A stretch of DNA of 64,000 nt from positions 146,004,473 to 146,068,472 of the forward strand of contig NC_134399.1 of NCBI RefSeq assembly GCF_050003625.1. The letters run 5' to 3'. The position numbers were made by a program, and so were the translations under genes. Positions within the stretch are counted from its first letter, which is position 1. Each line of letters opens with the position of its first letter. Origin of the DNA: Haematobia irritans. Lineage: Eukaryota > Arthropoda > Insecta > Diptera > Muscidae. Positions 1 to 64,000 of this stretch are shown here, in pieces. The notes under the pieces were generated by a model. It ran no database searches and had not been told where the DNA came from. It saw only the letters and a list, made by a program, of their open reading frames with translations.

Positions 1-720
1 TACAAACGAACATATCAAACAGTCAAATACACATTCAAGATACTTTTATTCTGTATGTGGGGACTGGATTTCGTGTAAATTGCTTTCCAATACAATTTTC
101 CTCTTTTGGCTTTGGACTACCTCCGCCCGCCCCTCATATACTCGTAGACCTTAGAAATAATCAACATTCAAAAGATTTTTAACATTTATAGCTTGTGAAC
201 ACCACTCGTATGTCGAAATCGTAATAAATCCCACAACAACAAAAGTAACTTTTTTTGTAAATATATTTATAGGAGAAAATATTTTTGTAGCGTTTAGTTG
301 TTCGGCTATTTTTATTTTCCAATTTATGGACGCTTAAAAAGTGAGGGGTTTTCATAAAATGCCGTCTTAGTGTCTGATCAGTACATGAAAATTTTGTGAA
401 CAAAAAATTCCAAATGGAAAAAAAGAATTTGGAAAAATTGTTGTCGTACAATTTTTTTGCGGTCACAGCTGTGCGTTAAAAAATGTCATTTAGTTAGTTT
501 TTTACGATCTGTCGCTTATTTTATATTGCTTTCAGACAACTATTGATTTTTACTGTTGACTGCTTGCTAGCATTTTTGCAGCATGTTGTGTTGTTTTTTT
601 TTACTTTTTTGAGATTTAAATAGCAATGCAAACAAATTTAACTGAGCATTGAGATTATTGGAATTGTTGACTTGCCACTTAATGTTGATAACATGAAAAT
701 GGCTAATTTTGTAATTAGAA
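1..720. other. AT-rich DNA, nothing recognised
   Basis: No coding region, RNA gene or known repeat could be identified. Short open frames here are rich in Phe, Lys, Asn and Tyr and look like chance frames in AT-rich DNA. Confidence 0.6.
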
Positions 721-729
721 GATACATTA

Positions 730-1067
730 GGTTCGGTTAGGTTAGGTGGCAGCACGATGTATCAGGCTCACTTAGACTATTCAGTCCATTGTGATACCAC
801 ATTGGTGAACTTCTCTCTTATCACTGAGTGCTGCCCGATTCCATGTTAAGCTCAATGACAAGGGACCTCCTTTTTATAGCCGAGTCCGAACGGCGTTCCA
901 CATTGCAGTGAAACCACTTAGAGAAGCTTTGAAACCCTCAGATATGTCACCAGCATTACTGAGGTGGGATAATCCACCGCTGAAAAACTTTTTGGTGTTC
1001 GGTCGAAGCAAGAATCGAACCCACGACCTTGTGTATTCAAGGCGGGCATGCTAACCATTGCACCACG
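730..1067 (-). mobile_element. tRNA-derived SINE (SINE1), full length
   Basis: Non-autonomous retroposon, about 338 bp, read on the minus strand. The tRNA-like head is at the right end and contains a Pol III B box (GGTTCGATTC). The tail at the left end is built from TTAGG-type pentamers. A 9-bp target-site duplication, GATACATTA, lies at 721-729 and 1068-1076. The same sequence occurs eight more times in the window in both orientations. It depends on a LINE reverse transcriptase for movement; the last ~70 bp match the tail of the LINE at 28.2 kb. Confidence 0.93.
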
Positions 1068-1264
1068 GATACATTAAAGACGGAATGCATTCACTCCAGG
1101 ATAATGAGTACCTCTTTAAATGTTTAATGAGTTCAACAACGCCTTCCACGCAAGTCCCAAAAAGTAAGGATTTGGGATTTGTCTATATATAATTATGAGT
1201 TAATCCAAATTTCAACAGGATCGGGTGCAAAATTATTTCTATTGATTTTTTTTTTTGAAAAATG

Positions 1265-1436
1265 TGTTTCTATAGAAAATCATGTTTTATAAAATTTTAT
1301 TTCTAATGAAATTTTGTCAAAATTTTATTTCTATTAAAAATTTTGTCAAAAATTTATTTCTATAGAAAATTTTTGTAAAATTTTATTTCCACAGAAAATT
1401 TTGTTAAAAGTTAATTTCCAAAGAAAATTTGTGAAG
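1265..1436 (+). repeat. 30-bp minisatellite, degenerate short array
   Basis: About five to six diverged copies of a 30-bp AT-rich unit. Its landmarks are the palindrome TTTCTATAGAAA and the block AATTTTGTCAAAATTTT. The same unit forms the minisatellite of B elements and the long blocks elsewhere in the window. Confidence 0.85.
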
Positions 1437-2099
1437 TGTCTCTTAGTTGAAACAGTATTTCGGACCAATATTTCGGTTTGTTAAAATGGAATGACAAAGT
1501 AAATATGGTGAATATTAAAATTTATATCTTTCACATACGTTATTTTGCATTCTATCTATTCAATAGTTCAATGTGGTTTTATACGCCAAACTAATGCCAT
1601 GAATTCATCAATCGACTCGTTGTGATTGTTGTAAATGAAAAGTGCTGAATTTTCCAAAAGGCATGTGTAACTTTAACTTTTTTCCTTTTTTTCTAGTTGT
1701 TTATTTCCATGACAGTAACATCTGTTTTTATTTGTTATAGGTAACTGAGTTGTGTGTTTTTTGCATGTGAAAGTATTGCAAATTTAATGAAGAGTTGTAA
1801 AAGTGAAGTTTTTACTGCCATATAAATTCTAGTTGATGGCATTGTGTAAATCAAACATTTCAAGAAAAAAAAGATACAATGAGAAAAAGTATTTATGGTT
1901 GGGACTAGACTAACAACTGCGGTGTATGGTCTTCATAAATCAAATCACTAGTGATAAGACTATATTTGAAAATGGAAAATTTATAGAATATAGAATGTAA
2001 AGTAAAAACTTGTTTATGGAATTGCGATTTGATCTAATTTATAAAAAAAATATTTATTTCTCATCTGAAGAATTTTTTTAATTAAAAAGAAGCTTTCAA
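1437..2099. other. AT-rich DNA, nothing recognised
   Basis: No identifiable gene or repeat. The first ~30 bp (GTGAAGTGTCTCTTAGTTG) resemble the sequence that follows the minisatellite at 49.88 and 50.48 kb. Confidence 0.5.
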
Positions 2100-2495
2100 T
2101 CTTTGCTTTAAAAATTTCAAAGCGAATCTTTGGAATTCGCATCCCTCTCTTAAAGCCACGTGTCTTTGAAGTAAGGCAAAATTTCCTTAAAGTAAAGAAA
2201 AATATTTTTGATTTAATGAAATAATCTTTAAATTAACTGAGATATTGAATTTTTCTTTGATTAAAGGTAAAAAGCTTCAAATATAGGCTAAGACTTATAT
2301 TAAGGATTTTGCATCTTTGGTTTAAAGAGACATGTATTTGTGAATCAATTGCTTTGTTAATATTTCGAATAAGAAAATGAAATTTCTCTAGATCAGATCT
2401 GTATCCTAATTTTCATATTATCCTTAAAAGTCGTCTTTGTTTTAAAGAAACCGCATGTTTAGCTCGAAAGCAATGCCAAAATCCTTAAGGGAGTG
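2100..2495 (+). mobile_element. E2-type short DNA element, partial
   Basis: Homologous by eye, and in the same order, to the interiors of the complete E2 copies at 50913-51525 and 58185-58815. Shared blocks include AAGGCAAAATTTCCTTAAAG and CCAAAATCCTTAA. The CACTGAAAAAA terminus is missing, so this copy is truncated or decayed. No protein is encoded. Confidence 0.7.
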
Positions 2496-2771
2496 TGAAA
2501 TAAGTTGTAACGCCAAATAAAAACAAGTGAGGAAAGTCTAAATTCAGGCGGAGCCGACTATATTATACCCTGTACCTCTTTGTAGATCTAAATTTTCGAT
2601 ACCATATCACATCCGTCAAATGTGTTGGGGGCTACATATAAAGGTTTGTCCCACATACATACATTTAAATATCACTCGATCTGGACAAAATTTGATAGAC
2701 TTCTAAAAAAAACTATAGACTCAAAATTTAAGTTGGCTAATGTACCAGGGTGGAACACAATGTTAGTAACA

Positions 2772-3966
2772 AACAAGTAAGTAAAGTCTAAAGTCGGGCG
2801 GGGCCGACTATATTATACCCTTCACCCCTATGTAGGCCAAAATTTGTGTTTAATTTAAATTTAAATCGGCTAACGCTATCCAGTTAATTGGAGGAAACTT
2901 CCATTGAAAATGGGTCTAAAATGTGTAACAGTCTACCATATTTCCCCAACTCTGGTGTACGTATATAAGGGAACTATATATAATCTGAACCGATTTTGAC
3001 TAAATTTGACATGTATAGTTAGAATAATAATTCTGCTATCTATGCGAAATTTCACGTAAATGGGAGTATAACTTTGGCCCCCCTGGTCATATGAGTGCAA
3101 ATCGGACGGAAGATATATATGGGAGCCATATCTAAATCTGAACCGATTTCAACCAAATTTGCCACAATTACCTATACTACTAAACGTACTGGATTTTGAG
3201 ACCATATAAGTCCAAATCGGACGAAAGATATATATGTTAGCTATATCTAAATCTGAACCGATTTTAACAAAATTTGACACACTTAACGATACTATTAAAC
3301 GTACCCCTTGTGCAAAATTTGAAGCAAATCATGGCAAAACTCTGGTTTTTGTGGCCATATAAGTTCAAATCGGATATCTAAATTTGAACCGATTTCAATC
3401 AAATTTACCAAGCATTGGTAGAATGTTATTTCTACCCTCTGTGCAAAATTTCACGAAGATCGGTAGTAAACTTTGGCCTCTGTGGTCATATGAGTCTAAA
3501 TCGGACGAAAGATATATATGGGAGCTATATCTAAATCTGAACCGATTTGGCTGATATTTTGCAAGATTTTCGAGATTCATAAAATTTTGGGATTTACGGT
3601 ATTTCAAGAAATTCGGTTGATAAACACGCTAACTATGACCAAATCGGGGATAAATATATATGGCAGCTATATCTAAATCTGACCCGATGTTTTCCAAAAC
3701 CAATAGCGATTGTCTCTGTCCCAAGAAACGGCCCTATGCCAAATTTGAGGACGATCGGACTTAAATTGCGAGCTGTACTTTGTGCACAAAATTACATATA
3801 CAGACAGACGGACAGACAGACAGACGGACATCGCTAAATCGGCTCAGAATTTAATTCTAAGCCGATCGGTATACTAAAAGATGGGTCTATGACCAATATT
3901 TCTTGGCGTTACATACAAATGCACAAACTTATTATACCCTGTACCACAGTAGTGGTGAAGGGTATA
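2772..3966 (+). mobile_element. DINE-like family A element, inserted copy
   Basis: Complete in outline. It starts with AAGTAAGTAAAGTCTAAAG and the hairpin GTCGGGCGGGGCCGAC, carries several tandem repeats, then a GAC/CAGA-rich tract near 3800. It ends in the hairpin pair TTATACCCT...AGGGTATAA at about 3931-3966. It sits inside the older A element at 2518-4930, which gives a relative age for the two insertions. Confidence 0.82.
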
Positions 3967-4160
3967 AATATGGGAAACATTTAAATCTGAAGCATTTTTA
4001 AGGAAACTTCGCAAAAGTTTATTTATTATTTATCGCTCGATATATGCATTAGAAGTTAAGGAAAAATAGAATCATTTTTACAACTTTTCGACTAAGCAGT
4101 GGCGATTTTACAAGGAAAATGTTGGTATTTTGACCATTTTTTTCGAAATCAGAAAAAATA

Positions 4161-4900
4161 TATATGGGAGCTATATCAAAATCCGAACCGATTTCAACCA
4201 AATTTGGCATGCATAGCTATAATGCTAATTCTACTTCCTGTGCAAAATTTCAACTAAATCGGAGCAAAAAATTGGCCTCTATGGTCATATGAGTATAAAT
4301 CGGGCGAAAGCTATATATGGGAGATATATCTAAATCTGAACCGATGTCAACCAAATTTGGCACGCATAGCTACAATGCTAATTCCACTCCCTGTGCAAAA
4401 TTTCAATTAAATCGGAGTAAAAGATTGGCCGCTGTGGTCATATGAGTGTAAATCGGGCGAACGATATATATGGGAGCTATATCTAAATCTGAACCGATGT
4501 CAACCAAATTTGGCACGCATAGCTACAATACTAATTCTACTCCCTGTGCAAAATTTCAACTAAATCGGAGTTAAAAATTTACCTCTGTGGTCATTTGAGT
4601 GTAAATCGGGCGAAAGATATATATGGGAGATATATCTAAATCTGAACCGATTTCAACCAAATTTGGCACACATAGCTACAACAATAATTCTACTCCCTGT
4701 GCAAAATTTCAATTAAATCGGAGTAAAAGATTGGCCACTGTGGTCATATGAGCGTAAATCGGGCGAACGATATATATGGGAGCTATATCTAAATCTGAAC
4801 CGATTTCAATAAAATTTGGCACACTTGACTACACTGCTAATTGTACTTCTAGTGCAAAATTTCAACCAAATTGGTGTAAAACTCTGGCTTCTGGGGCCAG
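4161..4900 (+). repeat. 153-bp tandem array of family A
   Basis: The landmark TATATGGGAG recurs at 4161, 4314, 4467, 4620 and 4773, an exact 153-bp spacing four times in a row. Units differ by scattered substitutions, so the array is not fresh. Each unit holds TCTAAATCTGAACCGATTTC and GTGCAAAATTTCAA. The same period appears in families B and C. Confidence 0.92.
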
Positions 4901-4978
4901 TACGCAAAATGCATTTATTCTAGTACGCAAAATGCATTTATTTTCAGGCTCACTAAGACTGTTCAGTCAATTGTGATA
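4899..4978 (-). repeat. 22-bp duplication followed by LINE/SINE tail fragment
   Basis: AGTACGCAAAATGCATTTAT occurs twice in tandem between about 4899 and 4943. It is followed by a diverged ~35-bp piece of the LINE/SINE tail (CAGGCTCACTAAGACTGTTC). It looks like a small retroposed or recombined remnant; no target duplication was recognised. Confidence 0.6.
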
Positions 4979-5224
4979 TATCCTTACTTCAATCCGCTTC
5001 TTTGGCTCTGAATCTGAATACTAAAATCATTAGTGTAAGGACAAAATATTTGTACAAAACCACAATTGATCGTCAATCGTAGAGAGATATATGCCATTGC
5101 AAAATCGTCACCGTTAAGTAATAACAATTTTAAAAAATGCATCAAAATCATATATTTCTCTAATATGTATAAATCATGAATACGATAAATTGATAAATCA
5201 TAAATACGGTTTTGCAAAATTGCA

Positions 5225-5445
5225 TAAAAATGACTTTAGATTTAAATATTTCCCATATTTTTACTAACATTGCGTTTCGTCCAGAGCGTCCAGGGATTTA
5301 AATTTTAAGTCTAGAGATTTTGTAGAAGTATGCAAAATTTTTTCAAAATCCTTTCAGACATTTAGTTCCCAACAAATTTAAAGGAGTCGAGATGGTATCA
5401 AAAACTTTCATTTGGTGGTCTTTAGACTTTCCTTACTTATTTTTT
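5225..5445 (-). mobile_element. DINE-like family A fragment, diverged
   Basis: Reverse-oriented relic of the family A left end. It keeps order with other copies (CCCATATTTTTACTAACATTG, GATTTTGTAGAAGT, a diverged GGTATC block, TTTAGACTTTCCTTACTT). The GC-rich hairpin and the TATACCC block are lost. Confidence 0.72.
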
Positions 5446-6557
5446 AATAATTTCTATTTATTTTAATTCCTTTCAATTTATTTAAATTTCATATTAATAT
5501 AATTATTTAATCCCCCCGACACCTTTTATGTCTACCAGACCGTTTCGTTGGAATAATATCATCCATCCCATGGCAATAAAAAATTTATCAAATTCACATA
5601 TTAGCTTTAATGGAATGGAAATTGAAAAAATGATGAAACCATAGCGGATCAATGTCATCTTAAGAAATAGCATGATTTTAATATCGTGTGAAAAGCAAAT
5701 TTCAACCACAAAAAGTGAAAACTTGCCACCAATGTACATAAGCATTTATCTCTAAGAAGGCAATGCAGCAACCGGCAACCATTTATCTGAACCTTAGGGA
5801 GCAGTTGATATTGCCACATCACACCCATGCATTCCGTTGAAACTATGTGCTATTAATCTGATGACAATCGGTGATGATAAAAAATTCATTCCATTTCATT
5901 TTTATTTTAATACTTTTAAGTCTATAAATTGCATGTTATTTATTTAAAGATTTCATTGAAAAGCAATGTCAAGCCCTTTTTTCCTTAATGCTAATGGGGC
6001 TTTATTTCACTCTCTTTTGGATGTCAACTCTGCTGTAGAGCAATGGATATGGTGGAAACTGAGATGAAGATGATGATGATGCTGATGCGGATGATGACAC
6101 GATGGATGGATGAATGGAGCGATTGGGTTATGGGAATTCATTCAAAAACGCTATGGGGGATGATGATGATGATGATGGTGTTGACAATGAATACTTCAAA
6201 CTGTGCGACAAACAAAAAAAATGACACACAACAACACTGGTAAATTCAGAAATATTTTAACGATGACAAGGACGACAATGTTGAGAGAAATGTTGCCAAT
6301 AATTGTTAAGAATGGAAACAATGACTGCACTGAAGTTTTCGTAAACAATTTCCACGCTTTGCCTCTCACTTTCACACTCTTATCGTTAGTAGCATCGCTG
6401 ATATTGTTTTTTGTATTACTTCTCATTCCTTCAACCAGATTGACTTTGCAAAGCGGAATCCGAAAAAAACTATACTAAAGTGAACATACCAGACCACTAT
6501 TTTATTATGATGTGTTTTAGTTAAAAATTTTCCAAAATAACAAACCTTGAATTTAAC
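5446..6557. other. Unassigned DNA with a GAT-rich simple repeat
   Basis: No gene recognised. Positions 6064-6175 are rich in GAT/ATG triplets (imperfect trinucleotide repeat) and give low-complexity Met/Asp frames on either strand. A 91-codon frame at 6203-6478 has no recognisable motif and I do not call it a gene. Confidence 0.6.
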
Positions 6558-7735
6558 AAGTGAGTCAAGTAGAAAATGGGGCAGGGTCAACTATATCACA
6601 CCCTAAACCACCCCTACTGAATTAAAAAACCTAAGTATTAATAAACCATTATTATAAAAGGAGGAAAATCGCTCAATTACTGTGTGTAATAAATCCAAAA
6701 TTGTAACAATTGGCCAATATTATTATGTAAGAGCAAAATGTAAGTCTAAATGCGATCGGCTAGTAGATCAAAATTTGAAAATTGACTAACATTGATAAAT
6801 AAATAAGAGTATTATGGTTAAATTTGGGGAAATCGAGCAATGCATATATATGGGAGCTATATCTAAATCTTAACCGATTTGGATGATATTTTGCAGGTTT
6901 GGTTGATAACTCCGTAAGTTGCCTTTTGCTCAATTTGGTTAATAAATGAGGCCACTAAGGGCACAAATATGGATATTAGGGGGACATTTTTCAAAATCGG
7001 ACGAAACATATATATGGGATGCCACATAACCTAACCTAACATTATCACAATGGACTGAATAGTCTAAGTACTATATATGGGAGCTATATCTAAATCTGAA
7101 CCGATTTGGATGACATTTGACAGGTTTGGTTGATATGACAGAGAGTTATCTTTTGCTAAATTTAAGTAAGATCGATTAATAAATACGGATATTATGACAA
7201 CATTTTGGAAAATCGGGCGATGCATATATACGGGAGCTATATCTAACTCTGAACCGATTTCGATGAAATTTTGCATATACATTTAGTACCATAGAAGACT
7301 AGATCTAGCTGACTTTGAGTAAGGTCAAATCATAAATAAGGGTTTCTGGTTAAATTTAGGAAAATTGGGCGATGCATATATATGGAAGTTATACCTAAAT
7401 CTGAACCGATTTCGATGATTCTTCGCACATAGAGTTAGTACTATAGAATATTCGATTTGGCTAACTAAGAGTAAGATCGGTTAATAAATAAGGGTTTTAT
7501 GGCCAAATTTGGGAAAATCGGGCTATACATATATATGGGAGCTATATCTAAATCTGAACCTTCTTCGATGAATTTTTACACACTTAAAGTGTAGTGAATT
7601 GAATTACTTTTTGTCACATTTGACGACGGTCGTTTACTATTTGTCGAAATCGGGGGGTTTCCAACGAATGCAAAACCATGTAAATCGGTTCGTGCGTTCG
7701 GGAGTTAAAGCGTCAGGAAGGAAAACCCGACTGAT
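6558..7735 (+). mobile_element. DINE-like family A2 variant
   Basis: Starts with a decayed A-type terminus (AAGTGAGTCAAGTAG...CTATATCACACCC). It continues with ~152-bp repeats whose landmark TATATGGGAGCTATATCTAA recurs at about 6846, 7074, 7377 and 7531. Repeat bodies differ from family A (for example GGTTAATAAATAAGGG), so this is a sister subfamily. A 48-bp LINE/SINE tail fragment lies inside it. It abuts a B element on the right. Confidence 0.75.
7023..7072 (+). repeat. Orphan LINE/SINE tail fragment
   Basis: ATAACCTAACCTAAC followed by ATCACAATGGACTGAATAGT. It contains only tail-type sequence, with the pentamer part placed before the body, so it has been rearranged. It interrupts the A2 array. 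Confidence 0.65.
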
Positions 7736-7953
7736 TATTATACCCTCCACCGTAGGATGGGGGGTATATTAACTTTGTCATTCCGTTTGTAACGCATCGA
7801 GATATTGCTCTAAGACCCTATAAATATTCTGGGTCGTGGTGAAATTCTATGTCGATCTAAGCATGTCCGTGCGTCCGTCTGTTGAAATCACGCTAACTTC
7901 CGAACGAAACAAGCTATCGAATTGAAACTTGGCACAAGTAGTTGTTATTGATG

Positions 7954-8285
7954 TAGGTTAGGTTAGGTTAGGTTAGGTTAGGTGGCAGCCCGATGTATCA
8001 GGCTCACTTAGACTATTCAGTCCATTGTGATACCACATTGGTGAACTTCTCTCTTATCACTGAGTGCTGCCCGATTTCATGTTAAGCTCAATGACAAGGG
8101 ACCTCCTTTTTATAGCCGAGTTCGAACGGCGTTACACATTGCAGTGAAACCACTTAGAAAAGCTTGAAACCCTCACCAGCATTACTGAGGTGGGATAATC
8201 CACCGCTGAAAAACTTTTTGGTGTTCGGTCGAAGCAGGAATCGAACCCACGACCTTGTGTATGCAAGGCGGGCATGCTAACCATT
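7954..8285 (-). mobile_element. SINE1 copy, head slightly truncated
   Basis: Carries five consecutive GGTTA pentamers at the left (about 7954-7981), then the SINE body with an intact B box. The last ~10 bp of the tRNA-like head are missing, and B sequence resumes at GGAGGAGCAAAATTC. A small deletion in the body removes part of the segment seen in full copies. Confidence 0.9.
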
Positions 8286-8990
8286 GGAGGAGCAAAATTC
8301 ATCCAATCCGGTTGAAATTTGGAACGTGATGTTAAAATGTGGTCTCTAACAACCACGCAAGAAGTGAACCATATCGGTCCAAATTATATATAGACCCCAT
8401 ATAAATCGATCCCCAGATTTGACCTCCGGAACCTCTTGGAGGAGCAAAATTCATCCAATCCGGTTGAAATTTGGAACGTGATGTTAAAATGTGGTCTCTA
8501 ACAAACACGCAAGAAATGGTCCATATCGGTCCATAATTATATATAGCCCCCATATAATTCCATCACCAGATTTGACCCCCGGAACATCTTGGAGGATCAC
8601 AATTCATCCAATTCGGTTGAAATTTGGTATGTATTGGTCCATATCGGTTTATAATTATATAAAGCCCACATATAAACCGATCCCCAGATTTGGCTTCCTT
8701 AGCCTCTAAGAGATGCAAATTTCATCCCATCCAGCTGAAATTTGGTACGTGGTGTTAGTATATGGTCTCTAACAACCATGCAAAAATTGGTCCATATCGG
8801 CCCATAATTATATATAGCCCCCATATAAACCGTTTCCCAGATTTGATCTCCGGAGCCTCTTGGAGGAGCAAAATTCATCTGATCCGGTTGAAATTTGGAA
8901 CGTGGTGTTAGTATATGGCCGCTAATAACCATGCCAAATTGGTGCATATCGGTCTATAGTTATATATAGCCGATCCCCTATCACACAAAA
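8286..8990 (+). repeat. 153-bp tandem array of family B
   Basis: GGAGGAGCAAAATTCATCC starts at 8286, 8438, 8591 (variant) and about 8861, giving 152-153-bp steps and one shortened unit. Each full unit holds TATATAGCCCCCATATAAAC and CCAGATTTGACCTCCGGA. Confidence 0.88.
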
Positions 8991-9048
8991 ATTGGTCCAT
9001 ATCGATTCATAATCATGGTTACCACTCGAGCCACACATAATCTATCAA

Positions 9049-9553
9049 AATTTTATTTCTATAGAAAATGTTGTCAAAATTTTAATTCTATAGAGAATGT
9101 TATCAACATTTTCATTCTATTAAAAATTTTGTCAAAATTTTAATTTCTATAGAAAATTTTGTAGAAATTTTATTCCTATAGAAAATGTTGTCAAATTTTA
9201 TTTCTATAGAAAATGTTATCAACATTTTGATTCTATTGAAAATTTTGTCAAAATTTTATTTCTATAGAAAATTCTGTCAAAATTTTATTTCTATAGAAAG
9301 TTTTGTCAAAATTTTATTTCTTTAGAAAATTTTGTCAAAATTTTATTTCTATAGAAAATTTTGTGAAAATTTTATTTCTATAGAAAATGTTATCAACATT
9401 TTATTTCTATTGAAAATTTTGTCAAAATTTTATTTCTATAGAAAATGTTGTCAAAATTTTAATTCTATAGAGAATGTTATCAACATTTTAATTATATTGA
9501 AAATTTTGTCAAAATTTTATTTCTATAGAAAATTTTGTAGAAATTTTATTCCT
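9049..9553 (+). repeat. 30-bp minisatellite, left part
   Basis: About 16 units of the 30-bp repeat (TTTCTATAGAAA plus TTTTGTCAAAATTTTA). It belongs to the B element. The array is cut at 9553 by the 437-bp repeat and resumes at about 10680. Confidence 0.92.
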
Positions 9554-9669
9554 GTTTTTTTGGTTTTTTGATCTCAGCTTAAAGCCATGCATTGACTAAA
9601 CTACAAGTGTAGCTTAACCAACAGAGGAAAAGTATGCTTGTCAAATTTATTTGGGCAAAGCCCTATAGA

Positions 9670-9738
9670 CTGCAAGATGGTTGGATGTACAGCTGTTTCG
9701 GAATTACCACATTCCTCATCAGCATCCTCTACTTGCAG
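9670..9738 (-). ncRNA. Type I hammerhead ribozyme, copy 1
   Basis: Minus strand, 5' to 3': stem I strand CTGCAAG, loop TAGA, GGATG; core CTGATGA; stem II GGAAT / loop GTGGTA / ATTCC; core GAAA; short stem III with loop AGCT; cleavage triplet GTA; then CATCC, loop AACCAT, CTTGCAG. GGATG pairs with CATCC (5 bp) and CTGCAAG with CTTGCAG (7 bp). All conserved core bases are present. Predicted cut lies between 9688 and 9687. The 2-bp stem III suggests better activity as a dimer, as in retrozymes and Penelope-like elements. Confidence 0.93.
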
Positions 9739-10106
9739 CAAAACTATCAACCAATTATCAGAATAAATTCGGGTAATTCACTCAACCCAACGTGAACTAC
9801 ACTTGAACCTCCCGAAAAAGGGTTTGATAGTCGGCTACTGCCTAAACAAATTTGCCAGCATATCTCTTTTCCTTTGCCAAACTCAAATCATCGATTTGTA
9901 TGTATTTGGCTGGGTTTGTTTTTGAGCGTGCTTCCTCTATCTTCATTCGTTTTGTTTGTTATTGTTGGCTTCTCTTCAATCGTTATTGTTGTTTTTTTGG
10001 TTTTTTGATCTCAGCTTAAAGCCATGCATTGACTAAACTACAAGTGTAGCTTAACCAACAGAGGAAAAGTATGCTTGTCAAATTTATTTGGGCAAAGCCC
10101 TATAGA

Positions 10107-10175
10107 CTGCAAGATGGTTGGATGTACAGCTGTTTCGGAATTACCACATTCCTCATCAGCATCCTCTACTTGCAG
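10107..10175 (-). ncRNA. Type I hammerhead ribozyme, copy 2
   Basis: Same sequence and pairing as copy 1, displaced by exactly 437 bp. Predicted cut between 10125 and 10124. Cleavage at copies 1 and 2 would release one 437-nt monomer. Confidence 0.93.
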
Positions 10176-10543
10176 CAAAACTATCAACCAATTATCAGAA
10201 TAAATTCGGGTAATTCACTCAACCCAACGTGAACTACACTTGAACCTCCCGAAAAAGGGTTTGATAGTCGGCTACTGCCTAAACAAATTTGCCAGCATAT
10301 CTCTTTTCCTTTGCCAAACTCAAATCATCGATTTGTATGTATTTGGCTGGGTTTGTTTTTGAGCGTGCTTCCTCTATCTTCATTCGTTTTGTTTGTTATT
10401 GTTGGCTTCTCTTCAATCGTTATTGTTGTTTTTTTGGTTTTTTGATCTCAGCTTAAAGCCATGCATTGACTAAACTACAAGTGTAGCTTAACCAACAGAG
10501 GAAAAGTATGCTTGTCAAATTTATTTGGGCAAAGCCCTATAGA

Positions 10544-10612
10544 CTGCAAGATGGTTGGATGTACAGCTGTTTCGGAATTACCACATTCCTCATCAGCATC
10601 CTCTACTTGCAG
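10544..10612 (-). ncRNA. Type I hammerhead ribozyme, copy 3
   Basis: Third identical hammerhead, again 437 bp further on, in the partial unit at the upstream (right) end of the minus-strand array. Predicted cut between 10562 and 10561. Only ~67 bp of unit sequence lie beyond it before the minisatellite resumes. Confidence 0.92.
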
Positions 10613-10679
10613 CAAAACTATCAACCAATTATCAGAATAAATTCGGGTAATTCACTCAACCCAACGTGAACTACACTTG

Positions 10680-10975
10680 AAAATTTTGTCAAATTTTATT
10701 TCTATAGAAAATTTTGCCAAAATTTTATTTCTATACAAAATGTTGTCAAAATCTTAATTTTATGGAGAATGTTGTCAACATTTGAATTCTATTGAAAATT
10801 TTGTCCAAATTTTACTTCTATAGAAAAATTTTGTTAATATTTTATTTCTATAGAAAATGTTGTCAAGATTTTATTTTGTCAAAATTTTATTTCTATAGAA
10901 ACTTTTGTCAACATTTTATTTCTATGGAAACTTTTGTGAAAATTTTATTTCTATAGAAAATTTTGTCAAACTTAT
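10680..10975 (+). repeat. 30-bp minisatellite, right part
   Basis: Continuation of the B-element minisatellite after the hammerhead repeat, about nine diverged units. The B-element right end follows. Confidence 0.9.
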
Positions 10976-11213
10976 TTATATACGTATTGAATCTGCCTTT
11001 TTTAGTTTAATATATATCCCGTATGAGCTACCTTGCAATTCAGAAGACGGTGTTAGGAAGTTTTAAGATACCTTGCCATCGGCAAGTGTTACCGCAACCC
11101 AAGTAATTCGATTGTGGATGACAGTCTTCAGTAGAAGTTTCTACGCAATCCATGGTGGAGGGTACATCACATAAGCTTCGGCCTGGCCGAACTTACGGCC
11201 GTATATACTTGTT

Positions 11214-12954
11214 ATATATTAGATTTTATAATTGGTAGGGTACCCACATACTACCTGGTGTAAATCGAGTAGGCTTCGAAATAATAATTGTGACAACTAA
11301 AAATAAAACATTCAGTCTGTACACTGAAAAAAATATTGTCGTGAGGTCAAAGAGTTCATGCCTTTAAAATACGAATCCAAATTTTGTTTAGCATTGAAGA
11401 CGTATTTCTCTAATATAAAGCTGTTCTCCTTGTCCAAAAATAGATCAATGAGGTCGTATTATCCTTATAATTAAGTGATTTCACTTAAAAAAAGGGTAAC
11501 ATAGGTTCATAGGAATTGTAAAGCGGATGAGGTTGCAAGATTTGGAAGTACCTATTGGGGAAGTATAATCTGGTATGTTTCTATCTACCTGAAACCCTAT
11601 TGTGATAGCGTATATAAAAATTTGATGTATTCTATACAATGCAGAAAATCAGCCTTAAAATGTCTTCCTGTAGTAGGATATATGTGTCGATTTCACTAAG
11701 ACCATTATATCACAATTTTTATTTGCTTCTCTTCAGTTTTGTGTTTTTATCTCTGGCCAGGATGGTTGGTATTAATGGAGAAAACACATGAATACCATTA
11801 AGTATTTAAGTTCAAGATACAAAAACACAACCCATCCTCTCATAGCTGGAATCAACGCGAAAAGCATTGTCATCGTCGTCGTCATCATCACTATCAGAAT
11901 GTCATTGGTGAAAGCTTTGCACAGGCGAACTTTAACATCCAACACACTTTTGGCAAAATTCTTAGCACCAGAAGGATGAATTGTTATTGTCACCCATTAA
12001 GAGGACGAGTTGAACACGTTGAATGCCATTGATTTTGACTAAAGGGATATTAAGTATTTACTGCACACTTTCATTTTGCATTTACCGTTGAAATGATTTA
12101 TTATAGCCATGCAGAGTGGATGATACTATGAAATCCAGTGATGAGACACTGATAATACTACCATGGCCAATGGATGGTTGTACAACTTTAACCTGCCCAC
12201 TTTTAATGCAACAGGAAAACAGTTTTTTTTTGTGATAGCAACTTCAACTGCAAGGAGGACGAGGACGATATGTAAATGAAATATCTTATTTATATAATAT
12301 CAATTACAAATTGAAAATCTGCACCAGATAAATACATGCTCACGTGGCATATCAATATCACCAACGCATACTATAATTAACGGTGAAGAAATTCATGAAA
12401 GAAAATTGTAAATACACAAAATCACAAAGGAAAGTGTTTGGCTTAATGATTTCGCGTAAATATTTGTAATTAATTATTTACGCAAAATATTGACTGACAG
12501 ATAGGTGAAAGTTCAATGGGAATTGCAATCACTTGGGTAATTTATTTAATTTATTCGATTCTATAAAGAACAAGAATAAAGACTATGGGTAGTTGGGTTC
12601 AGCTGAAGTTTTGCGGATAAGAAACGAGTTTATGCAAACTTTTAGCGCAATAGCTTCATTATTGACGGCAGTAGCATGATTACAACAGACAGAAGGACAG
12701 ACTGTCTTCTTAGAACTTCATCTTGATCACGAATACATATGTAATTTATATGGTCGGTTATGGATATTTCGGTTTATTATGATTTATACTCACCATACTA
12801 TGGGGGGTGGTTATAAAAATAAATTACAATACGGGAGTTGCCTTTTTTTTTTTGACAGAGCTTTAAATTTTTGAGGTTAACATATACGTACTCAGAACGT
12901 TTTAACGCTCGTATGTGCTATTTGGGACGCAGGAACTTAAAAGATTTATCTCTC
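11214..12954. other. Mostly unassigned DNA with an E1 fragment
   Basis: Positions 11322-11515 are the reversed 3' half of an E1-type short DNA element: CACTGAAAAAAATATTG next to a TA, then blocks shared with 62.9-63.2 kb. The rest shows no recognisable gene, RNA or repeat. Confidence 0.65.
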
Positions 12955-13172
12955 CCAGGTTAGGTATACTGACAGCCCTATATTTCAGGCTCACTTAGAC
13001 TATTCAGTACATTGTGATACCACACTTCTCCCACTTAGTGCTGCCCGATTCTTCTTTTGAAACTTAGAGAGGATAATCCACCGCTGAAAATCTTTTTGGT
13101 GTTTAGTCGAAACTGGGTTTGAACCCTGCGTATGCAAGGCGGGCATGCTAGCCATTGCACTACAGTGGTTCC
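12955..13172 (-). mobile_element. SINE1 copy, old and internally deleted
   Basis: Tail and head segments are both readable (CAGGCTCACTTAGACTATTC at the left, TATGCAAGGCGGGCATGCTA at the right). About 100 bp of the body are missing and the B box is altered (GGTTTGAACC). The pentamer tail has decayed. Confidence 0.85.
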
Positions 13173-13493
13173 AATTGAATGCTATTTCAAGCTTAGACTC
13201 TAACATATCCAGAGTCCCCATATAAACCGACGCTCAGTATAGTCCCCATATAAACCGCCGCTCAGATTTGGCTTGCGGAGACTCTTGGAGGAGCAAAATT
13301 CATCAGATCAGATGAAATTTGGTACATGGTGTTAGTATATGGTCTCTACAAACCACGCAAAAATTGGTCCACATCGGTCCATAATTAGATATAGCCCCCA
13401 TATAAACCGATCGCCAGATTTGGCTTGCGGAGCCTCTAAGAGAAGCAAATTTCATCCGATACGGCTGAAATTTGGTACATGGTGTTAGTATAT

Positions 13494-13831
13494 AGGTTAG
13501 GTTAGGTTAGGTGGCAGCCCGATGTATCAGGCTCACTTAGACTATTCAGTCCATTGTGATACCACATTGGTGAACTTCTCTCTTATCACTGAGTGCTGCC
13601 CGATTCCATGTTAAGCTCAATGACAAGGGACCTCCTTTTTATAGCCGATTCCAAACGGCGTTCCACATTGCAGTGAAATCACTTAGAGAAGTTTTGAAAC
13701 CCTCAGAAATGTCACCAGAATTACTGAGGTGGGATAATCCACCGCTGAAAAACTTTTTGGTGTTCGGTCGAATCAGGAATCGAACCCACGACCTTGTGTA
13801 TGCAAGGCGAGCATGCTAACCATTGCACCAC
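13494..13831 (-). mobile_element. SINE1, full length with 13-bp target duplication
   Basis: 338 bp with the (GGTTA)n tail at the left and a tRNA-like head with intact B box at the right. GGTGTTAGTATAT is duplicated at 13481-13493 and 13832-13844. It interrupts a B-array unit, so it is younger than that array. Confidence 0.95.
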
Positions 13832-14208
13832 GGTGTTAGTATATGGTATCACCAACCATGCAAAAATTGGTCCACATTGGTCCATAATTATATATATAGC
13901 CCCCATATAAAACGATCGCCAGATTTATGTTGCGGAGCCACTAAGAGAAGCAAATTTCATCAGATCTGGCTGAAATTTGGTACATGGTGTTAGTATAGGG
14001 TCTCTACCAACCATGCAAAAATTGGTCCACATCGGTCCATAATTACATATAGCCCTCGATACCCCGATACCTCCGGTGCTCTTTGAGGAGCAAAATTCAT
14101 CCGATCCGGTTGAAATTTGGTAGTTTATGACCGCTAACAACCAAGCCAAAATTGGTCCATATCGTCGGTCAATAGTTTTACTCGTATATAGCCGATCCCC
14201 AAAAATAA

Positions 14209-14430
14209 TCTACCAAAATTTTATTTCTATAGAAAATTTTGTCAAAATTTTATTTATATAGAAAATTTTGTTAAAATTTTATTTCTATAGAAAATGTTGA
14301 CAAAATTTTATTGCTATAGAAAAATTTGTCAATATTTTATTTCTATAGAAAATTTTGTAAAATTTTTATTTCTATAGAAAATGTTGTCAAAATTTTATTT
14401 CTATAGAAAATTTTATCAAACTGAATTAAT
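14209..14430 (+). repeat. 30-bp minisatellite of the B element
   Basis: About seven units with TTTCTATAGAAA and TTTTGTCAAAATTTTA, following the B array as in the other B copies. Confidence 0.9.
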
Positions 14431-14440
14431 CATATAATTT

Positions 14441-15485
14441 TTATACCCTTCACCACTACTGTGGTACAGGGTATAATAAGTTTGTGCATTTGTATGTAAC
14501 GCCAAGAAGGAAAAGTCTGAGACCCATCGTTTAGTATACCGATCGTCTTAGAATTAAATTCTGAGTCGATTTAGCGATGTCCGTCTGTCTGTCTGTCTGT
14601 TGATGTATTTTTGTGTGCAAAGTACAGCTCGCAGTTTTAGTCCGATTGTCCTAAAATTTGGTATAGGGTCCTGTTTCGGCTCAAAGACGATCCCTATTGA
14701 TTTTGGAAAAAATCGGTTCAGATTTAGATATAGCTGCCATATATATTTTTCACCGATCTGGTCATAATTGGCGCGTATATCAACCGATCTTCCTCAAATT
14801 CCGTACATCCGAATATTTTATGAGTCTCGAAAAACTTGCTAAATATCAGCCAAATCGGTTCAGATTTAGATATAGCTCCCATATATAGCTTTCGCCCGAT
14901 TTACACTCATATGACCGTAGAGGCCAATTTTTAACTCCGATTTAGTTGAAATTTTACATAGGGAGTAGAATTAGCATTGTAGCTATGCGTGCCAAATTTG
15001 GTTGAAATCGGTTCAGATTTAGATATAGCTCCCATATATATGTTTTTCTGATTTCGACAAAAATGGTCAAAATACCAACATTTTCCTTGTAAAATCGCCA
15101 CTGCTTAGTCGAAAAGTTGTAAAAATGACTCTAATTTTCCTAAACTTCTAATGCATATATATCGAGCGATAAATCATAAATAAACTTTTGCGAAGTTTTC
15201 TTAAAATTGCTCCAGATTTAAATGTTTCCCATATTTTTTTACTAACATTGTGTTCCACCCTAGTGCATTAGCCGACTTAAATTTTGAGTCTATAGATTTT
15301 GTAGAAGTCTATCAAATTCTGTCCAGATCGAGTGATATTTAAATGTATGTATTTGGGACAAACCTTTATATATAGCCCCAACACATTTGACGGATGTGAT
15401 ATGGTATCGAAAATTTAGATCTACAAAGTGGTGCAGGGTATAATATAGTCGGCCCCGCCCGACTTTAGACTTTCCTTACTTGTCT
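14441..15485 (-). mobile_element. DINE-like family A element, near complete
   Basis: Hairpin TTATACCCTTCACCAC...GTGGTACAGGGTATAA at the left and the GC-rich hairpin AGTCGGCCCCGCCCGACT plus TTCCTTACTTGT at the right. Between them are a GTCTGTCTGTC run near 14580 and several 153-bp-type repeats. It is inserted in the B element at 13205-15675. Confidence 0.85.
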
Positions 15486-15807
15486 TGTTTAATATATACC
15501 CCGTATGGACTAACTTAAAATTGAGAAGACGGTGTTGAGAAGTTTTAAGGTACCTTGCCATCGACAAGTGTTATTCGATTGTGGGTGACAGTCTTTAGTA
15601 CAAGTTTCTATGCTATCCATGGTGGAGGGTACATAAGATTCGGCCTGGCCGAACTTACGGCCGTATATACATGTTTATTATTATTATTATTATTTTTTAT
15701 TTAATTATAATTATTTTACATTAATATAATTAAAATGTTAATTTGAACTATTAACATTTTAATTGAACACCTAAAAATATTAAATAATTTTCATAACTGA
15801 CATTAAG

Positions 15808-16014
15808 CCACCGTGGTGCAATGGTTAGCATGCCCGTCTTGCATACACAAGGCCGTGGGTTCGATTCCTGCTTCGACCGAACAACAAAAAGTTTTTCAGC
15901 GGTGGATTATCCCACCTCAGTAATGCTAGTAACATTTCTGAGGGGTTCAAAGCTTCTCTAAGTGGTTTCAATGAAATTTGGAACGCCGTTCGGACTCGGC
16001 TATAAAAAAGAGGA
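15808..16014 (+). mobile_element. SINE1 copy lacking the 3' tail
   Basis: Plus-strand tRNA-like head (A-box-like TGGTTAGCATG, B box GGTTCGATTCC) and body, ending abruptly at about 16014 before the LINE-like tail. Loss of the 3' end is unusual for a retroposon and suggests later deletion. Confidence 0.88.
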
Positions 16015-16074
16015 CTCTCAACAATTTATTGGCATTTCATCCCATCGACCGGCAAAATAGCTCATAAGAAAGGC

Positions 16075-16375
16075 TCATGTCGATTGGTCGAATGAAATGC
16101 TACAAAAATGCGATCGCGGTGCTTTGAAACACGTCTATGACATCGTGACAGTTTATGAATCGTGGATTTACGCAATGAGCAACAAATTAAGCAGTCGGCT
16201 GTATAAAAGTTGCTCACGCACGAAGCACATGATCTGCAAATGATCTGCTCTTTTTTCCGGAAAAACTTGACATGTCGCAGAATAGTCAATTCAGAGCCAG
16301 TTGTCTTCCAAGAAATCAGGAAAATTAACTGCCCAAGAGTCTTCAGCACGACAATGCGAGCTCTTACACATTGAC
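16075..16375 (+). pseudogene. Relic mariner transposase, non-Himar subfamily
   Basis: Plus-strand translation from about 16077 gives VDWSNEMLQKCDRG, then ALKHVYDIVT and ESWIYA, typical of mariner transposases around the first catalytic Asp. The expected TGDESW is read here as TVYESW, so that Asp is gone. Later frames give QSAV, MICSFF, NSEPVVFQEIRKIN and a decayed RRIxLHHDN block, with two or more frameshifts and a deletion. Only about 100 codons survive and no termini were found. The residue pattern fits the Mos1-like rather than the Himar1 side of the family. Confidence 0.78.
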
Positions 16376-16399
16376 TAAAACAACTGTTCATCCCCATAG

Positions 16400-18284
16400 C
16401 ACATTTGCACCACTTCCCGATGCAAAAAGAATATTTTTCGCTAGTTTTTTTTTTTTTGGCGACGCTTTTTTCGCTGGGATGCGTTTATCCATTGCTATAA
16501 ACAGGGTTATTTTTCCGTGAGATGTGTCCATTTATTGCGGGCGCTTCTTACATGCTCTTGAGATGATGTAAATGCAACTTTACTAAACACAAAGCATCCT
16601 ACCAATTACTGATTTTGTACAGGAGTAAGAGTAAGACAAAATATATGCATTACAAAAAAATGCAGGCTCTCACCTACGATTTATCAAAAGCATAGCTTTA
16701 TTTTTAGTGCTTAGATAAGCCAAGTGCTTCCAAAAAGTTGACTAATTCAAAATTCTACTATTCTACTGTTCTATTGCATATTTAAACTAACACCTCTACA
16801 AAGTTATTTAATATTCATTATGGTGTTAATTTCCAACAAAATTTAAACAGCATTTGTTTTATCAATTTTGACAGCATAAAACGTGGTGCTGAGTACTCGT
16901 ATTTGTGTATTCGGTTGACATATTTGAAATTAGTTTGAAATTACGATTTGTTCCATCTGGTTTTGCTTATTTGTTTATTATCAATACAATAAAAGTATAC
17001 AAAAAATGAAACAAAAATTTTACTTTAGTCAAGGTATTTTTCATTTAATTTACACATTTTAAGTTTATTTTTGCCTGAAATGAATTTTCAATTTGGCCAA
17101 TTGCCAATAACACCAACTTGATGTTTACCTTATGTGGTTGTAGCGAGAATAATAATTTGGACATTTAGATTTTGCATTTACCGGAGTGCATTGCTCGTTT
17201 TATCTGTTTTTGGGGGGTTTTCACAGCTCTGATTCTTGCTGTTGCCATAAACACAATTTGTGGAATGTTTAGATTGGATGACCATTAGGCTAAATGAAAT
17301 ATGAATCAAATTTTCGTTTTGTGAAGAACACAGAAAATTGTTTATGGTAAATTCTATTGGTTTTATTGCAATTTGGAGTAATGGCAATACATTTGCCTGC
17401 TATTGTCTAAAAAAATTTATTGATAAAACAAGGGGATTGGGTATTTAGGAAAATTTTTGGTAAATTTAATTGAAAATTTAGATAGATGGACAAAATTTCG
17501 GAACAATAACTTTAAAATATGAGTTGTGGTAATTGTTTTCCTTAACAGAAACTAAAAAAAATAATTTGCTACCTCGGAGTGACGAATTTTTCCACATAAA
17601 TTTTCGAAATAAAACAAATACATTCCATACAAAATTAAACTTAACACAATGATAATGACTTTTCAACTATATCATCGTCTTTTGAATTTTCTTCATTTGA
17701 TCTGCTGTTCAAATAAAAGAGAAAACCATACTGAATTACTTTGCATTTTGCATTCACTGAAATGAAAATATGCCTTTAAACATTTTCAGCATTTAATAGT
17801 ATTTCTGTTGTTAATTTGGCTTAAAAAATCATTTCACTTTTCCGGCCGTGATTTATGATGCGGAAATGAAACCTCAAAGCGTTAAAAAAAACACAAAGTA
17901 ATATTAAGAGGTTTCTTCGTAATTGACTAGATGGGGGATAAAAGACAACCAAATATATGATGGCGATGATGATGATGGTGACAAGACATAATGTGAAACA
18001 AATTTTGTGATGATTTATGGGAGTAATGGTGTTTTTTTTTTTTCTATACAATTGTGCCTACCTCCTTCGGAGCATGTGGCAAAAATAAATCTGTGTCAGT
18101 TAAGCGGATTGATGTATGACGTTATGAAAAGAAAATATTCCAATTGTGCCCTTGGCATTCACAACACAGCATTATTGCCTTCCATTGGATTGTATTTAAA
18201 AATCAGTTTTGGAAATTTGAATTGAGAGTAAAAATATAAATATTTTATAGACTTGATAACATTTAGGTCACATTAAGGTAATTT
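16400..18284. other. AT-rich DNA, nothing recognised
   Basis: Contains homopolymer T runs and a small GAT-rich stretch near 17960. Short frames show no motifs. I see no gene or known repeat. Confidence 0.55.
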
Positions 18285-18286
18285 TA

Positions 18287-18314
18287 AAGGGCGATACGGT
18301 CAAAATTTGGTCAA
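18287..18314 (+). repeat. Left terminal inverted repeat of the DD37E transposon
   Basis: 28 bp, matching the complement of 19572-19599 at 27 positions. It directly follows the target TA. Confidence 0.92.
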
Positions 18315-18443
18315 TATAAACTTGACGTATTTTTTTTTTCAATTTTGTATTTTAAAAACCTAACACCCCTCATTTTGAAGGTGTGTGTGTGTGTAGAATG
18401 TTGCTCCTATTTTGATTTTAGAATTCACTCTTCAGTTGTCAAA

Positions 18444-19472
18444 ATGCCGTCCAAGCAAGAAGAGCAGCGTATCAAAATTTTGCTCGCGCATCGCGAAAAT
18501 CCGAGCTACTCGCACGCAAAGCTGGCAAAATCGCTAAAAGTTGCCAAATCAACCGTTACAAATGTAATTAAAGTGTTTGGGGAACGTTTGTCGACAGCCA
18601 GGAAGTCTGGATCGGGGGGAAATCGAAAACCGGAAGCTGCTGAGACGACAAAGAGAGTTGCAAGTAGTTTTAAGCGAAACCCTAACCTCTCTCTCCGAGA
18701 TGCCGCAAATAAGCTGGGTGTATCGTCTACAACCGTGCATCGAGCCAAAAAACGAGCCGGACTATCGACTTACAAGAAGGTAGTGACTCCAAATCGACTC
18801 CGAATCGACGAAAAACGAAATACGACGGCCAAAGCGCGATCCCGGAGGCTGTACACGACGATGCTGACGAAGTTTGACTGCGTGGTAATGGACGACGAAA
18901 CCTACGTCAAAGCCGACTACAAGCAGCTTCCGGGACAGGAGTTTTATACGGCAAAAGGAAGGGGAAAGGTAGCAGATATTTTCAAGCACATAAAACTGTC
19001 AAAGTTCGCAAAGAAATATCTGGTTTGGCAAGCCATCTGTACCTGTGGCTTGAAAAGCAACATTTTCAAAGCTTCCGGGACTGTCAACCAAGAAATTTAC
19101 GTGAAAGAGTGTTTGAATAAACGTCTGCTGCCTTTCCTGAAGAAACACGGTTGTTCCGTACTGTTTTGGCGGGATTTGGCATATTGCCATTACGGTAAAA
19201 AGGCCATGGAGTGGTACGCCGCCAACAACGTGCAGGTGGTTCCCAAGGACAAGAACCCTCCCAACACGCCAGAGCTCCGCCCAATTGAGAAATACTGGGC
19301 TATTGTCAAGCGGAACCTAAAGCAAACCAAAAAATCTGCTAAGGACGAGCAGCAGTTCAAGGCAAACTGGCTTTCTGCGGCGAAGAAGGTGGACAAGGTG
19401 GCTGTACAAAATCTGATGGCAGGTGTCAAGCGTGAGGCCCGGCAATTCGGATTTGGAAAAGCGAAAGCCTAA
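18444..19472 (+). CDS. IS630/Tc1/mariner transposase, DD37E type, 342 aa
   Basis: Cut-and-paste transposase that binds the terminal repeats and catalyses excision and integration at TA. The ATG giving MPSKQEEQRIK is preferred; the frame is open ~33 codons upstream but that part does not look like transposase. Residues ~9-48 and ~80-110 look like two helix-turn-helix DNA-binding motifs (SHAKLAKSLKVAKSTV; RDAANKLGVSSTTVHRAKK). The catalytic triad fits D150 or D151 (VVMDDETYV), D244 (FWRDLAYCHY) and E282 (RPIEKYW), with 37 residues between D244 and E282, the spacing that defines DD37E. No stop or frameshift was seen. R243 and Y247 differ from what I recall as usual Pro and Ser around the second Asp, which may affect activity. 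Confidence 0.92.
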   Translation: MPSKQEEQRIKILLAHRENPSYSHAKLAKSLKVAKSTVTNVIKVFGERLSTARKSGSGGNRKPEAAETTKRVASSFKRNPNLSLRDAANKLGVSSTTVHRAKKRAGLSTYKKVVTPNRLRIDEKRNTTAKARSRRLYTTMLTKFDCVVMDDETYVKADYKQLPGQEFYTAKGRGKVADIFKHIKLSKFAKKYLVWQAICTCGLKSNIFKASGTVNQEIYVKECLNKRLLPFLKKHGCSVLFWRDLAYCHYGKKAMEWYAANNVQVVPKDKNPPNTPELRPIEKYWAIVKRNLKQTKKSAKDEQQFKANWLSAAKKVDKVAVQNLMAGVKREARQFGFGKAKA

Positions 19473-19571
19473 CTGAATATTTTTCCTGAATTTTATACTA
19501 ATTGAACTTGAAAAAGAAATTTAATTTGATTTTTTAGATAAACGATTTCACCGATTTACACGCGTTTTCCC

Positions 19572-19599
19572 TTGACCAAATTTTGACCGTATCACCCTT
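19572..19599 (-). repeat. Right terminal inverted repeat of the DD37E transposon
   Basis: 28 bp ending ATCACCCTT before the target TA at 19600-19601; one mismatch to the left repeat. Confidence 0.92.
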
Positions 19600-19601
19600 T
19601 A

Positions 19602-20726
19602 GGGCGAAAAGGACCTAATTGTTCGACACTACCTTAAATAAAGTCTACTTAGATAATAGAATTTTGACCTTCTGTTGAGCATTGTGATATTGATTACTGG
19701 CCAAAGATGTGGATTCTTCATATAAAGAAAAATTTTAGGAATCTATCTAGCTTTATATTTACATTAAAAAAACAGCGAAACCAGCAGCAAAACATTAATG
19801 TTAATTTTAAATAATTTTAACTGAACTGTATTACAATCTCCCACATCACAAAAATAAAGGTAGAATTACATACCATGCGTTCAATGCGTACAATGCGTCC
19901 GATGATTGAAAAGTTGAAATTTCTCTTTGAAATCAAAAGCTCGAATAGTCTGCCGCAAACAGGAAAAAATCAACCCTTCCATCAACGCACGGATTGTCGA
20001 CAAATTCAAGAAAATTTATTGGACATATTTAATTTCATTCATTGATTAGAGACCAAGATAAAGTAATAAAACAGCGAAGATCATTAAAAATGTATGAACA
20101 AACTTATTTCAAAATAAAGAAAAGAAGTAACTTTTTGCAGCCTTAAAAAAAGATATGTTTAGGGTGTAACATAATATATTACCGAGGCGATTTTTTTGAG
20201 TGTGCAATGAACTATGAACTAAAATGGATCTAATTGGTTTTTTGCAATATTTTAACAAAGTTATTCAAGTAAAAATAGATTTATTTCCAGTGTAGGGTAC
20301 AAAAGTCAAAAATAGACTTGCATGCAAACATATATTAATTTACAAATAGCCTATAAACATAAATGTGTTTAGAAAGAGAGACCTAGAGAGTATGCTGCAA
20401 GTAAAAGAATGGAAGTAACAAATTGGCGCCTTAAAAATATATATACACAAGGAATATTTCATTAAAATTTTTTCTACCAGTGTTTGTCTAAGGTGAAACA
20501 TACATATGTTTCAGCAATACAAACAATATTTTGTTTGGACCAATCCTGAAAATATATATGCACGAAGCAAAATGTGTTTGGGATATATGTTAAAGAAGCG
20601 ATTTTTTTTTTGACAGTGCAGTGAGTCAACTGATTGACCCATAGGCGTTGACATTTGATCACCTCGGTTGTATGAAATTTTGTTTTAGCTGTCAAATTCG
20701 CATTTATGAACTGATGTTTTTTCTTT
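19602..20726. other. Unassigned DNA with D-type repeat fragments
   Basis: 20470-20617 is a reversed copy of a repeat also seen at 20901-21100 (CAAAAAAAATCGCTTC, AACATATATCCCAAAC and ATATATATTTTCAG in the same order). 20155-20205 holds a second similar terminus (AAAAAAATCGCC). Termini resemble CACTGTCAAAAAAATCGC. The rest is unassigned. Confidence 0.6.
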
Positions 20727-20900
20727 ACTGGATGGGGATATATTAACTTTGTCATTTCGTTTGTAACATATCAAACTATTGGTCTCAGACCCTATAAAAA
20801 ATATATATTCTGGGCCGTGGTAAAATCCTGAGTTGATCTAGTGATGCCCGTCCGTCTGTTAAAATAACGCTAACTTCCGAACAAAACAAGCCATGTACAC

Positions 20901-21100
20901 CCTCAAAAAAATCGCGTCTGTAACATATACTCCCAAACATATTCTACTTCAAGCATATATATATTTTCAGAATTTGTTTAAACAAAAAAATGTTTATACT
21001 GTGCAAACATGATATGTTTTATCCTAAGCATATCATTTTTTAAGGCCCCAAATACTTAATTACAGTTTCTAAACATTACAGATATATACAAAACCTTTAT
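20901..21100 (+). mobile_element. D-type short repeat, host of the mariner insertion
   Basis: CAAAAAAATCGCGTCTGTAA and following AACATATACTCCCAAAC match the reverse complement of 20470-20617. The mariner enters at TA 21101-21102. AACATAT-rich sequence also lies right of the mariner (22171-22330) and may be its other half. Confidence 0.6.
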
Positions 21101-21102
21101 TA

Positions 21103-22165
21103 ACAGGTTGGCTGATACGTTCCCGGTCTAACAAAGAAAAACACATTTTTTGTCAAAATTCGTTTTTATTATTCAACATAGTTCCCTTCAAGAGCGATAC
21201 AACGATTATAACGACCTTCCAATTTCTTGATACCATTTTGGTAGTACTCCTTCGGTGTTGCCTCAAAATAGGCCTCAGTTTCGGCGATCACCTCTTCATT
21301 ACAGCCATTTTTTTCCTGCGAGCATCCTTTTGAGGTCTGAGAACAAGAAAAAGTCGCTGGGGGCCAGATCTGGAGAATACGGTAGGTGGGGAAGCGATTT
21401 GAAACCCAATTGATGAATTTCATTTCATTTCATTTCGTTTATTGAGTCTATGGAATATTTCCTTACAGACTAGCATAATATTTTAATTACTTAACTAAAT
21501 TACTAACATGTTTCTTAAAGATTGAACAATTGGAAGTATAATCAATATTATCACTAAGTGAATTATAAAGCCTTAAAGTTTTAGTTAATGGTTCATTAAA
21601 TGCATAGTTTGTAGAATGACTAGCAATCCGGAATGGATAAAACCGTCGTAGAGGGCGGGAAGGAGCGTTAAAAGGAATCAAGGCAAGTAATTCCGGACAA
21701 TCAATTACAGAGTTGATGATTTTATACAAAAACAATAAAGAATTGGCATCTCTTCTAGATTTCAATGTCACTAAAGAAATCAACAAACACTTACTTTTGT
21801 AAGATGGCACAGGATCAGAAAAGGCAATTGAAACAAGTGCAAATTTTAAAAATTTTTTTTTAACTCTCTCAATACGTTCAGCGTGACAGATGGCATTTGG
21901 ACTCCAAATAAATGAAGCATTTTTGCCATCGTTCTCAATGACTTGTGGCACGGTCCGTTGTCTTGGTGGAACACTTTTTTCTTCTTCATATGGGACCGTT
22001 TTGCCGCGATTTCGACCTTCAAACGCTCCAATAACGCCATATAATAGTCACTGTTGGTAGTTTTTCCCTTCTCAAGATAATCGATAAAAATTATTCCATG
22101 CGCATCCAAAAAACAGAGGCCATTACTTTGCCAGCGGACTTTTGAGTCTTTCCACGCTTCGGAGA
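21103..22165 (-). pseudogene. Himar1-like mariner, 5' truncated, with LINE insert
   Basis: Minus-strand 3' part of a mariner of the Himar1 (irritans) type. The 3' inverted repeat at 21103 (ACAGGTTGGCTGATACGTTC) follows a TA. Readable blocks include DAHGIIFIDYLEKGKT, KVEIAAKRSHMKKKK, FHQDN(G)[11 protein letters not shown] and, beyond the insert, a diverged C-terminal part ending EGNYVE at 21169. The N-terminal half with the first catalytic Asp and the 5' terminal repeat are absent. The second catalytic Asp (HQDN) is present; the third region has changed to QIWPPA. Confidence 0.9.
21421..21918 (-). mobile_element. 5'-truncated LINE insertion (Jockey/CR1-like end)
   Basis: Interrupts the mariner at the point where intact copies read ATGGC-AAAAATTCATGAA. 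The minus strand encodes the C-terminal end of a non-LTR reverse transcriptase ORF: WSPNAICHAERIERVKKKFL, then RRDANSLLFLYKIINS and FNAPSRPLRR, ending HVSNLVK and a stop near 21487. After ~60 bp of 3' UTR it ends in three ATGAA-type pentamers at 21421. ATTT flanks both sides as a likely 4-bp target duplication. Clade is judged from the general pattern only. Confidence 0.85.
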
Positions 22166-22534
22166 TTTAAGAAAATGTAATGTCCCAAATATAATATATT
22201 CTAACATATTATCATATACGTCCCAACCATTTTATACTAGTTAATGAATATCATTTAAAATAATGTGCTAAAAATTTGATTTCCAAACATATAATTCTTT
22301 CACCTAAACATATGAAAAACAGTCGTTGTCGTCCGGGTAGTTGTTATTGATGTTGGTCGGATGGTATTGCAAATGGGCGACATCACACCACTTTTAGGTA
22401 TAACCCCCATATAAATCGAGCCGGAAGCTTTTGAAGGAGAAAATTTCATCCGATCTGGTTGAAAGTTGGTTAGTATATGACATCTAATAACGATTCAGAA
22501 ATTGGTCTCTAATTTTATATCTAGCCCCTATATA

Positions 22535-22875
22535 AGGTTAGGTTAGGTGGCAGCCCGATGTATCAGGCTCTCTTAGACTATTCAGTCCATTGTGATACCA
22601 CATTGGTGAACTTCTTTCTTATCACTGAGTGCTGCCCGATTCCATGTTAAGCTCAATGACAAGGGACCTCCTTTTTATAGCCGAGTCCGAACGGCGTTCC
22701 ACATTGCAGTGAAACCACTTAGAGAAGCTTTGAAACCCTCAGAAATGTCACCAACATTACTGAGGTGGATAATCAACCGATGAAAAATTTTTTGGTGTTC
22801 GGTCGAAGCAGGAATCGAACCCACGACCTTGTGTATGCAAGGCGGGCATGCTAACCATTGCACCACTGTGGCTCC
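22535..22875 (-). mobile_element. SINE1, full length with 14-bp target duplication
   Basis: 341 bp. CTAGCCCCTATATA is duplicated at 22521-22534 and 22876-22889. The tail carries two GGTTA pentamers and the head keeps its B box. It is inserted in the B-type repeat at a TATATA-rich spot. Confidence 0.95.
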
Positions 22876-22920
22876 CTAGCCCCTATATAAACTGATCCCC
22901 ATATTTTATTTCTGTGCGAT

Positions 22921-23832
22921 GTCTACCTCTTCAAGGGTTTAAACCATATGAATTTTGGTATTGATTTGCCTCTCTTCGAAGACATACAACCTTGACTTAA
23001 TATAATCTTTTAGATTTTTCAAACTTATTTTCATATAAGTTACCAAATTATTTATATGTATTTACTTAACCCCTAATACACAAATTGCCCCCATTGCAAT
23101 CTTATCGAATAAAAATTTCCCCAAAATTTCTTTGGAACATGCAAGTAGGTAATTTATGAATGTAATAACCTTCAATTCTTACCGCACACACAGCAAATGG
23201 AAAGAAAGAACAATAACACAGAATTAACCTTGGAATATTTTGGGATAGATTTTGTTTATGTCGACTCAATATTTTCAACAACAAAGTCTAATGAACATTA
23301 CAGACAAAAATAATAGGCCCCAAAAAACGGTAGGCAATTCAAAAGACAATGAACAATGAATGGAAGTAAATAGGCATACAAAATATATATATGGAAACCA
23401 AATAACTGAGGGATAAAGAAATACCAGAAACGTAAACTGGTTTTTGTAAGGCATCTAAAAGATGCCCACAGCTACAACAACTAAGGTTGATGTTTGATTC
23501 CTATTGACTTATTTTGTAACCCATCAATCTTATTAATTTGCTTAATAGATAGGAAAAGTTCATTTCTGAAAAATAAAAAATTGATTGTAAAAACAAAACA
23601 ATCGAAATTTTTTTTGTCAGCTACTTCAAATTAAAAGATTTTTTATAACTTATGGATTTAGTTTAATTCAATCATTACTTTTACAAGTGGAATGGTCTTT
23701 CGTTTCTAGAGAATTTAGCAACATAATAATTTGTTAAGTTCCACATAAGATTATCTCTTTCTCTTATGCCTTCTAAGGAATTCATTTAAAGTTTAAAATA
23801 CTAAACACAATGATCGTAATATAATCGTTTTA
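22921..23832. other. AT-rich DNA, nothing recognised
   Basis: No gene, RNA or known repeat identified. Confidence 0.55.
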
Positions 23833-23844
23833 TTAACGAATTTG

Positions 23845-23906
23845 TTATCACAATGGACTGAATAGTCTAAGTGAGCCTGAATCTTAATCGGGCTGCCACT
23901 TTAACC
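23845..23906 (+). mobile_element. 62-bp LINE-tail insertion with 12-bp target duplication
   Basis: The insert is only the conserved LINE 3' tail: TTATCACAATGGACTGAATA through GGGCTGCCACTTTAACC. TTAACGAATTTG occurs at 23833-23844 and 23907-23918, a perfect 12-bp target duplication. It reads GAATCTTAATCGGG like the LINE at 28.2 kb, not GATACATCGGG like the SINE, so it is a severely 5'-truncated LINE insertion. Confidence 0.92.
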
Positions 23907-24099
23907 TTAACGAATTTGTACGTTGGTTAAATGTTAACATACATCAAAAATTTTTCGCTTAGTGCAGAAACCCCTATAAACAATAGGACCCTTGAAGAAG
24001 CAAATTAGGAGACAGGTTGATATGGGATCTATGAAGAAAATCTTCGAACATGAGCTATCTTCAACAAGAAATATTTGTACTAAATTTACGCCATACCCA

Positions 24100-24298
24100 A
24101 CCAAAAAAAAATGTCGTCCAAAAAGCACCAAAAATATTAGCTTTCGATAAAGTTTACATGGACTTGTCATAGGACGAAATTAATTTTTCTAAGCATTCGC
24201 CGCATTGTTATCGCATTAGTTCCTCTGATTTTTGAAGGAACCCGGGACGCACCTAAAAAAAATGTTTGTGAAACAATTTCCACTTTTCTTTGCTGGGC
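24100..24298. mobile_element. F-type short DNA element, decayed
   Basis: Left end CCCAACCAAAAAAAAATG and right end TTTTCTTTGCTGGG form an imperfect inverted pair. ACATGGACTTGTCATAGGAC is shared with the better copy at 31163-31659. No protein is encoded. Confidence 0.6.
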
Positions 24299-25346
24299 AG
24301 TTATAATTTTTCACCTTCGTCATTTATAGAGTCTTAACCCTTTGACTACCGATGTCCACTAAGGAGGACATTCGAAAACAACCCCAAACACTATTTCTCC
24401 ACACAGTTTCTATTTATTTCTCGATGGTATTTTGACGTATCGGCTTTCATCTAAATAAGATATTAGTATGTTCCATAATGGTAAGCATTAAAATTCATTT
24501 TTATAAACTTCTTAAACAATAAACGAAAAATACGACATTTTTAGACCATTTTTCTGGTGTATGTCTCTAGTAAATGGCATTCATACAATAAATGTGGATT
24601 TTTATACCCTCTACCATAGGAGGGGGGGTATATTAACTTTGTCATTCCGTTTGTAACACACCGAAATATTGCTCCAAGACCCCATAGAGTATATATATTC
24701 TGGGTCGTGGTGAAATTCTAAATCGATCTCAGCATGTCCGTCCGTCCGTCCGTCTGTTGAAATCACGCAAACTTCCCAACGCAACAAGCTATCGAGCCTC
24801 TAAAAGAAGCATATTTCATCCGATCCGGCTGAAATTTGGTACATGGTGTTGGTTTGTGGTCTCTAACAACCATGCAAAAATTGGTCCACATCGGTTCATA
24901 ATTATATAAAGCCCCCATATAAACCGATCCCCAAATTTGGCTTGAGGAGCCTCAAAGAGAAGCAAATTTCATCCAATCCGGTTGAAATTTGGAACATGGT
25001 GTTAGTATATGGTCTCTAACAACCGTGCCAGAATTGGTCCATATCGGTGAATTATTATATATAGCCCCCATATAAACCGTTCTCCAGATTTGACCTCCGG
25101 AGCCTCTAAGAGAAGAAAATTTCATCCGATCCGGTTCAAATTTGGAACGTGGTGTTAGTATATGTCCGCTAACCATACCAAAATTGGTCCATATCGGTCC
25201 ATAATTATATATAGCCCCCATATAAACCGTTCTCCAGAAAATTGGTCCATATCGGTCTATAGTTATATATAGCCGATCCTCAATCACACAAAAATTGATC
25301 CATATCGGTTCATAATCATGGTTGCCACTCGAGCAAAAAATAATCT

Positions 25347-25583
25347 ACCAAAATTTTATTTCTATAGAAAATTTTGTCAAAATTTTATTTCTATAGAAAA
25401 TTTTGTCAAAATTTTATTTCTATAGAAAATTTTGTCAAAATTTTATTTCTATAGATAATTTTTTAAAATTTGATTTCTATAGAAAATTTTGTTAAAATTT
25501 TATTTCTATAGAAAATTTTGTTAAAATTTCCTTTCTATAGAAAATTTTGTCAAAACTTTATTTCTATAGAAAATTTTGTTAAT
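25347..25583 (+). repeat. 30-bp minisatellite of the B element
   Basis: Eight units, among the most regular in the window (several consecutive TTTCTATAGAAAATTTTGTC copies without change). Confidence 0.93.
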
Positions 25584-26029
25584 TTAATATATACTACGTA
25601 TGGACTTACAATTTAGAAAACGGTGTTAGGAGGTTTTAAGATACCTTGCCATCGGTAAGCGTTATCGCAACCCAAGTAATTCGATTGTGGATGGCAGTGT
25701 TTAGAAGAAGTTTCTTCGCAATCCATGGTGGAGGGTACATACACGCAAAAAAATAATTCTTTCGTCCCAAACAAAGATTGTTTCTCATTTTCTTTTCGTT
25801 GAAAGGAAGTGTATTTGGAAGAAAAGTATATACTTTTTGTGATAAACGTCTATTCTTTTCCAGGATATAAAAACAATTTCATAAAGACAAACTAAAAAAA
25901 ATTTTCCTGGCTAATTGCATTTTCCCTCACATCTTTCTCACTTAGTTCTTAGCACCTTTTTCTGTAATATAAACAATATAGAAGAAATTATACGATTTTA
26001 TACATTATAACATTTTTTTTTACCTTTCG

Positions 26030-26102
26030 CCTGGACGGAGAATCGAACCGCGGACCATGCAATTTGTAAGCCAACACACTATTCACTGAGCTATGTAGCC
26101 GT
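26030..26102 (-). other. tRNA-like segment in the composite element (left head)
   Basis: Minus strand begins GGCTACATAGCTCAGTG (A-box-like) and contains GGTCCGCGGTTCGATTC with a B box. The middle can be read as an anticodon arm with loop CTTACAA (TAC, Val-like). The segment lies inside a repeat and a related, more mutated copy is at 29587-29657, so it is tRNA-derived repeat sequence rather than a functional tRNA gene. Confidence 0.75.
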
Positions 26103-26213
26103 TATTGTCATCAATAGACAATTACCCATATAAGTTATATTTATATAGCATAGTTTGCGGCGCCCACGAGCCGATTAAACAAAGTTTATTTAACAGAAAA
26201 ATACATTTAGTTG

Positions 26214-26286
26214 GGCACCGTGGAGCAGTGGTTGCTACGTCCGACTTGCATGCCAAGGGTCGTGGGTTCGATCCCTGCTTCGACCA
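26214..26286 (+). other. tRNA-like segment in the composite element (right head)
   Basis: Plus strand CACCGTGGAGCAGTGGTTGC ... GGGTCGTGGGTTCGATCCC with a B box. About 80 percent like the head of SINE1 by eye; similarity stops just after GCTTCGACC. It may derive from SINE1 or share an ancestor with it. Confidence 0.75.
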
Positions 26287-26668
26287 AAGTGTTTTTTTTT
26301 TTACATATATTCCAGATATGGTCGGAAGATTCCGAAAAAATGTTCAACATTACATTCTACTATATTAAATGTTTACTATGAACTGTAAAATGTGTCTTAT
26401 TAAAGACCTAAAGTCAGAAAAGAACAGTGTTTGATACAAACGAAATGGACTGTGTTGTTGGTTCAAAAGTAACTTTTTTTATTGAAAAAATAAAAATTTT
26501 ATAACAAACGAATTTTTTTGGTGATAAAAGTGTATACTTTTCGAAGCAATTCAAAAAACTCTAACAAAAGAAAAACGTTTTCGGTACACGTTTTCCAAAC
26601 ATTTTTTTTTTTTTTTTTGCGTGTAAGATTCGGCCTGGCCAAACTTACGGCGGTATATACTTGTTATT

Positions 26669-27443
26669 TGTATTTTTTCACACTTTGATAGATATATGTA
26701 ATAGGCCAAAAATAATATATATGTTTGTTCAGTCAGTTTTGTTCAGTGGCAAGTACTTAATTAGTCATCTTAAAGGTTTCAATGTTTATCAAATTTTGCA
26801 AAATATAAATCAAAGAAAATTTTTTCGCATTTCAATAGTTTGTCGAAATGAAAACCTAAACAAAAATATCATCAAATTTTTTATTATCATCAATATGAAA
26901 AATAAATAAATAAACAAAACCAATAGCAATAGTAAAAGCTTATAGATTTTTTATTATATAGCAAATAAGAGAGCAATATATACACACCACAAATCAAAAC
27001 AAATATGGACTAAAATATAATAATTAATTATTTACTTTTTGATGATTTTTTTCTCTGGCTAAATGGGTTTTTTTCTACCTTATGTTTGCCTTTTCAGTTC
27101 TCGTCAGCAAAATGTCTACGTAAGAAAGACACAATTGGTGCACCAGCAGAAAGAAAACAATTACAAACAAATCGAAAGAAAACTCTGGGAAAAAACCAAC
27201 CATCACCAAGAAACCCTTAACCATTTGTTTCACTCAAGTTGACGGTAGTGTTGGCAACATCTGTCTTAGACAGCCGATTTTAATTCAATCTCTTTTTATG
27301 GAGGTTAGCAGAAAACACAAATGTACGGTGGTAAATTTGGCCAAGCCGAATCTCGAATACCCACCATCTTCTCGATTTTATGATAATATATATAGAATTT
27401 CAGGTGGATAAGATGAAACATAGTCTCTCCAAAAGATGGGTAT
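26669..27443. other. Unassigned DNA with a DINE-like G end
   Basis: 27326-27425 (ACGGTGGTAAATTTGGCC...CCCACCATC...TATATATAGAATTTCAGG) matches, in decayed form, repeat ends at 38258-38425 and 58825-58985. Nothing is recognised in the rest. Confidence 0.55.
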
Positions 27444-27456
27444 AAATGGGTCAGAT

Positions 27457-27799
27457 GGGAGCCACCGTGGTGCAATGGTTAGCTTGCCCGCCTTGCATAC
27501 ACAAGGTCGTGGGTTCGATTCCTGCTTCGACCGAACACCAAAAAGTTTTTCAGCGGTGGATTATCCCACCTCAGTAATTCTGGTGACATTTCTGAGGGGT
27601 TCAAAGCTTCTCTAAGTGGTTTCACTGCAATGTGGAACGCCGTTCGGACTTGGCTATAAAAAGGAGGTCCCTTGTCATAGAGCATAACATGGAATCGGGC
27701 AGCACTCAGTGATAAGAGAGAAGTGCACCACTGTGGTATCACAATGGACTGAATAGTCTAAGCGAGCCTGATACATCGGGCTACCACCTAACCTAACCT
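27457..27799 (+). mobile_element. SINE1, full length with 13-bp target duplication
   Basis: 343 bp in plus orientation and the best copy for reading the element. The tRNA-like head is followed by the body and the LINE-like tail, ending CTACCACCTAACCTAACCT. AAATGGGTCAGAT is duplicated at 27444-27456 and 27800-27812. Confidence 0.96.
27476..27522 (+). promoter_or_regulatory. Internal Pol III promoter of SINE1 (A and B boxes)
   Basis: A-box-like TGGTTAGCTTG at 27476-27486 and perfect B box GGTTCGATTCC at 27512-27522. The spacing suits a tRNA-type internal promoter. The A box is weaker than consensus. Confidence 0.8.
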
Positions 27800-28082
27800 A
27801 AATGGGTCAGATTAAATAAAAATTGGCAGGTATGGCGACAACTTCAGTACTATTTAGCTTTTGATAATGCTGAAGAGAAGTACTTTCCTTATTCCCTTGC
27901 GAACGTAGACATGACTTTTTTTAATCGACTTAAAAATGGGTATCTTAACATGAAAGAAAATTTTGTTGGATTAAGATGAACTTGACTTTAGTAATTCTGA
28001 AAAATTCTACAAAATTAATTAACTCGACTTCAAAATGACTTTTTGTCTCTTGATTACAAAGTAGAAAATCTTAAAAAATAGG

Positions 28083-28208
28083 ATATATTTATTTATTTAT
28101 TTATTCATTTCGTCTATGGAATAGTACATCCTTTCAGACTACTGGCTAAAAATAAATAACATCTAAACTATTTTTAAATTTTTGTAAATTATATCGCAAC
28201 ATTTTATG
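28083..28208 (-). mobile_element. LINE 3' end fragment of the type at 21.4 kb
   Basis: ATTT-type tandem tail at the left, then ATTCATTTCGTCTATGGAAT and CTTTCAGACTA, closely like 21421-21480. Only 3' UTR is preserved. Confidence 0.75.
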
Positions 28209-28210
28209 AT

Positions 28211-29121
28211 GAAGGTTAGGTTAAATTGGCAGCCCGATTAAGTTTCAGGCTCACTTAGACTATTCAGTCCATTGTGATACCACATTTAACTAAAAGTACC
28301 TATTACATCAACCAGATTGTTCCAGAAACATTAACAGACTGCTTAAGTTAACGTTTTCCAGTTCCGCCTGTAATCTAAAGCTATATGCCCCTAAAATTCG
28401 CTTACGCCTTACACAAAATGCAGGACACTCACACAAGAGGTGTTTAATTGATTCCTTTTCCTCCGCATCATGACTGCTCATACCATAGTCATTGTCATAC
28501 TTCACACCAATAGTTATGTAAATTCGTCTATCGGGCAGCGATCCGTTGTAGCAGATATCAGGAGTGATATCTGACGTCTTGGGAACACTAGCATATCTAG
28601 TGTGCGGTTCAAGTTTAAATGGGGCCATATTTGCTTGGTGTCGTTACAACCCTTGCAATTCTCCCATCGAACATTTTCCATCATGACAGCCTTCTCACGC
28701 AGTAAGAGCTTGCATATAGCCAGAGACATACCAACAGATTCTAGTTCCCCTGGAATATGTAAGGTAGTTCCTAGCCTTGCTAACTCATCCGCTTCGCAGT
28801 TCCCCGGTACGTTCCTATGACCAGGCACCCATATTAGGTGAATATTGTACTGCTCACCCATCTCGTTGAGAGATTTGCGGCAGTCGATGGCCGTTTTCGA
28901 GTTGAGGAACACAGAGTCCAAGGATTTTATTGCAGGTTGACTGTCAGAGTATATATTAATGCCAATATTTATTGGAACATTATATCTTTTATTCACCGAG
29001 GTCTGTGTACACCACGCCTTACTGTTGGGAATTAGAGTTTCAAACTTTTTGTCGAAAAGTGGTTTCGCCAGAGTGTAATCCACTACGTTAGGTGACCGTA
29101 CATTTTTTCCGACCACAGCGA
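28211..29121 (-). mobile_element. LINE with RNase H domain, partial; tail shared with SINE1
   Basis: Minus-strand 3' part of a non-LTR retrotransposon: RNase H domain, a C-terminal region rich in Cys and His, then a 3' end at 28211-28290 reading GTGGTATCACAATGGACTGA ... AACTTAATCGGGCTGCC and a TTTAACC/TAACC-type terminus. The last ~70 bp match the SINE1 tail except for one short block, so it belongs to the likely source of SINE mobility. The left neighbour is another LINE fragment and the right neighbour is a SINE1 copy. Confidence 0.88.
28300..29116 (-). pseudogene. LINE ORF2 C-terminus: RNase H plus Cys/His region, frameshifted
   Basis: The frame from 29116 has NIYSDSQPAIKSLDS and, ~45 residues on, HLIWVPGHRNVPGNCEADEL, matching RNase H of I/R1/LOA-type LINEs with later catalytic residues present. 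The usual first acidic strand is not visible, so the 5' part is missing or diverged. After residue ~190 the reading shifts frame to a segment with SSHDAEEKESIKHLLCECPA, the typical C-terminal CxC/H pattern. The reverse transcriptase is absent, so it is inactive. Confidence 0.85.
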
Positions 29122-29122
29122 T

Positions 29123-29437
29123 AGGTTAGGTTAAATGGCAGCCCGATGTATCAGGTTCACTTAGACTATTCAGTCCATTGTGATACCACAGTGGTGAACT
29201 TCTCTCTTATCACTAAGAGCTGCCCGATTCCATGTTAAGCTCAATGACAAGGGACCTCCTTTTTATAGCCGAGTCCGAACGGCGTTCCACATTGCAGTGA
29301 AACCACTTAGAAATGTCACCAGCATTACTGAGGTGGGATAATCCATCGCTGAAAAACTTTTTGGTGTTCGGTCGAAGCAGGAATCGAACCCACGACCTTG
29401 TGTATGCAAGGCGCGCATACTAGCCATTGCTCCACGG
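29123..29437 (-). mobile_element. SINE1 copy joined head to head with composite arm
   Basis: Tail (GGTTAGGTTAAATGGCAGCC) at the left, B box and head at the right, with a ~25-bp deletion in the body. The head runs straight into GGCCAACTAAATGTATATTT, the same linker that joins the two heads of the element at 25742-26623. Confidence 0.88.
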
Positions 29438-29922
29438 TGGCCAACTAAATGTATATTTCTGCCAAACAAAGTTTCTTTACATAGGTTCGTGGGCGCCGAA
29501 CATGCTTTATAAATATAACTGCTTAACTGGTTACGTTGATTGTGCGTTGATGGCTATAGCGATAATTGTCTCTTAATGACAATAACAGCTACGTAGTCCA
29601 GTGGATAATGTGTTGGATTACAAGTTTTATGGTCCGCGGTTCTATTCTACGTCCAGGAAAGGTAAATTTTAAAAAATTTATAAAATCGAATAATTTTTTC
29701 TACATTGTTGGTATTACGGAACAAGATGCTAAGAACTAAAAAAACTCGTGGAAGTGAGATGGATGTGGGGGAAGATGTAATAAGCCAGAAAAGAAAAATT
29801 TGTTTTTAGACTTAGTCGTTATGAAACTGTATACTTTTCTTCTTCTTTGCACCGGAAAGCAAATGACAAACGATATTTATTTGTCTAAAATTTCGGAAAG
29901 GAAAGAATTATTTTTTTGCGTG
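29438..29922 (+). mobile_element. One arm of the composite tRNA-headed element
   Basis: Matches the reverse complement of 25742-26213 in order: linker, tRNA-like segment (29587-29657, B box mutated to GGTTCTATTC), GATGCTAAGAACTAA-type body and terminus TTTTTTTGCG(TG) at 29922 followed by TA. The opposite arm is replaced by SINE1. Confidence 0.82.
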
Positions 29923-29924
29923 TA

Positions 29925-30012
29925 TATACTTTATGATTTATAAATCGCGATATCCCAATGTGTTACAAATGGAATGACAAACATATTCTACCCCCCATGT
30001 TATGGTATATCC
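29925..30012 (-). mobile_element. DINE-like B left-end fragment
   Basis: ATGTGTTACAAATGGAATGA followed by a decayed CCCCCATGTTATGG hairpin. Only the terminal ~85 bp of a B-type element remain beside the composite arm. Confidence 0.7.
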
Positions 30013-30630
30013 AACACCCAAAAAACAAAACAAAATCATGGTCAAATAAAGGTTGGAGATGATTTAATGGAAAGGTAAAACAATTAGAAACAACCACGTC
30101 TTATGGTCCAATGGTAGTTTTTCTTTTTCCCCCTTTGTCTTTGTATTCTCTCTCCTATTCCTAAGCATCCTTAATTCCCATTTCCTTTCATGAAATGAAA
30201 TTTGCGGTTTATGTAAGCAATCGGTGCAAAAAAAAGAACATTTTAACAATACCTAGAACAACTTGTAGCGATTTAAATTGGATGAAGTCGCCGTTTGGGG
30301 AACATTTTATTTCATCATTAGTTATGTCTGTTGTTCAGTTCATTGTGATGAGATGGCTGGCTCTGAGTGGTGATGTTATCTAAAAAGTGGCATGATTGAA
30401 TATTTAACTGACATATACGTATGTGGGAAAGGTGCTAATTAGAATCATATTTTATTAATATAAAAATTTCAATAGCTATTAATTTGAGGTGTTAATTTGG
30501 GACCACAATTAGCAAAGGAGAAATGTCAATAACATTCTGTAATAGCTTTTCACACTGTTGAATGGGAATGGGATGCAGTCAATGGCTCATGGCAGATAAG
30601 CAACACTCACATCAGGCATTGCATATTCTA
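30013..30630. other. AT-rich DNA, nothing recognised
   Basis: No gene, RNA or known repeat identified. Confidence 0.55.
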
Positions 30631-30632
30631 TA

Positions 30633-31044
30633 CACTGAAAAAAAACATGCCCGGTTCCAAATAGAAGTTTAAAAACTCTTAAAACGACGACTTAAATTTC
30701 CAAATTCAGACTCGACTTCAAGTAGAAATTATGCTATATTTCAAGTAAAAAAGTCTTTAAAATAAAGTGTTAGAAGTAGTAAAGATACCAAAAGGCAAAA
30801 AGTTTTAAGAAGATTTAATTAATTTTGAAGAATTTTTAGAATTATTAGCCAAATTTTAGAATTATTGACCTTAGCCAAACAAAATTTTCTTTCATATTAA
30901 GATACCTATTTCTAAGTCGAATCACTTCACTATAAGGACAAAACGTCTTCAGTGAAAAGTTTATCGACGTTTGGAAAAAAACTTTATATACTAAGCAAAA
31001 TTCGAATCTCAAGACCATGAAATCACGACAACATTTGTTCAGTG
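30633..31044 (+). mobile_element. E1-type short DNA element
   Basis: CACTGAAAAAAAACATGCCC at the left and TTGTTCAGTG at the right, flanked by TA (30631-30632, 31045-31046). The interior aligns with the longer copy at 62564-63184 but lacks ~200 bp. Non-coding; a MITE-like relative of TA-targeting transposons. Confidence 0.82.
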
Positions 31045-31162
31045 TAAGGAAATCTCAATAAGAACATTGAAAAACTTTTCGAGCAATGATTACATCGTGG
31101 TAATATAGTATTTTAGACTCAAACTCCAAATTAGCGAAGTGATAGCTGTTTCGAATTTTTAC

Positions 31163-31659
31163 CCCAGCAAAAAAAGCTTTGCCAAAAAAGTAGTGAAAAT
31201 GTTCTTTTTGGATCCGGAAGTGGTGCAAAGTTGGCGCAGAAGCGATGATTTTAACATGGACTTGTCATAGGACGGGTGTCCACCATTTCAACAGCCGTTG
31301 CACTGAATTTGAATTGCTTTTTTGGGTGTGAACTGAATTCAGTGTTTTAGATGTGAATCAAAAACTTTTATGATATTTTGCCAAATAAATAATTTTTATA
31401 ATTGCTTATGATTTTTGATGCGTTCTAACGCTTATCTGAAATGTTTTAACTCAAATATTTACAAAAATTCGCAATTTTCTTGTGAATGGATTTAGCATTT
31501 TTATCAATTTCTTCTATTTTATTATTATTCTTATTCTGTTTTTAATTGAATTAAAAGAACTTCATGTGTAGTTCAAAAAAAGATCATCTTTGGGAGGACA
31601 TTTTTGGAAGTGCTTTTAATAGGCCTTTCGAAGAACTTCCAATTTTTTTTTTTGCTGGG
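31163..31659. mobile_element. F-type short DNA element (CCCAGCAAAAAAA ends)
   Basis: 497 bp with inverted ends CCCAGCAAAAAAA / TTTTTTTTTGCTGGG, flanked on both sides by AC (31161-31162 and 31660-31661). No coding frame. Shares ACATGGACTTGTCATAGGAC with 24.1 kb. Confidence 0.78.
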
Positions 31660-31661
31660 AC

Positions 31662-32140
31662 GTTACTGGACACTGGATACTAGTGTTGCCAATATTAATG
31701 ATTTTTGCCCAAATCGGAGATATTTTTCGTTGGTTGAGGATAAAATTTGTAAGTTGGGGGATATCTGTTTAGTGCATAAACATTTTTCCACTGTGAAATT
31801 ATTTCCAGCAGACTCGAGTCGTAAGAGTAACATATACCCCTCATCTGTGTAGATCATTGATTAAGGCAACACATATAGAACAGAATTCATATCGGACTAT
31901 CAACATCTTCATTCTGATCGATCACCGAATTTTATTTCTTGCTTACCTAGAAGCAAAAATTGACATAAAAATACACATGTGAACTGAACTCCCATTTTAA
32001 TTTCTCGAGCATTTAGAAGACAATTTGCATAAGATAAAAATTCGATGAATCTTTATACCTGTAATTAATTCTTATGAGGGCTTGTAAACACTCCTCAAAC
32101 TGTCATTACAACAATTTCAAATTATTTAAAATTTAAAATG
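31662..32140. other. AT-rich DNA, nothing recognised
   Basis: No gene, RNA or known repeat identified. Confidence 0.5.
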
Positions 32141-32364
32141 TTTATGCCTTTCACCACTGGTACAGGGAATAACAAGTTTGTGCTTTTCCATGTTACGCAA
32201 AGAAGAACCAGCCCGAGACCCATCGTTTAGGATACCTATCGTCTTAGTATTACATTCACAGTCGATTTAGCGATGTCCGTCTCTCTGTCTGTTTATCCTT
32301 AAAAGAAAGACTTTAACGAAGGGACGCAAATTTACAAAATTTGTGTCCTAAATTTAATGAAAAC
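32141..32364 (-). mobile_element. Fragments of DINE-like A (32141-32308) and E2 (32306-32364)
   Basis: The first part reads CCTTTCACCACTGGTACAGG, ACGCAAAGAAGAACC and a GTCTCTCTGTCTG run, like the reversed A terminus at 14.45 kb. The second, GAAGGGACGCAAATTTAC, is a reversed piece of E2. Confidence 0.72.
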
Positions 32365-33728
32365 AAGTATATACGGCCGTAAGTTCGGCAGGCTACTACG
32401 AAAGACTGTCATCCACAATCGAATTACTTGGGTTGTGATATCTTAAAACTTCTTAACATCGTTTTCTAAATTCTGAGTTAGTCCATACGTGGTAGAGAGC
32501 CAGAATTGAAATATGGGGGTCGCTTATATGGGGGCTGTATACAATTATGAACTTGATATGGACCAATTTTTTGTGATTGGGGATCGATTTATCTGAGGGC
32601 TATATATAACTATAGACCGATATGGACCTAGTTAGGCATGGTTGTTAACGGTCATATACTAGCACAATGTACCAAATTTCAACTGACTCGGATGAATTTT
32701 GCTCCTCCAGGAGGCTCCAAAACCAAATCTCGGGATCGGTTTATATGGGGGCTATATATGATTATGGATTGATATGGACCACTTTTGGCATGGCTTTTAA
32801 ATATCATATACTACCACCACGTACCAAATTTCAACCAAATCGCATGAATTTTGCTTCTCCAAAAGGCAACTGAGGTCAAATCTGGGGATCGGTTGTTGGA
32901 TATCATATACTAACATCACGTACCAAATTTCAACCGAATCGGAGCAATTTAAGTCTTCCAAGGGGCTCCGGAGGTCAAATCTGGAGATCGGTTTATATGG
33001 GGGCTATATATAATTATGGACTGACAATTTTTGCATGGGTGTTTCAGACCATGTATTAACACCACGTACCAAATTTCAACTGAATCAGATGAATTTTGGT
33101 ATTCCAAGAGGCTCCGGAGGTCACATCTGGTGATCGGTTTATATGGGGGCTATATATAATTATGGACAGATATTTTTTTGCATGGTCATTAGAGACCATA
33201 TACTAACACCATTAACTAAATTGCAGCCGGATCAGATGAAATTTGCTTCTCTTAGAGGCTCCGCAAGCCAAATCGGGGGATCAATTTATATGGGGGCTAT
33301 ATATAATTATGGATCGATGTGGACCAATTTTTACATGGTTGTTAGAGATCATATGCTGACACCATGTACCAAATTTCATGAAATTTGCTTCTCTTAGAGT
33401 CCCCGCTAGCCAAATTTGGGGGTCCGTTTATATGGGTGCTATACGTAAAAGTGGACCGATATGGCCCATTTTCAATACCATACGACCTACATCAATAACA
33501 ACTACTTGTGCCAAGTTTCAAGTCGATAGCTTGTTTGGTTCGGAAGTTAGCGTGATTTCAACAGACGGACGGAAGGACGGACGGAAGGACGGACATGCTC
33601 AGATCGACTCAGAATTTCACCACGACCCAGAATATATTTACTTTATGGGGTCTTAAAGCAATATTTCGATGTGTTACAAACGGAATGACAAAGTTAATAT
33701 ATCTCCATCCTATGGTGGATGGTATAAA
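32365..33728 (-). mobile_element. DINE-like family B element, complete but without minisatellite
   Basis: Reversed: ACAAGTATATACGGCCGTAA and right end first, then about six 153-bp units (32.5-33.4 kb), the GGAC/GGAAGGAC run at 33563-33597, the TCTGGGTCGTGG core (reversed), GTTACAAACGGAATGACAAA and the left hairpin at about 33728. The 30-bp minisatellite is absent, so it is not essential to the family. Confidence 0.85.
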
Positions 33729-33734
33729 CAAATT

Positions 33735-33878
33735 TGAAGCGAAGATTACAAACTTTATTTTAATTAAAATGTCATTATTTTAATGAAATTTGTCCTTAAT
33801 ATTTTGTAATTTTCGCATCCTAAAATTTAGGTTGTGTAATCTTTAAAATCACGTAAATATTTTTTTCAGTATACGCTT
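33735..33878 (-). mobile_element. E2-type element, 5' end only
   Basis: Reverse of the first ~145 bp of E2 (GCATCCTAAAATTTAGGTTG, ATCACGTAAATATTTTTTTCAGT). It abuts the B element. Confidence 0.8.
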
Positions 33879-33904
33879 AAAGACAATCGTTATTTATTTG
33901 CGCA

Positions 33905-34275
33905 AAATTTTTACAGATTTAAATATAGCAGTCGTAAATAGTTATGACCGATCTGATCATCATTGGTGTGTGCATCAACCGAATATTTTGTGAGTCTCGA
34001 AAAACTTTCAAAATATCATTCAACTCGGTTCAGATTTTGATATAGTTCCCATATATATCTATCGCTCTATATGCTCTCTTATGGCCGCATAGATCAGAGT
34101 TCCATATCGAATTGCTTAAAATTTTGCATAAGGAGTAGATTTGAAAGTGCCTTCAAGCGAATAACATTTGTTTGAAATCCGTTCAATTTTAGATATAGCT
34201 CCCATGTAGACGTTTCGCCCGATTTACACTCTTATGACCACAGAGGCATAGACAGTGAAATTAGCATTCTAAATA
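33905..34275 (-). mobile_element. DINE-like family A fragment
   Basis: Two decayed 153-bp-type units with TTCAGATTTTGATATAGTTC and GATATAGCTCCCATG, and the linked GACCGATCTGATCATCATTGG block. No terminus is preserved. Confidence 0.75.
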
Positions 34276-34282
34276 TGAATGC

Positions 34283-34477
34283 CACCGTGGTGCAATGGTT
34301 AGCATGACCGCCTTGCATACATAAGGTCGTGGGTTCGATTCCTGCTTCGACCGAACACCAAAAAGTTTTTCAGCGGTGGATTATCCCACCTTAGTACTGA
34401 TGGTGACATTTCTGAGGTCCTTTTTCATTGAGCTTAACATGGAATCAGGCACTCAGTGAGAAGTTCACCACTGTTTT
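34283..34477 (+). mobile_element. SINE1 copy, deleted body and no tail
   Basis: Plus-strand head with intact B box and first body half, then a deletion joining GACATTTCTGAGG to TCCTTTTTCATTGAGC, and an end at AGTTCACCACTG. The LINE-like tail is missing. Confidence 0.88.
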
Positions 34478-35442
34478 TTTTAGGATTTTCATCTAATCTT
34501 TGATTTTTTATAGGTGGTCACGAATTAATCTCATTTTGGCTATAGGACGCATATTTAAGGAGATATGGCCAAAAAATTATTAGGAATTTTTTGGGACGAA
34601 AACGTCCCTATTTTGAGACCAGAGCCAAGAAAATACTGCCAACTGTGCGGAATACTGTTTCTAAAATACATCTAATACAAACAAAATTAGCAACTATAAA
34701 TAACAAACAACAGATTTCTTGTTCATTTTTCGATATAACCCCGCCAACATTAATGTCACCCCTTTTCCATACACCCTTTCAGGGAAAGGTGATTGGTTCA
34801 TAGAATCAAGTTACTTACTTCAACGAAAAGCCATAGCAGCCACCAAAAGCACTTCATGAGAATTATAATCTCTGTGAATATAAAATCAAATGAATCATTT
34901 CGCGTGTCTATTGTCTGTCCTACAGACCAAAATTGTGAAATATCTGAAGTAAATCTGATATTTCATAGCTTAGTTATCCAAAATATTATTACTTTTTTAG
35001 TACTTAAACCAAAGAAGGTTGGAAACTACATAAACTTACTGTGAAATCATAAAACAAATCAAAGAGAAAATAGAAATAACGCAAAAGAAGCAGCTGTCCT
35101 CACTGTCTGACCGTCTCCAGGTTAAGATTTTTCTGGTTACCATTGAAGAGGTCTCGCATTGAAACTCAAGTGGTTTCATCCTTAAAAGGTTTTTTTCTAC
35201 CTGTTTGCATGTGGCCTGCAAAGGCTGCCTCATTGTTCATACCCAGATTATGTCGCCTTTGTTAAGCTGAGATTTACCTGTTTTTGGTGGAAAAATATCC
35301 TCTTATGTTTACACTTAAAAAAAAAAAAAAAAACAGAACAGTAAATGTCTTCAAAATCAAATTTTTGTTGAAATGGTATTTTTTAATGATTGAAGATGAA
35401 GGGTTTTACATAAAAAGCTTCATTTTTTACAGCATAGTGTAT
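34478..35442. other. AT-rich DNA, nothing recognised
   Basis: No gene recognised. An 18-A run lies near 35316. Confidence 0.5.
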
Positions 35443-35805
35443 AATAATTGTCGGCCCTGACTATATTATGCCAACATTGTAGATCTACATATCTGATACC
35501 ATCTCAAATCTTTAAAATTTGTTGCGTATTCTAAATTAAGAGTTTTGTTCCCATAGGTTAAAGTTAAAGTGGCAGCCAGATTAAATTTCAGGCTCACTTA
35601 GACTATTCAGTCCATTGTGATCCCCGTATACATATGTTTAAATTCGAACCGATTTGAACAAACTCTTTTAGATTTCTACAAAATCTATGTACATAAAATG
35701 TTTATGTTTATAAATAAATAAATAAATAAAAATTTAAATCGCCTAATGGCCAGGGCAGAGTACATTGTTAGTAGAAAAACAGACAGACGAATAGATCGAC
35801 GAAAG
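35443..35805 (+). mobile_element. Decayed DINE-like A fragment with LINE-tail insert
   Basis: GTCGGCCCTGACTATATTAT and GTAGATCTACATATCTGATACC show the A left end. 35555-35622 is a reversed LINE tail (AGTGGCAGCCAGATTAAATT, CAGGCTCACTTAGACTATTC) placed in it. A sequence resumes with GAACCGATTTGAAC and ends in ACAGACAGACG. Confidence 0.75.
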
Positions 35806-35884
35806 GTAAAATGGTAGATGGTTTTTATTGTTTGGTAGATTGGAAGAATGATTGATATCCCTCTCTATCTAAGAGGTACTTCAA

Positions 35885-37235
35885 TTTTTTACAGAAATAA
35901 AATGTTGACAAAATTTTCTATAGAAATAAAATGTTGACAAAATTTCTATAGAAATTAATTTTGACAAAATTTTCTATAGAAATTAAATTTTGACAAAATT
36001 TTCTATAAAAATAAAATTTTGACAAAATTTTCTATAGAAGTAAAATTTTGACAAAATTTTCTATAGAAATAAAATTTTGAAAAAATTTTCTAAAGAAATA
36101 AAATTTTGACAAAATTTTCTATAGAAATAAAATTTTCACAAAATTTTCTATAAAAATAAAATTTTGACAAAATTTTCTATAGAAGTAAAATTTTGACAAA
36201 ATTTTCTATAGAAATAAAATTTTGACAAAATTTTCTAAAGAAGTACAATTTTGACAAAATTTTCTATAGAAATAAAATTTTGACAAAAATTTCTCTTGAT
36301 ATAAAATTTAAATCGGCAAATTTTTTATAGAAAAAAAATTTTGAGAAAATTTTTATAGAAATAAAATTTTGTCGAAAAATTTAACAAACTTTTTCATTGG
36401 AAATAAAATTTGACATAATTTTCTATGAAATCAAAATTTTGACAAAATTTTCTATAGAAATAAAATTGTCACACAATTTTCTATAGAAATAAAATTTTCT
36501 AAGGAAATAAAATTTTGACAACATTTTCTATAGAAATAAAATTTTGACAAAAATTTCTATAAAAATAAAATTTTGACAAAATTTTCTATAAAAATAAAAT
36601 TTTGACAAAAATTTTCCATACAACTAATGATCACATTTCTTGTAGAAATTAAATGTTGACAAAATCTTCTATAGAAATAAAATTTTGACAAAATTTTCTA
36701 AAGAAATAAAAAATTATTATAAAATTTTGTATAGAAGTAAAATTTTGACAAAATTTTCTATAGAAATAAAATTTTGACAAAATTTTCTAAAAAAATAAAA
36801 TTTTCACAAAATTTTGTATAGAAGTAAAATTTTGACAAAATTTTCTATAAAAATAAAATTTTGACAAAATTTTCCATACAAATAAAGTTTTGATCAAATC
36901 TCCTGTAAAAATTAAATTTTGACAAAATCTTCTATAGAAATAAAATTTTCACAAAATGTTCTAAAGAAATAAAATTATGACAAAATTTTGTATAAGTAAA
37001 ATTTTGACAAAATTTTCTGTAAAAATAAAATTTTTACAAAATTTTCAATAGAAATAAAATTTTGACAAAAATTTGTGATAGATATAATATTTTGACAAAA
37101 TTTTCCATACAACTAAAGTTTTGATCAAATTAAATTAAATTTGGAAACAATTTTTTTCTATAGAAAAAAATTTTGGCAGAATTTTCCATAAAACTGAAGT
37201 ATTGACAAAATTTTCCATACAACTAAATAGTTAAT
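35885..37235 (-). repeat. Long 30-bp minisatellite block
   Basis: About 1.35 kb, some 45 units of AAATAAAATTTTGACAAAAT with TTCTATAG, reversed relative to the B-element arrays. Units carry many substitutions and a few deletions, so the block is old. No B-element termini flank it. Confidence 0.92.
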
Positions 37236-37529
37236 TATACGCCCGAAAAAATTGTCGCTTGAAGGGGATACCACAATATATGATATTGCAGATACTGAAA
37301 TAAACCTCTCAATAAAATAATAAAACCTTTGTTTCGAAGAAAAACATTTTTTCATAACAAAAATAAAAATTTGATTTTTTTAATTTGGTAAATTATTAGT
37401 ATTTTCTTTTTTTTATGACATCGTGCTCAGGGGCCGGTCCTGATTATTGTTTACCCTGCCTCCTTCTGGGTTTTGCAAACCTATGCACAATATAATGCGA
37501 CGCTCGGCATAAATATAAAACTAGTTGCT
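37236..37529. other. Unassigned DNA with a small A-like remnant
   Basis: 37437-37500 (CTCCTTCTGGGTTTTGCAAA) resembles the far end of the A copies at 42.0 and 55.6 kb. Nothing else is recognised. Confidence 0.55.
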
Positions 37530-37690
37530 AGTTTTTCTGCAAATAAAGGATGCTGATGTGGAAAGTGATAGTTCCGAAACGATTAGATGTACAATCGCCT
37601 TGCCGTCTTAAGGATTTTGAACTAATCAGTTTGACAAACATAGTCAGCATATGGTTTTAAGCTGAACCTAAAACAGTGCGGATAACATTT
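37530..37690 (+). mobile_element. Decayed relative of the 437-bp hammerhead unit
   Basis: Plus strand aligns with the minus strand of the 437-bp unit: CTGCAAATAAAGGATGCTGA, GTTCCGAAAC, AGATGTACA, CTTGCCGTCT, TTTGACAAACATAG, ATGGTTTTAAGCTGA in the same order. The hammerhead core reads CTGATGT instead of CTGATGA. Stem II (GGAA/TTCC) and GAAA are kept, but stem III and the stem I match are broken, so it is predicted inactive. It shows the family is older than the array at 9.5 kb. Confidence 0.82.
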
Positions 37691-38257
37691 TTCATTGCTG
37701 ATAATGAAACTGTATTTTTCTACGTGTACTTGCATTGGACTTTGAACATTTGTCGCAAAAAATGAAAAGAAACACTAAGTAAACAAAGCAATTTATTTTT
37801 ATTCTGCAAAATATAAATTAAATTGAAATTGGCTTTTGTGTTGAGATGTTTTTTATGGAATGAAACTCAAACAATTCGGCTGAATTAAGGCTCTTGGATA
37901 TGTGGTAATATTGAAGCACCACTAAATGGAAATACCATAAATTTTATGATTTTACACCTGCCCATCAGGATTTGATTGATTCGCTGGAACATAAACCAAA
38001 GCTATTGTATAAGATTACCTTGAAAGATGTTTATGCGAACAGAGGATTGAATTTGAGATGGAGTAGGGAGGTTTGATATTTTCCCTTATTTTCTCTGCAC
38101 GAAATCGGAAGAAATTACAATTGGTGTTGAAATTATAATCGCCTATTTGATTTCAGGTTGATAAAATGTTTCAATTATACCAACATTTAACGACGGCAAT
38201 CAACTGTAATTTGAGGCATGTTCATGTAATTGGAAATATACAGGCAAGATTACTAAA
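37691..38257. other. AT-rich DNA, nothing recognised
   Basis: No gene, RNA or known repeat identified. Confidence 0.5.
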
Positions 38258-38425
38258 TTAACAAGCATATACGGCTGTCAATCCGGCCTGGCCGAATTTT
38301 ATATACCCACCATCATGAATCAAATATAATAGTGTACTTTGGAAAGTAACTCGTCGTAGCGAGTAACTTGAAAATGTATAAAACTTCAGGATATGTATGG
38401 CTTCATAGTTTTCGGGATTGGGCAA
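38258..38425 (-). mobile_element. DINE-like G-type end
   Basis: ACAAGCATATACGGCTGTCA followed by the hairpin CCGGCCTGGCCG resembles the B right end, but the inner sequence (ATACCCACCATCATGAATC, AACTCGTCGTAGCGAG) differs and matches 58.8 kb. Only the terminal part is present. Confidence 0.65.
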
Positions 38426-38733
38426 CCTTAGCTCTATCAAAATTTGAAAAAAACTTTTACCAAAAATCGACCAATTAAAAAATTTTATTTTAAAATTTTG
38501 GCCAAATTTTTGTGGTTAGTATGAAATCATGTTTTTTCCGAAGAATTTTTTTTTTATTTTATGCTAGAAGTTTATTTCAGCAATATTATATATTGTGATC
38601 TCTCCTATTTGTGTCGCATTTTAAATGTTTTAACGATTCTAACTTGCACCAACAAAGGAAGGTTACTACTTCTACGAAAAGGAAGAAATTAAAATGGACT
38701 TGTATAGTATAACCTAACACGAAAATTAAAATT
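38426..38733. other. AT-rich DNA, nothing recognised
   Basis: No gene, RNA or known repeat identified. Confidence 0.5.
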
Positions 38734-38737
38734 TTAA

Positions 38738-38959
38738 CGGGCATTTTCGTGTAGTTCCGTGAGGCTTTAACTGCCAGTTAACAGAACGTACATTGAAAAT
38801 ATGTTATCTTCGCTCCAGTTAACTTTATTTGAAAATTTTCAGCAGTTAAGCTTCTAACTCGCATATGGAATATGTAGGCAAGATGACAGATATGTCTATA
38901 GTTCGGTTTAAATGTTCGTTAGCTAACGTAGCACAAGCGGAGCTTCATGAAAATGGGGG
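38738..38959. mobile_element. H-type 222-bp MITE with TTAA flanks
   Basis: Imperfect inverted ends CGGGCATTTTCGTGTAGTTC / GAGCTTCATGAAAATGGGGG, flanked by TTAA (38734-38737, 38960-38963) as for piggyBac-type insertions. A second copy is at 53334-53550. Non-coding. Confidence 0.8.
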
Positions 38960-38974
38960 TTAAAGATATTGAGT

Positions 38975-40015
38975 TTGTAGAAAATTTTGTCAAAATTTTA
39001 TTTCTATAGGAAATTTTGTGAAAATTTTATTTTTATAGGAAATTTTGTGAAAATTTTACATCGATAAAAAATTTTGTAAAAATTTTATTTCTATAGGAAA
39101 TTTTGTGCAAATTTCATTTCTTTTGGAAATTTTGTCAAAACTTCATTCTCTAGGAAATTTATACAAAATTTCATATCTATAGAAAGTTTGTCAAAATTTC
39201 CTATTAAGAGGAAATTTTGTCAAAAATAAAGGTCCAAAGAAAATTTTGTCATAATTTTATATTATAATTTCCATTGAATTTTTTTAAATATTTTTTAATA
39301 AAAAATTTTGTCAAAATTTTATTTGTATAGGAAATTTTGTGAAAATTTTATTTTTATAGGAAATTTTGTGAAAATTTTATTTCGATAAAAAATGGTGTCA
39401 AAAATTTTACTTCGATAAAAAATTTTGTCAAAATTTTATTTCTATAGGAAATTTTGCGCAAATTTCATTTCTATAGGAAATTTTGTCAAACCTTCACTCT
39501 CTAGGAAATTTATACAAAATTTCATATCTATAGAAGGTTTGTCAAAATTTCCTATTTAGAGGAAATTTTGTCAAAAAAAAGGTTGTCATAATTTTATATT
39601 ATAATTTCCATAGAATTTCTTTTTTTAATATTTTTTTATAAAAAAATTTGTCAAAATTTTTTTTCTTGTGAAAATTTTATTTTTATAGGAAATTTTGTGA
39701 AAAGTTTATTTCGATAAAAAATGTTGTCAAAAATTTTACTTCGCTAATAAATTTTGTCAAAATTTTATTTCTATAGGAAATTTTGTGCAAATTTCATTCC
39801 TATAGGAAATTTTGTCAAAACTTCATTTCTCTTGGAAATTTATACAAAATTTCATATCTATAGAAAGTTTGTCAAAATGTCCTATTTAGAGAAAATTTTG
39901 CCAAAAAAAGGTCCAAAGAAAATTTTGTCATAATTTTATATTGTAATTTCCATAGAATTTTTTTTAAATATTTTTTTATAAAAAATTTTGTCAAAAATGT
40001 ATTTCTATAAAAATT
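38975..40015 (+). repeat. 30-bp minisatellite with higher-order repeat
   Basis: The units are organised in three ~330-350-bp blocks. The marker CAAAATTTCATATCTATAG recurs at 39164, 39515 and 39845 (steps 351 and 330). Each block contains the same ordered set of variant units, ending in TATTATAATTTCCATAGAAT-like sequence. Blocks were therefore duplicated as wholes after the basic units diverged. Confidence 0.88.
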
Positions 40016-40568
40016 GAACTACCTTAGCAATTTAGTTGAGGAAGATGTTTTTTTTTCAAAATCTATCAATCTACGATGAAAATATAAAATAAAAATTAAT
40101 TGATACTATTAACTTTTGTGATTGATGTTTGTTTCAATTAAAAAATTTGTTGAATCAATAACATTTTTTAAATGAATATTTTTAAAAACTCAAGTTTTTA
40201 ATTGGAAAAAAATATTCGTGAATTTTTTAAATGAAAATTTTTAAAAACTCAATTAAGTATTTAATTGGAAAACTGTTCGTGAAAATTTGTTCTATATATA
40301 GGTGTAAGTGTTTTATTGCAATTAATTAAATTACCCAGTAGTATTTGCTTAAAAGTGGCATTAAACTGAAGACAGAAATAAAAAACAATAAAGCGATTTT
40401 CGCTGATTAACATTTGTTTTTGTTCTCTAATCTCAAAATATAAAATACAACCCCAGCATATGGTGTCAAAAAAGGTTTGAGTTTACAACCATTTTGCTGA
40501 TGGCACTATTTATATAAATGTTTTTTTTTTTTTTTTGTATTTCTTAATTCGATTTAAAAACAATTGAA
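40016..40568. other. AT-rich DNA, nothing recognised
   Basis: No gene recognised; a T run lies near 40520. Confidence 0.5.
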
Positions 40569-42087
<1,519 letters not shown>

Positions 42088-43411
42088 ACATCCACAACAA
42101 CGACTGTCTTAAGAAACAAGGGTTTATCATATATAAATTTTCACTTAGAAACCAAGCGCCATAATACATATACGTTTTATTTTTTATAAATAACTATGTT
42201 ATGATATTAAATAGAAATTCGCCTAAGCTGTCATAAAATTTAGTGCTGGGGAAATCCATTAATTTTTTTTTTGGCAAGCTGTATGGTGTATATGAGAAAT
42301 CTTCATCTCTATGAATTACAATGTTCCCTAATGGCATAAAATTAAGAAAAACATATCATACATACAGTCATACATAAACTACATGTATAACACGCACTCT
42401 CTCTCTCTCTATATTCCCATCATAGATAAAACTATGTTGCATCTAATGAATTAACATGTCATGTTAATAGAGGGGTGAAAAATTATACGCACTATTTTCA
42501 CAAAAACAAAAAATAATTTATTTGCAAAATTTAGTTGAAGTTGAGGTACAAAGATTTCACTGGCGCCCCTTGTCGAAAGGAAAAAAATTTCAGCCAACTG
42601 AACTCTAGTACATCAACACCAAAAACAAATAAAAAAAAACTAACTCACGGGGCAAAAGTACAAAAGTTGTGAGAAAAATATAACCAAATGTGAATAGCAA
42701 GAAGCCAGGAGAAAACCCCATTCCAATTTAATTTTATAACAAAATGAAGAAGAGAAGAAGTAGAATAAATGTCTGCAAATCTGTTTTTATTTATTTTCAA
42801 GTTGTTTTGTACGAGTCTGAAAACTCAAAACTCCAAGGGAACAATTCAAGAAGCAGGAGAAAATGTATCACTATTCCGCAGTTGAGGCGAATACTGTATG
42901 TAGACAAAATAATATGAACATTAACAGTGCCACCACCAACTTTGGCAAGAAAACCAAAAAGGAATAAAAAAAAATAAAACAACATTAATCTTGGTTATAT
43001 GGGAGAAAAAGAAAAACTACGAAAATAAATTAATTGTTGAAAAATATATTTAAAAAAAAATAAATAAAAAAAACCCCAATCACAATCATATTATAAAAGC
43101 TTGAATTTATGGACAAATTCTATATATAACATCTTGATGATTTTAGTAGAATTTTTAATGGGAGAGAATATGAAAACTAGTTATTTGGAAATAAAATATT
43201 AATATTTGTATTATCACGGTTACATATGCTAGGCAGATCCAATCAACGAGCGGTTAGCTGATGGCCTCAGTTGCCAATGCTTTTTTATATCTTTATACTA
43301 ATATTATATTTACTATAAATTTAGTATTAACTATAAATAAATAAATCAACGAGCCATGTAGTAGATGATATTTGTAACTGACTCCAATAAATTTTAATTG
43401 AAAAACAGAAC
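42088..43411. other. AT-rich DNA, nothing recognised
   Basis: A short CT run is at 42398. No gene, RNA or known repeat identified. Confidence 0.55.
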
Positions 43412-44539
43412 TAAGTTTGGCTGATAAGTCCCCGGTCTGATACATAGATGGCATCGTTAGTATTAAATGCATATTATTTTTATATAACACCAACCTTCAA
43501 ATGATTCGTGTCAAAATTTGACGTCTGTAAGTCAATTAGTTTGTGAGAAATAGCGTATTTTGTGAAGCAACTTTTGTTATTGTGAAAAAAATGAAAAAAA
43601 GGATTTTCGTGTTTTGATAAAATACCATTTTCTGAAGGGAAAAAATACGGTGGAAGCAAAAACTTGGCTTGATAATGAGTTTCCGGACTCTGCCCCAGAG
43701 AAATCAACAATAATTGATTGGTATGCAAAATTCAAGCGTGGTGAAATAAGCACGGAGGACTGTGAACGCAGTGGACGCCCGAAAGAGGTGGTTACCGACG
43801 AAAACATCAAAAAAATCCACAAAATGATTTTGAATGACCGTAAAATGAAGTTGATCGAGATAGCAGAGGCCTTAAAGAACGTGTTGGTCATATCATTCAT
43901 CAATATTTGGATATGCGGAAGCTCTGTGCAAAATGGGTGCCGCGCGAGCTCACATTTGACCAAAAACAACAACGTGTTGATGATTCTGAGCCGTGTTTGC
44001 AGCTGTTAACTCGTAATACACCCGATTTTTTCCGTCGATATGTGACAATGGATGAAACATGGCTCCATCACTACATTCCTGAGTCCACTCGCCAGTCGGC
44101 TGAGTGGACAGCGACCGGTGAACCGTCTCCGAAGCGTGGAAAGACTCAAAAGGCCGCTGGCAAAGTAATGGCCTTTGTTTTTTGGAATGCTCATGGAATA
44201 ATTTTTATCGATTATCTTGAGAAGGGAAAAACCATCAACAGTGACTATGATATGGCGTTATTGAAGCGTTTGAAGGTCGAAATCGCGGCAAAACGGCACC
44301 ATATGAAGAAGAACTTACGGCCGTAAGTTCGGCCAGGCCGAAGCTTATGTACCCTCCACCATGGATTGCGTAGAAACTTCTACTAAAGACTGTCATCCAC
44401 AATCGAATTGCTTGGGTTGCGGTAACACTTGCCGATGGCAAGGTATCTTGAAAAATTCTTAACACCGTCTTCTAAATTGTAAGTTAGTCCATACGGGGGA
44501 TATATTAAACAAAAAAAAGGCCGATCAAATATGTATATA

Positions 44540-44925
44540 ATTCAGTTCGACAAAATTTTCTATAGAAATAAAATGTTGACATAATTTTCTATAGAAATAA
44601 AATGTTGATTAAATTTTCTATAGAAATTTTGACAAAATTTTCTATAGAAATACAATTTTGACAAAATTTTCTATAAAAATAAAATTTTGACAAAATTTTC
44701 AATAGAAATAAAATTTTGACAAAATTTTCTATAGAAATAAAATTTTGACATAATTATCTATAGACATAAAATTTTGACAAAATTTTCTATAGAAATAAAA
44801 TTTTCACAAAATTTTCTACAGAAATAAAATTTTAACAAAATTTTCTACAGAAATCAAATGTTGACAAAATTTTCTATAGTAATAAAATGTTGACAAAATG
44901 TTCTATAGAAATAAAATTTTGGTAG
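44540..44925 (-). repeat. 30-bp minisatellite of the B element
   Basis: About 13 units in reverse orientation, placed between the B right end and the 153-bp array as in other B copies. Confidence 0.92.
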
Positions 44926-45451
44926 GTTAGTTTTGGCGATATGGACAATTTTTGTGTGATTGGCCATTGGATATATATAACTATAGGCCAATATGGACCA
45001 ATTTTTGCAAGGCTGTTAGCGGTCATATACTAGCGTAATGTACCAAATTTCAAACCGATCGTATGAATTTTGCTGCTCCAAGAAGCTCCGGAGGTCAAAT
45101 CTGGGGATCGGTTTATATGGGGTCTATATATAATTATGGACCGATATGGACCAATTTTTGCATGGTTGTTATAGACCATATTCTAACACCACATACCAAA
45201 TTTCAACCGGATCGGATGAATTTTGCTCCTCCAAGAGGCTCTGCAAGCCAAATCTTGGGGTCGGTTTATATGGGGGCTATACGTAAAAGTGGTCCGATAT
45301 GGCCCATTTGCAATACCATCCAACCTACATCAATAACAACTACTTACGCCAAGTTTCAAGTCGATAGCTTGTTTCGTTCGGAAGTTAGTGTGATTTCAAC
45401 AGACGGACGGACGGACATGCTCAAATCGACTTAGAATTTCATCACGACCCA

Positions 45452-45723
<272 letters not shown>

Positions 45724-46188
45724 GGTCTTAGAGCAACATTTCGATGTGTTACAAACGGAATGACAAAGTTAATATTGCCCCCCATCCTATGGTGGAGGGT
45801 ATAAAAAAGTGTTGTTCCACCAAGACAACGCACCGTGCCACAAGTCATTGAGAACGATGGCGCAAAAATTCATGAATTGGGCTTCGAATTGCTTCCCCAC
45901 CCACCGTATTCTCCAGATCTGGCCCCCAGCAACTTTTTCTTGTTCTCAGACCTCAAACGGATGCTCGCAGGGGAAAAATTTGGCTGCAATGAAGAGGTGA
46001 TCGCCGAAACTGAGGCCTATTTTGAGGCATAACCGAAGGAGTACTACCAAAATGGTATCAAAAAATTGGAAGGTCGTTATAATCGTTGTATCGCTCTTGA
46101 AGGAAACTATGTTGAATAATAAAAACGAATTTTGACAAAAAAAATGTGTTTTTCTTTATTAGACCGTGGACTTATCAGCCAAGCTTTA

Positions 46189-47705
46189 TGAATTGAATGC
46201 AATTGTTCTGATGCATACACGAAATGTACCTGCAGACACCCCCTGGAAGCATATTACACGAATATCTATGTCTATTTGAATACTATTTAATATAGAAAAT
46301 GAAAACTCAGTTAATATCTGGTGCTCAGTTTCTTACAAACGATGTAACTTTTGGAAAATAATGTAAATTTGAATTGAAGGGAAATTAACAATATTGGCAT
46401 GAATTGAAACGAATTAAATTTTATTTAATTATTCTAAATGTTATAATAAATGGCGGTGAACAGAATTCGATTGCTTAGCATTCAAACGAAATGCACTGGA
46501 GTGAACCAACGTTTCATCTTTATTGACTCGGATTCAATTAAATTAGAGAGAATTGTGATTTAGATTAATGGAACTAATTTCAATTAAATTCCCATAATTA
46601 ATATAAAAACAAAAAATATTAATTAAAGTTCAATTCTCATATATTTACTAACTCATATTAAATATTTAATTTTTTTACTAAAAACGACAAAACTGAAAAA
46701 TTGTCCTACCTACCAATAAGCAAATAATAATAATACAACATGTATGGCATATGAAATATAAAAAAATAAATTAAGATTAGACTTCAAATTTCAACTATTA
46801 TTCTCCCCTTTGATAAAAAATAAATAAAATATTCTCTGCACATTTGGTTGATATATCAAACTGCAAATGCAAACGAAGAAATTTTTTTGAATTTATGTTC
46901 AAGTAATAAACAAACAACTGAAATAATAATTTCTTATTTATGACTTCTTTACGAGCAAATCAGGCCAGAGCCAAAGAAGCAAGTAAACATACAACAGGGA
47001 AGCAAGGAGTATAAAAAAATCTGAAAGATATCCAATTTACCTCTTTGATTTGTGGACCAGAGTATGTTCTTCGTTTCTTTCAAATATAGATTTGTTTGCA
47101 AAATTTTGCTTCTTTTCTTCGTTTTGCTCCAACCAGAAAATCCAATCAAATGTAAACCTTTTGTTGCATTCTAATATCTTCTGCAAATAAACAAAAAAAG
47201 AAAAATGTTTAGGATAAGATTCATATTTTAATGGAATTTAGAAGTGGTATAGTAAGCAAAATGTATAGATTTATATGACTTTAGGTAAATTATATGTAAA
47301 CATGTTTTCATAGGCTTTGGATAAAATTTGAATAAGGTCGATACTGAATAATAATAATAATGGTCAAGTTTTTTGAACAAAACAACAAAATATTTTTAAA
47401 CAATAATTCTCATATGAATGTTGTTCAATATATGTATATACCATATTCAGACCTCCGTCTTTCCTGATTGGTAAAGCTAGAATTCTCAATTACACAAGAA
47501 AGAACGTTATGAGGAAATTGTAGTAAGTAACCTCGTCGTAGTTAATATTTACTAATTTTGAAAAGTGCATCGAAATTTTCTTCGGCTTTAGTTAGCATTG
47601 AACTTATTTGTACGGTCATTGAAATCTATACACACGTGTAGTTTATAAAATTTTTGAGATATAATTGGAGTAGAGAAAATGTCATTGAGCTGGGGGAAAT
47701 TAAAA
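46189..47705. other. AT-rich DNA, nothing recognised
   Basis: No gene, RNA or known repeat identified over 1.5 kb. Short frames are low in complexity. Confidence 0.55.
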
Positions 47706-47709
47706 AAAA

Positions 47710-49880
47710 AACTCAAAATTTTATTTTTATAGAAAATGTTGTCAAAATTGTATTTTTATAGAAAATTTTGTTAATTTTTTTTTTCTATAAAAAATTTTGT
47801 CAAAATTTTATTTCTATTAAAAATTTCGTCCAAATTTTATTTTTATAGAAAATTTTGTAAACATTTTATTTCTATAGGAAATTTTGTCCAAATTTTATTT
47901 CTATAAAAAATATTCTCCAAATTTCATTTCTGTGGAACATTTTCCCACAATTTTATTTCTACAGAAAATTTTATCAAAAATTCTATTTCTATAGGAAATG
48001 TTGTCCAAATTTTATTTCTATGGAAAATTTTCTGAAAATTTTATTTCTATAGAAAATTTTGCCAAATTTTATTTCTATAGAAGATTTCGTCAAATTTTTA
48101 TTTCTATAGAAAATTTTGTCAAATTTTTTTTCTATAGAAAATTTTGTTAAAATGTTATTTCTATAGAAATTTTGTCAAAATTTTATTTCTATAGAACATT
48201 TTTCCAAAATTGTATCTCTATAGAAATTTTTTTCAAAATCTATTTCTATAGAAAATTTTGTAAAAATGTTATTTCTTAGAAAATGTTGTAAAAATTTTAT
48301 TTCTACAGAAAATTTTTCAAATTTTTTTTCTATGAACAATTTTGTTAAAATTTTATTTCTAGAGAAAATTTTGTCAAGATTTTATTTCTATAGAAAACTT
48401 TGTCAAAATTTTATTTATACAGAAAATTTTGTGAAAGTTTTATTTTTACAGAAAATTTTGTCAATATTTTATTTCTACAGAAAATTTTGTCACAATTTTA
48501 TTTCTATGGAAAATTTTCTCAAAATTTTATTTCTATAGAAAATATTGTCAACATTTGATTTCTATAGAACATTTTGTCCAACTTTTATTTCTATGGAAAA
48601 ATTTTATTTCTATAGAAAATTTTGCAAATTTTATTTCTATAGAAAATTTTGTCAAAATTTTATATCTATAGAAAATTTTGTCAAAATTTTATTTTTATAG
48701 AAAAATATTATTTCTATAAAAAATCTTGTCAATATTTTATTTATATAAAAAATTTTGTCCAAATTTTATTTTTATGTTATAGAAAATTTTGTCAAAATGT
48801 TATTTCCATAGGAAATTTTGTCAAAAGTTTATTTCTATCGAAAATTTTGTGAAAATTTTATTTTTATAGAAAAATTTTATTTCTATAGAAAATTTTATCA
48901 AATTTTATTTCTATAGAAAATTTTGTCCAAATATTATTTCTATAGAAAATGTTGTCAAAATTCTATTTCTGTAGGAAATGTTGTCCAAATTTTATTTCTA
49001 TAGAAAATTTTGTCAAAGTTTTATTTTTACAGAAAATTTTGTCAAAATTTTATTTCTACAGAAAATTTTGTCAAAATTTATTTGTATGGAAAATTTTCTC
49101 AAAGTTTTATTTTTATAGAAAATTTTGTCAAAATTTAATTTCTATAGAAAATTTTGTCAAAATTATATTTCTATAGAAAAATTTGTCAAAAATTTATTTT
49201 TAGAGAAAATTTGGTCAAAATGTTGTTTCTATAGAAAATTTTGTCAAAATTTTATTTTTATAGAAAATTTTGTCAAATTTTACTTCTATAGAAATTTTGT
49301 CAAAATTTTATTTCTATAGAAAATTTTGTTAACATTTTATTTCTATAGAAAATTTTGTCAAATTTTTATTTCTAGAGAAAATTTTGTCACAATTTTATTT
49401 GTATGCAAATTTTCTCAAAATTTTATTTTTATAGAAAATTTTGTCAAAATTTTATCTTTATAGAAAATTTTGTCAAAATTTTATTTCTATAGAAAATTTT
49501 GTCAAAATTTTACTTCTATAGAAAATTTTGTCAAACTTTTATTTCTATAGAAAATTTTGTCAAAAATTTATTTTTAGAGAATATTTGGTCAAAATGTTGT
49601 TTCTATAGAAAATGTTGTCAAAAATTTATTTTTAGAGAAAATTTGGTCAAAATGTTGTTTCTATAGAAAATTTTTGTCAGAATTTTATTTCTATAGAAAA
49701 TTTTGCCAAAATTTTATTTTTGCAGAAAAATTTTGTCAAAATTTTATTTCTGTGGAAAATTTTCTCAAAATTTTATTTCTATAGAAAATTTTCTCAAAAT
49801 TTTATTTCTATGGAATATTTTCACAAAATTTTATTTCTATAGAAAATTTTGTAAAATTTTTATTTCTAGAGAACATTTGT
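47710..49880 (+). repeat. Longest 30-bp minisatellite block
   Basis: About 2.17 kb, some 70 units of the TTTCTATAGAAA / TTTTGTCAAAATTTTA repeat with many single-base variants. As 30 is a multiple of three, open frames of repeated decapeptides (KFYFYRKFCQNFISIENFVK type) arise, interrupted by length changes; they are not evidence of a gene. No DINE-like termini flank the block. Confidence 0.93.
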
Positions 49881-50912
49881 GAAGTACTTCTTAGTTGGAG
49901 AGCAATATTTCTCAAAATCGACCAAAACATCAAGAATTCTACAAATGTACCAAACACTCAAAAATCGACCATGTTTAGTAGAATTCTACAAACTTGTGGG
50001 CTGGTAGTATCGTGGTACCGCACTTCTGCAAAGATGATGTGAATCGTAGCGTAACTGTGAATGTTGAGTACAACAGTGGGATGGTATCCAACTTTTTTTT
50101 GGCCAAAATGCAAGAACTGGACGTGAGTTTAACTTTCTTTTGAATTGCTTTCAAGCCGAAGAATTAAAGGACACATTTAAGACACAATTCAATTTTAAAT
50201 TTGAGTTTTGCGTACTTTTTTGTAGAAAATAAATTTTGATTTATTCGTTTTTTTCAGGTTTTTTTCTTCATGTGCTAGCAAAACCCATTAAACGATAATT
50301 TGAGGTTTCCAAATTTAAGTGGAAATTATTCTATAAGTACACAGAAAAAAATATTTACGTGATATTAAAGATTTTATTTCTATGGAAAATTTTCTCAAAA
50401 TTTTATTTCTATGGAAAATTTTCTCAAAATTTTATTTCTATAGAAAATTTTGTAAAATTTTTATTTCTAGAGAACATTTGTGAAGTACTTCTTAGTTGGA
50501 GAGCAATATTTCTCAAAATCGACCAAAACATCAAGAATTCTACAAATGTATCAAACACTCAACAATCGACCATGTTTAGTAGAATTCGACAAACTTGTAG
50601 GCTGGTAGTATCGTGGTACCGCACTTCTGCAAAGATGATGTGAATCGTAGCGTAACTGTGAATGTTGAGTACAACAGTGGGATGGTATCCAACTTTTTTT
50701 TGGCCAAAATTCAAGAACTTGACGCGATTTTTAAACTAAAGGACACATTTAAGACCCAATTCAATTTTAAATTTGAGTTTTGCGTGTTTTTTTGTAGAAA
50801 ATAAATTTTGATTTATTCGGTTTTTTTTTCAGATTTTTTCTTCATGTGCTATCAAAACCCATTAAACGATAATTTGAGTTTCCAAATTTAAGTGGAAATT
50901 ATTCTATAAGTA
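49800..50912 (+). repeat. Tandem duplication of ~601 bp
   Basis: GAAGTACTTCTTAGTTGGAG occurs at 49881 and 50482. About 500 bp after it are nearly identical, including ACCGCACTTCTGCAAAGATG and CAAAACCCATTAAACGATAA. The second copy lacks ~36 bp. The unit holds the end of the minisatellite, an unknown segment and the 5' part of an E1 element. A diverged third copy of the middle is at 51530-51700. Confidence 0.88.
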
Positions 50913-51525
50913 CACTGAAAAAAATATTTACGTGATGTTAAAAATTTCGCAACCTAAATTTTAGGATGCGAAATTTACAAAATATTAAGGACAAATTTCT
51001 TTAAAATAATAAAATTTCAATTAAAATAAATTTTATAATCTTTGCTTCAAAATTTTTTTGTCATTAAATCCAGAACACACATTTTGAAAATTTGCGTCCC
51101 TTCGTTAAAGTTGCATGTCTTTAAACTAAGGCAAAATTTCCTTAAAGTAAAGAAACACATTTTTGATGTGTTTCTTTACTTTAAACTAAGGCAAATCGTC
51201 CTTAAATTAACTGAAATATTGGATCATTAGATTAAAGAAAAAACGCTTCGAATATATACTTATGTAGCATCTTTAATATAAAGTTTTTTTGGAATTAAGA
51301 AAATATTTTTTATTATCCGTCATAATGTGGATTTTTAAACTGGCATTTGTTTGTACGTGAAAAACTTTATTAATAAAAATAAAATGAAAATTCGATAAAT
51401 GAGATCTATATCTTAATTTTAATTTTTCTTATTTTAAAGAACCCGCACCTTTGGCTCGGAATTAATACCAAAATCCTTAAAGGAAGGTCAAAATCTTTGG
51501 ATTCAAGCAAACTTTTTTTTGAGTG
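50913..51525 (+). mobile_element. E2-type short DNA element, complete
   Basis: CACTGAAAAAAATATTTACG at the left and TTTTTTTTGAGTG at the right, flanked by TA (50911-50912, 51526-51527). 613 bp, non-coding. The interior contains the palindromic GCAACCTAAATTTTAGGATGCG-like block. Confidence 0.85.
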
Positions 51526-52558
51526 TATCATGGGACCGCACTTCTGCAAAGATGATGTGGATCGTAGCGTAACTGCGAATGTTGAGTACTACAGTGAGAT
51601 TATATCCAACTTTTTTCGGTCAAAATGCAAGAACTTGACGTGATTTTAACTTTATTTTGTATTGCTTTCAAGTCGAAGAATTGAAGGACACATTTAAGAC
51701 ACACTTCACTTTTAAATTAGAGTTTTGCGTTCTTTTTTTTTTTTTTTTGAAAAAAAATTTGATGTATTCGTTTTTTCAGGATTTTTCTTCGTGTGCTATC
51801 AAAACCCATTAAACTATAATTTGAGTTTCCAAATTCAAGTAGAAATTATTCTGTTTCAAATAAAAAAGTTTTTAAAATAAAATATTTAAAAATAGTTCTT
51901 ATGTCTGAAAGCTTTATTTGCTTTGTTGTCAAGATACAAAACGTCAACAAATTTAAGGACGATTTAGTTAATTTTAAAGAATTGTCCAGAATTATTAAAG
52001 TCAAGTTGACCTTAGTCAAACTAATTTTATTTCTTGTAAGGATACCCAATTTTAACTCGAATCACTTAACTATAAGGACAAAACGACTTTGTCGAAAAGT
52101 GTATCGACTTTTGGACAAGAGAAAAAACTTTATGAAAATACCCCAGTCAGAAATTTACGATGGTTATAAATATTGAGCGTTGTGACAGCGTTGGAACCCA
52201 ACGTTGAAACAACGCTTGCTAAACAAATTAATTGACGGTTTTTAAATAGTAAATTTTCCATAAAATTATCGTTGAAAATGCATGTTCCATCAATGTCCAA
52301 TGGTTTTTAATGAGTAATGGAGGTATTATTGTTGATAGGAATTGATTTATAATAGGATAATGTTCCTTTATCATATAAAGTGAATATGTACATTAACAGT
52401 GAAACCACTAGGAACAACAATTTGGGTAATTTTACAAATGAGTAGAAAGTTTTAACTAAACTAAACGCTGACATCACGCCAAAACCCAAATATAAGTACT
52501 TATTTATCGACTAATTGAAGAAATTTTGTTAGACATAATTACTTTTTTCACATGTTAA

Positions 52559-52789
52559 GGTGAGTATTAACTTCGAGTTTAGCCGCTTAAATCGCTAAAG
52601 TGAAAACTAAAGCAGTAAGAAAAATTCACAAAATCATACATATTTGTTGCAAATTTTATTATAACTTGATGGGGAAAAGCCCAAAGCAAATTTTCACAAA
52701 GTTTGTATTCCTTAAAATGGATTATTAAAGAAAAGTAATCGTGAAAAAATGACGTTTTTATCGCCTAAACTCGAACTTAATACCCACCT
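52559..52789. mobile_element. 231-bp MITE with TTAA flanks
   Basis: TTAA at 52555-52558 and 52790-52793. Inverted ends GGTGAGTATTAACTTCGAGT / AACTCGAACTTAATACCCACC(TT). It fits a piggyBac-type non-autonomous element. Confidence 0.83.
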
Positions 52790-53096
52790 TTAAAGAAAAT
52801 TTCATTGCTTGAAGGAAAAAATTGGGGTTCAGTATTGCAAGAATGTTCTTTTGGTGCATTTGGGGTAAAATGTACAAATCTTTTGGCGCATTTGGGGTAA
52901 AATGTACAAATCTTAAGAAATTCTGAATTCTTTGTGTGAAATACGCACATTTGTGTATAACTTTTTCCCTTTGTTAAGTTCATTTTAGTGTCGTAGAAGA
53001 TTCTCTTTTTAATGTACCTTAAAATTTTTCCAAGAGTGAATTTTGAACTATTACCTATAGGAAATAATAAAGACATATGACTAGCCCCTAAAATCA

Positions 53097-53275
53097 CAAA
53101 ATTTTCACGATTACTTTTCTTTAATAATTCATTTTAAGGAATACAAACTTTATGAAAATTTGCTTTGGGCTATTCCCCATCAAGTTATAAAGAAATCTGC
53201 AACAAATATGTATACTTTTATGCCTTTTTTACTGATTTAGTTTTCACTTTAGCGATTTTTGACCATATTAAAATA
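53097..53275 (-). mobile_element. Inverted partial copy of the TTAA MITE
   Basis: Reverse complement of most of 52559-52789 (TTTTCACGATTACTTTTCTT, GGCTATTCCCCATCAAGTTA, GTTTTCACTTTAGCGATTTT). Both ends are missing. With the first copy it forms a ~170-bp arm palindrome around a 340-bp spacer. Confidence 0.83.
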
Positions 53276-53333
53276 ATTTCTTTACCAATTATAAATGTCA
53301 ATCTTAATCTTAGTTATGTATTTTTCCTATTAA

Positions 53334-53550
53334 CGGCCATTTTCATGTAGCTCCGTTAGGCTTTAACTGCCAAATAACAGAAAGTAAATTGCAAATATCT
53401 TCTCTCCAGTTAACTTTAAGTGAAAAATGCTCGTCAGTTGTGTTCCTAACTGGCTATGGCATATATATGCAAGATGATAATTTCGTCCATAATACGGTTC
53501 AAAAGTTGGTTAGTTAACGGAACACTAACGGAGCTTTATGAAAATGGGGG
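53334..53550. mobile_element. H-type MITE, second copy
   Basis: Left TTAA at 53330-53333, ends CGGCCATTTTCATGTAGCTC / GGAGCTTTATGAAAATGGGG, and body CTTTAACTGCC as at 38738. The right TTAA is not preserved. Confidence 0.78.
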
Positions 53551-54054
53551 TAATTGTTAATTGTTAAGTTTTCTGATGTTCCTTTGTAAAGTGTAAAACA
53601 CTAATTTTGTTTTGTTTCAATAGCGGTTTTAAGGTACTGTAAAATTATAATTCTAACCCTCCTAAAGCATTCTAGAAACAATTGGAAAGACGTATGAAAT
53701 TTTGTTTTTCAGTGCTTTTTAATGGTTGTAAAAACCATCGATACACCGTATAACGATGTTATCATTTTGGGGTTGTCAAAGCGTTCGTTAAACCATCGGA
53801 AAAGCGTATAAAATATTGTTTTCATGACGCTTTGAAAACGTTGTTAAATACAATCGATACACCGTGGAATGATGTTATCATTTTGGGGTTGTAACAACGC
53901 TTTTTCCCACCGTGTATCAACCGTTCACAACGCTTTTCCGATGGTTTTTTTCTGACTGGGACGTCTTTAATGATAAGCAAAATTCGTATTCGAATTTTAA
54001 GAATATTACAACTTTGGTCTCATTTGGACAATATTTTTTTTTTCAGTATAGTTT

Positions 54055-55238
54055 TGATTTCGTTTGAGAAATTTGTGGTCTTTGCAATTGTTTGATATTG
54101 AATGCTCTTTTATTTTCCAGATTACAAATTTTAAATTCATTTTATACAGGTTCTAAATTATTTCCGAGAATATAAATAGTTTTAGAATTTAAAAAAAAAA
54201 TGATGAATTGTAATATATTCTTCAAAGATTTTCCGCTGAGCTTATATTTCAATCAATTGAAAATTTTATGATATTTAAAACCTATGTGCTTTCAACTTCT
54301 CCACACGACTCAAATTTGTATATGAAGCACCACCAAGAGTGACATGGTACAGACGCCTTCAATGACAAACATCAAACTCAAACATTCCAGTATGTAAAAA
54401 CAAAGTAACCAACTAAACTAAATAAAACTCTTTACTTAATTCACAGCAATTGTAATTTGTGCAATTTTAAAGGGGGAAAAACAATATAGGGGACACTCCA
54501 CTCGGGTGCAGTGGACAATCAATTTCCTTATGCCTTTCCCTAGTTGTTTGGCAAGAGATTATGAAAATAAAACCGGAAGTGTCACTTAAATGACATCAAG
54601 TAGATGAATGGATGTCGTCCAATACGTAACGCATAATCACTTTAAATTGAGTAGACCAGACATGGGGCCATGCATCTCGATCAATCGATGGACCGATCGA
54701 TTACATCTTCAGTGTGAATGCCTGGATAGATGGGTTAGACGAATGAAAGGCGGCGACGTATTTATGACAAAAACCTTCTTTTGGATGACAACAAAGTTGT
54801 GATAGAAAATACACCAGAAGAAAGCATAAGAAAAACTAAACTATCAACAGATAAGCCATACAAAAAAAAACAACCTCACAGATACATTCGTATAAACACA
54901 TATATCCGTACATACATAAACTCCCATTAGTATGTCAATCTATAGCCAATACATGGCTTTTGTAGAAAAACTTGTTATAAAATCCAATTGAAGCAACCAC
55001 ATCAATTGCAAAAGAATTGTGTCACATTCGATGTAACTCGACCAACAATACGAACAACAACAACAGCCAAAAGTGAATGTTACTTTTACTCAGTGTCTTG
55101 CTGAACTGAACTCTGATTCACTGTGAGAAATGTTCGAAAGGGTAAAATAAATATGAGGTAATAGTTGAGCCCGCCAGGCTTCACCTGGGCATATTAAATC
55201 ATTCAAATCAGGCAAATTCGAGTATATTGTACCCTACA
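54055..55238. other. AT-rich DNA, nothing recognised
   Basis: No gene, RNA or known repeat identified. A 64-codon frame at 54608-54802 has no recognisable motif. Confidence 0.5.
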
Positions 55239-55239
55239 C

Positions 55240-55530
55240 TGAAAAAAAATTTGTAATGAAGCCAAAAATTCCATGTCCTTAGAATACGAATCTGAATTTT
55301 GCTTAGTATAGAAGACGCATTTTTCTCATATAAAGTTTTTTCCTTTTCCAAAAGTCGATAACCGTTTCAATGAAGGCATTTTGTCTTTATAGTTAAGTGA
55401 TTCGACATAAGATTGAGTATCCTAAAATGAAAGAAATAATTCGGAAAAATTATTCAAAATTAATGAAATTGTCTTTAAATTTGTTGTCGTTTTGCATCTT
55501 GCCTACAAACCAAAAAAGCGTTTGAAAATA
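55240..55530 (-). mobile_element. E1-type element, 3' half
   Basis: Reversed: CACTGAAAAAAAATTTG next to TA, then GTCCTTAGAATACGAATC, CAAAAGTCGATAACC, TTATAGTTAAGTGATTCGAC and GTCTTTAAATTTGTTGTCG. The other half is missing; a DINE-like A element adjoins. Confidence 0.78.
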
Positions 55531-55533
55531 GGA

Positions 55534-56165
55534 CTTTTTATATCCTGCGCCAAACTGTGGAACAGGGTATTATAAGTTAGTGCATGTTTGCAATACCCCG
55601 AAGGAGAGGAGATAGACATAGGGTGTCTTTGGCAATGTTGCTCAGGGCCGGCCCTTGAGTCCGTCTGTCTGTCTGTGAACAAATTTTTGTAATCAAAGTC
55701 TAGGTCGCAATTTTAGTCCAATCGACTTCAATATTGGCACAATTATGTATTTTGGGTCAGAATAGAACCCTAGTGATTTTGGAAGAAATCGGTTCGGTTT
55801 TAGATATAGCTCCCATATCTACTAATAATATCGCCGCAGAAACCAGAATTTAATACTCATTCATTTTAAATTTTGCACAAAAAGTACAATTGATAGTGTA
55901 GTAAAGTGTGCCGAATTTGGTTGAAGTCGGTTCAGATTTAGATATAGCTCCCATATATACCTTTCGCCCGAGATGCACTCATATCGCCCCAGAAGCCAGA
56001 GTTTTTCCCTAATTTGCTTTGAATTTTACACAGGGAGTAGAATTTATATTGTTCCTATGCGTGCCAAATTAGGTTGAAATCGGTTCAAATTTAGATATAG
56101 CTCCCATATACATGTTTTCGGCAATATAACCACATTTTCCTTGTAAAACCCCGACTGGCACATGA
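55534..56165 (-). mobile_element. DINE-like family A element, partial
   Basis: Far-end hairpin (CCAAACTGTGGAACAGGGTA), GTCCGTCTGTCTGTCTG run, then three decayed repeat units (GATATAGCTCCCATATATAC). Like 41.9-42.1 kb it has GGAGAGGAGATAGACATAGG and GGGCCGGCCC next to the far end. Ends at about 56165 without the GC hairpin. Confidence 0.78.
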
Positions 56166-56189
56166 TGAAAACCGCGGGAAAAATTTATA

Positions 56190-56345
56190 AATTATGATTT
56201 GTTTCCTAGAATCCAGTACGCAAAACTTTAATTTAAAAGAAATTGTGTCTTACATTTGTCCTTACTTCAATTCTCCGTTTCTTTAGGCTGGGAATCAATA
56301 CCAAAATCATTAGTGTAAGGCCAAAATCATTGAGACCGGGTATGC
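56190..56345 (-). mobile_element. E-type element fragment
   Basis: Contains CTTACTTCAATTCTCCGTTT and TCAATACCAAAATCATTAG, similar to 4980-5040 and to E1/E2 interiors. Short and old. Confidence 0.55.
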
Positions 56346-56639
56346 TTTTTATACCCACCACCATAGAATGGTGATGGGGGTATAATAAGTATGTCATTCC
56401 GTTTGTAACACATCGAAATATCGATTTCCGACTATATAACATAAAGTATATATATTCTTGATCAGGGAGAAGTTCTAAGACGATATAAGCATGTCCGTCT
56501 GTCCGTCTGTCTGTCTGTTGTAATCACGCTACAGCCTTCAATAATGGCGCTATCGTCCTGAAATTTGGCACAGATTCGTGTTTTGTTTGCCGGCAGGTCA
56601 ATTTCGAAGATGGGCTATATCGGTCCAAGTTTTGATATA

Positions 56640-57740
56640 GTCCCCATATAAACCGACCTCCAGATGTGGCGTCTTGGACATTTAAAAGCCGTAGTTTTTA
56701 TCCAATTTGCCTGAAATTGGAAATCTGGAGGTATTTTAGGACCATCAAAGAGTGTGCCGAAAATTGTGCTTATCGGTCCATGTTTCGGTATAGCCCCCAT
56801 ATAGACCGATTTCCGGATTTTGCTTCTTTGGCGTCTAGAAACTGTATTTTCTATCTGATTTGCCTGAAATTGAAAATCTAGAGGTATTTTAGGACCATAA
56901 AGAGGTGTGTCGAAAATGGTCTGTATCGGCCCATGTTTTGGTATAGCCCCCATATAGACCGATCTCCCGATTTTGCTTCTTGGGCCTCTAGAAACTTTAT
57001 TTACCATCCGATTTGCCTGAAATTGGAAATGTAGAGGTATTTTGAGATCAAAAAAAGGTGCGCCGAAAATGGTACCCATCGGTCCATGTTTTGGTATAGC
57101 CCCCATACAGACCGATCTCCCGTCTAGATCTTGGGCGTCTAGAAACTGTATATTCTATCCGATTTGCCTGAAATTGAAAATCTAGAGGTATTTTATTTAT
57201 GGTCCGTATCGGTCCACATTTTGGTATAGCCCCCATATAGGCCGATCTCCTGATTTTTCTTTTTGGGCTTCTAAAAACTGTATTTACTATCCGATTTGCC
57301 TGAAATTGGAAATCTAGAGGTATTTTGGGACCATAAAGAGGTGTGTAGAAAATGGTTAGTATCGGTCCATGGTTTGGTATAGCCTACATATAGACCGATT
57401 TCCGGATTTTGCTTCTTGGGCGTCCAGAAACTGTATTTTTTATCCAATTTGCCTGAAATTAAAAATCTAGAGGTATTTTAGGACCAAAGATTGGTGTGTC
57501 GAAAATGGGGTGTATCGGTCCATGTTTCGGTATAGACCCCATTTTAGGGTTTTTTTTCCCGGGAACGGGATCCCGGGAATTCCCGTCCGGGAAAAAGAAA
57601 ACCCTACCACATATAGACCGATCTCCCGATTTTAGATTTCGTAGTTTTTACAAAATTTTGTCAGAAATTGGAATTCTAAAGGTATTTGAGGAACATTAAG
57701 AGGTGTGTCGAAAATTTTGAGTATTGGTCCATGTTTTAGT
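56640..57740 (+). repeat. 153-bp tandem array of family C
   Basis: GTATAGCCCCCAT-type landmark TAGC(C) starts at 56791, 56944, 57097, 57237, 57380 and 57533, giving steps 153, 153, 140, 143 and 153. The two short steps are small deletions. On the minus strand the first units stay open as ~51-residue peptide repeats (MGAIPKHGPI start). Confidence 0.9.
57547..57604. mobile_element. 58-bp GC-rich palindromic micro-element
   Basis: GGGTTTTTTTTCCCGGGAAC at the left, CCGGGAAAAAGAAAACCC at the right, with three CCGGGA/CCCGGG blocks in the middle. TA on both sides (57545-57546, 57605-57606). It interrupts a C-array unit. High GC in AT-rich surroundings marks it as foreign to the array. Confidence 0.75.
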
Positions 57741-58184
57741 ATAGCCCCCCATATAGACCTAACTCCCGGATTTATTTCTTAGGCTGCTAGAAACTGTAGT
57801 TTTTATCCACTTTGCCTGAAAATTTAATTATACTGGTATTTTAGACCCTCAAAAATTTGTATAGCATTGTTTTCTATCGGTCCATTATGTAAGACATTGG
57901 TCGATCGACCGATTTCATTTCTGGAAGGTATAGCAGGAACACTGATCATAAAAATTGCTTGAAACTAAAAATAAAATTTCCAGATTTTACTCCTTGTTAT
58001 CATTTAAATAATGGCAGTAAAAATCTAGGGATTTAAGATTTCAAATCAAGGTTTTTTTTCATCATTTACACGGTATGTTTATGATTTCTCTAAAATTCAA
58101 ACAACATTGTTTTTTTTATAAATCCAGAATCTGATCTAGTCTTGATGGGTAGAATTTTTAAATTTATGTTCGGGAAGTGTACTG

Positions 58185-58815
58185 CACTGAAAAAAATATT
58201 TACGTGATATTAAAGATTTCGCAACCTAAATTTTAGGATGCGAAATTTACAAAATATTAAGGACAAATTTTAATTAAAATAAAGTTTATAATATTTGCTT
58301 CAAAAATTTTTTCATTAATTTTAGGACACATATTTTGTAAATTTGCGTCCCTCCGTTTAAGTCGCATATCTTTGAACTAAGGCTAATTTTACTTAAAGTA
58401 AAGATTTTTGATTTAAAGAAATTGTCCTTAAATTAACTGAAATATTGAAACTTTAGATTTAAGATAAAAACGTTTCAAATATAGGCTAAGACTTATTTTG
58501 AGGATTTAGCGTTTTTGGTTTAAAGTTATTAAGAAAACGTTTTTTACTTTGAAGTATCCGTTATAATTTAATTTTTAAACTGACATTTGTTTGTACGTGA
58601 GTACCTTTATTAATAAAACGCGAAAAGAGAATGAAAATTTGATAAATGAGATCTGTATCCCAATTTTAATTATATTGGTCCTAGATTTAAAGCCAGATAG
58701 GTCGCTAAAAAATGCCTTTATTTTAAAGAACCCGCATCTTTGGCTCGGAATCAATACCAAAATCCTTAAAGGAAGGTCAAAAGCTTTGGATCCAAGTAAA
58801 CTTTTTCTTTGAGTG
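58185..58815 (+). mobile_element. E2-type short DNA element, complete
   Basis: CACTGAAAAAAATATTTACG to CTTTTTCTTTGAGTG, 631 bp, flanked by TG on both sides (58183-58184, 58816-58817). Order and sequence match 50913-51525 throughout. Confidence 0.85.
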
Positions 58816-58824
58816 TGGTTAAAC

Positions 58825-58985
58825 TAATCTGGTTGGGAGAATATCTTTCATCAAATACCCTGAAATTCTATATATTATCCAGTAGCCCGCTACGACGAAG
58901 AGTTTTCAAAGTAAATTGTTATAAATTGTTATATTTAAGATTCGGCCCGGCCGAACTTACTACTGTATATAATTGTTTTCAGTGT
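58825..58985 (+). mobile_element. DINE-like G-type end
   Basis: GTAGCCCGCTACGACGAAGA then GATTCGGCCCGGCCGAACTT, a hairpin like that of the B right end, and TACTGTATATAATTG. Matches 38258-38425 reversed. Confidence 0.65.
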
Positions 58986-58989
58986 GATT

Positions 58990-59392
58990 ATTAGAAAGCA
59001 TATACTAAAATCACGTACCAAATTTCAACAGTATTGTAATATATGTATAATAATGGACCAATTTTCGCAATGATGTTAGAGGCCATACAATAACATCACG
59101 TACCAAATTTCAAGCGGATCGGATAATGTTTGCTCTTCCAAGAGGCTCCGGATATCAAATATAAGGGCGTTTTATATGGGGTCTATACCTAAAAGTGAAC
59201 CGATAAGGCCACTGTTAGGACCGATAGTTGCAAAACCATGTGACCTACATCATAAACAGCGACTTGTGGCAAGATAACGACTTGATAGCCTATTTCGATC
59301 GGAAGTTAGCGCAATTTAACCGACGGACGTTTGCCTAGATCGACTAAGGATTTTACACCTTTAATATCACGTATATATTTTTTCAGTGAATA
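58990..59392 (-). mobile_element. DINE-like B fragment and E2 end
   Basis: Reversed partial B units (CACGTACCAAATTTCAA, GGATCGGATAATGTTTGCTC), then CTACATCATAAACAGCGACT and ACCGACGGACG before the core decays. 59358-59392 is the terminal ~35 bp of an E2 (TATCACG...TTTTTTCAGTG). Confidence 0.72.
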
Positions 59393-59394
59393 AC

Positions 59395-60925
59395 GATTTT
59401 TCCAAATTTTCAAAAAGTGGAAAACTCGACTTTTTCCTTTTTTCAAGAAGACGAAAAATCGCCTTTTATATTCTGCTTACAATTCATTTTTGATTTAATA
59501 AAAATATTGATTGACTTTTCCCTCAGTGTATTCGTTGGGATATCATCGGTGCGATTTAGTGAGTGAGTTTATATTCCATGGATGCTTGCAATGCCAATAT
59601 CAGTCATGCCCTGCATCAGGCATATGAATGTCGTCTTCGTGCACAATGTGGGGCTCCTAGACTTGGATGGTGCGTCGTCGTTTGCTTGAAGTGATGTGGC
59701 TGACTGCTAAAGATGAAGATACTCTGGGGAAAAGTGTAAAGGTTAACAACAACAAAACTCACTAATAGAAGCAAAAACAAGAATGTGCATCTTTTGACTC
59801 AGTGACTGAATGATTATTTAGTTGGTTGGTGGAATTTTTTCTTTACATCAACTGACTGACGAGTGGGGTGAACGATTGGAATGATGCATGTGAAAAAGAA
59901 TAAAGACGAGTATCATTTTTCAATTTATTGATGATGTTCAATTTTTTGCTATGACTTCCATCTCACACTCGATAGCAGGGTCCCTCTTCTCCTTCTCCAT
60001 CATAATTTCTGTTTAAAGGCCCAGCTTCCCATGTGATGGGCCCAAAACGTGCATTTGTAACACAAAAATATAATCTTGCCATTATTTCCCTTCAGAAGAA
60101 AGCAAAAGAAGGTTATTAGGTTGATTAGTTTTCTTTTGTTCGGCAACAACAAACAAAAAAAAAACGTTGTCCTCCGAAAGCCCAAAAAAATGATGACTGA
60201 GTAGGGTCATGCTATGTGAAGGATCAGAAGGTAAGCGAACGACCGTATGTGTGTGTGGCGAAAGGTCCTACAAAAGCTATATTGCATTTTAAGGGTCATT
60301 GAATACCAAATTGGAAATTTTTTGCAATTTTTTCTCCTTAATTCGATATTGATTGGCTCCAAAGCAGATACTTCTACAATTAGATTGTAAAATAGTCATT
60401 ACAGATACAAATCGTATCGGGGAAAATGTGTCATTGAAGCGATGATTACATGTTTTGATTGGAGATGTACGATTATCTCGGAGAAAGGCGAAAAGCCACC
60501 TACTAATTGTGTTCAAGACAAGGCAAATGGAAAATTGTGTTAAGGGTCATACTTTGAAAAGGACAGTGTGAAAGATTCGAAGGTAATTTTTAATGAGTCT
60601 GACAATAGACAATGAACGTGGCAGTGTGATTTAAGTATTATGGATTTTTTATTGATATAGGTTGAATCTTATTTATGGAATTTATATCTAAAGTTAGAAA
60701 ACTCGATAATAGGTGGTATCAAAAATGAAAAACTTTTAAAACAAATTTTGGAACAACAGTACACTGTTGTGAACGACTGATTAGGAAATTCGCAGTGGTT
60801 TTTTACCGCTTAATCTGAACAACAATACAGCTCCGTTGGGGAATAAGAGGACAAATATCTACCATCTCGTATTGTAAGAGCGCCAATTGAATGTCCGCGA
60901 GATAGCTGAGCCAACAAGTACATTG
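59395..60925. other. Unassigned DNA
   Basis: Less AT-rich than its surroundings in places. No recognisable gene or repeat. Short frames (for example 60289-60516 minus) lack motifs. Confidence 0.5.
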
Positions 60926-60927
60926 GA

Positions 60928-62299
60928 AACAAGTAAGGAAAGTCTAAAGTCGGGAGGGGCCGACTATATTATACCCTTCACCACTTTGTAAGTCCACATT
61001 TTTGATACCATATCAAATCCATCAAATGCGTTGGATGCTATATGAATCCATACACATGTATTCTGTATATCTGAGCAGATCTGTACAGAGTTATGCAATA
61101 GTTATAGATTTTACATTTAAGTCGGCTAATGCGCTGAGGTGGAACACAACGTTAGTAAAAAAATAAATAAATAAAAATAAAGGTTTGTCCCAAATACATA
61201 CATTTAAATATCACTCGATCTGGACAGAATTTGATAGACTTGTACAAAATCTATAGACTGAAAATTTAAGTTGGCTAATGCACTAGGGTGGAACATAATG
61301 TTAGTAAAAAAATATGGGAAACATTTAAATCTAAAGCAATTTTAAGGAAACTTCGCAAAAGTTATTTATGATATATCGCTCGATATATATGTCTTAGAAG
61401 TTTAGGAAAATTAGAGTAATTTTTACAACTTTTCGACTAAGCAGTGGCGATTTTACAAGGAAAATGTTGTTATTTTGACCATTTTTGTCGAAATCAGAAA
61501 AACATATATATGGGAGCTATATCTAAATCTGAACCGATTTCAACCAAATTTGGCACGCATAGTTACAATGCAAATTCTACTCCCTGTGCAAAATTTCACT
61601 TAAATCAGAGTAAAAGATTGACCACTGTGGTCATATGAGTGTAAATCGGGCGAAAGCTATATGTGGCAGCTATATCTAAATCTGAACCGATTTCAATAAA
61701 GTTTGGCACACTTGACTACACTACCAATTGTACTCCTAGTGCAAAATTTCAACGAAATTGGGCTAAAACTCTGGCTTCTGGGACCGTATTAGTCCATATC
61801 GGGCGAAAGATATATATATATATATATATATGGGAGCTATATCTAAATCTGAGCCGATTTCAACCAAATTTGGCACGCATAGTAACACTGCTGATTCTAC
61901 TCCCTATGCAAAATTTCAACTGAATCGGAGCAAAAAGTTGGCCTCTGAGGGCAAATGAGTGTAAATCGGGCGAAAGCTATATATGGGAGCTATATCTAAA
62001 TCTGAACCGATTTGGCTGATATTTTGCACGTTTCAAAATCAATAGGGATCGTCTTTGAGCCGAAACAGGACCCTATACCAAATTTTAGGACAATCGGACT
62101 AAAACTGCGAGCTGTACTTTGAACACAAAAATACATCAACAGACAGACAGACAGACGGACATCGCTAAATCGACTCAGAATTTAATTCTAAGCCTATCCG
62201 TATACTAAAAGGTTGGTCTATGATTACTCCTTCTTGGCGTTACATACAAATGCACAAACTTATTATACCCTGTACCACAGTAGTGGTGAAGGGTATAAA
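60928..62299 (+). mobile_element. DINE-like family A element with internal duplication
   Basis: Left end with GTCGGGAGGGGCCGAC and TTATACCCTTCACCAC. The segment after GTTAGTAAAAAAATAAATAA re-enters at AAAGGTTTGTCCCAAATACA, so ~110 bp of the left part are present twice. Array units follow, one with a lengthened TA run, then the CAGACAGACAGACGG run and the right hairpin TTATACCCTGTACCAC...GTGGTGAAGGGTATAA. Confidence 0.85.
61809..61830. repeat. Short (TA)n tract, about 11 units
   Basis: Located at the same place in the A unit (after GGGCGAAAGA, before TGGGAGCTATATC) as the 206-bp tract at 41.6 kb. An intermediate length. Confidence 0.9.
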
Positions 62300-62561
62300 A
62301 ACTAAATTGTATTCCGAATTTTGACATTAATTTAATTAACAAAAACTTTAATTTTTTTTTTTGAGATTTTTAACTAGCAGTTACGAAATGATTCCTTCTC
62401 GAAAAGCAAAAATTAACAAAAGAATTAAACAAAGCAAAAATGCCAAGAATAACATCACATTGTAGAGTCAGTTTAGATTTGTTTGAATTGCCTGCCTTTT
62501 GCACAAATTATGGCCTACAACGGGCCCCTTTCCCGGTGAAGAGGCGTTTTTAGATGATAGA
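62300..62561. other. AT-rich DNA, nothing recognised
   Basis: No gene, RNA or known repeat identified. Confidence 0.5.
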
Positions 62562-62563
62562 TA

Positions 62564-63184
62564 CACTGAAAAAAAGCATGCCCTGTTCCAAAGATTTTGA
62601 TTCCGAGCCAAAGAAGCGCAGAATACAAGTAAGGATACTTTTAAGACACAATTCTCTTTTAAATTTGGGTTTTATGTACTTGCTTCTAGGAAGCACATTT
62701 TAATTTTTTCAGATTTTTTTCTTCATATGCTATCAAAGTTCTTTAAAGCCGAGTTAATGACGACTTTATTTTCTAAATTAAGACTCGACTTCTAGTAGAA
62801 ATTATGCTGTGTTTCAAGTAAAAAATCTTTAAAATAAAATGATGAAAAACATGTCCTATATTTGAACGATTTTTTGCTTTGTAGTCAAGATGCAAGACGA
62901 CAAAAAAATTTAAAGACAATTTTATAAATTTTGAAAGAAATTTTCTGAATTATTAAAGTCAAGTTGGCCTTAGCCCAAAATTTTTTTCTTTCATGTTATG
63001 ATACCCATTTTTAAGTCAAAACTCTTAATTATAAGGACAATACGACCTCATTGAAAAGTTGATCGACTTTTGGACAAGGAAAAAACTATATATTAGAGAA
63101 ATGCGTCTTTTATGCTAAACAAAATTTGCATTCGTATTTTAAAGACATGAAATCTTTGACCTCACGACATTATTTTTTTCAGTG
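62564..63184 (+). mobile_element. E1-type short DNA element, reference copy
   Basis: 621 bp from CACTGAAAAAAAGCATGCCC to TTATTTTTTTCAGTG, flanked by TA (62562-62563, 63185-63186). No coding frame. Five other E1 pieces in the window can be ordered against it. Confidence 0.85.
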
Positions 63185-63186
63185 TA

Positions 63187-63417
63187 CTGTGGTATATTTT
63201 AGTGACAGCCTTACTCTCCAAAATGACAAAGGCGCAAAAGTCTTACGGATTAATATCTGGAGATTTTGATGGCCATTTTGCTGTAGAAATTAAACGAGAA
63301 GTCCTGTTGGAATGTCCAGGGTGTGTGGCCGAAATATTTGTCTGCTCAAGGCTTCAATAGTGTCCACACCCGAATTGTGCTGTAATTATTTTTTTTCGAA
63401 TTTTGAAATGTCAATGG
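63187..63417. other. Unassigned DNA
   Basis: No identifiable gene or repeat. Confidence 0.45.
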
Positions 63418-63419
63418 TA

Positions 63420-63669
63420 CACCCAGAGAAGGAATATGATCACCTCAAACATGTTTCAAGAGCAAAATATTATTTTTGGATGGTGACCATGTAACATGTT
63501 TATCGCAAAAATGTTGTTTTCTCGGCAAACATAACGTGCTTTCTGAAAACAAATACATCATTTCCGAGAAAATAACATGGTTGCTGCGAACATGTTACAT
63601 GGTCACCATCCAAAAATAACATTTTGCTCTTGAAACATGTTTGAGGTGATCATATTCCTTCTCTGGGTG
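63420..63669. mobile_element. 250-bp foldback MITE with TA flanks
   Basis: Near-perfect inverted arms of ~85-90 bp, from CACCCAGAGAAGGAATATGA at the left to ATTCCTTCTCTGGGTG at the right, flanked by TA (63418-63419, 63670-63671). The ~75-bp centre also has partial symmetry (TTCTCGGCAAACAT / TTTCCGAGAAAATAACATG). The few differences between arms suggest it is young. Confidence 0.9.
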
Positions 63670-63937
63670 TATGTTTATCAGCGATTAAGGCGAGAAGATT
63701 TTGTGACGGTCTAATGTGTGTGACCATATAGTCACGCAAGCACAGCCCGGGTTAGGGAAATTTTCCCTATAATATTCGGCATTAAAGGTGTGTATGTGAC
63801 ACGAAAGTCCACAATATTTACGATCTCATTTTCAGTTTGGTTCATCTGTCAGATCGCATTCCCTGATATGTCCCCGCATTAATACCCTAATAATGCAGAA
63901 TTCCTTCGAGGTAAGAGTATGTCGTATCTGGAATGTA

Positions 63938-64000
63938 AAGGGTGATTTGTTAAGAGCTTGATAACTTTTTTTAAACAAAAAACGCATAAAATTTGCAAAA
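63938..64000 (+). mobile_element. Terminus of a further TA-targeting transposon, cut by window edge
   Basis: AAGGGTGATTTGTTAAGAGC follows TA at 63936-63937 and continues TTGATAACTTTTTTTAAAC. It has the look of a terminal inverted repeat of an IS630/Tc1/mariner element. The rest lies outside the window, so it cannot be confirmed here. Confidence 0.6.

Follow-up and report, generated by a model that had tools for sequence, protein, structure and literature searches.

Non-LTR retrozymes are already known from animals, insects included (PMC7229834), as are hammerhead repeats in Aedes (PMC3088659) and type III hammerheads in the housefly and other flies (PMC7936874), to the extent that the cited parts of these sources describe them. 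The question at stake is which enzyme moves animal retrozymes. Penelope-like elements have been proposed as the movers, in passages of PMC7229834 that point to co-occurrence with retrozymes and to the hammerheads and tandem copies that both have in common. The purified Penelope-like protein of Anolis cuts both strands of its target, for which it prefers AT-rich DNA, and extends both. It begins copying at two neighbouring internal positions of an AC-rich stem loop, and the segment enclosed by them is the optional ‘tail’ of 30–40 bp in genomic copies, which the authors call a signature unique to Penelope-like elements (PMC11167929). In the same in vitro system hammerhead cleavage is dispensable for insertion, unprocessed RNA is the main substrate, and the two strands were not seen to differ in their start sites (PMC11167929).

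The array described here lies in a stretch of 64,000 bases of the Haematobia irritans genome, analysed as a whole and called the window below. It is a non-LTR retrozyme, of an animal family already described, and its novelty lies in the pattern of its insertion. On the whole, we consider it highly probable that Penelope-type machinery inserted the array, as a recent copy of a retrozyme that is non-autonomous and does not code for protein. With the retrozymes of coral, mussel and axolotl, as the relevant sections of PMC7229834 present them, it shares a type I hammerhead, tandem units without coding capacity and some hundreds of bp long, a low G+C content (38% for the unit here), copies from dimers to multimers, a stable predicted circle and a 2-bp helix III with a palindromic tetraloop; its 437 nt are just above the 170–400 nt given there for expressed retrozyme RNAs and within the 150–450 bp given for the repeats. 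The two-site start, the paired inversion and the minisatellite target reported below are not among the features in those sections. With Penelope-like elements (PAc of Anolis and Penelope of Drosophila virilis; PMC11167929) it has in common two internal AC-rich starts 30–40 nt apart, priming of both strands, an AT-rich target, tandem and partial copies and a hammerhead, but it lacks their long ORF, has a unit of only 437 nt, forms multi-lap arrays and, instead of their minimal hammerhead, carries a full one with helix III and an extended stem I. Closer to the host, the hammerhead repeats of Aedes aegypti are also dipteran and, in the cited part of PMC3088659, lie partly in interspersed repeats, as here, whereas the hammerheads that PMC7936874 gives, in the part cited, for Musca domestica, Rhagoletis, Hermetia and Drosophila pseudoobscura are of type III and not, as here, those of a type I tandem retrozyme. 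In searches of open-access full text we found no report of Penelope-type starts, paired ends or minisatellite targeting in retrozymes. The insertion scars described below carry the two-site ‘tail’ and the both-strand priming reported for the purified Penelope-like protein.

The array and its hammerheads

Tandem Repeats Finder places a repeat of period 437 at 9546–10681 (2.6 copies, 99% matches), and a comparison at an offset of 437 finds all 692 positions identical between 9553–10244 and 9990–10681. Since this identity is unbroken, the array is taken to span ~9554–10681, with edges that are ambiguous between host and element by one base on the left and by up to five on the right (TTGAA). Units are numbered in the ribozyme sense from the predicted cut.

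9554..10681, minus strand in the hammerhead sense: array of the retrozyme, 2.58 copies of a 437-bp unit that do not differ
~10681 and ~9554, minus strand: array ends, the RNA-5′ end at ~10681 (up to 5 bases ambiguous) and the RNA-3′ end, i.e., the start of reverse transcription, at ~9554
10125..10561, minus strand: complete 437-nt monomer between two predicted cuts
9688..10124, minus strand: complete 437-nt monomer between two predicted cuts (unit position 1 = 10124, 437 = 9688)
10544..10612, minus strand: first type I hammerhead, outer stem I included; predicted cut at 10562/10561
10107..10175, minus strand: second type I hammerhead; predicted cut at 10125/10124
9670..9738, minus strand: third type I hammerhead; predicted cut at 9688/9687

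The longest ATG frame in the array has 53 codons, i.e., the unit is non-coding, and no ORF for a telomerase-like reverse transcriptase with GIY-YIG is present in it; it is for want of a long ORF that we class the element as a retrozyme rather than as a Penelope-like element. A scan of the unit for pol III and other promoters found neither a box B nor a TATA box and only one loose box-A match, and a tRNA scan of the whole window gave none.

A descriptor scan of the window matches the minus strand at three places spaced by 437 bp, each time with the same type I hammerhead, and nowhere else. Each copy consists of a stem I of 5 bp, an internal loop and an outer stem of 7 bp, CUGAUGA, a stem II of 5 bp and GAAA, with ACAGCUGU as helix III and the cut after GUA; cleavage is predicted after 10562, 10125 and 9688, and the 3′ products would start at 10561, 10124 and 9687. 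None of 100 simulated first-order Markov windows matches the descriptor in its strict form, which asks for 5 bp or more in stems I and II and for 3 or more in stem III. The 45-nt core is letter-perfect in 122 of the 131 ribozyme-spanning copies (at least 94% identity) of the 39 genomic loci described below. On the other polarity no type I hammerhead is found by the descriptor or by the covariance model introduced below, type III being covered there by Rfam, an insensitive test.

Rfam reports no hammerhead at the gathering threshold in the window, and none at E≤10 on 1,301 or 101 bases; the snoRNA and viral stem-loop matches in these two pieces are far below their respective cut-offs. Rfam was also run on viral loci. 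At the gathering threshold it finds no hammerhead in ten of them, of which only three (L001, L004, L009) fit the type I descriptor; at E≤5, on five descriptor-fitting loci (L001, L004, L005, L009, L013), there is no match in three, and the remaining two give only sub-threshold HH9 matches of 27 and 21 bits (cut-off 52). Viral loci of other types yield Hammerhead_3 matches (the best of 45.2 bits, just below the cut-off) and Hammerhead_II matches. Rfam is thus a weak and insensitive test for type I hammerheads of this kind, and a covariance model of our own was therefore used instead, built on 40 aligned sequences out of 98 descriptor-fitting hammerheads from viral contigs, none of them taken from the window. 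Among these contigs two carry several descriptor-fitting type I hammerheads on single stretches, five in L059 and four in L074. Searched against the 64-kb window, the model gives exactly three significant matches, at 9683–9727, 10120–10164 and 10557–10601, with E-values of ~5e-05 each that are rough, the calibration being short; with the filters off, the next best match has E = 0.24.

These results bear out most of the original prediction for this locus. Its tandem 437-bp unit holds over 692 comparable positions without a single difference, in 2.58 units; the hammerheads that it described, three alike and of type I at a spacing of 437 bp on the minus strand, are recovered both by the descriptor and by our model; and the RNA 5′ ends that it expected at 10124 and 9687 agree with the predicted cut positions. 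It had also proposed a check with the Rfam covariance models, which gave no hit, whereas the type I model built here returned the three significant matches.

The strand of helix III is a perfect palindrome, and folding of a lone 69-nt motif pairs core bases with helix III, in a structure 5.3 kcal/mol below the active fold. For two copies of the motif a double hammerhead is the predicted minimum (−49.5 against 2 × −22.1 kcal/mol). The same gap is at least 5 kcal/mol in only 2 of the 98 viral-contig hammerheads and at most 3 in 95 of them. Since the predicted fold favors the dimer, cleavage is expected in multimers and little of it in a circle of a single unit, and the hammerheads probably work as dimers, as far as can be judged from a folding prediction that ignores the tertiary contacts between stems I and II. 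The axolotl hammerhead is reported to cleave weakly as a monomer and better as a dimer (PMC7229834, in the section cited), and newt satellite and axolotl retrozymes share a weak palindromic helix III predicted to favor a dimer of two ribozymes (PMC7229834 and PMC6155905, in the sections cited); the fly element differs from them in its invertebrate host and in that its dimer dependence is a folding prediction. The predicted 437-nt circle folds better than 100 of 100 shuffled sequences (z = −5.6), with 61% of its bases paired, below the 70% quoted for other retrozymes in the cited part of PMC4918200.

Genomic copies and their two start sites

A search of the host genome (1.17 Gb, 181 contigs) with the unit gave 823 first-look candidates, of which the best 40 were scored, and at least 180 unit matches among those listed, mostly 98–100% identical and on all five large contigs. 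The 39 mapped loci are that of the window and the 38 others that could be grouped among the matches listed, i.e., among the best matches of the 823 candidates; chosen as best matches and not as a random sample, they over-represent young copies. Matches of less than 94% identity or shorter than about 60 bp were dropped before counting, a filter that removed divergent fragments in L138, L158, L161, L164 and L171 and short pieces in L141 (45 bp) and L149 (37 bp, inverted, ending near unit position 107). Forty-nine of the 60 arms are longer than one unit, and the longest has about 7.4. No LTR-like arrangement was noticed among the 39 loci. A plant LTR retrozyme is ruled out by the type of the hammerhead, I and not III, and by copies in form of tandem or inverted multimers instead of LTRs with a 4-bp duplication.

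The RNA-3′ ends of these arms, 60 in all, are confined almost entirely to two places in the unit, 30 being at a site A and 29 at a site B; the only other one, at the left of L169, is near unit position 330. When ambiguous bases are given to the host, A narrows to unit ~133–142 and B to ~175–179, with lower bounds that are set by the chosen anchors (the BLAST ends themselves are at 123–147 and 175–187). These are two adjacent internal starts enclosing a tail of 30–40 nt, as in Penelope-like elements, at 59 of the 60 ends. Both sites are in an AC-rich stretch (79% A+C over unit 119–189), and no other 70-nt segment of the predicted RNA circle is as little paired as unit 119–188.

9936..10006, minus strand: AC-rich stretch, unit 119–189, with start sites A and B as deduced from the 39 loci
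9992–9983, minus strand: start site A, unit ~133–142
9950–9946, minus strand: start site B, unit ~175–179
10373..10443, minus strand: AC-rich start region in the neighbouring unit
37519..37663, plus strand: decayed relative, hammerhead region and ~75 nt downstream (BLAST E = 9e-14 over 57 nt)

The RNA-5′ ends, on the other side, are scattered across the unit. Seven arms (L139, L145, L146, L159, L162, L164, L172) end together at unit 305–309, at CCCTTTTTCGGG. The older divergent fragments removed by the filter (in L138, L158, L161, L164, L171) mostly end near site A too, an observation given little weight here because the AC-rich stretch may diverge fast. In the decayed relative of the window core A9 has changed to U, and homology stops near site A.

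Inverted multimers, joined 5′-to-5′ with their RNA-3′ ends outward, make up 21 of the 39 loci, and not a single locus is joined 3′-to-3′; from this structure both target strands appear to have been primed. One outer end is at A and the other at B in 20 of the 21 inverted loci (the exception is L169), where an independent choice of ends would leave about half of them with A/A or B/B. At the centre junctions of these loci the arms overlap by 0–5 nt in 13, are separated by a gap of 1–112 nt in seven and overlap at length in one. The loci with a single arm (n = 18, the window included) start at A in ten cases and at B in eight. Either strand can use A or B, but within one locus the two ends differ. 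This rule is sharp and can be counted in any retrozyme-bearing genome, and it suggests how both target strands share one RNA template.

Sequence variants tell something about that template. They were scored after dropping matches of less than 98% identity or 60 bp, trimming HSP ends by 6 and masking unit 117–189. Variants common to at least two loci fill a locus completely in 16 cases and are carried by part of its units in eight, and 300 shuffles gave a mean of 1.45 such filled-locus cases and a maximum of 6. For variants private to one locus the proportion is reversed, with all units carrying them in two cases and some units in 26. Per site, units differ on average by 0.0022 inside an arm, by 0.0047 from one arm to the other of a locus and by 0.0069 from locus to locus. 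Since private variants have mostly not spread within their loci, the multimer probably goes back to a single sequence copied at the time of insertion, rather than to continuing homogenization. Among the variant cases with units in both arms, all units of both carry the variant in 6 of 11, and it is no more than likely that both arms were copied from the same RNA molecule.

The original prediction had read the locus as a retrozyme that arose from a circular or multimeric RNA, and had suggested a genome search for 437-bp units. That search has now turned up dispersed tandem copies, mostly 98–100% identical; the presence of copies on all five large contigs, in arrays of up to ~7.4 units with non-integral ends, supports the retrozyme reading, and the two preferred RNA-3′ starts, the scattered RNA-5′ ends and the locus-wide source variants support the proposed origin. 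The prediction did not include the decayed relative at 37519–37663, the inverted multimers at other loci, the two start sites or the minisatellite target.

Minisatellite targets and target-site duplications

The array of the window interrupts a 29-bp minisatellite, an uninterrupted paralogue of whose insertion site is found in the left flank.

~9045..9553, plus strand: 29-bp minisatellite, left flank and insertion target
~10682..10970, plus strand: 29-bp minisatellite, right flank
9118..9236, plus strand: uninterrupted paralogue of the insertion site, in the same minisatellite

Compared with this paralogue the window locus is without up to 3 nt and has no target-site duplication, none being seen at this locus beyond words common in the minisatellite. 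In the window the minisatellite forms ten arrays in both orientations, which take up 6,193 of the 64,000 bases (1291–1430, 9045–9550, 10679–10970, 14214–14420, 25349–25582, 35883–37129, 38978–39906, 44549–44921, 47713–49878 and 50371–50469), and its unit holds AAAATTTT palindromes.

The same minisatellite is found in at least one 200-bp flank of 34 of the 39 loci, against a background share of 10% in the window and 19% in a 15-kb control, a small sample of 15 pieces of which three hold all the minisatellite. A preference for AT-rich targets, as described for Penelope-like machinery, is thus seen in these 34 loci. In the junction table, which covers 59 of the 60 ends (the odd end of L169 is omitted), 48 junctions match the minisatellite at 17/22 or better. 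Cuts in the top strand are at phase 15–18 of its unit in 21 of 27 cases and those in the bottom strand at phase 27–29 or 1 in 18 of 21, a preference that giving the ambiguous bases to the host may sharpen. Taken together, these phases correspond to a stagger of ~12–13 nt with 3′ overhangs.

Exact duplications in the 21 inverted loci are of 13–18 bp in 13, at least 30 bp in three (explicable by the periodicity of the minisatellite) and 7–10 bp in two, and are missing in three. In the 18 one-arm loci they are of at least 16 bp in three (which may again be periodic), 11 bp in one and 6–8 bp in eight, with none in six. Where present, then, the duplication is longer than 4 bp, as in animal non-LTR retrozymes. 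Five loci are outside the minisatellite (L140, L147, L153, L169, L170); of their seven outer RNA-3′ ends six are again at A or B, and only the left one of L169 is not. Two of these five, L153 and L169, have exact duplications within the range of 13–18 bp (13 bp in L153).

Insertion model and rival explanations

How these observations might fit together can be outlined as follows. A multimeric transcript would be cut by the type I hammerheads, probably as dimers, into 437-nt RNAs, and these would be closed into circles. Penelope-type machinery would cut the target, preferably the AT-rich 29-bp minisatellite, with a stagger leaving 3′ overhangs of ~12–13 nt. Both 3′ ends would then act as primers of reverse transcription on a single RNA circle, within its unpaired AC-rich stretch, and copying would begin at site A for one strand and at site B for the other. 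Several laps may be completed by each cDNA, and the two would be joined at their meeting point into a palindromic 5′-to-5′ multimer; a single primed end would give a simple tandem array, as in the window. We infer the cleavage, the circularity of the RNA and the Penelope-like identity of the enzyme from these patterns. To the model in its full form (one circle copied from both 3′ ends of a staggered break, each strand with its own start site, a palindromic multi-lap insertion, homing to the minisatellite, and a hammerhead active only as a dimer, which trims concatemers and spares the monomeric circle) we would give about an even chance. The template may have been a circle copied over several rounds; a less simple alternative is one long transcript of a uniform array. 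A linear multimer transcribed from homogeneous repeats could likewise yield copies of several units that share a single sequence within each locus, and insertion by the Anolis protein in vitro used mainly unprocessed RNA and needed no hammerhead cleavage (PMC11167929). As to the partner, a genome search with the GIY-YIG profile PF01541 gave one match only, which looks like host SLX1. We take this single match, which adjoins MED31, to be that gene, both having been named by eye. The target sequence, the two start sites and a ribozyme with its predicted monomer/dimer switch would be enough for reconstitution in vitro.

The same retrozyme and circular template might also have been moved by a LINE-type enzyme through target-primed reverse transcription, with twin priming as the source of the inverted copies. 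Duplications of ~13 bp and AT-rich targets would suit LINEs as well, site A adjoins a tract rich in A, which might serve a LINE enzyme, the window itself holds an RNase H fragment, probably of a LINE (28517–29125, minus strand), and the 15-bp duplications of anemone repeats have been likened to LINE mobilization (PMC4918200, in the part cited). Against it, PMC11167929 describes the tail as peculiar to Penelope-like elements, and a LINE would have to account for two internal starts ~40 nt apart that are paired as A/B in 20 of 21 inverted loci. All this taken together, we hold a LINE to be an unlikely mover, though the least unlikely of the rival explanations considered here. We know of no LINE pattern with paired starts at two internal sites ~40 nt apart.

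Identical non-coding tandem units inside another tandem repeat are, at first sight, what a satellite spreading at the DNA level would look like, whether by unequal crossing over or by reintegration of extrachromosomal circular DNA. Such processes are disfavored by RNA-3′ ends at two sites with scattered 5′ ends, by inverted loci that are 5′-to-5′ only, and by the distribution of variants, where private ones are in some units (26 of 28) and shared ones mostly fill their loci, which argues against continuing homogenization; six of seven outer RNA-3′ ends at A or B in the five loci outside the minisatellite weigh against them too, and we regard a DNA-level origin as very improbable. Slightly less probable still is that inverted multimers arose by snap-back copying of a single cDNA and not by priming from both target strands. 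Inverted loci do occur, and seven arms end at unit 305–309, near a CCC…GGG palindrome, but snap-back copying would give outer ends of A/A or B/B where 20 of 21 loci have A/B, and in 16 of 20 inverted loci the outer junctions on both sides agree, at 12/14 or better, with the two specific cut positions, as if both had been primed. Nor is it any likelier that pieces of a replicating RNA agent, viroid-like or delta-like, have become integrated. The predicted RNA circle, which is small, folds well (z = −5.6 against 100 shuffles) and contains a hammerhead, would be in keeping with one; on the other hand, the other polarity has no type I hammerhead and the longest ATG frame is only 53 codons, three probes of the element have no exact match in viral contigs (searches of viral and prokaryote sequence collections gave none either), and the delta-like hammerheads of toad and termite are of type III in the cited part of PMC7936874. 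The preferred reading hence stays that of a retrozyme inserted by Penelope-type machinery.

Other mobile and repeated DNAs are found elsewhere in the window. An open frame of 394 codons at 18288–19472 on the plus strand has helix-turn-helix and DDE endonuclease matches and is probably a Tc1-type transposase, and a mariner transposase extends over two frames at 43566–44326 on the same strand (HTH_48, Transposase_1). Tandem Repeats Finder also reports repeats with a period of 153 bp at 4154–4881, 7072–7572, 24794–25236, 41031–41622, 56605–57542 and 61505–62013.
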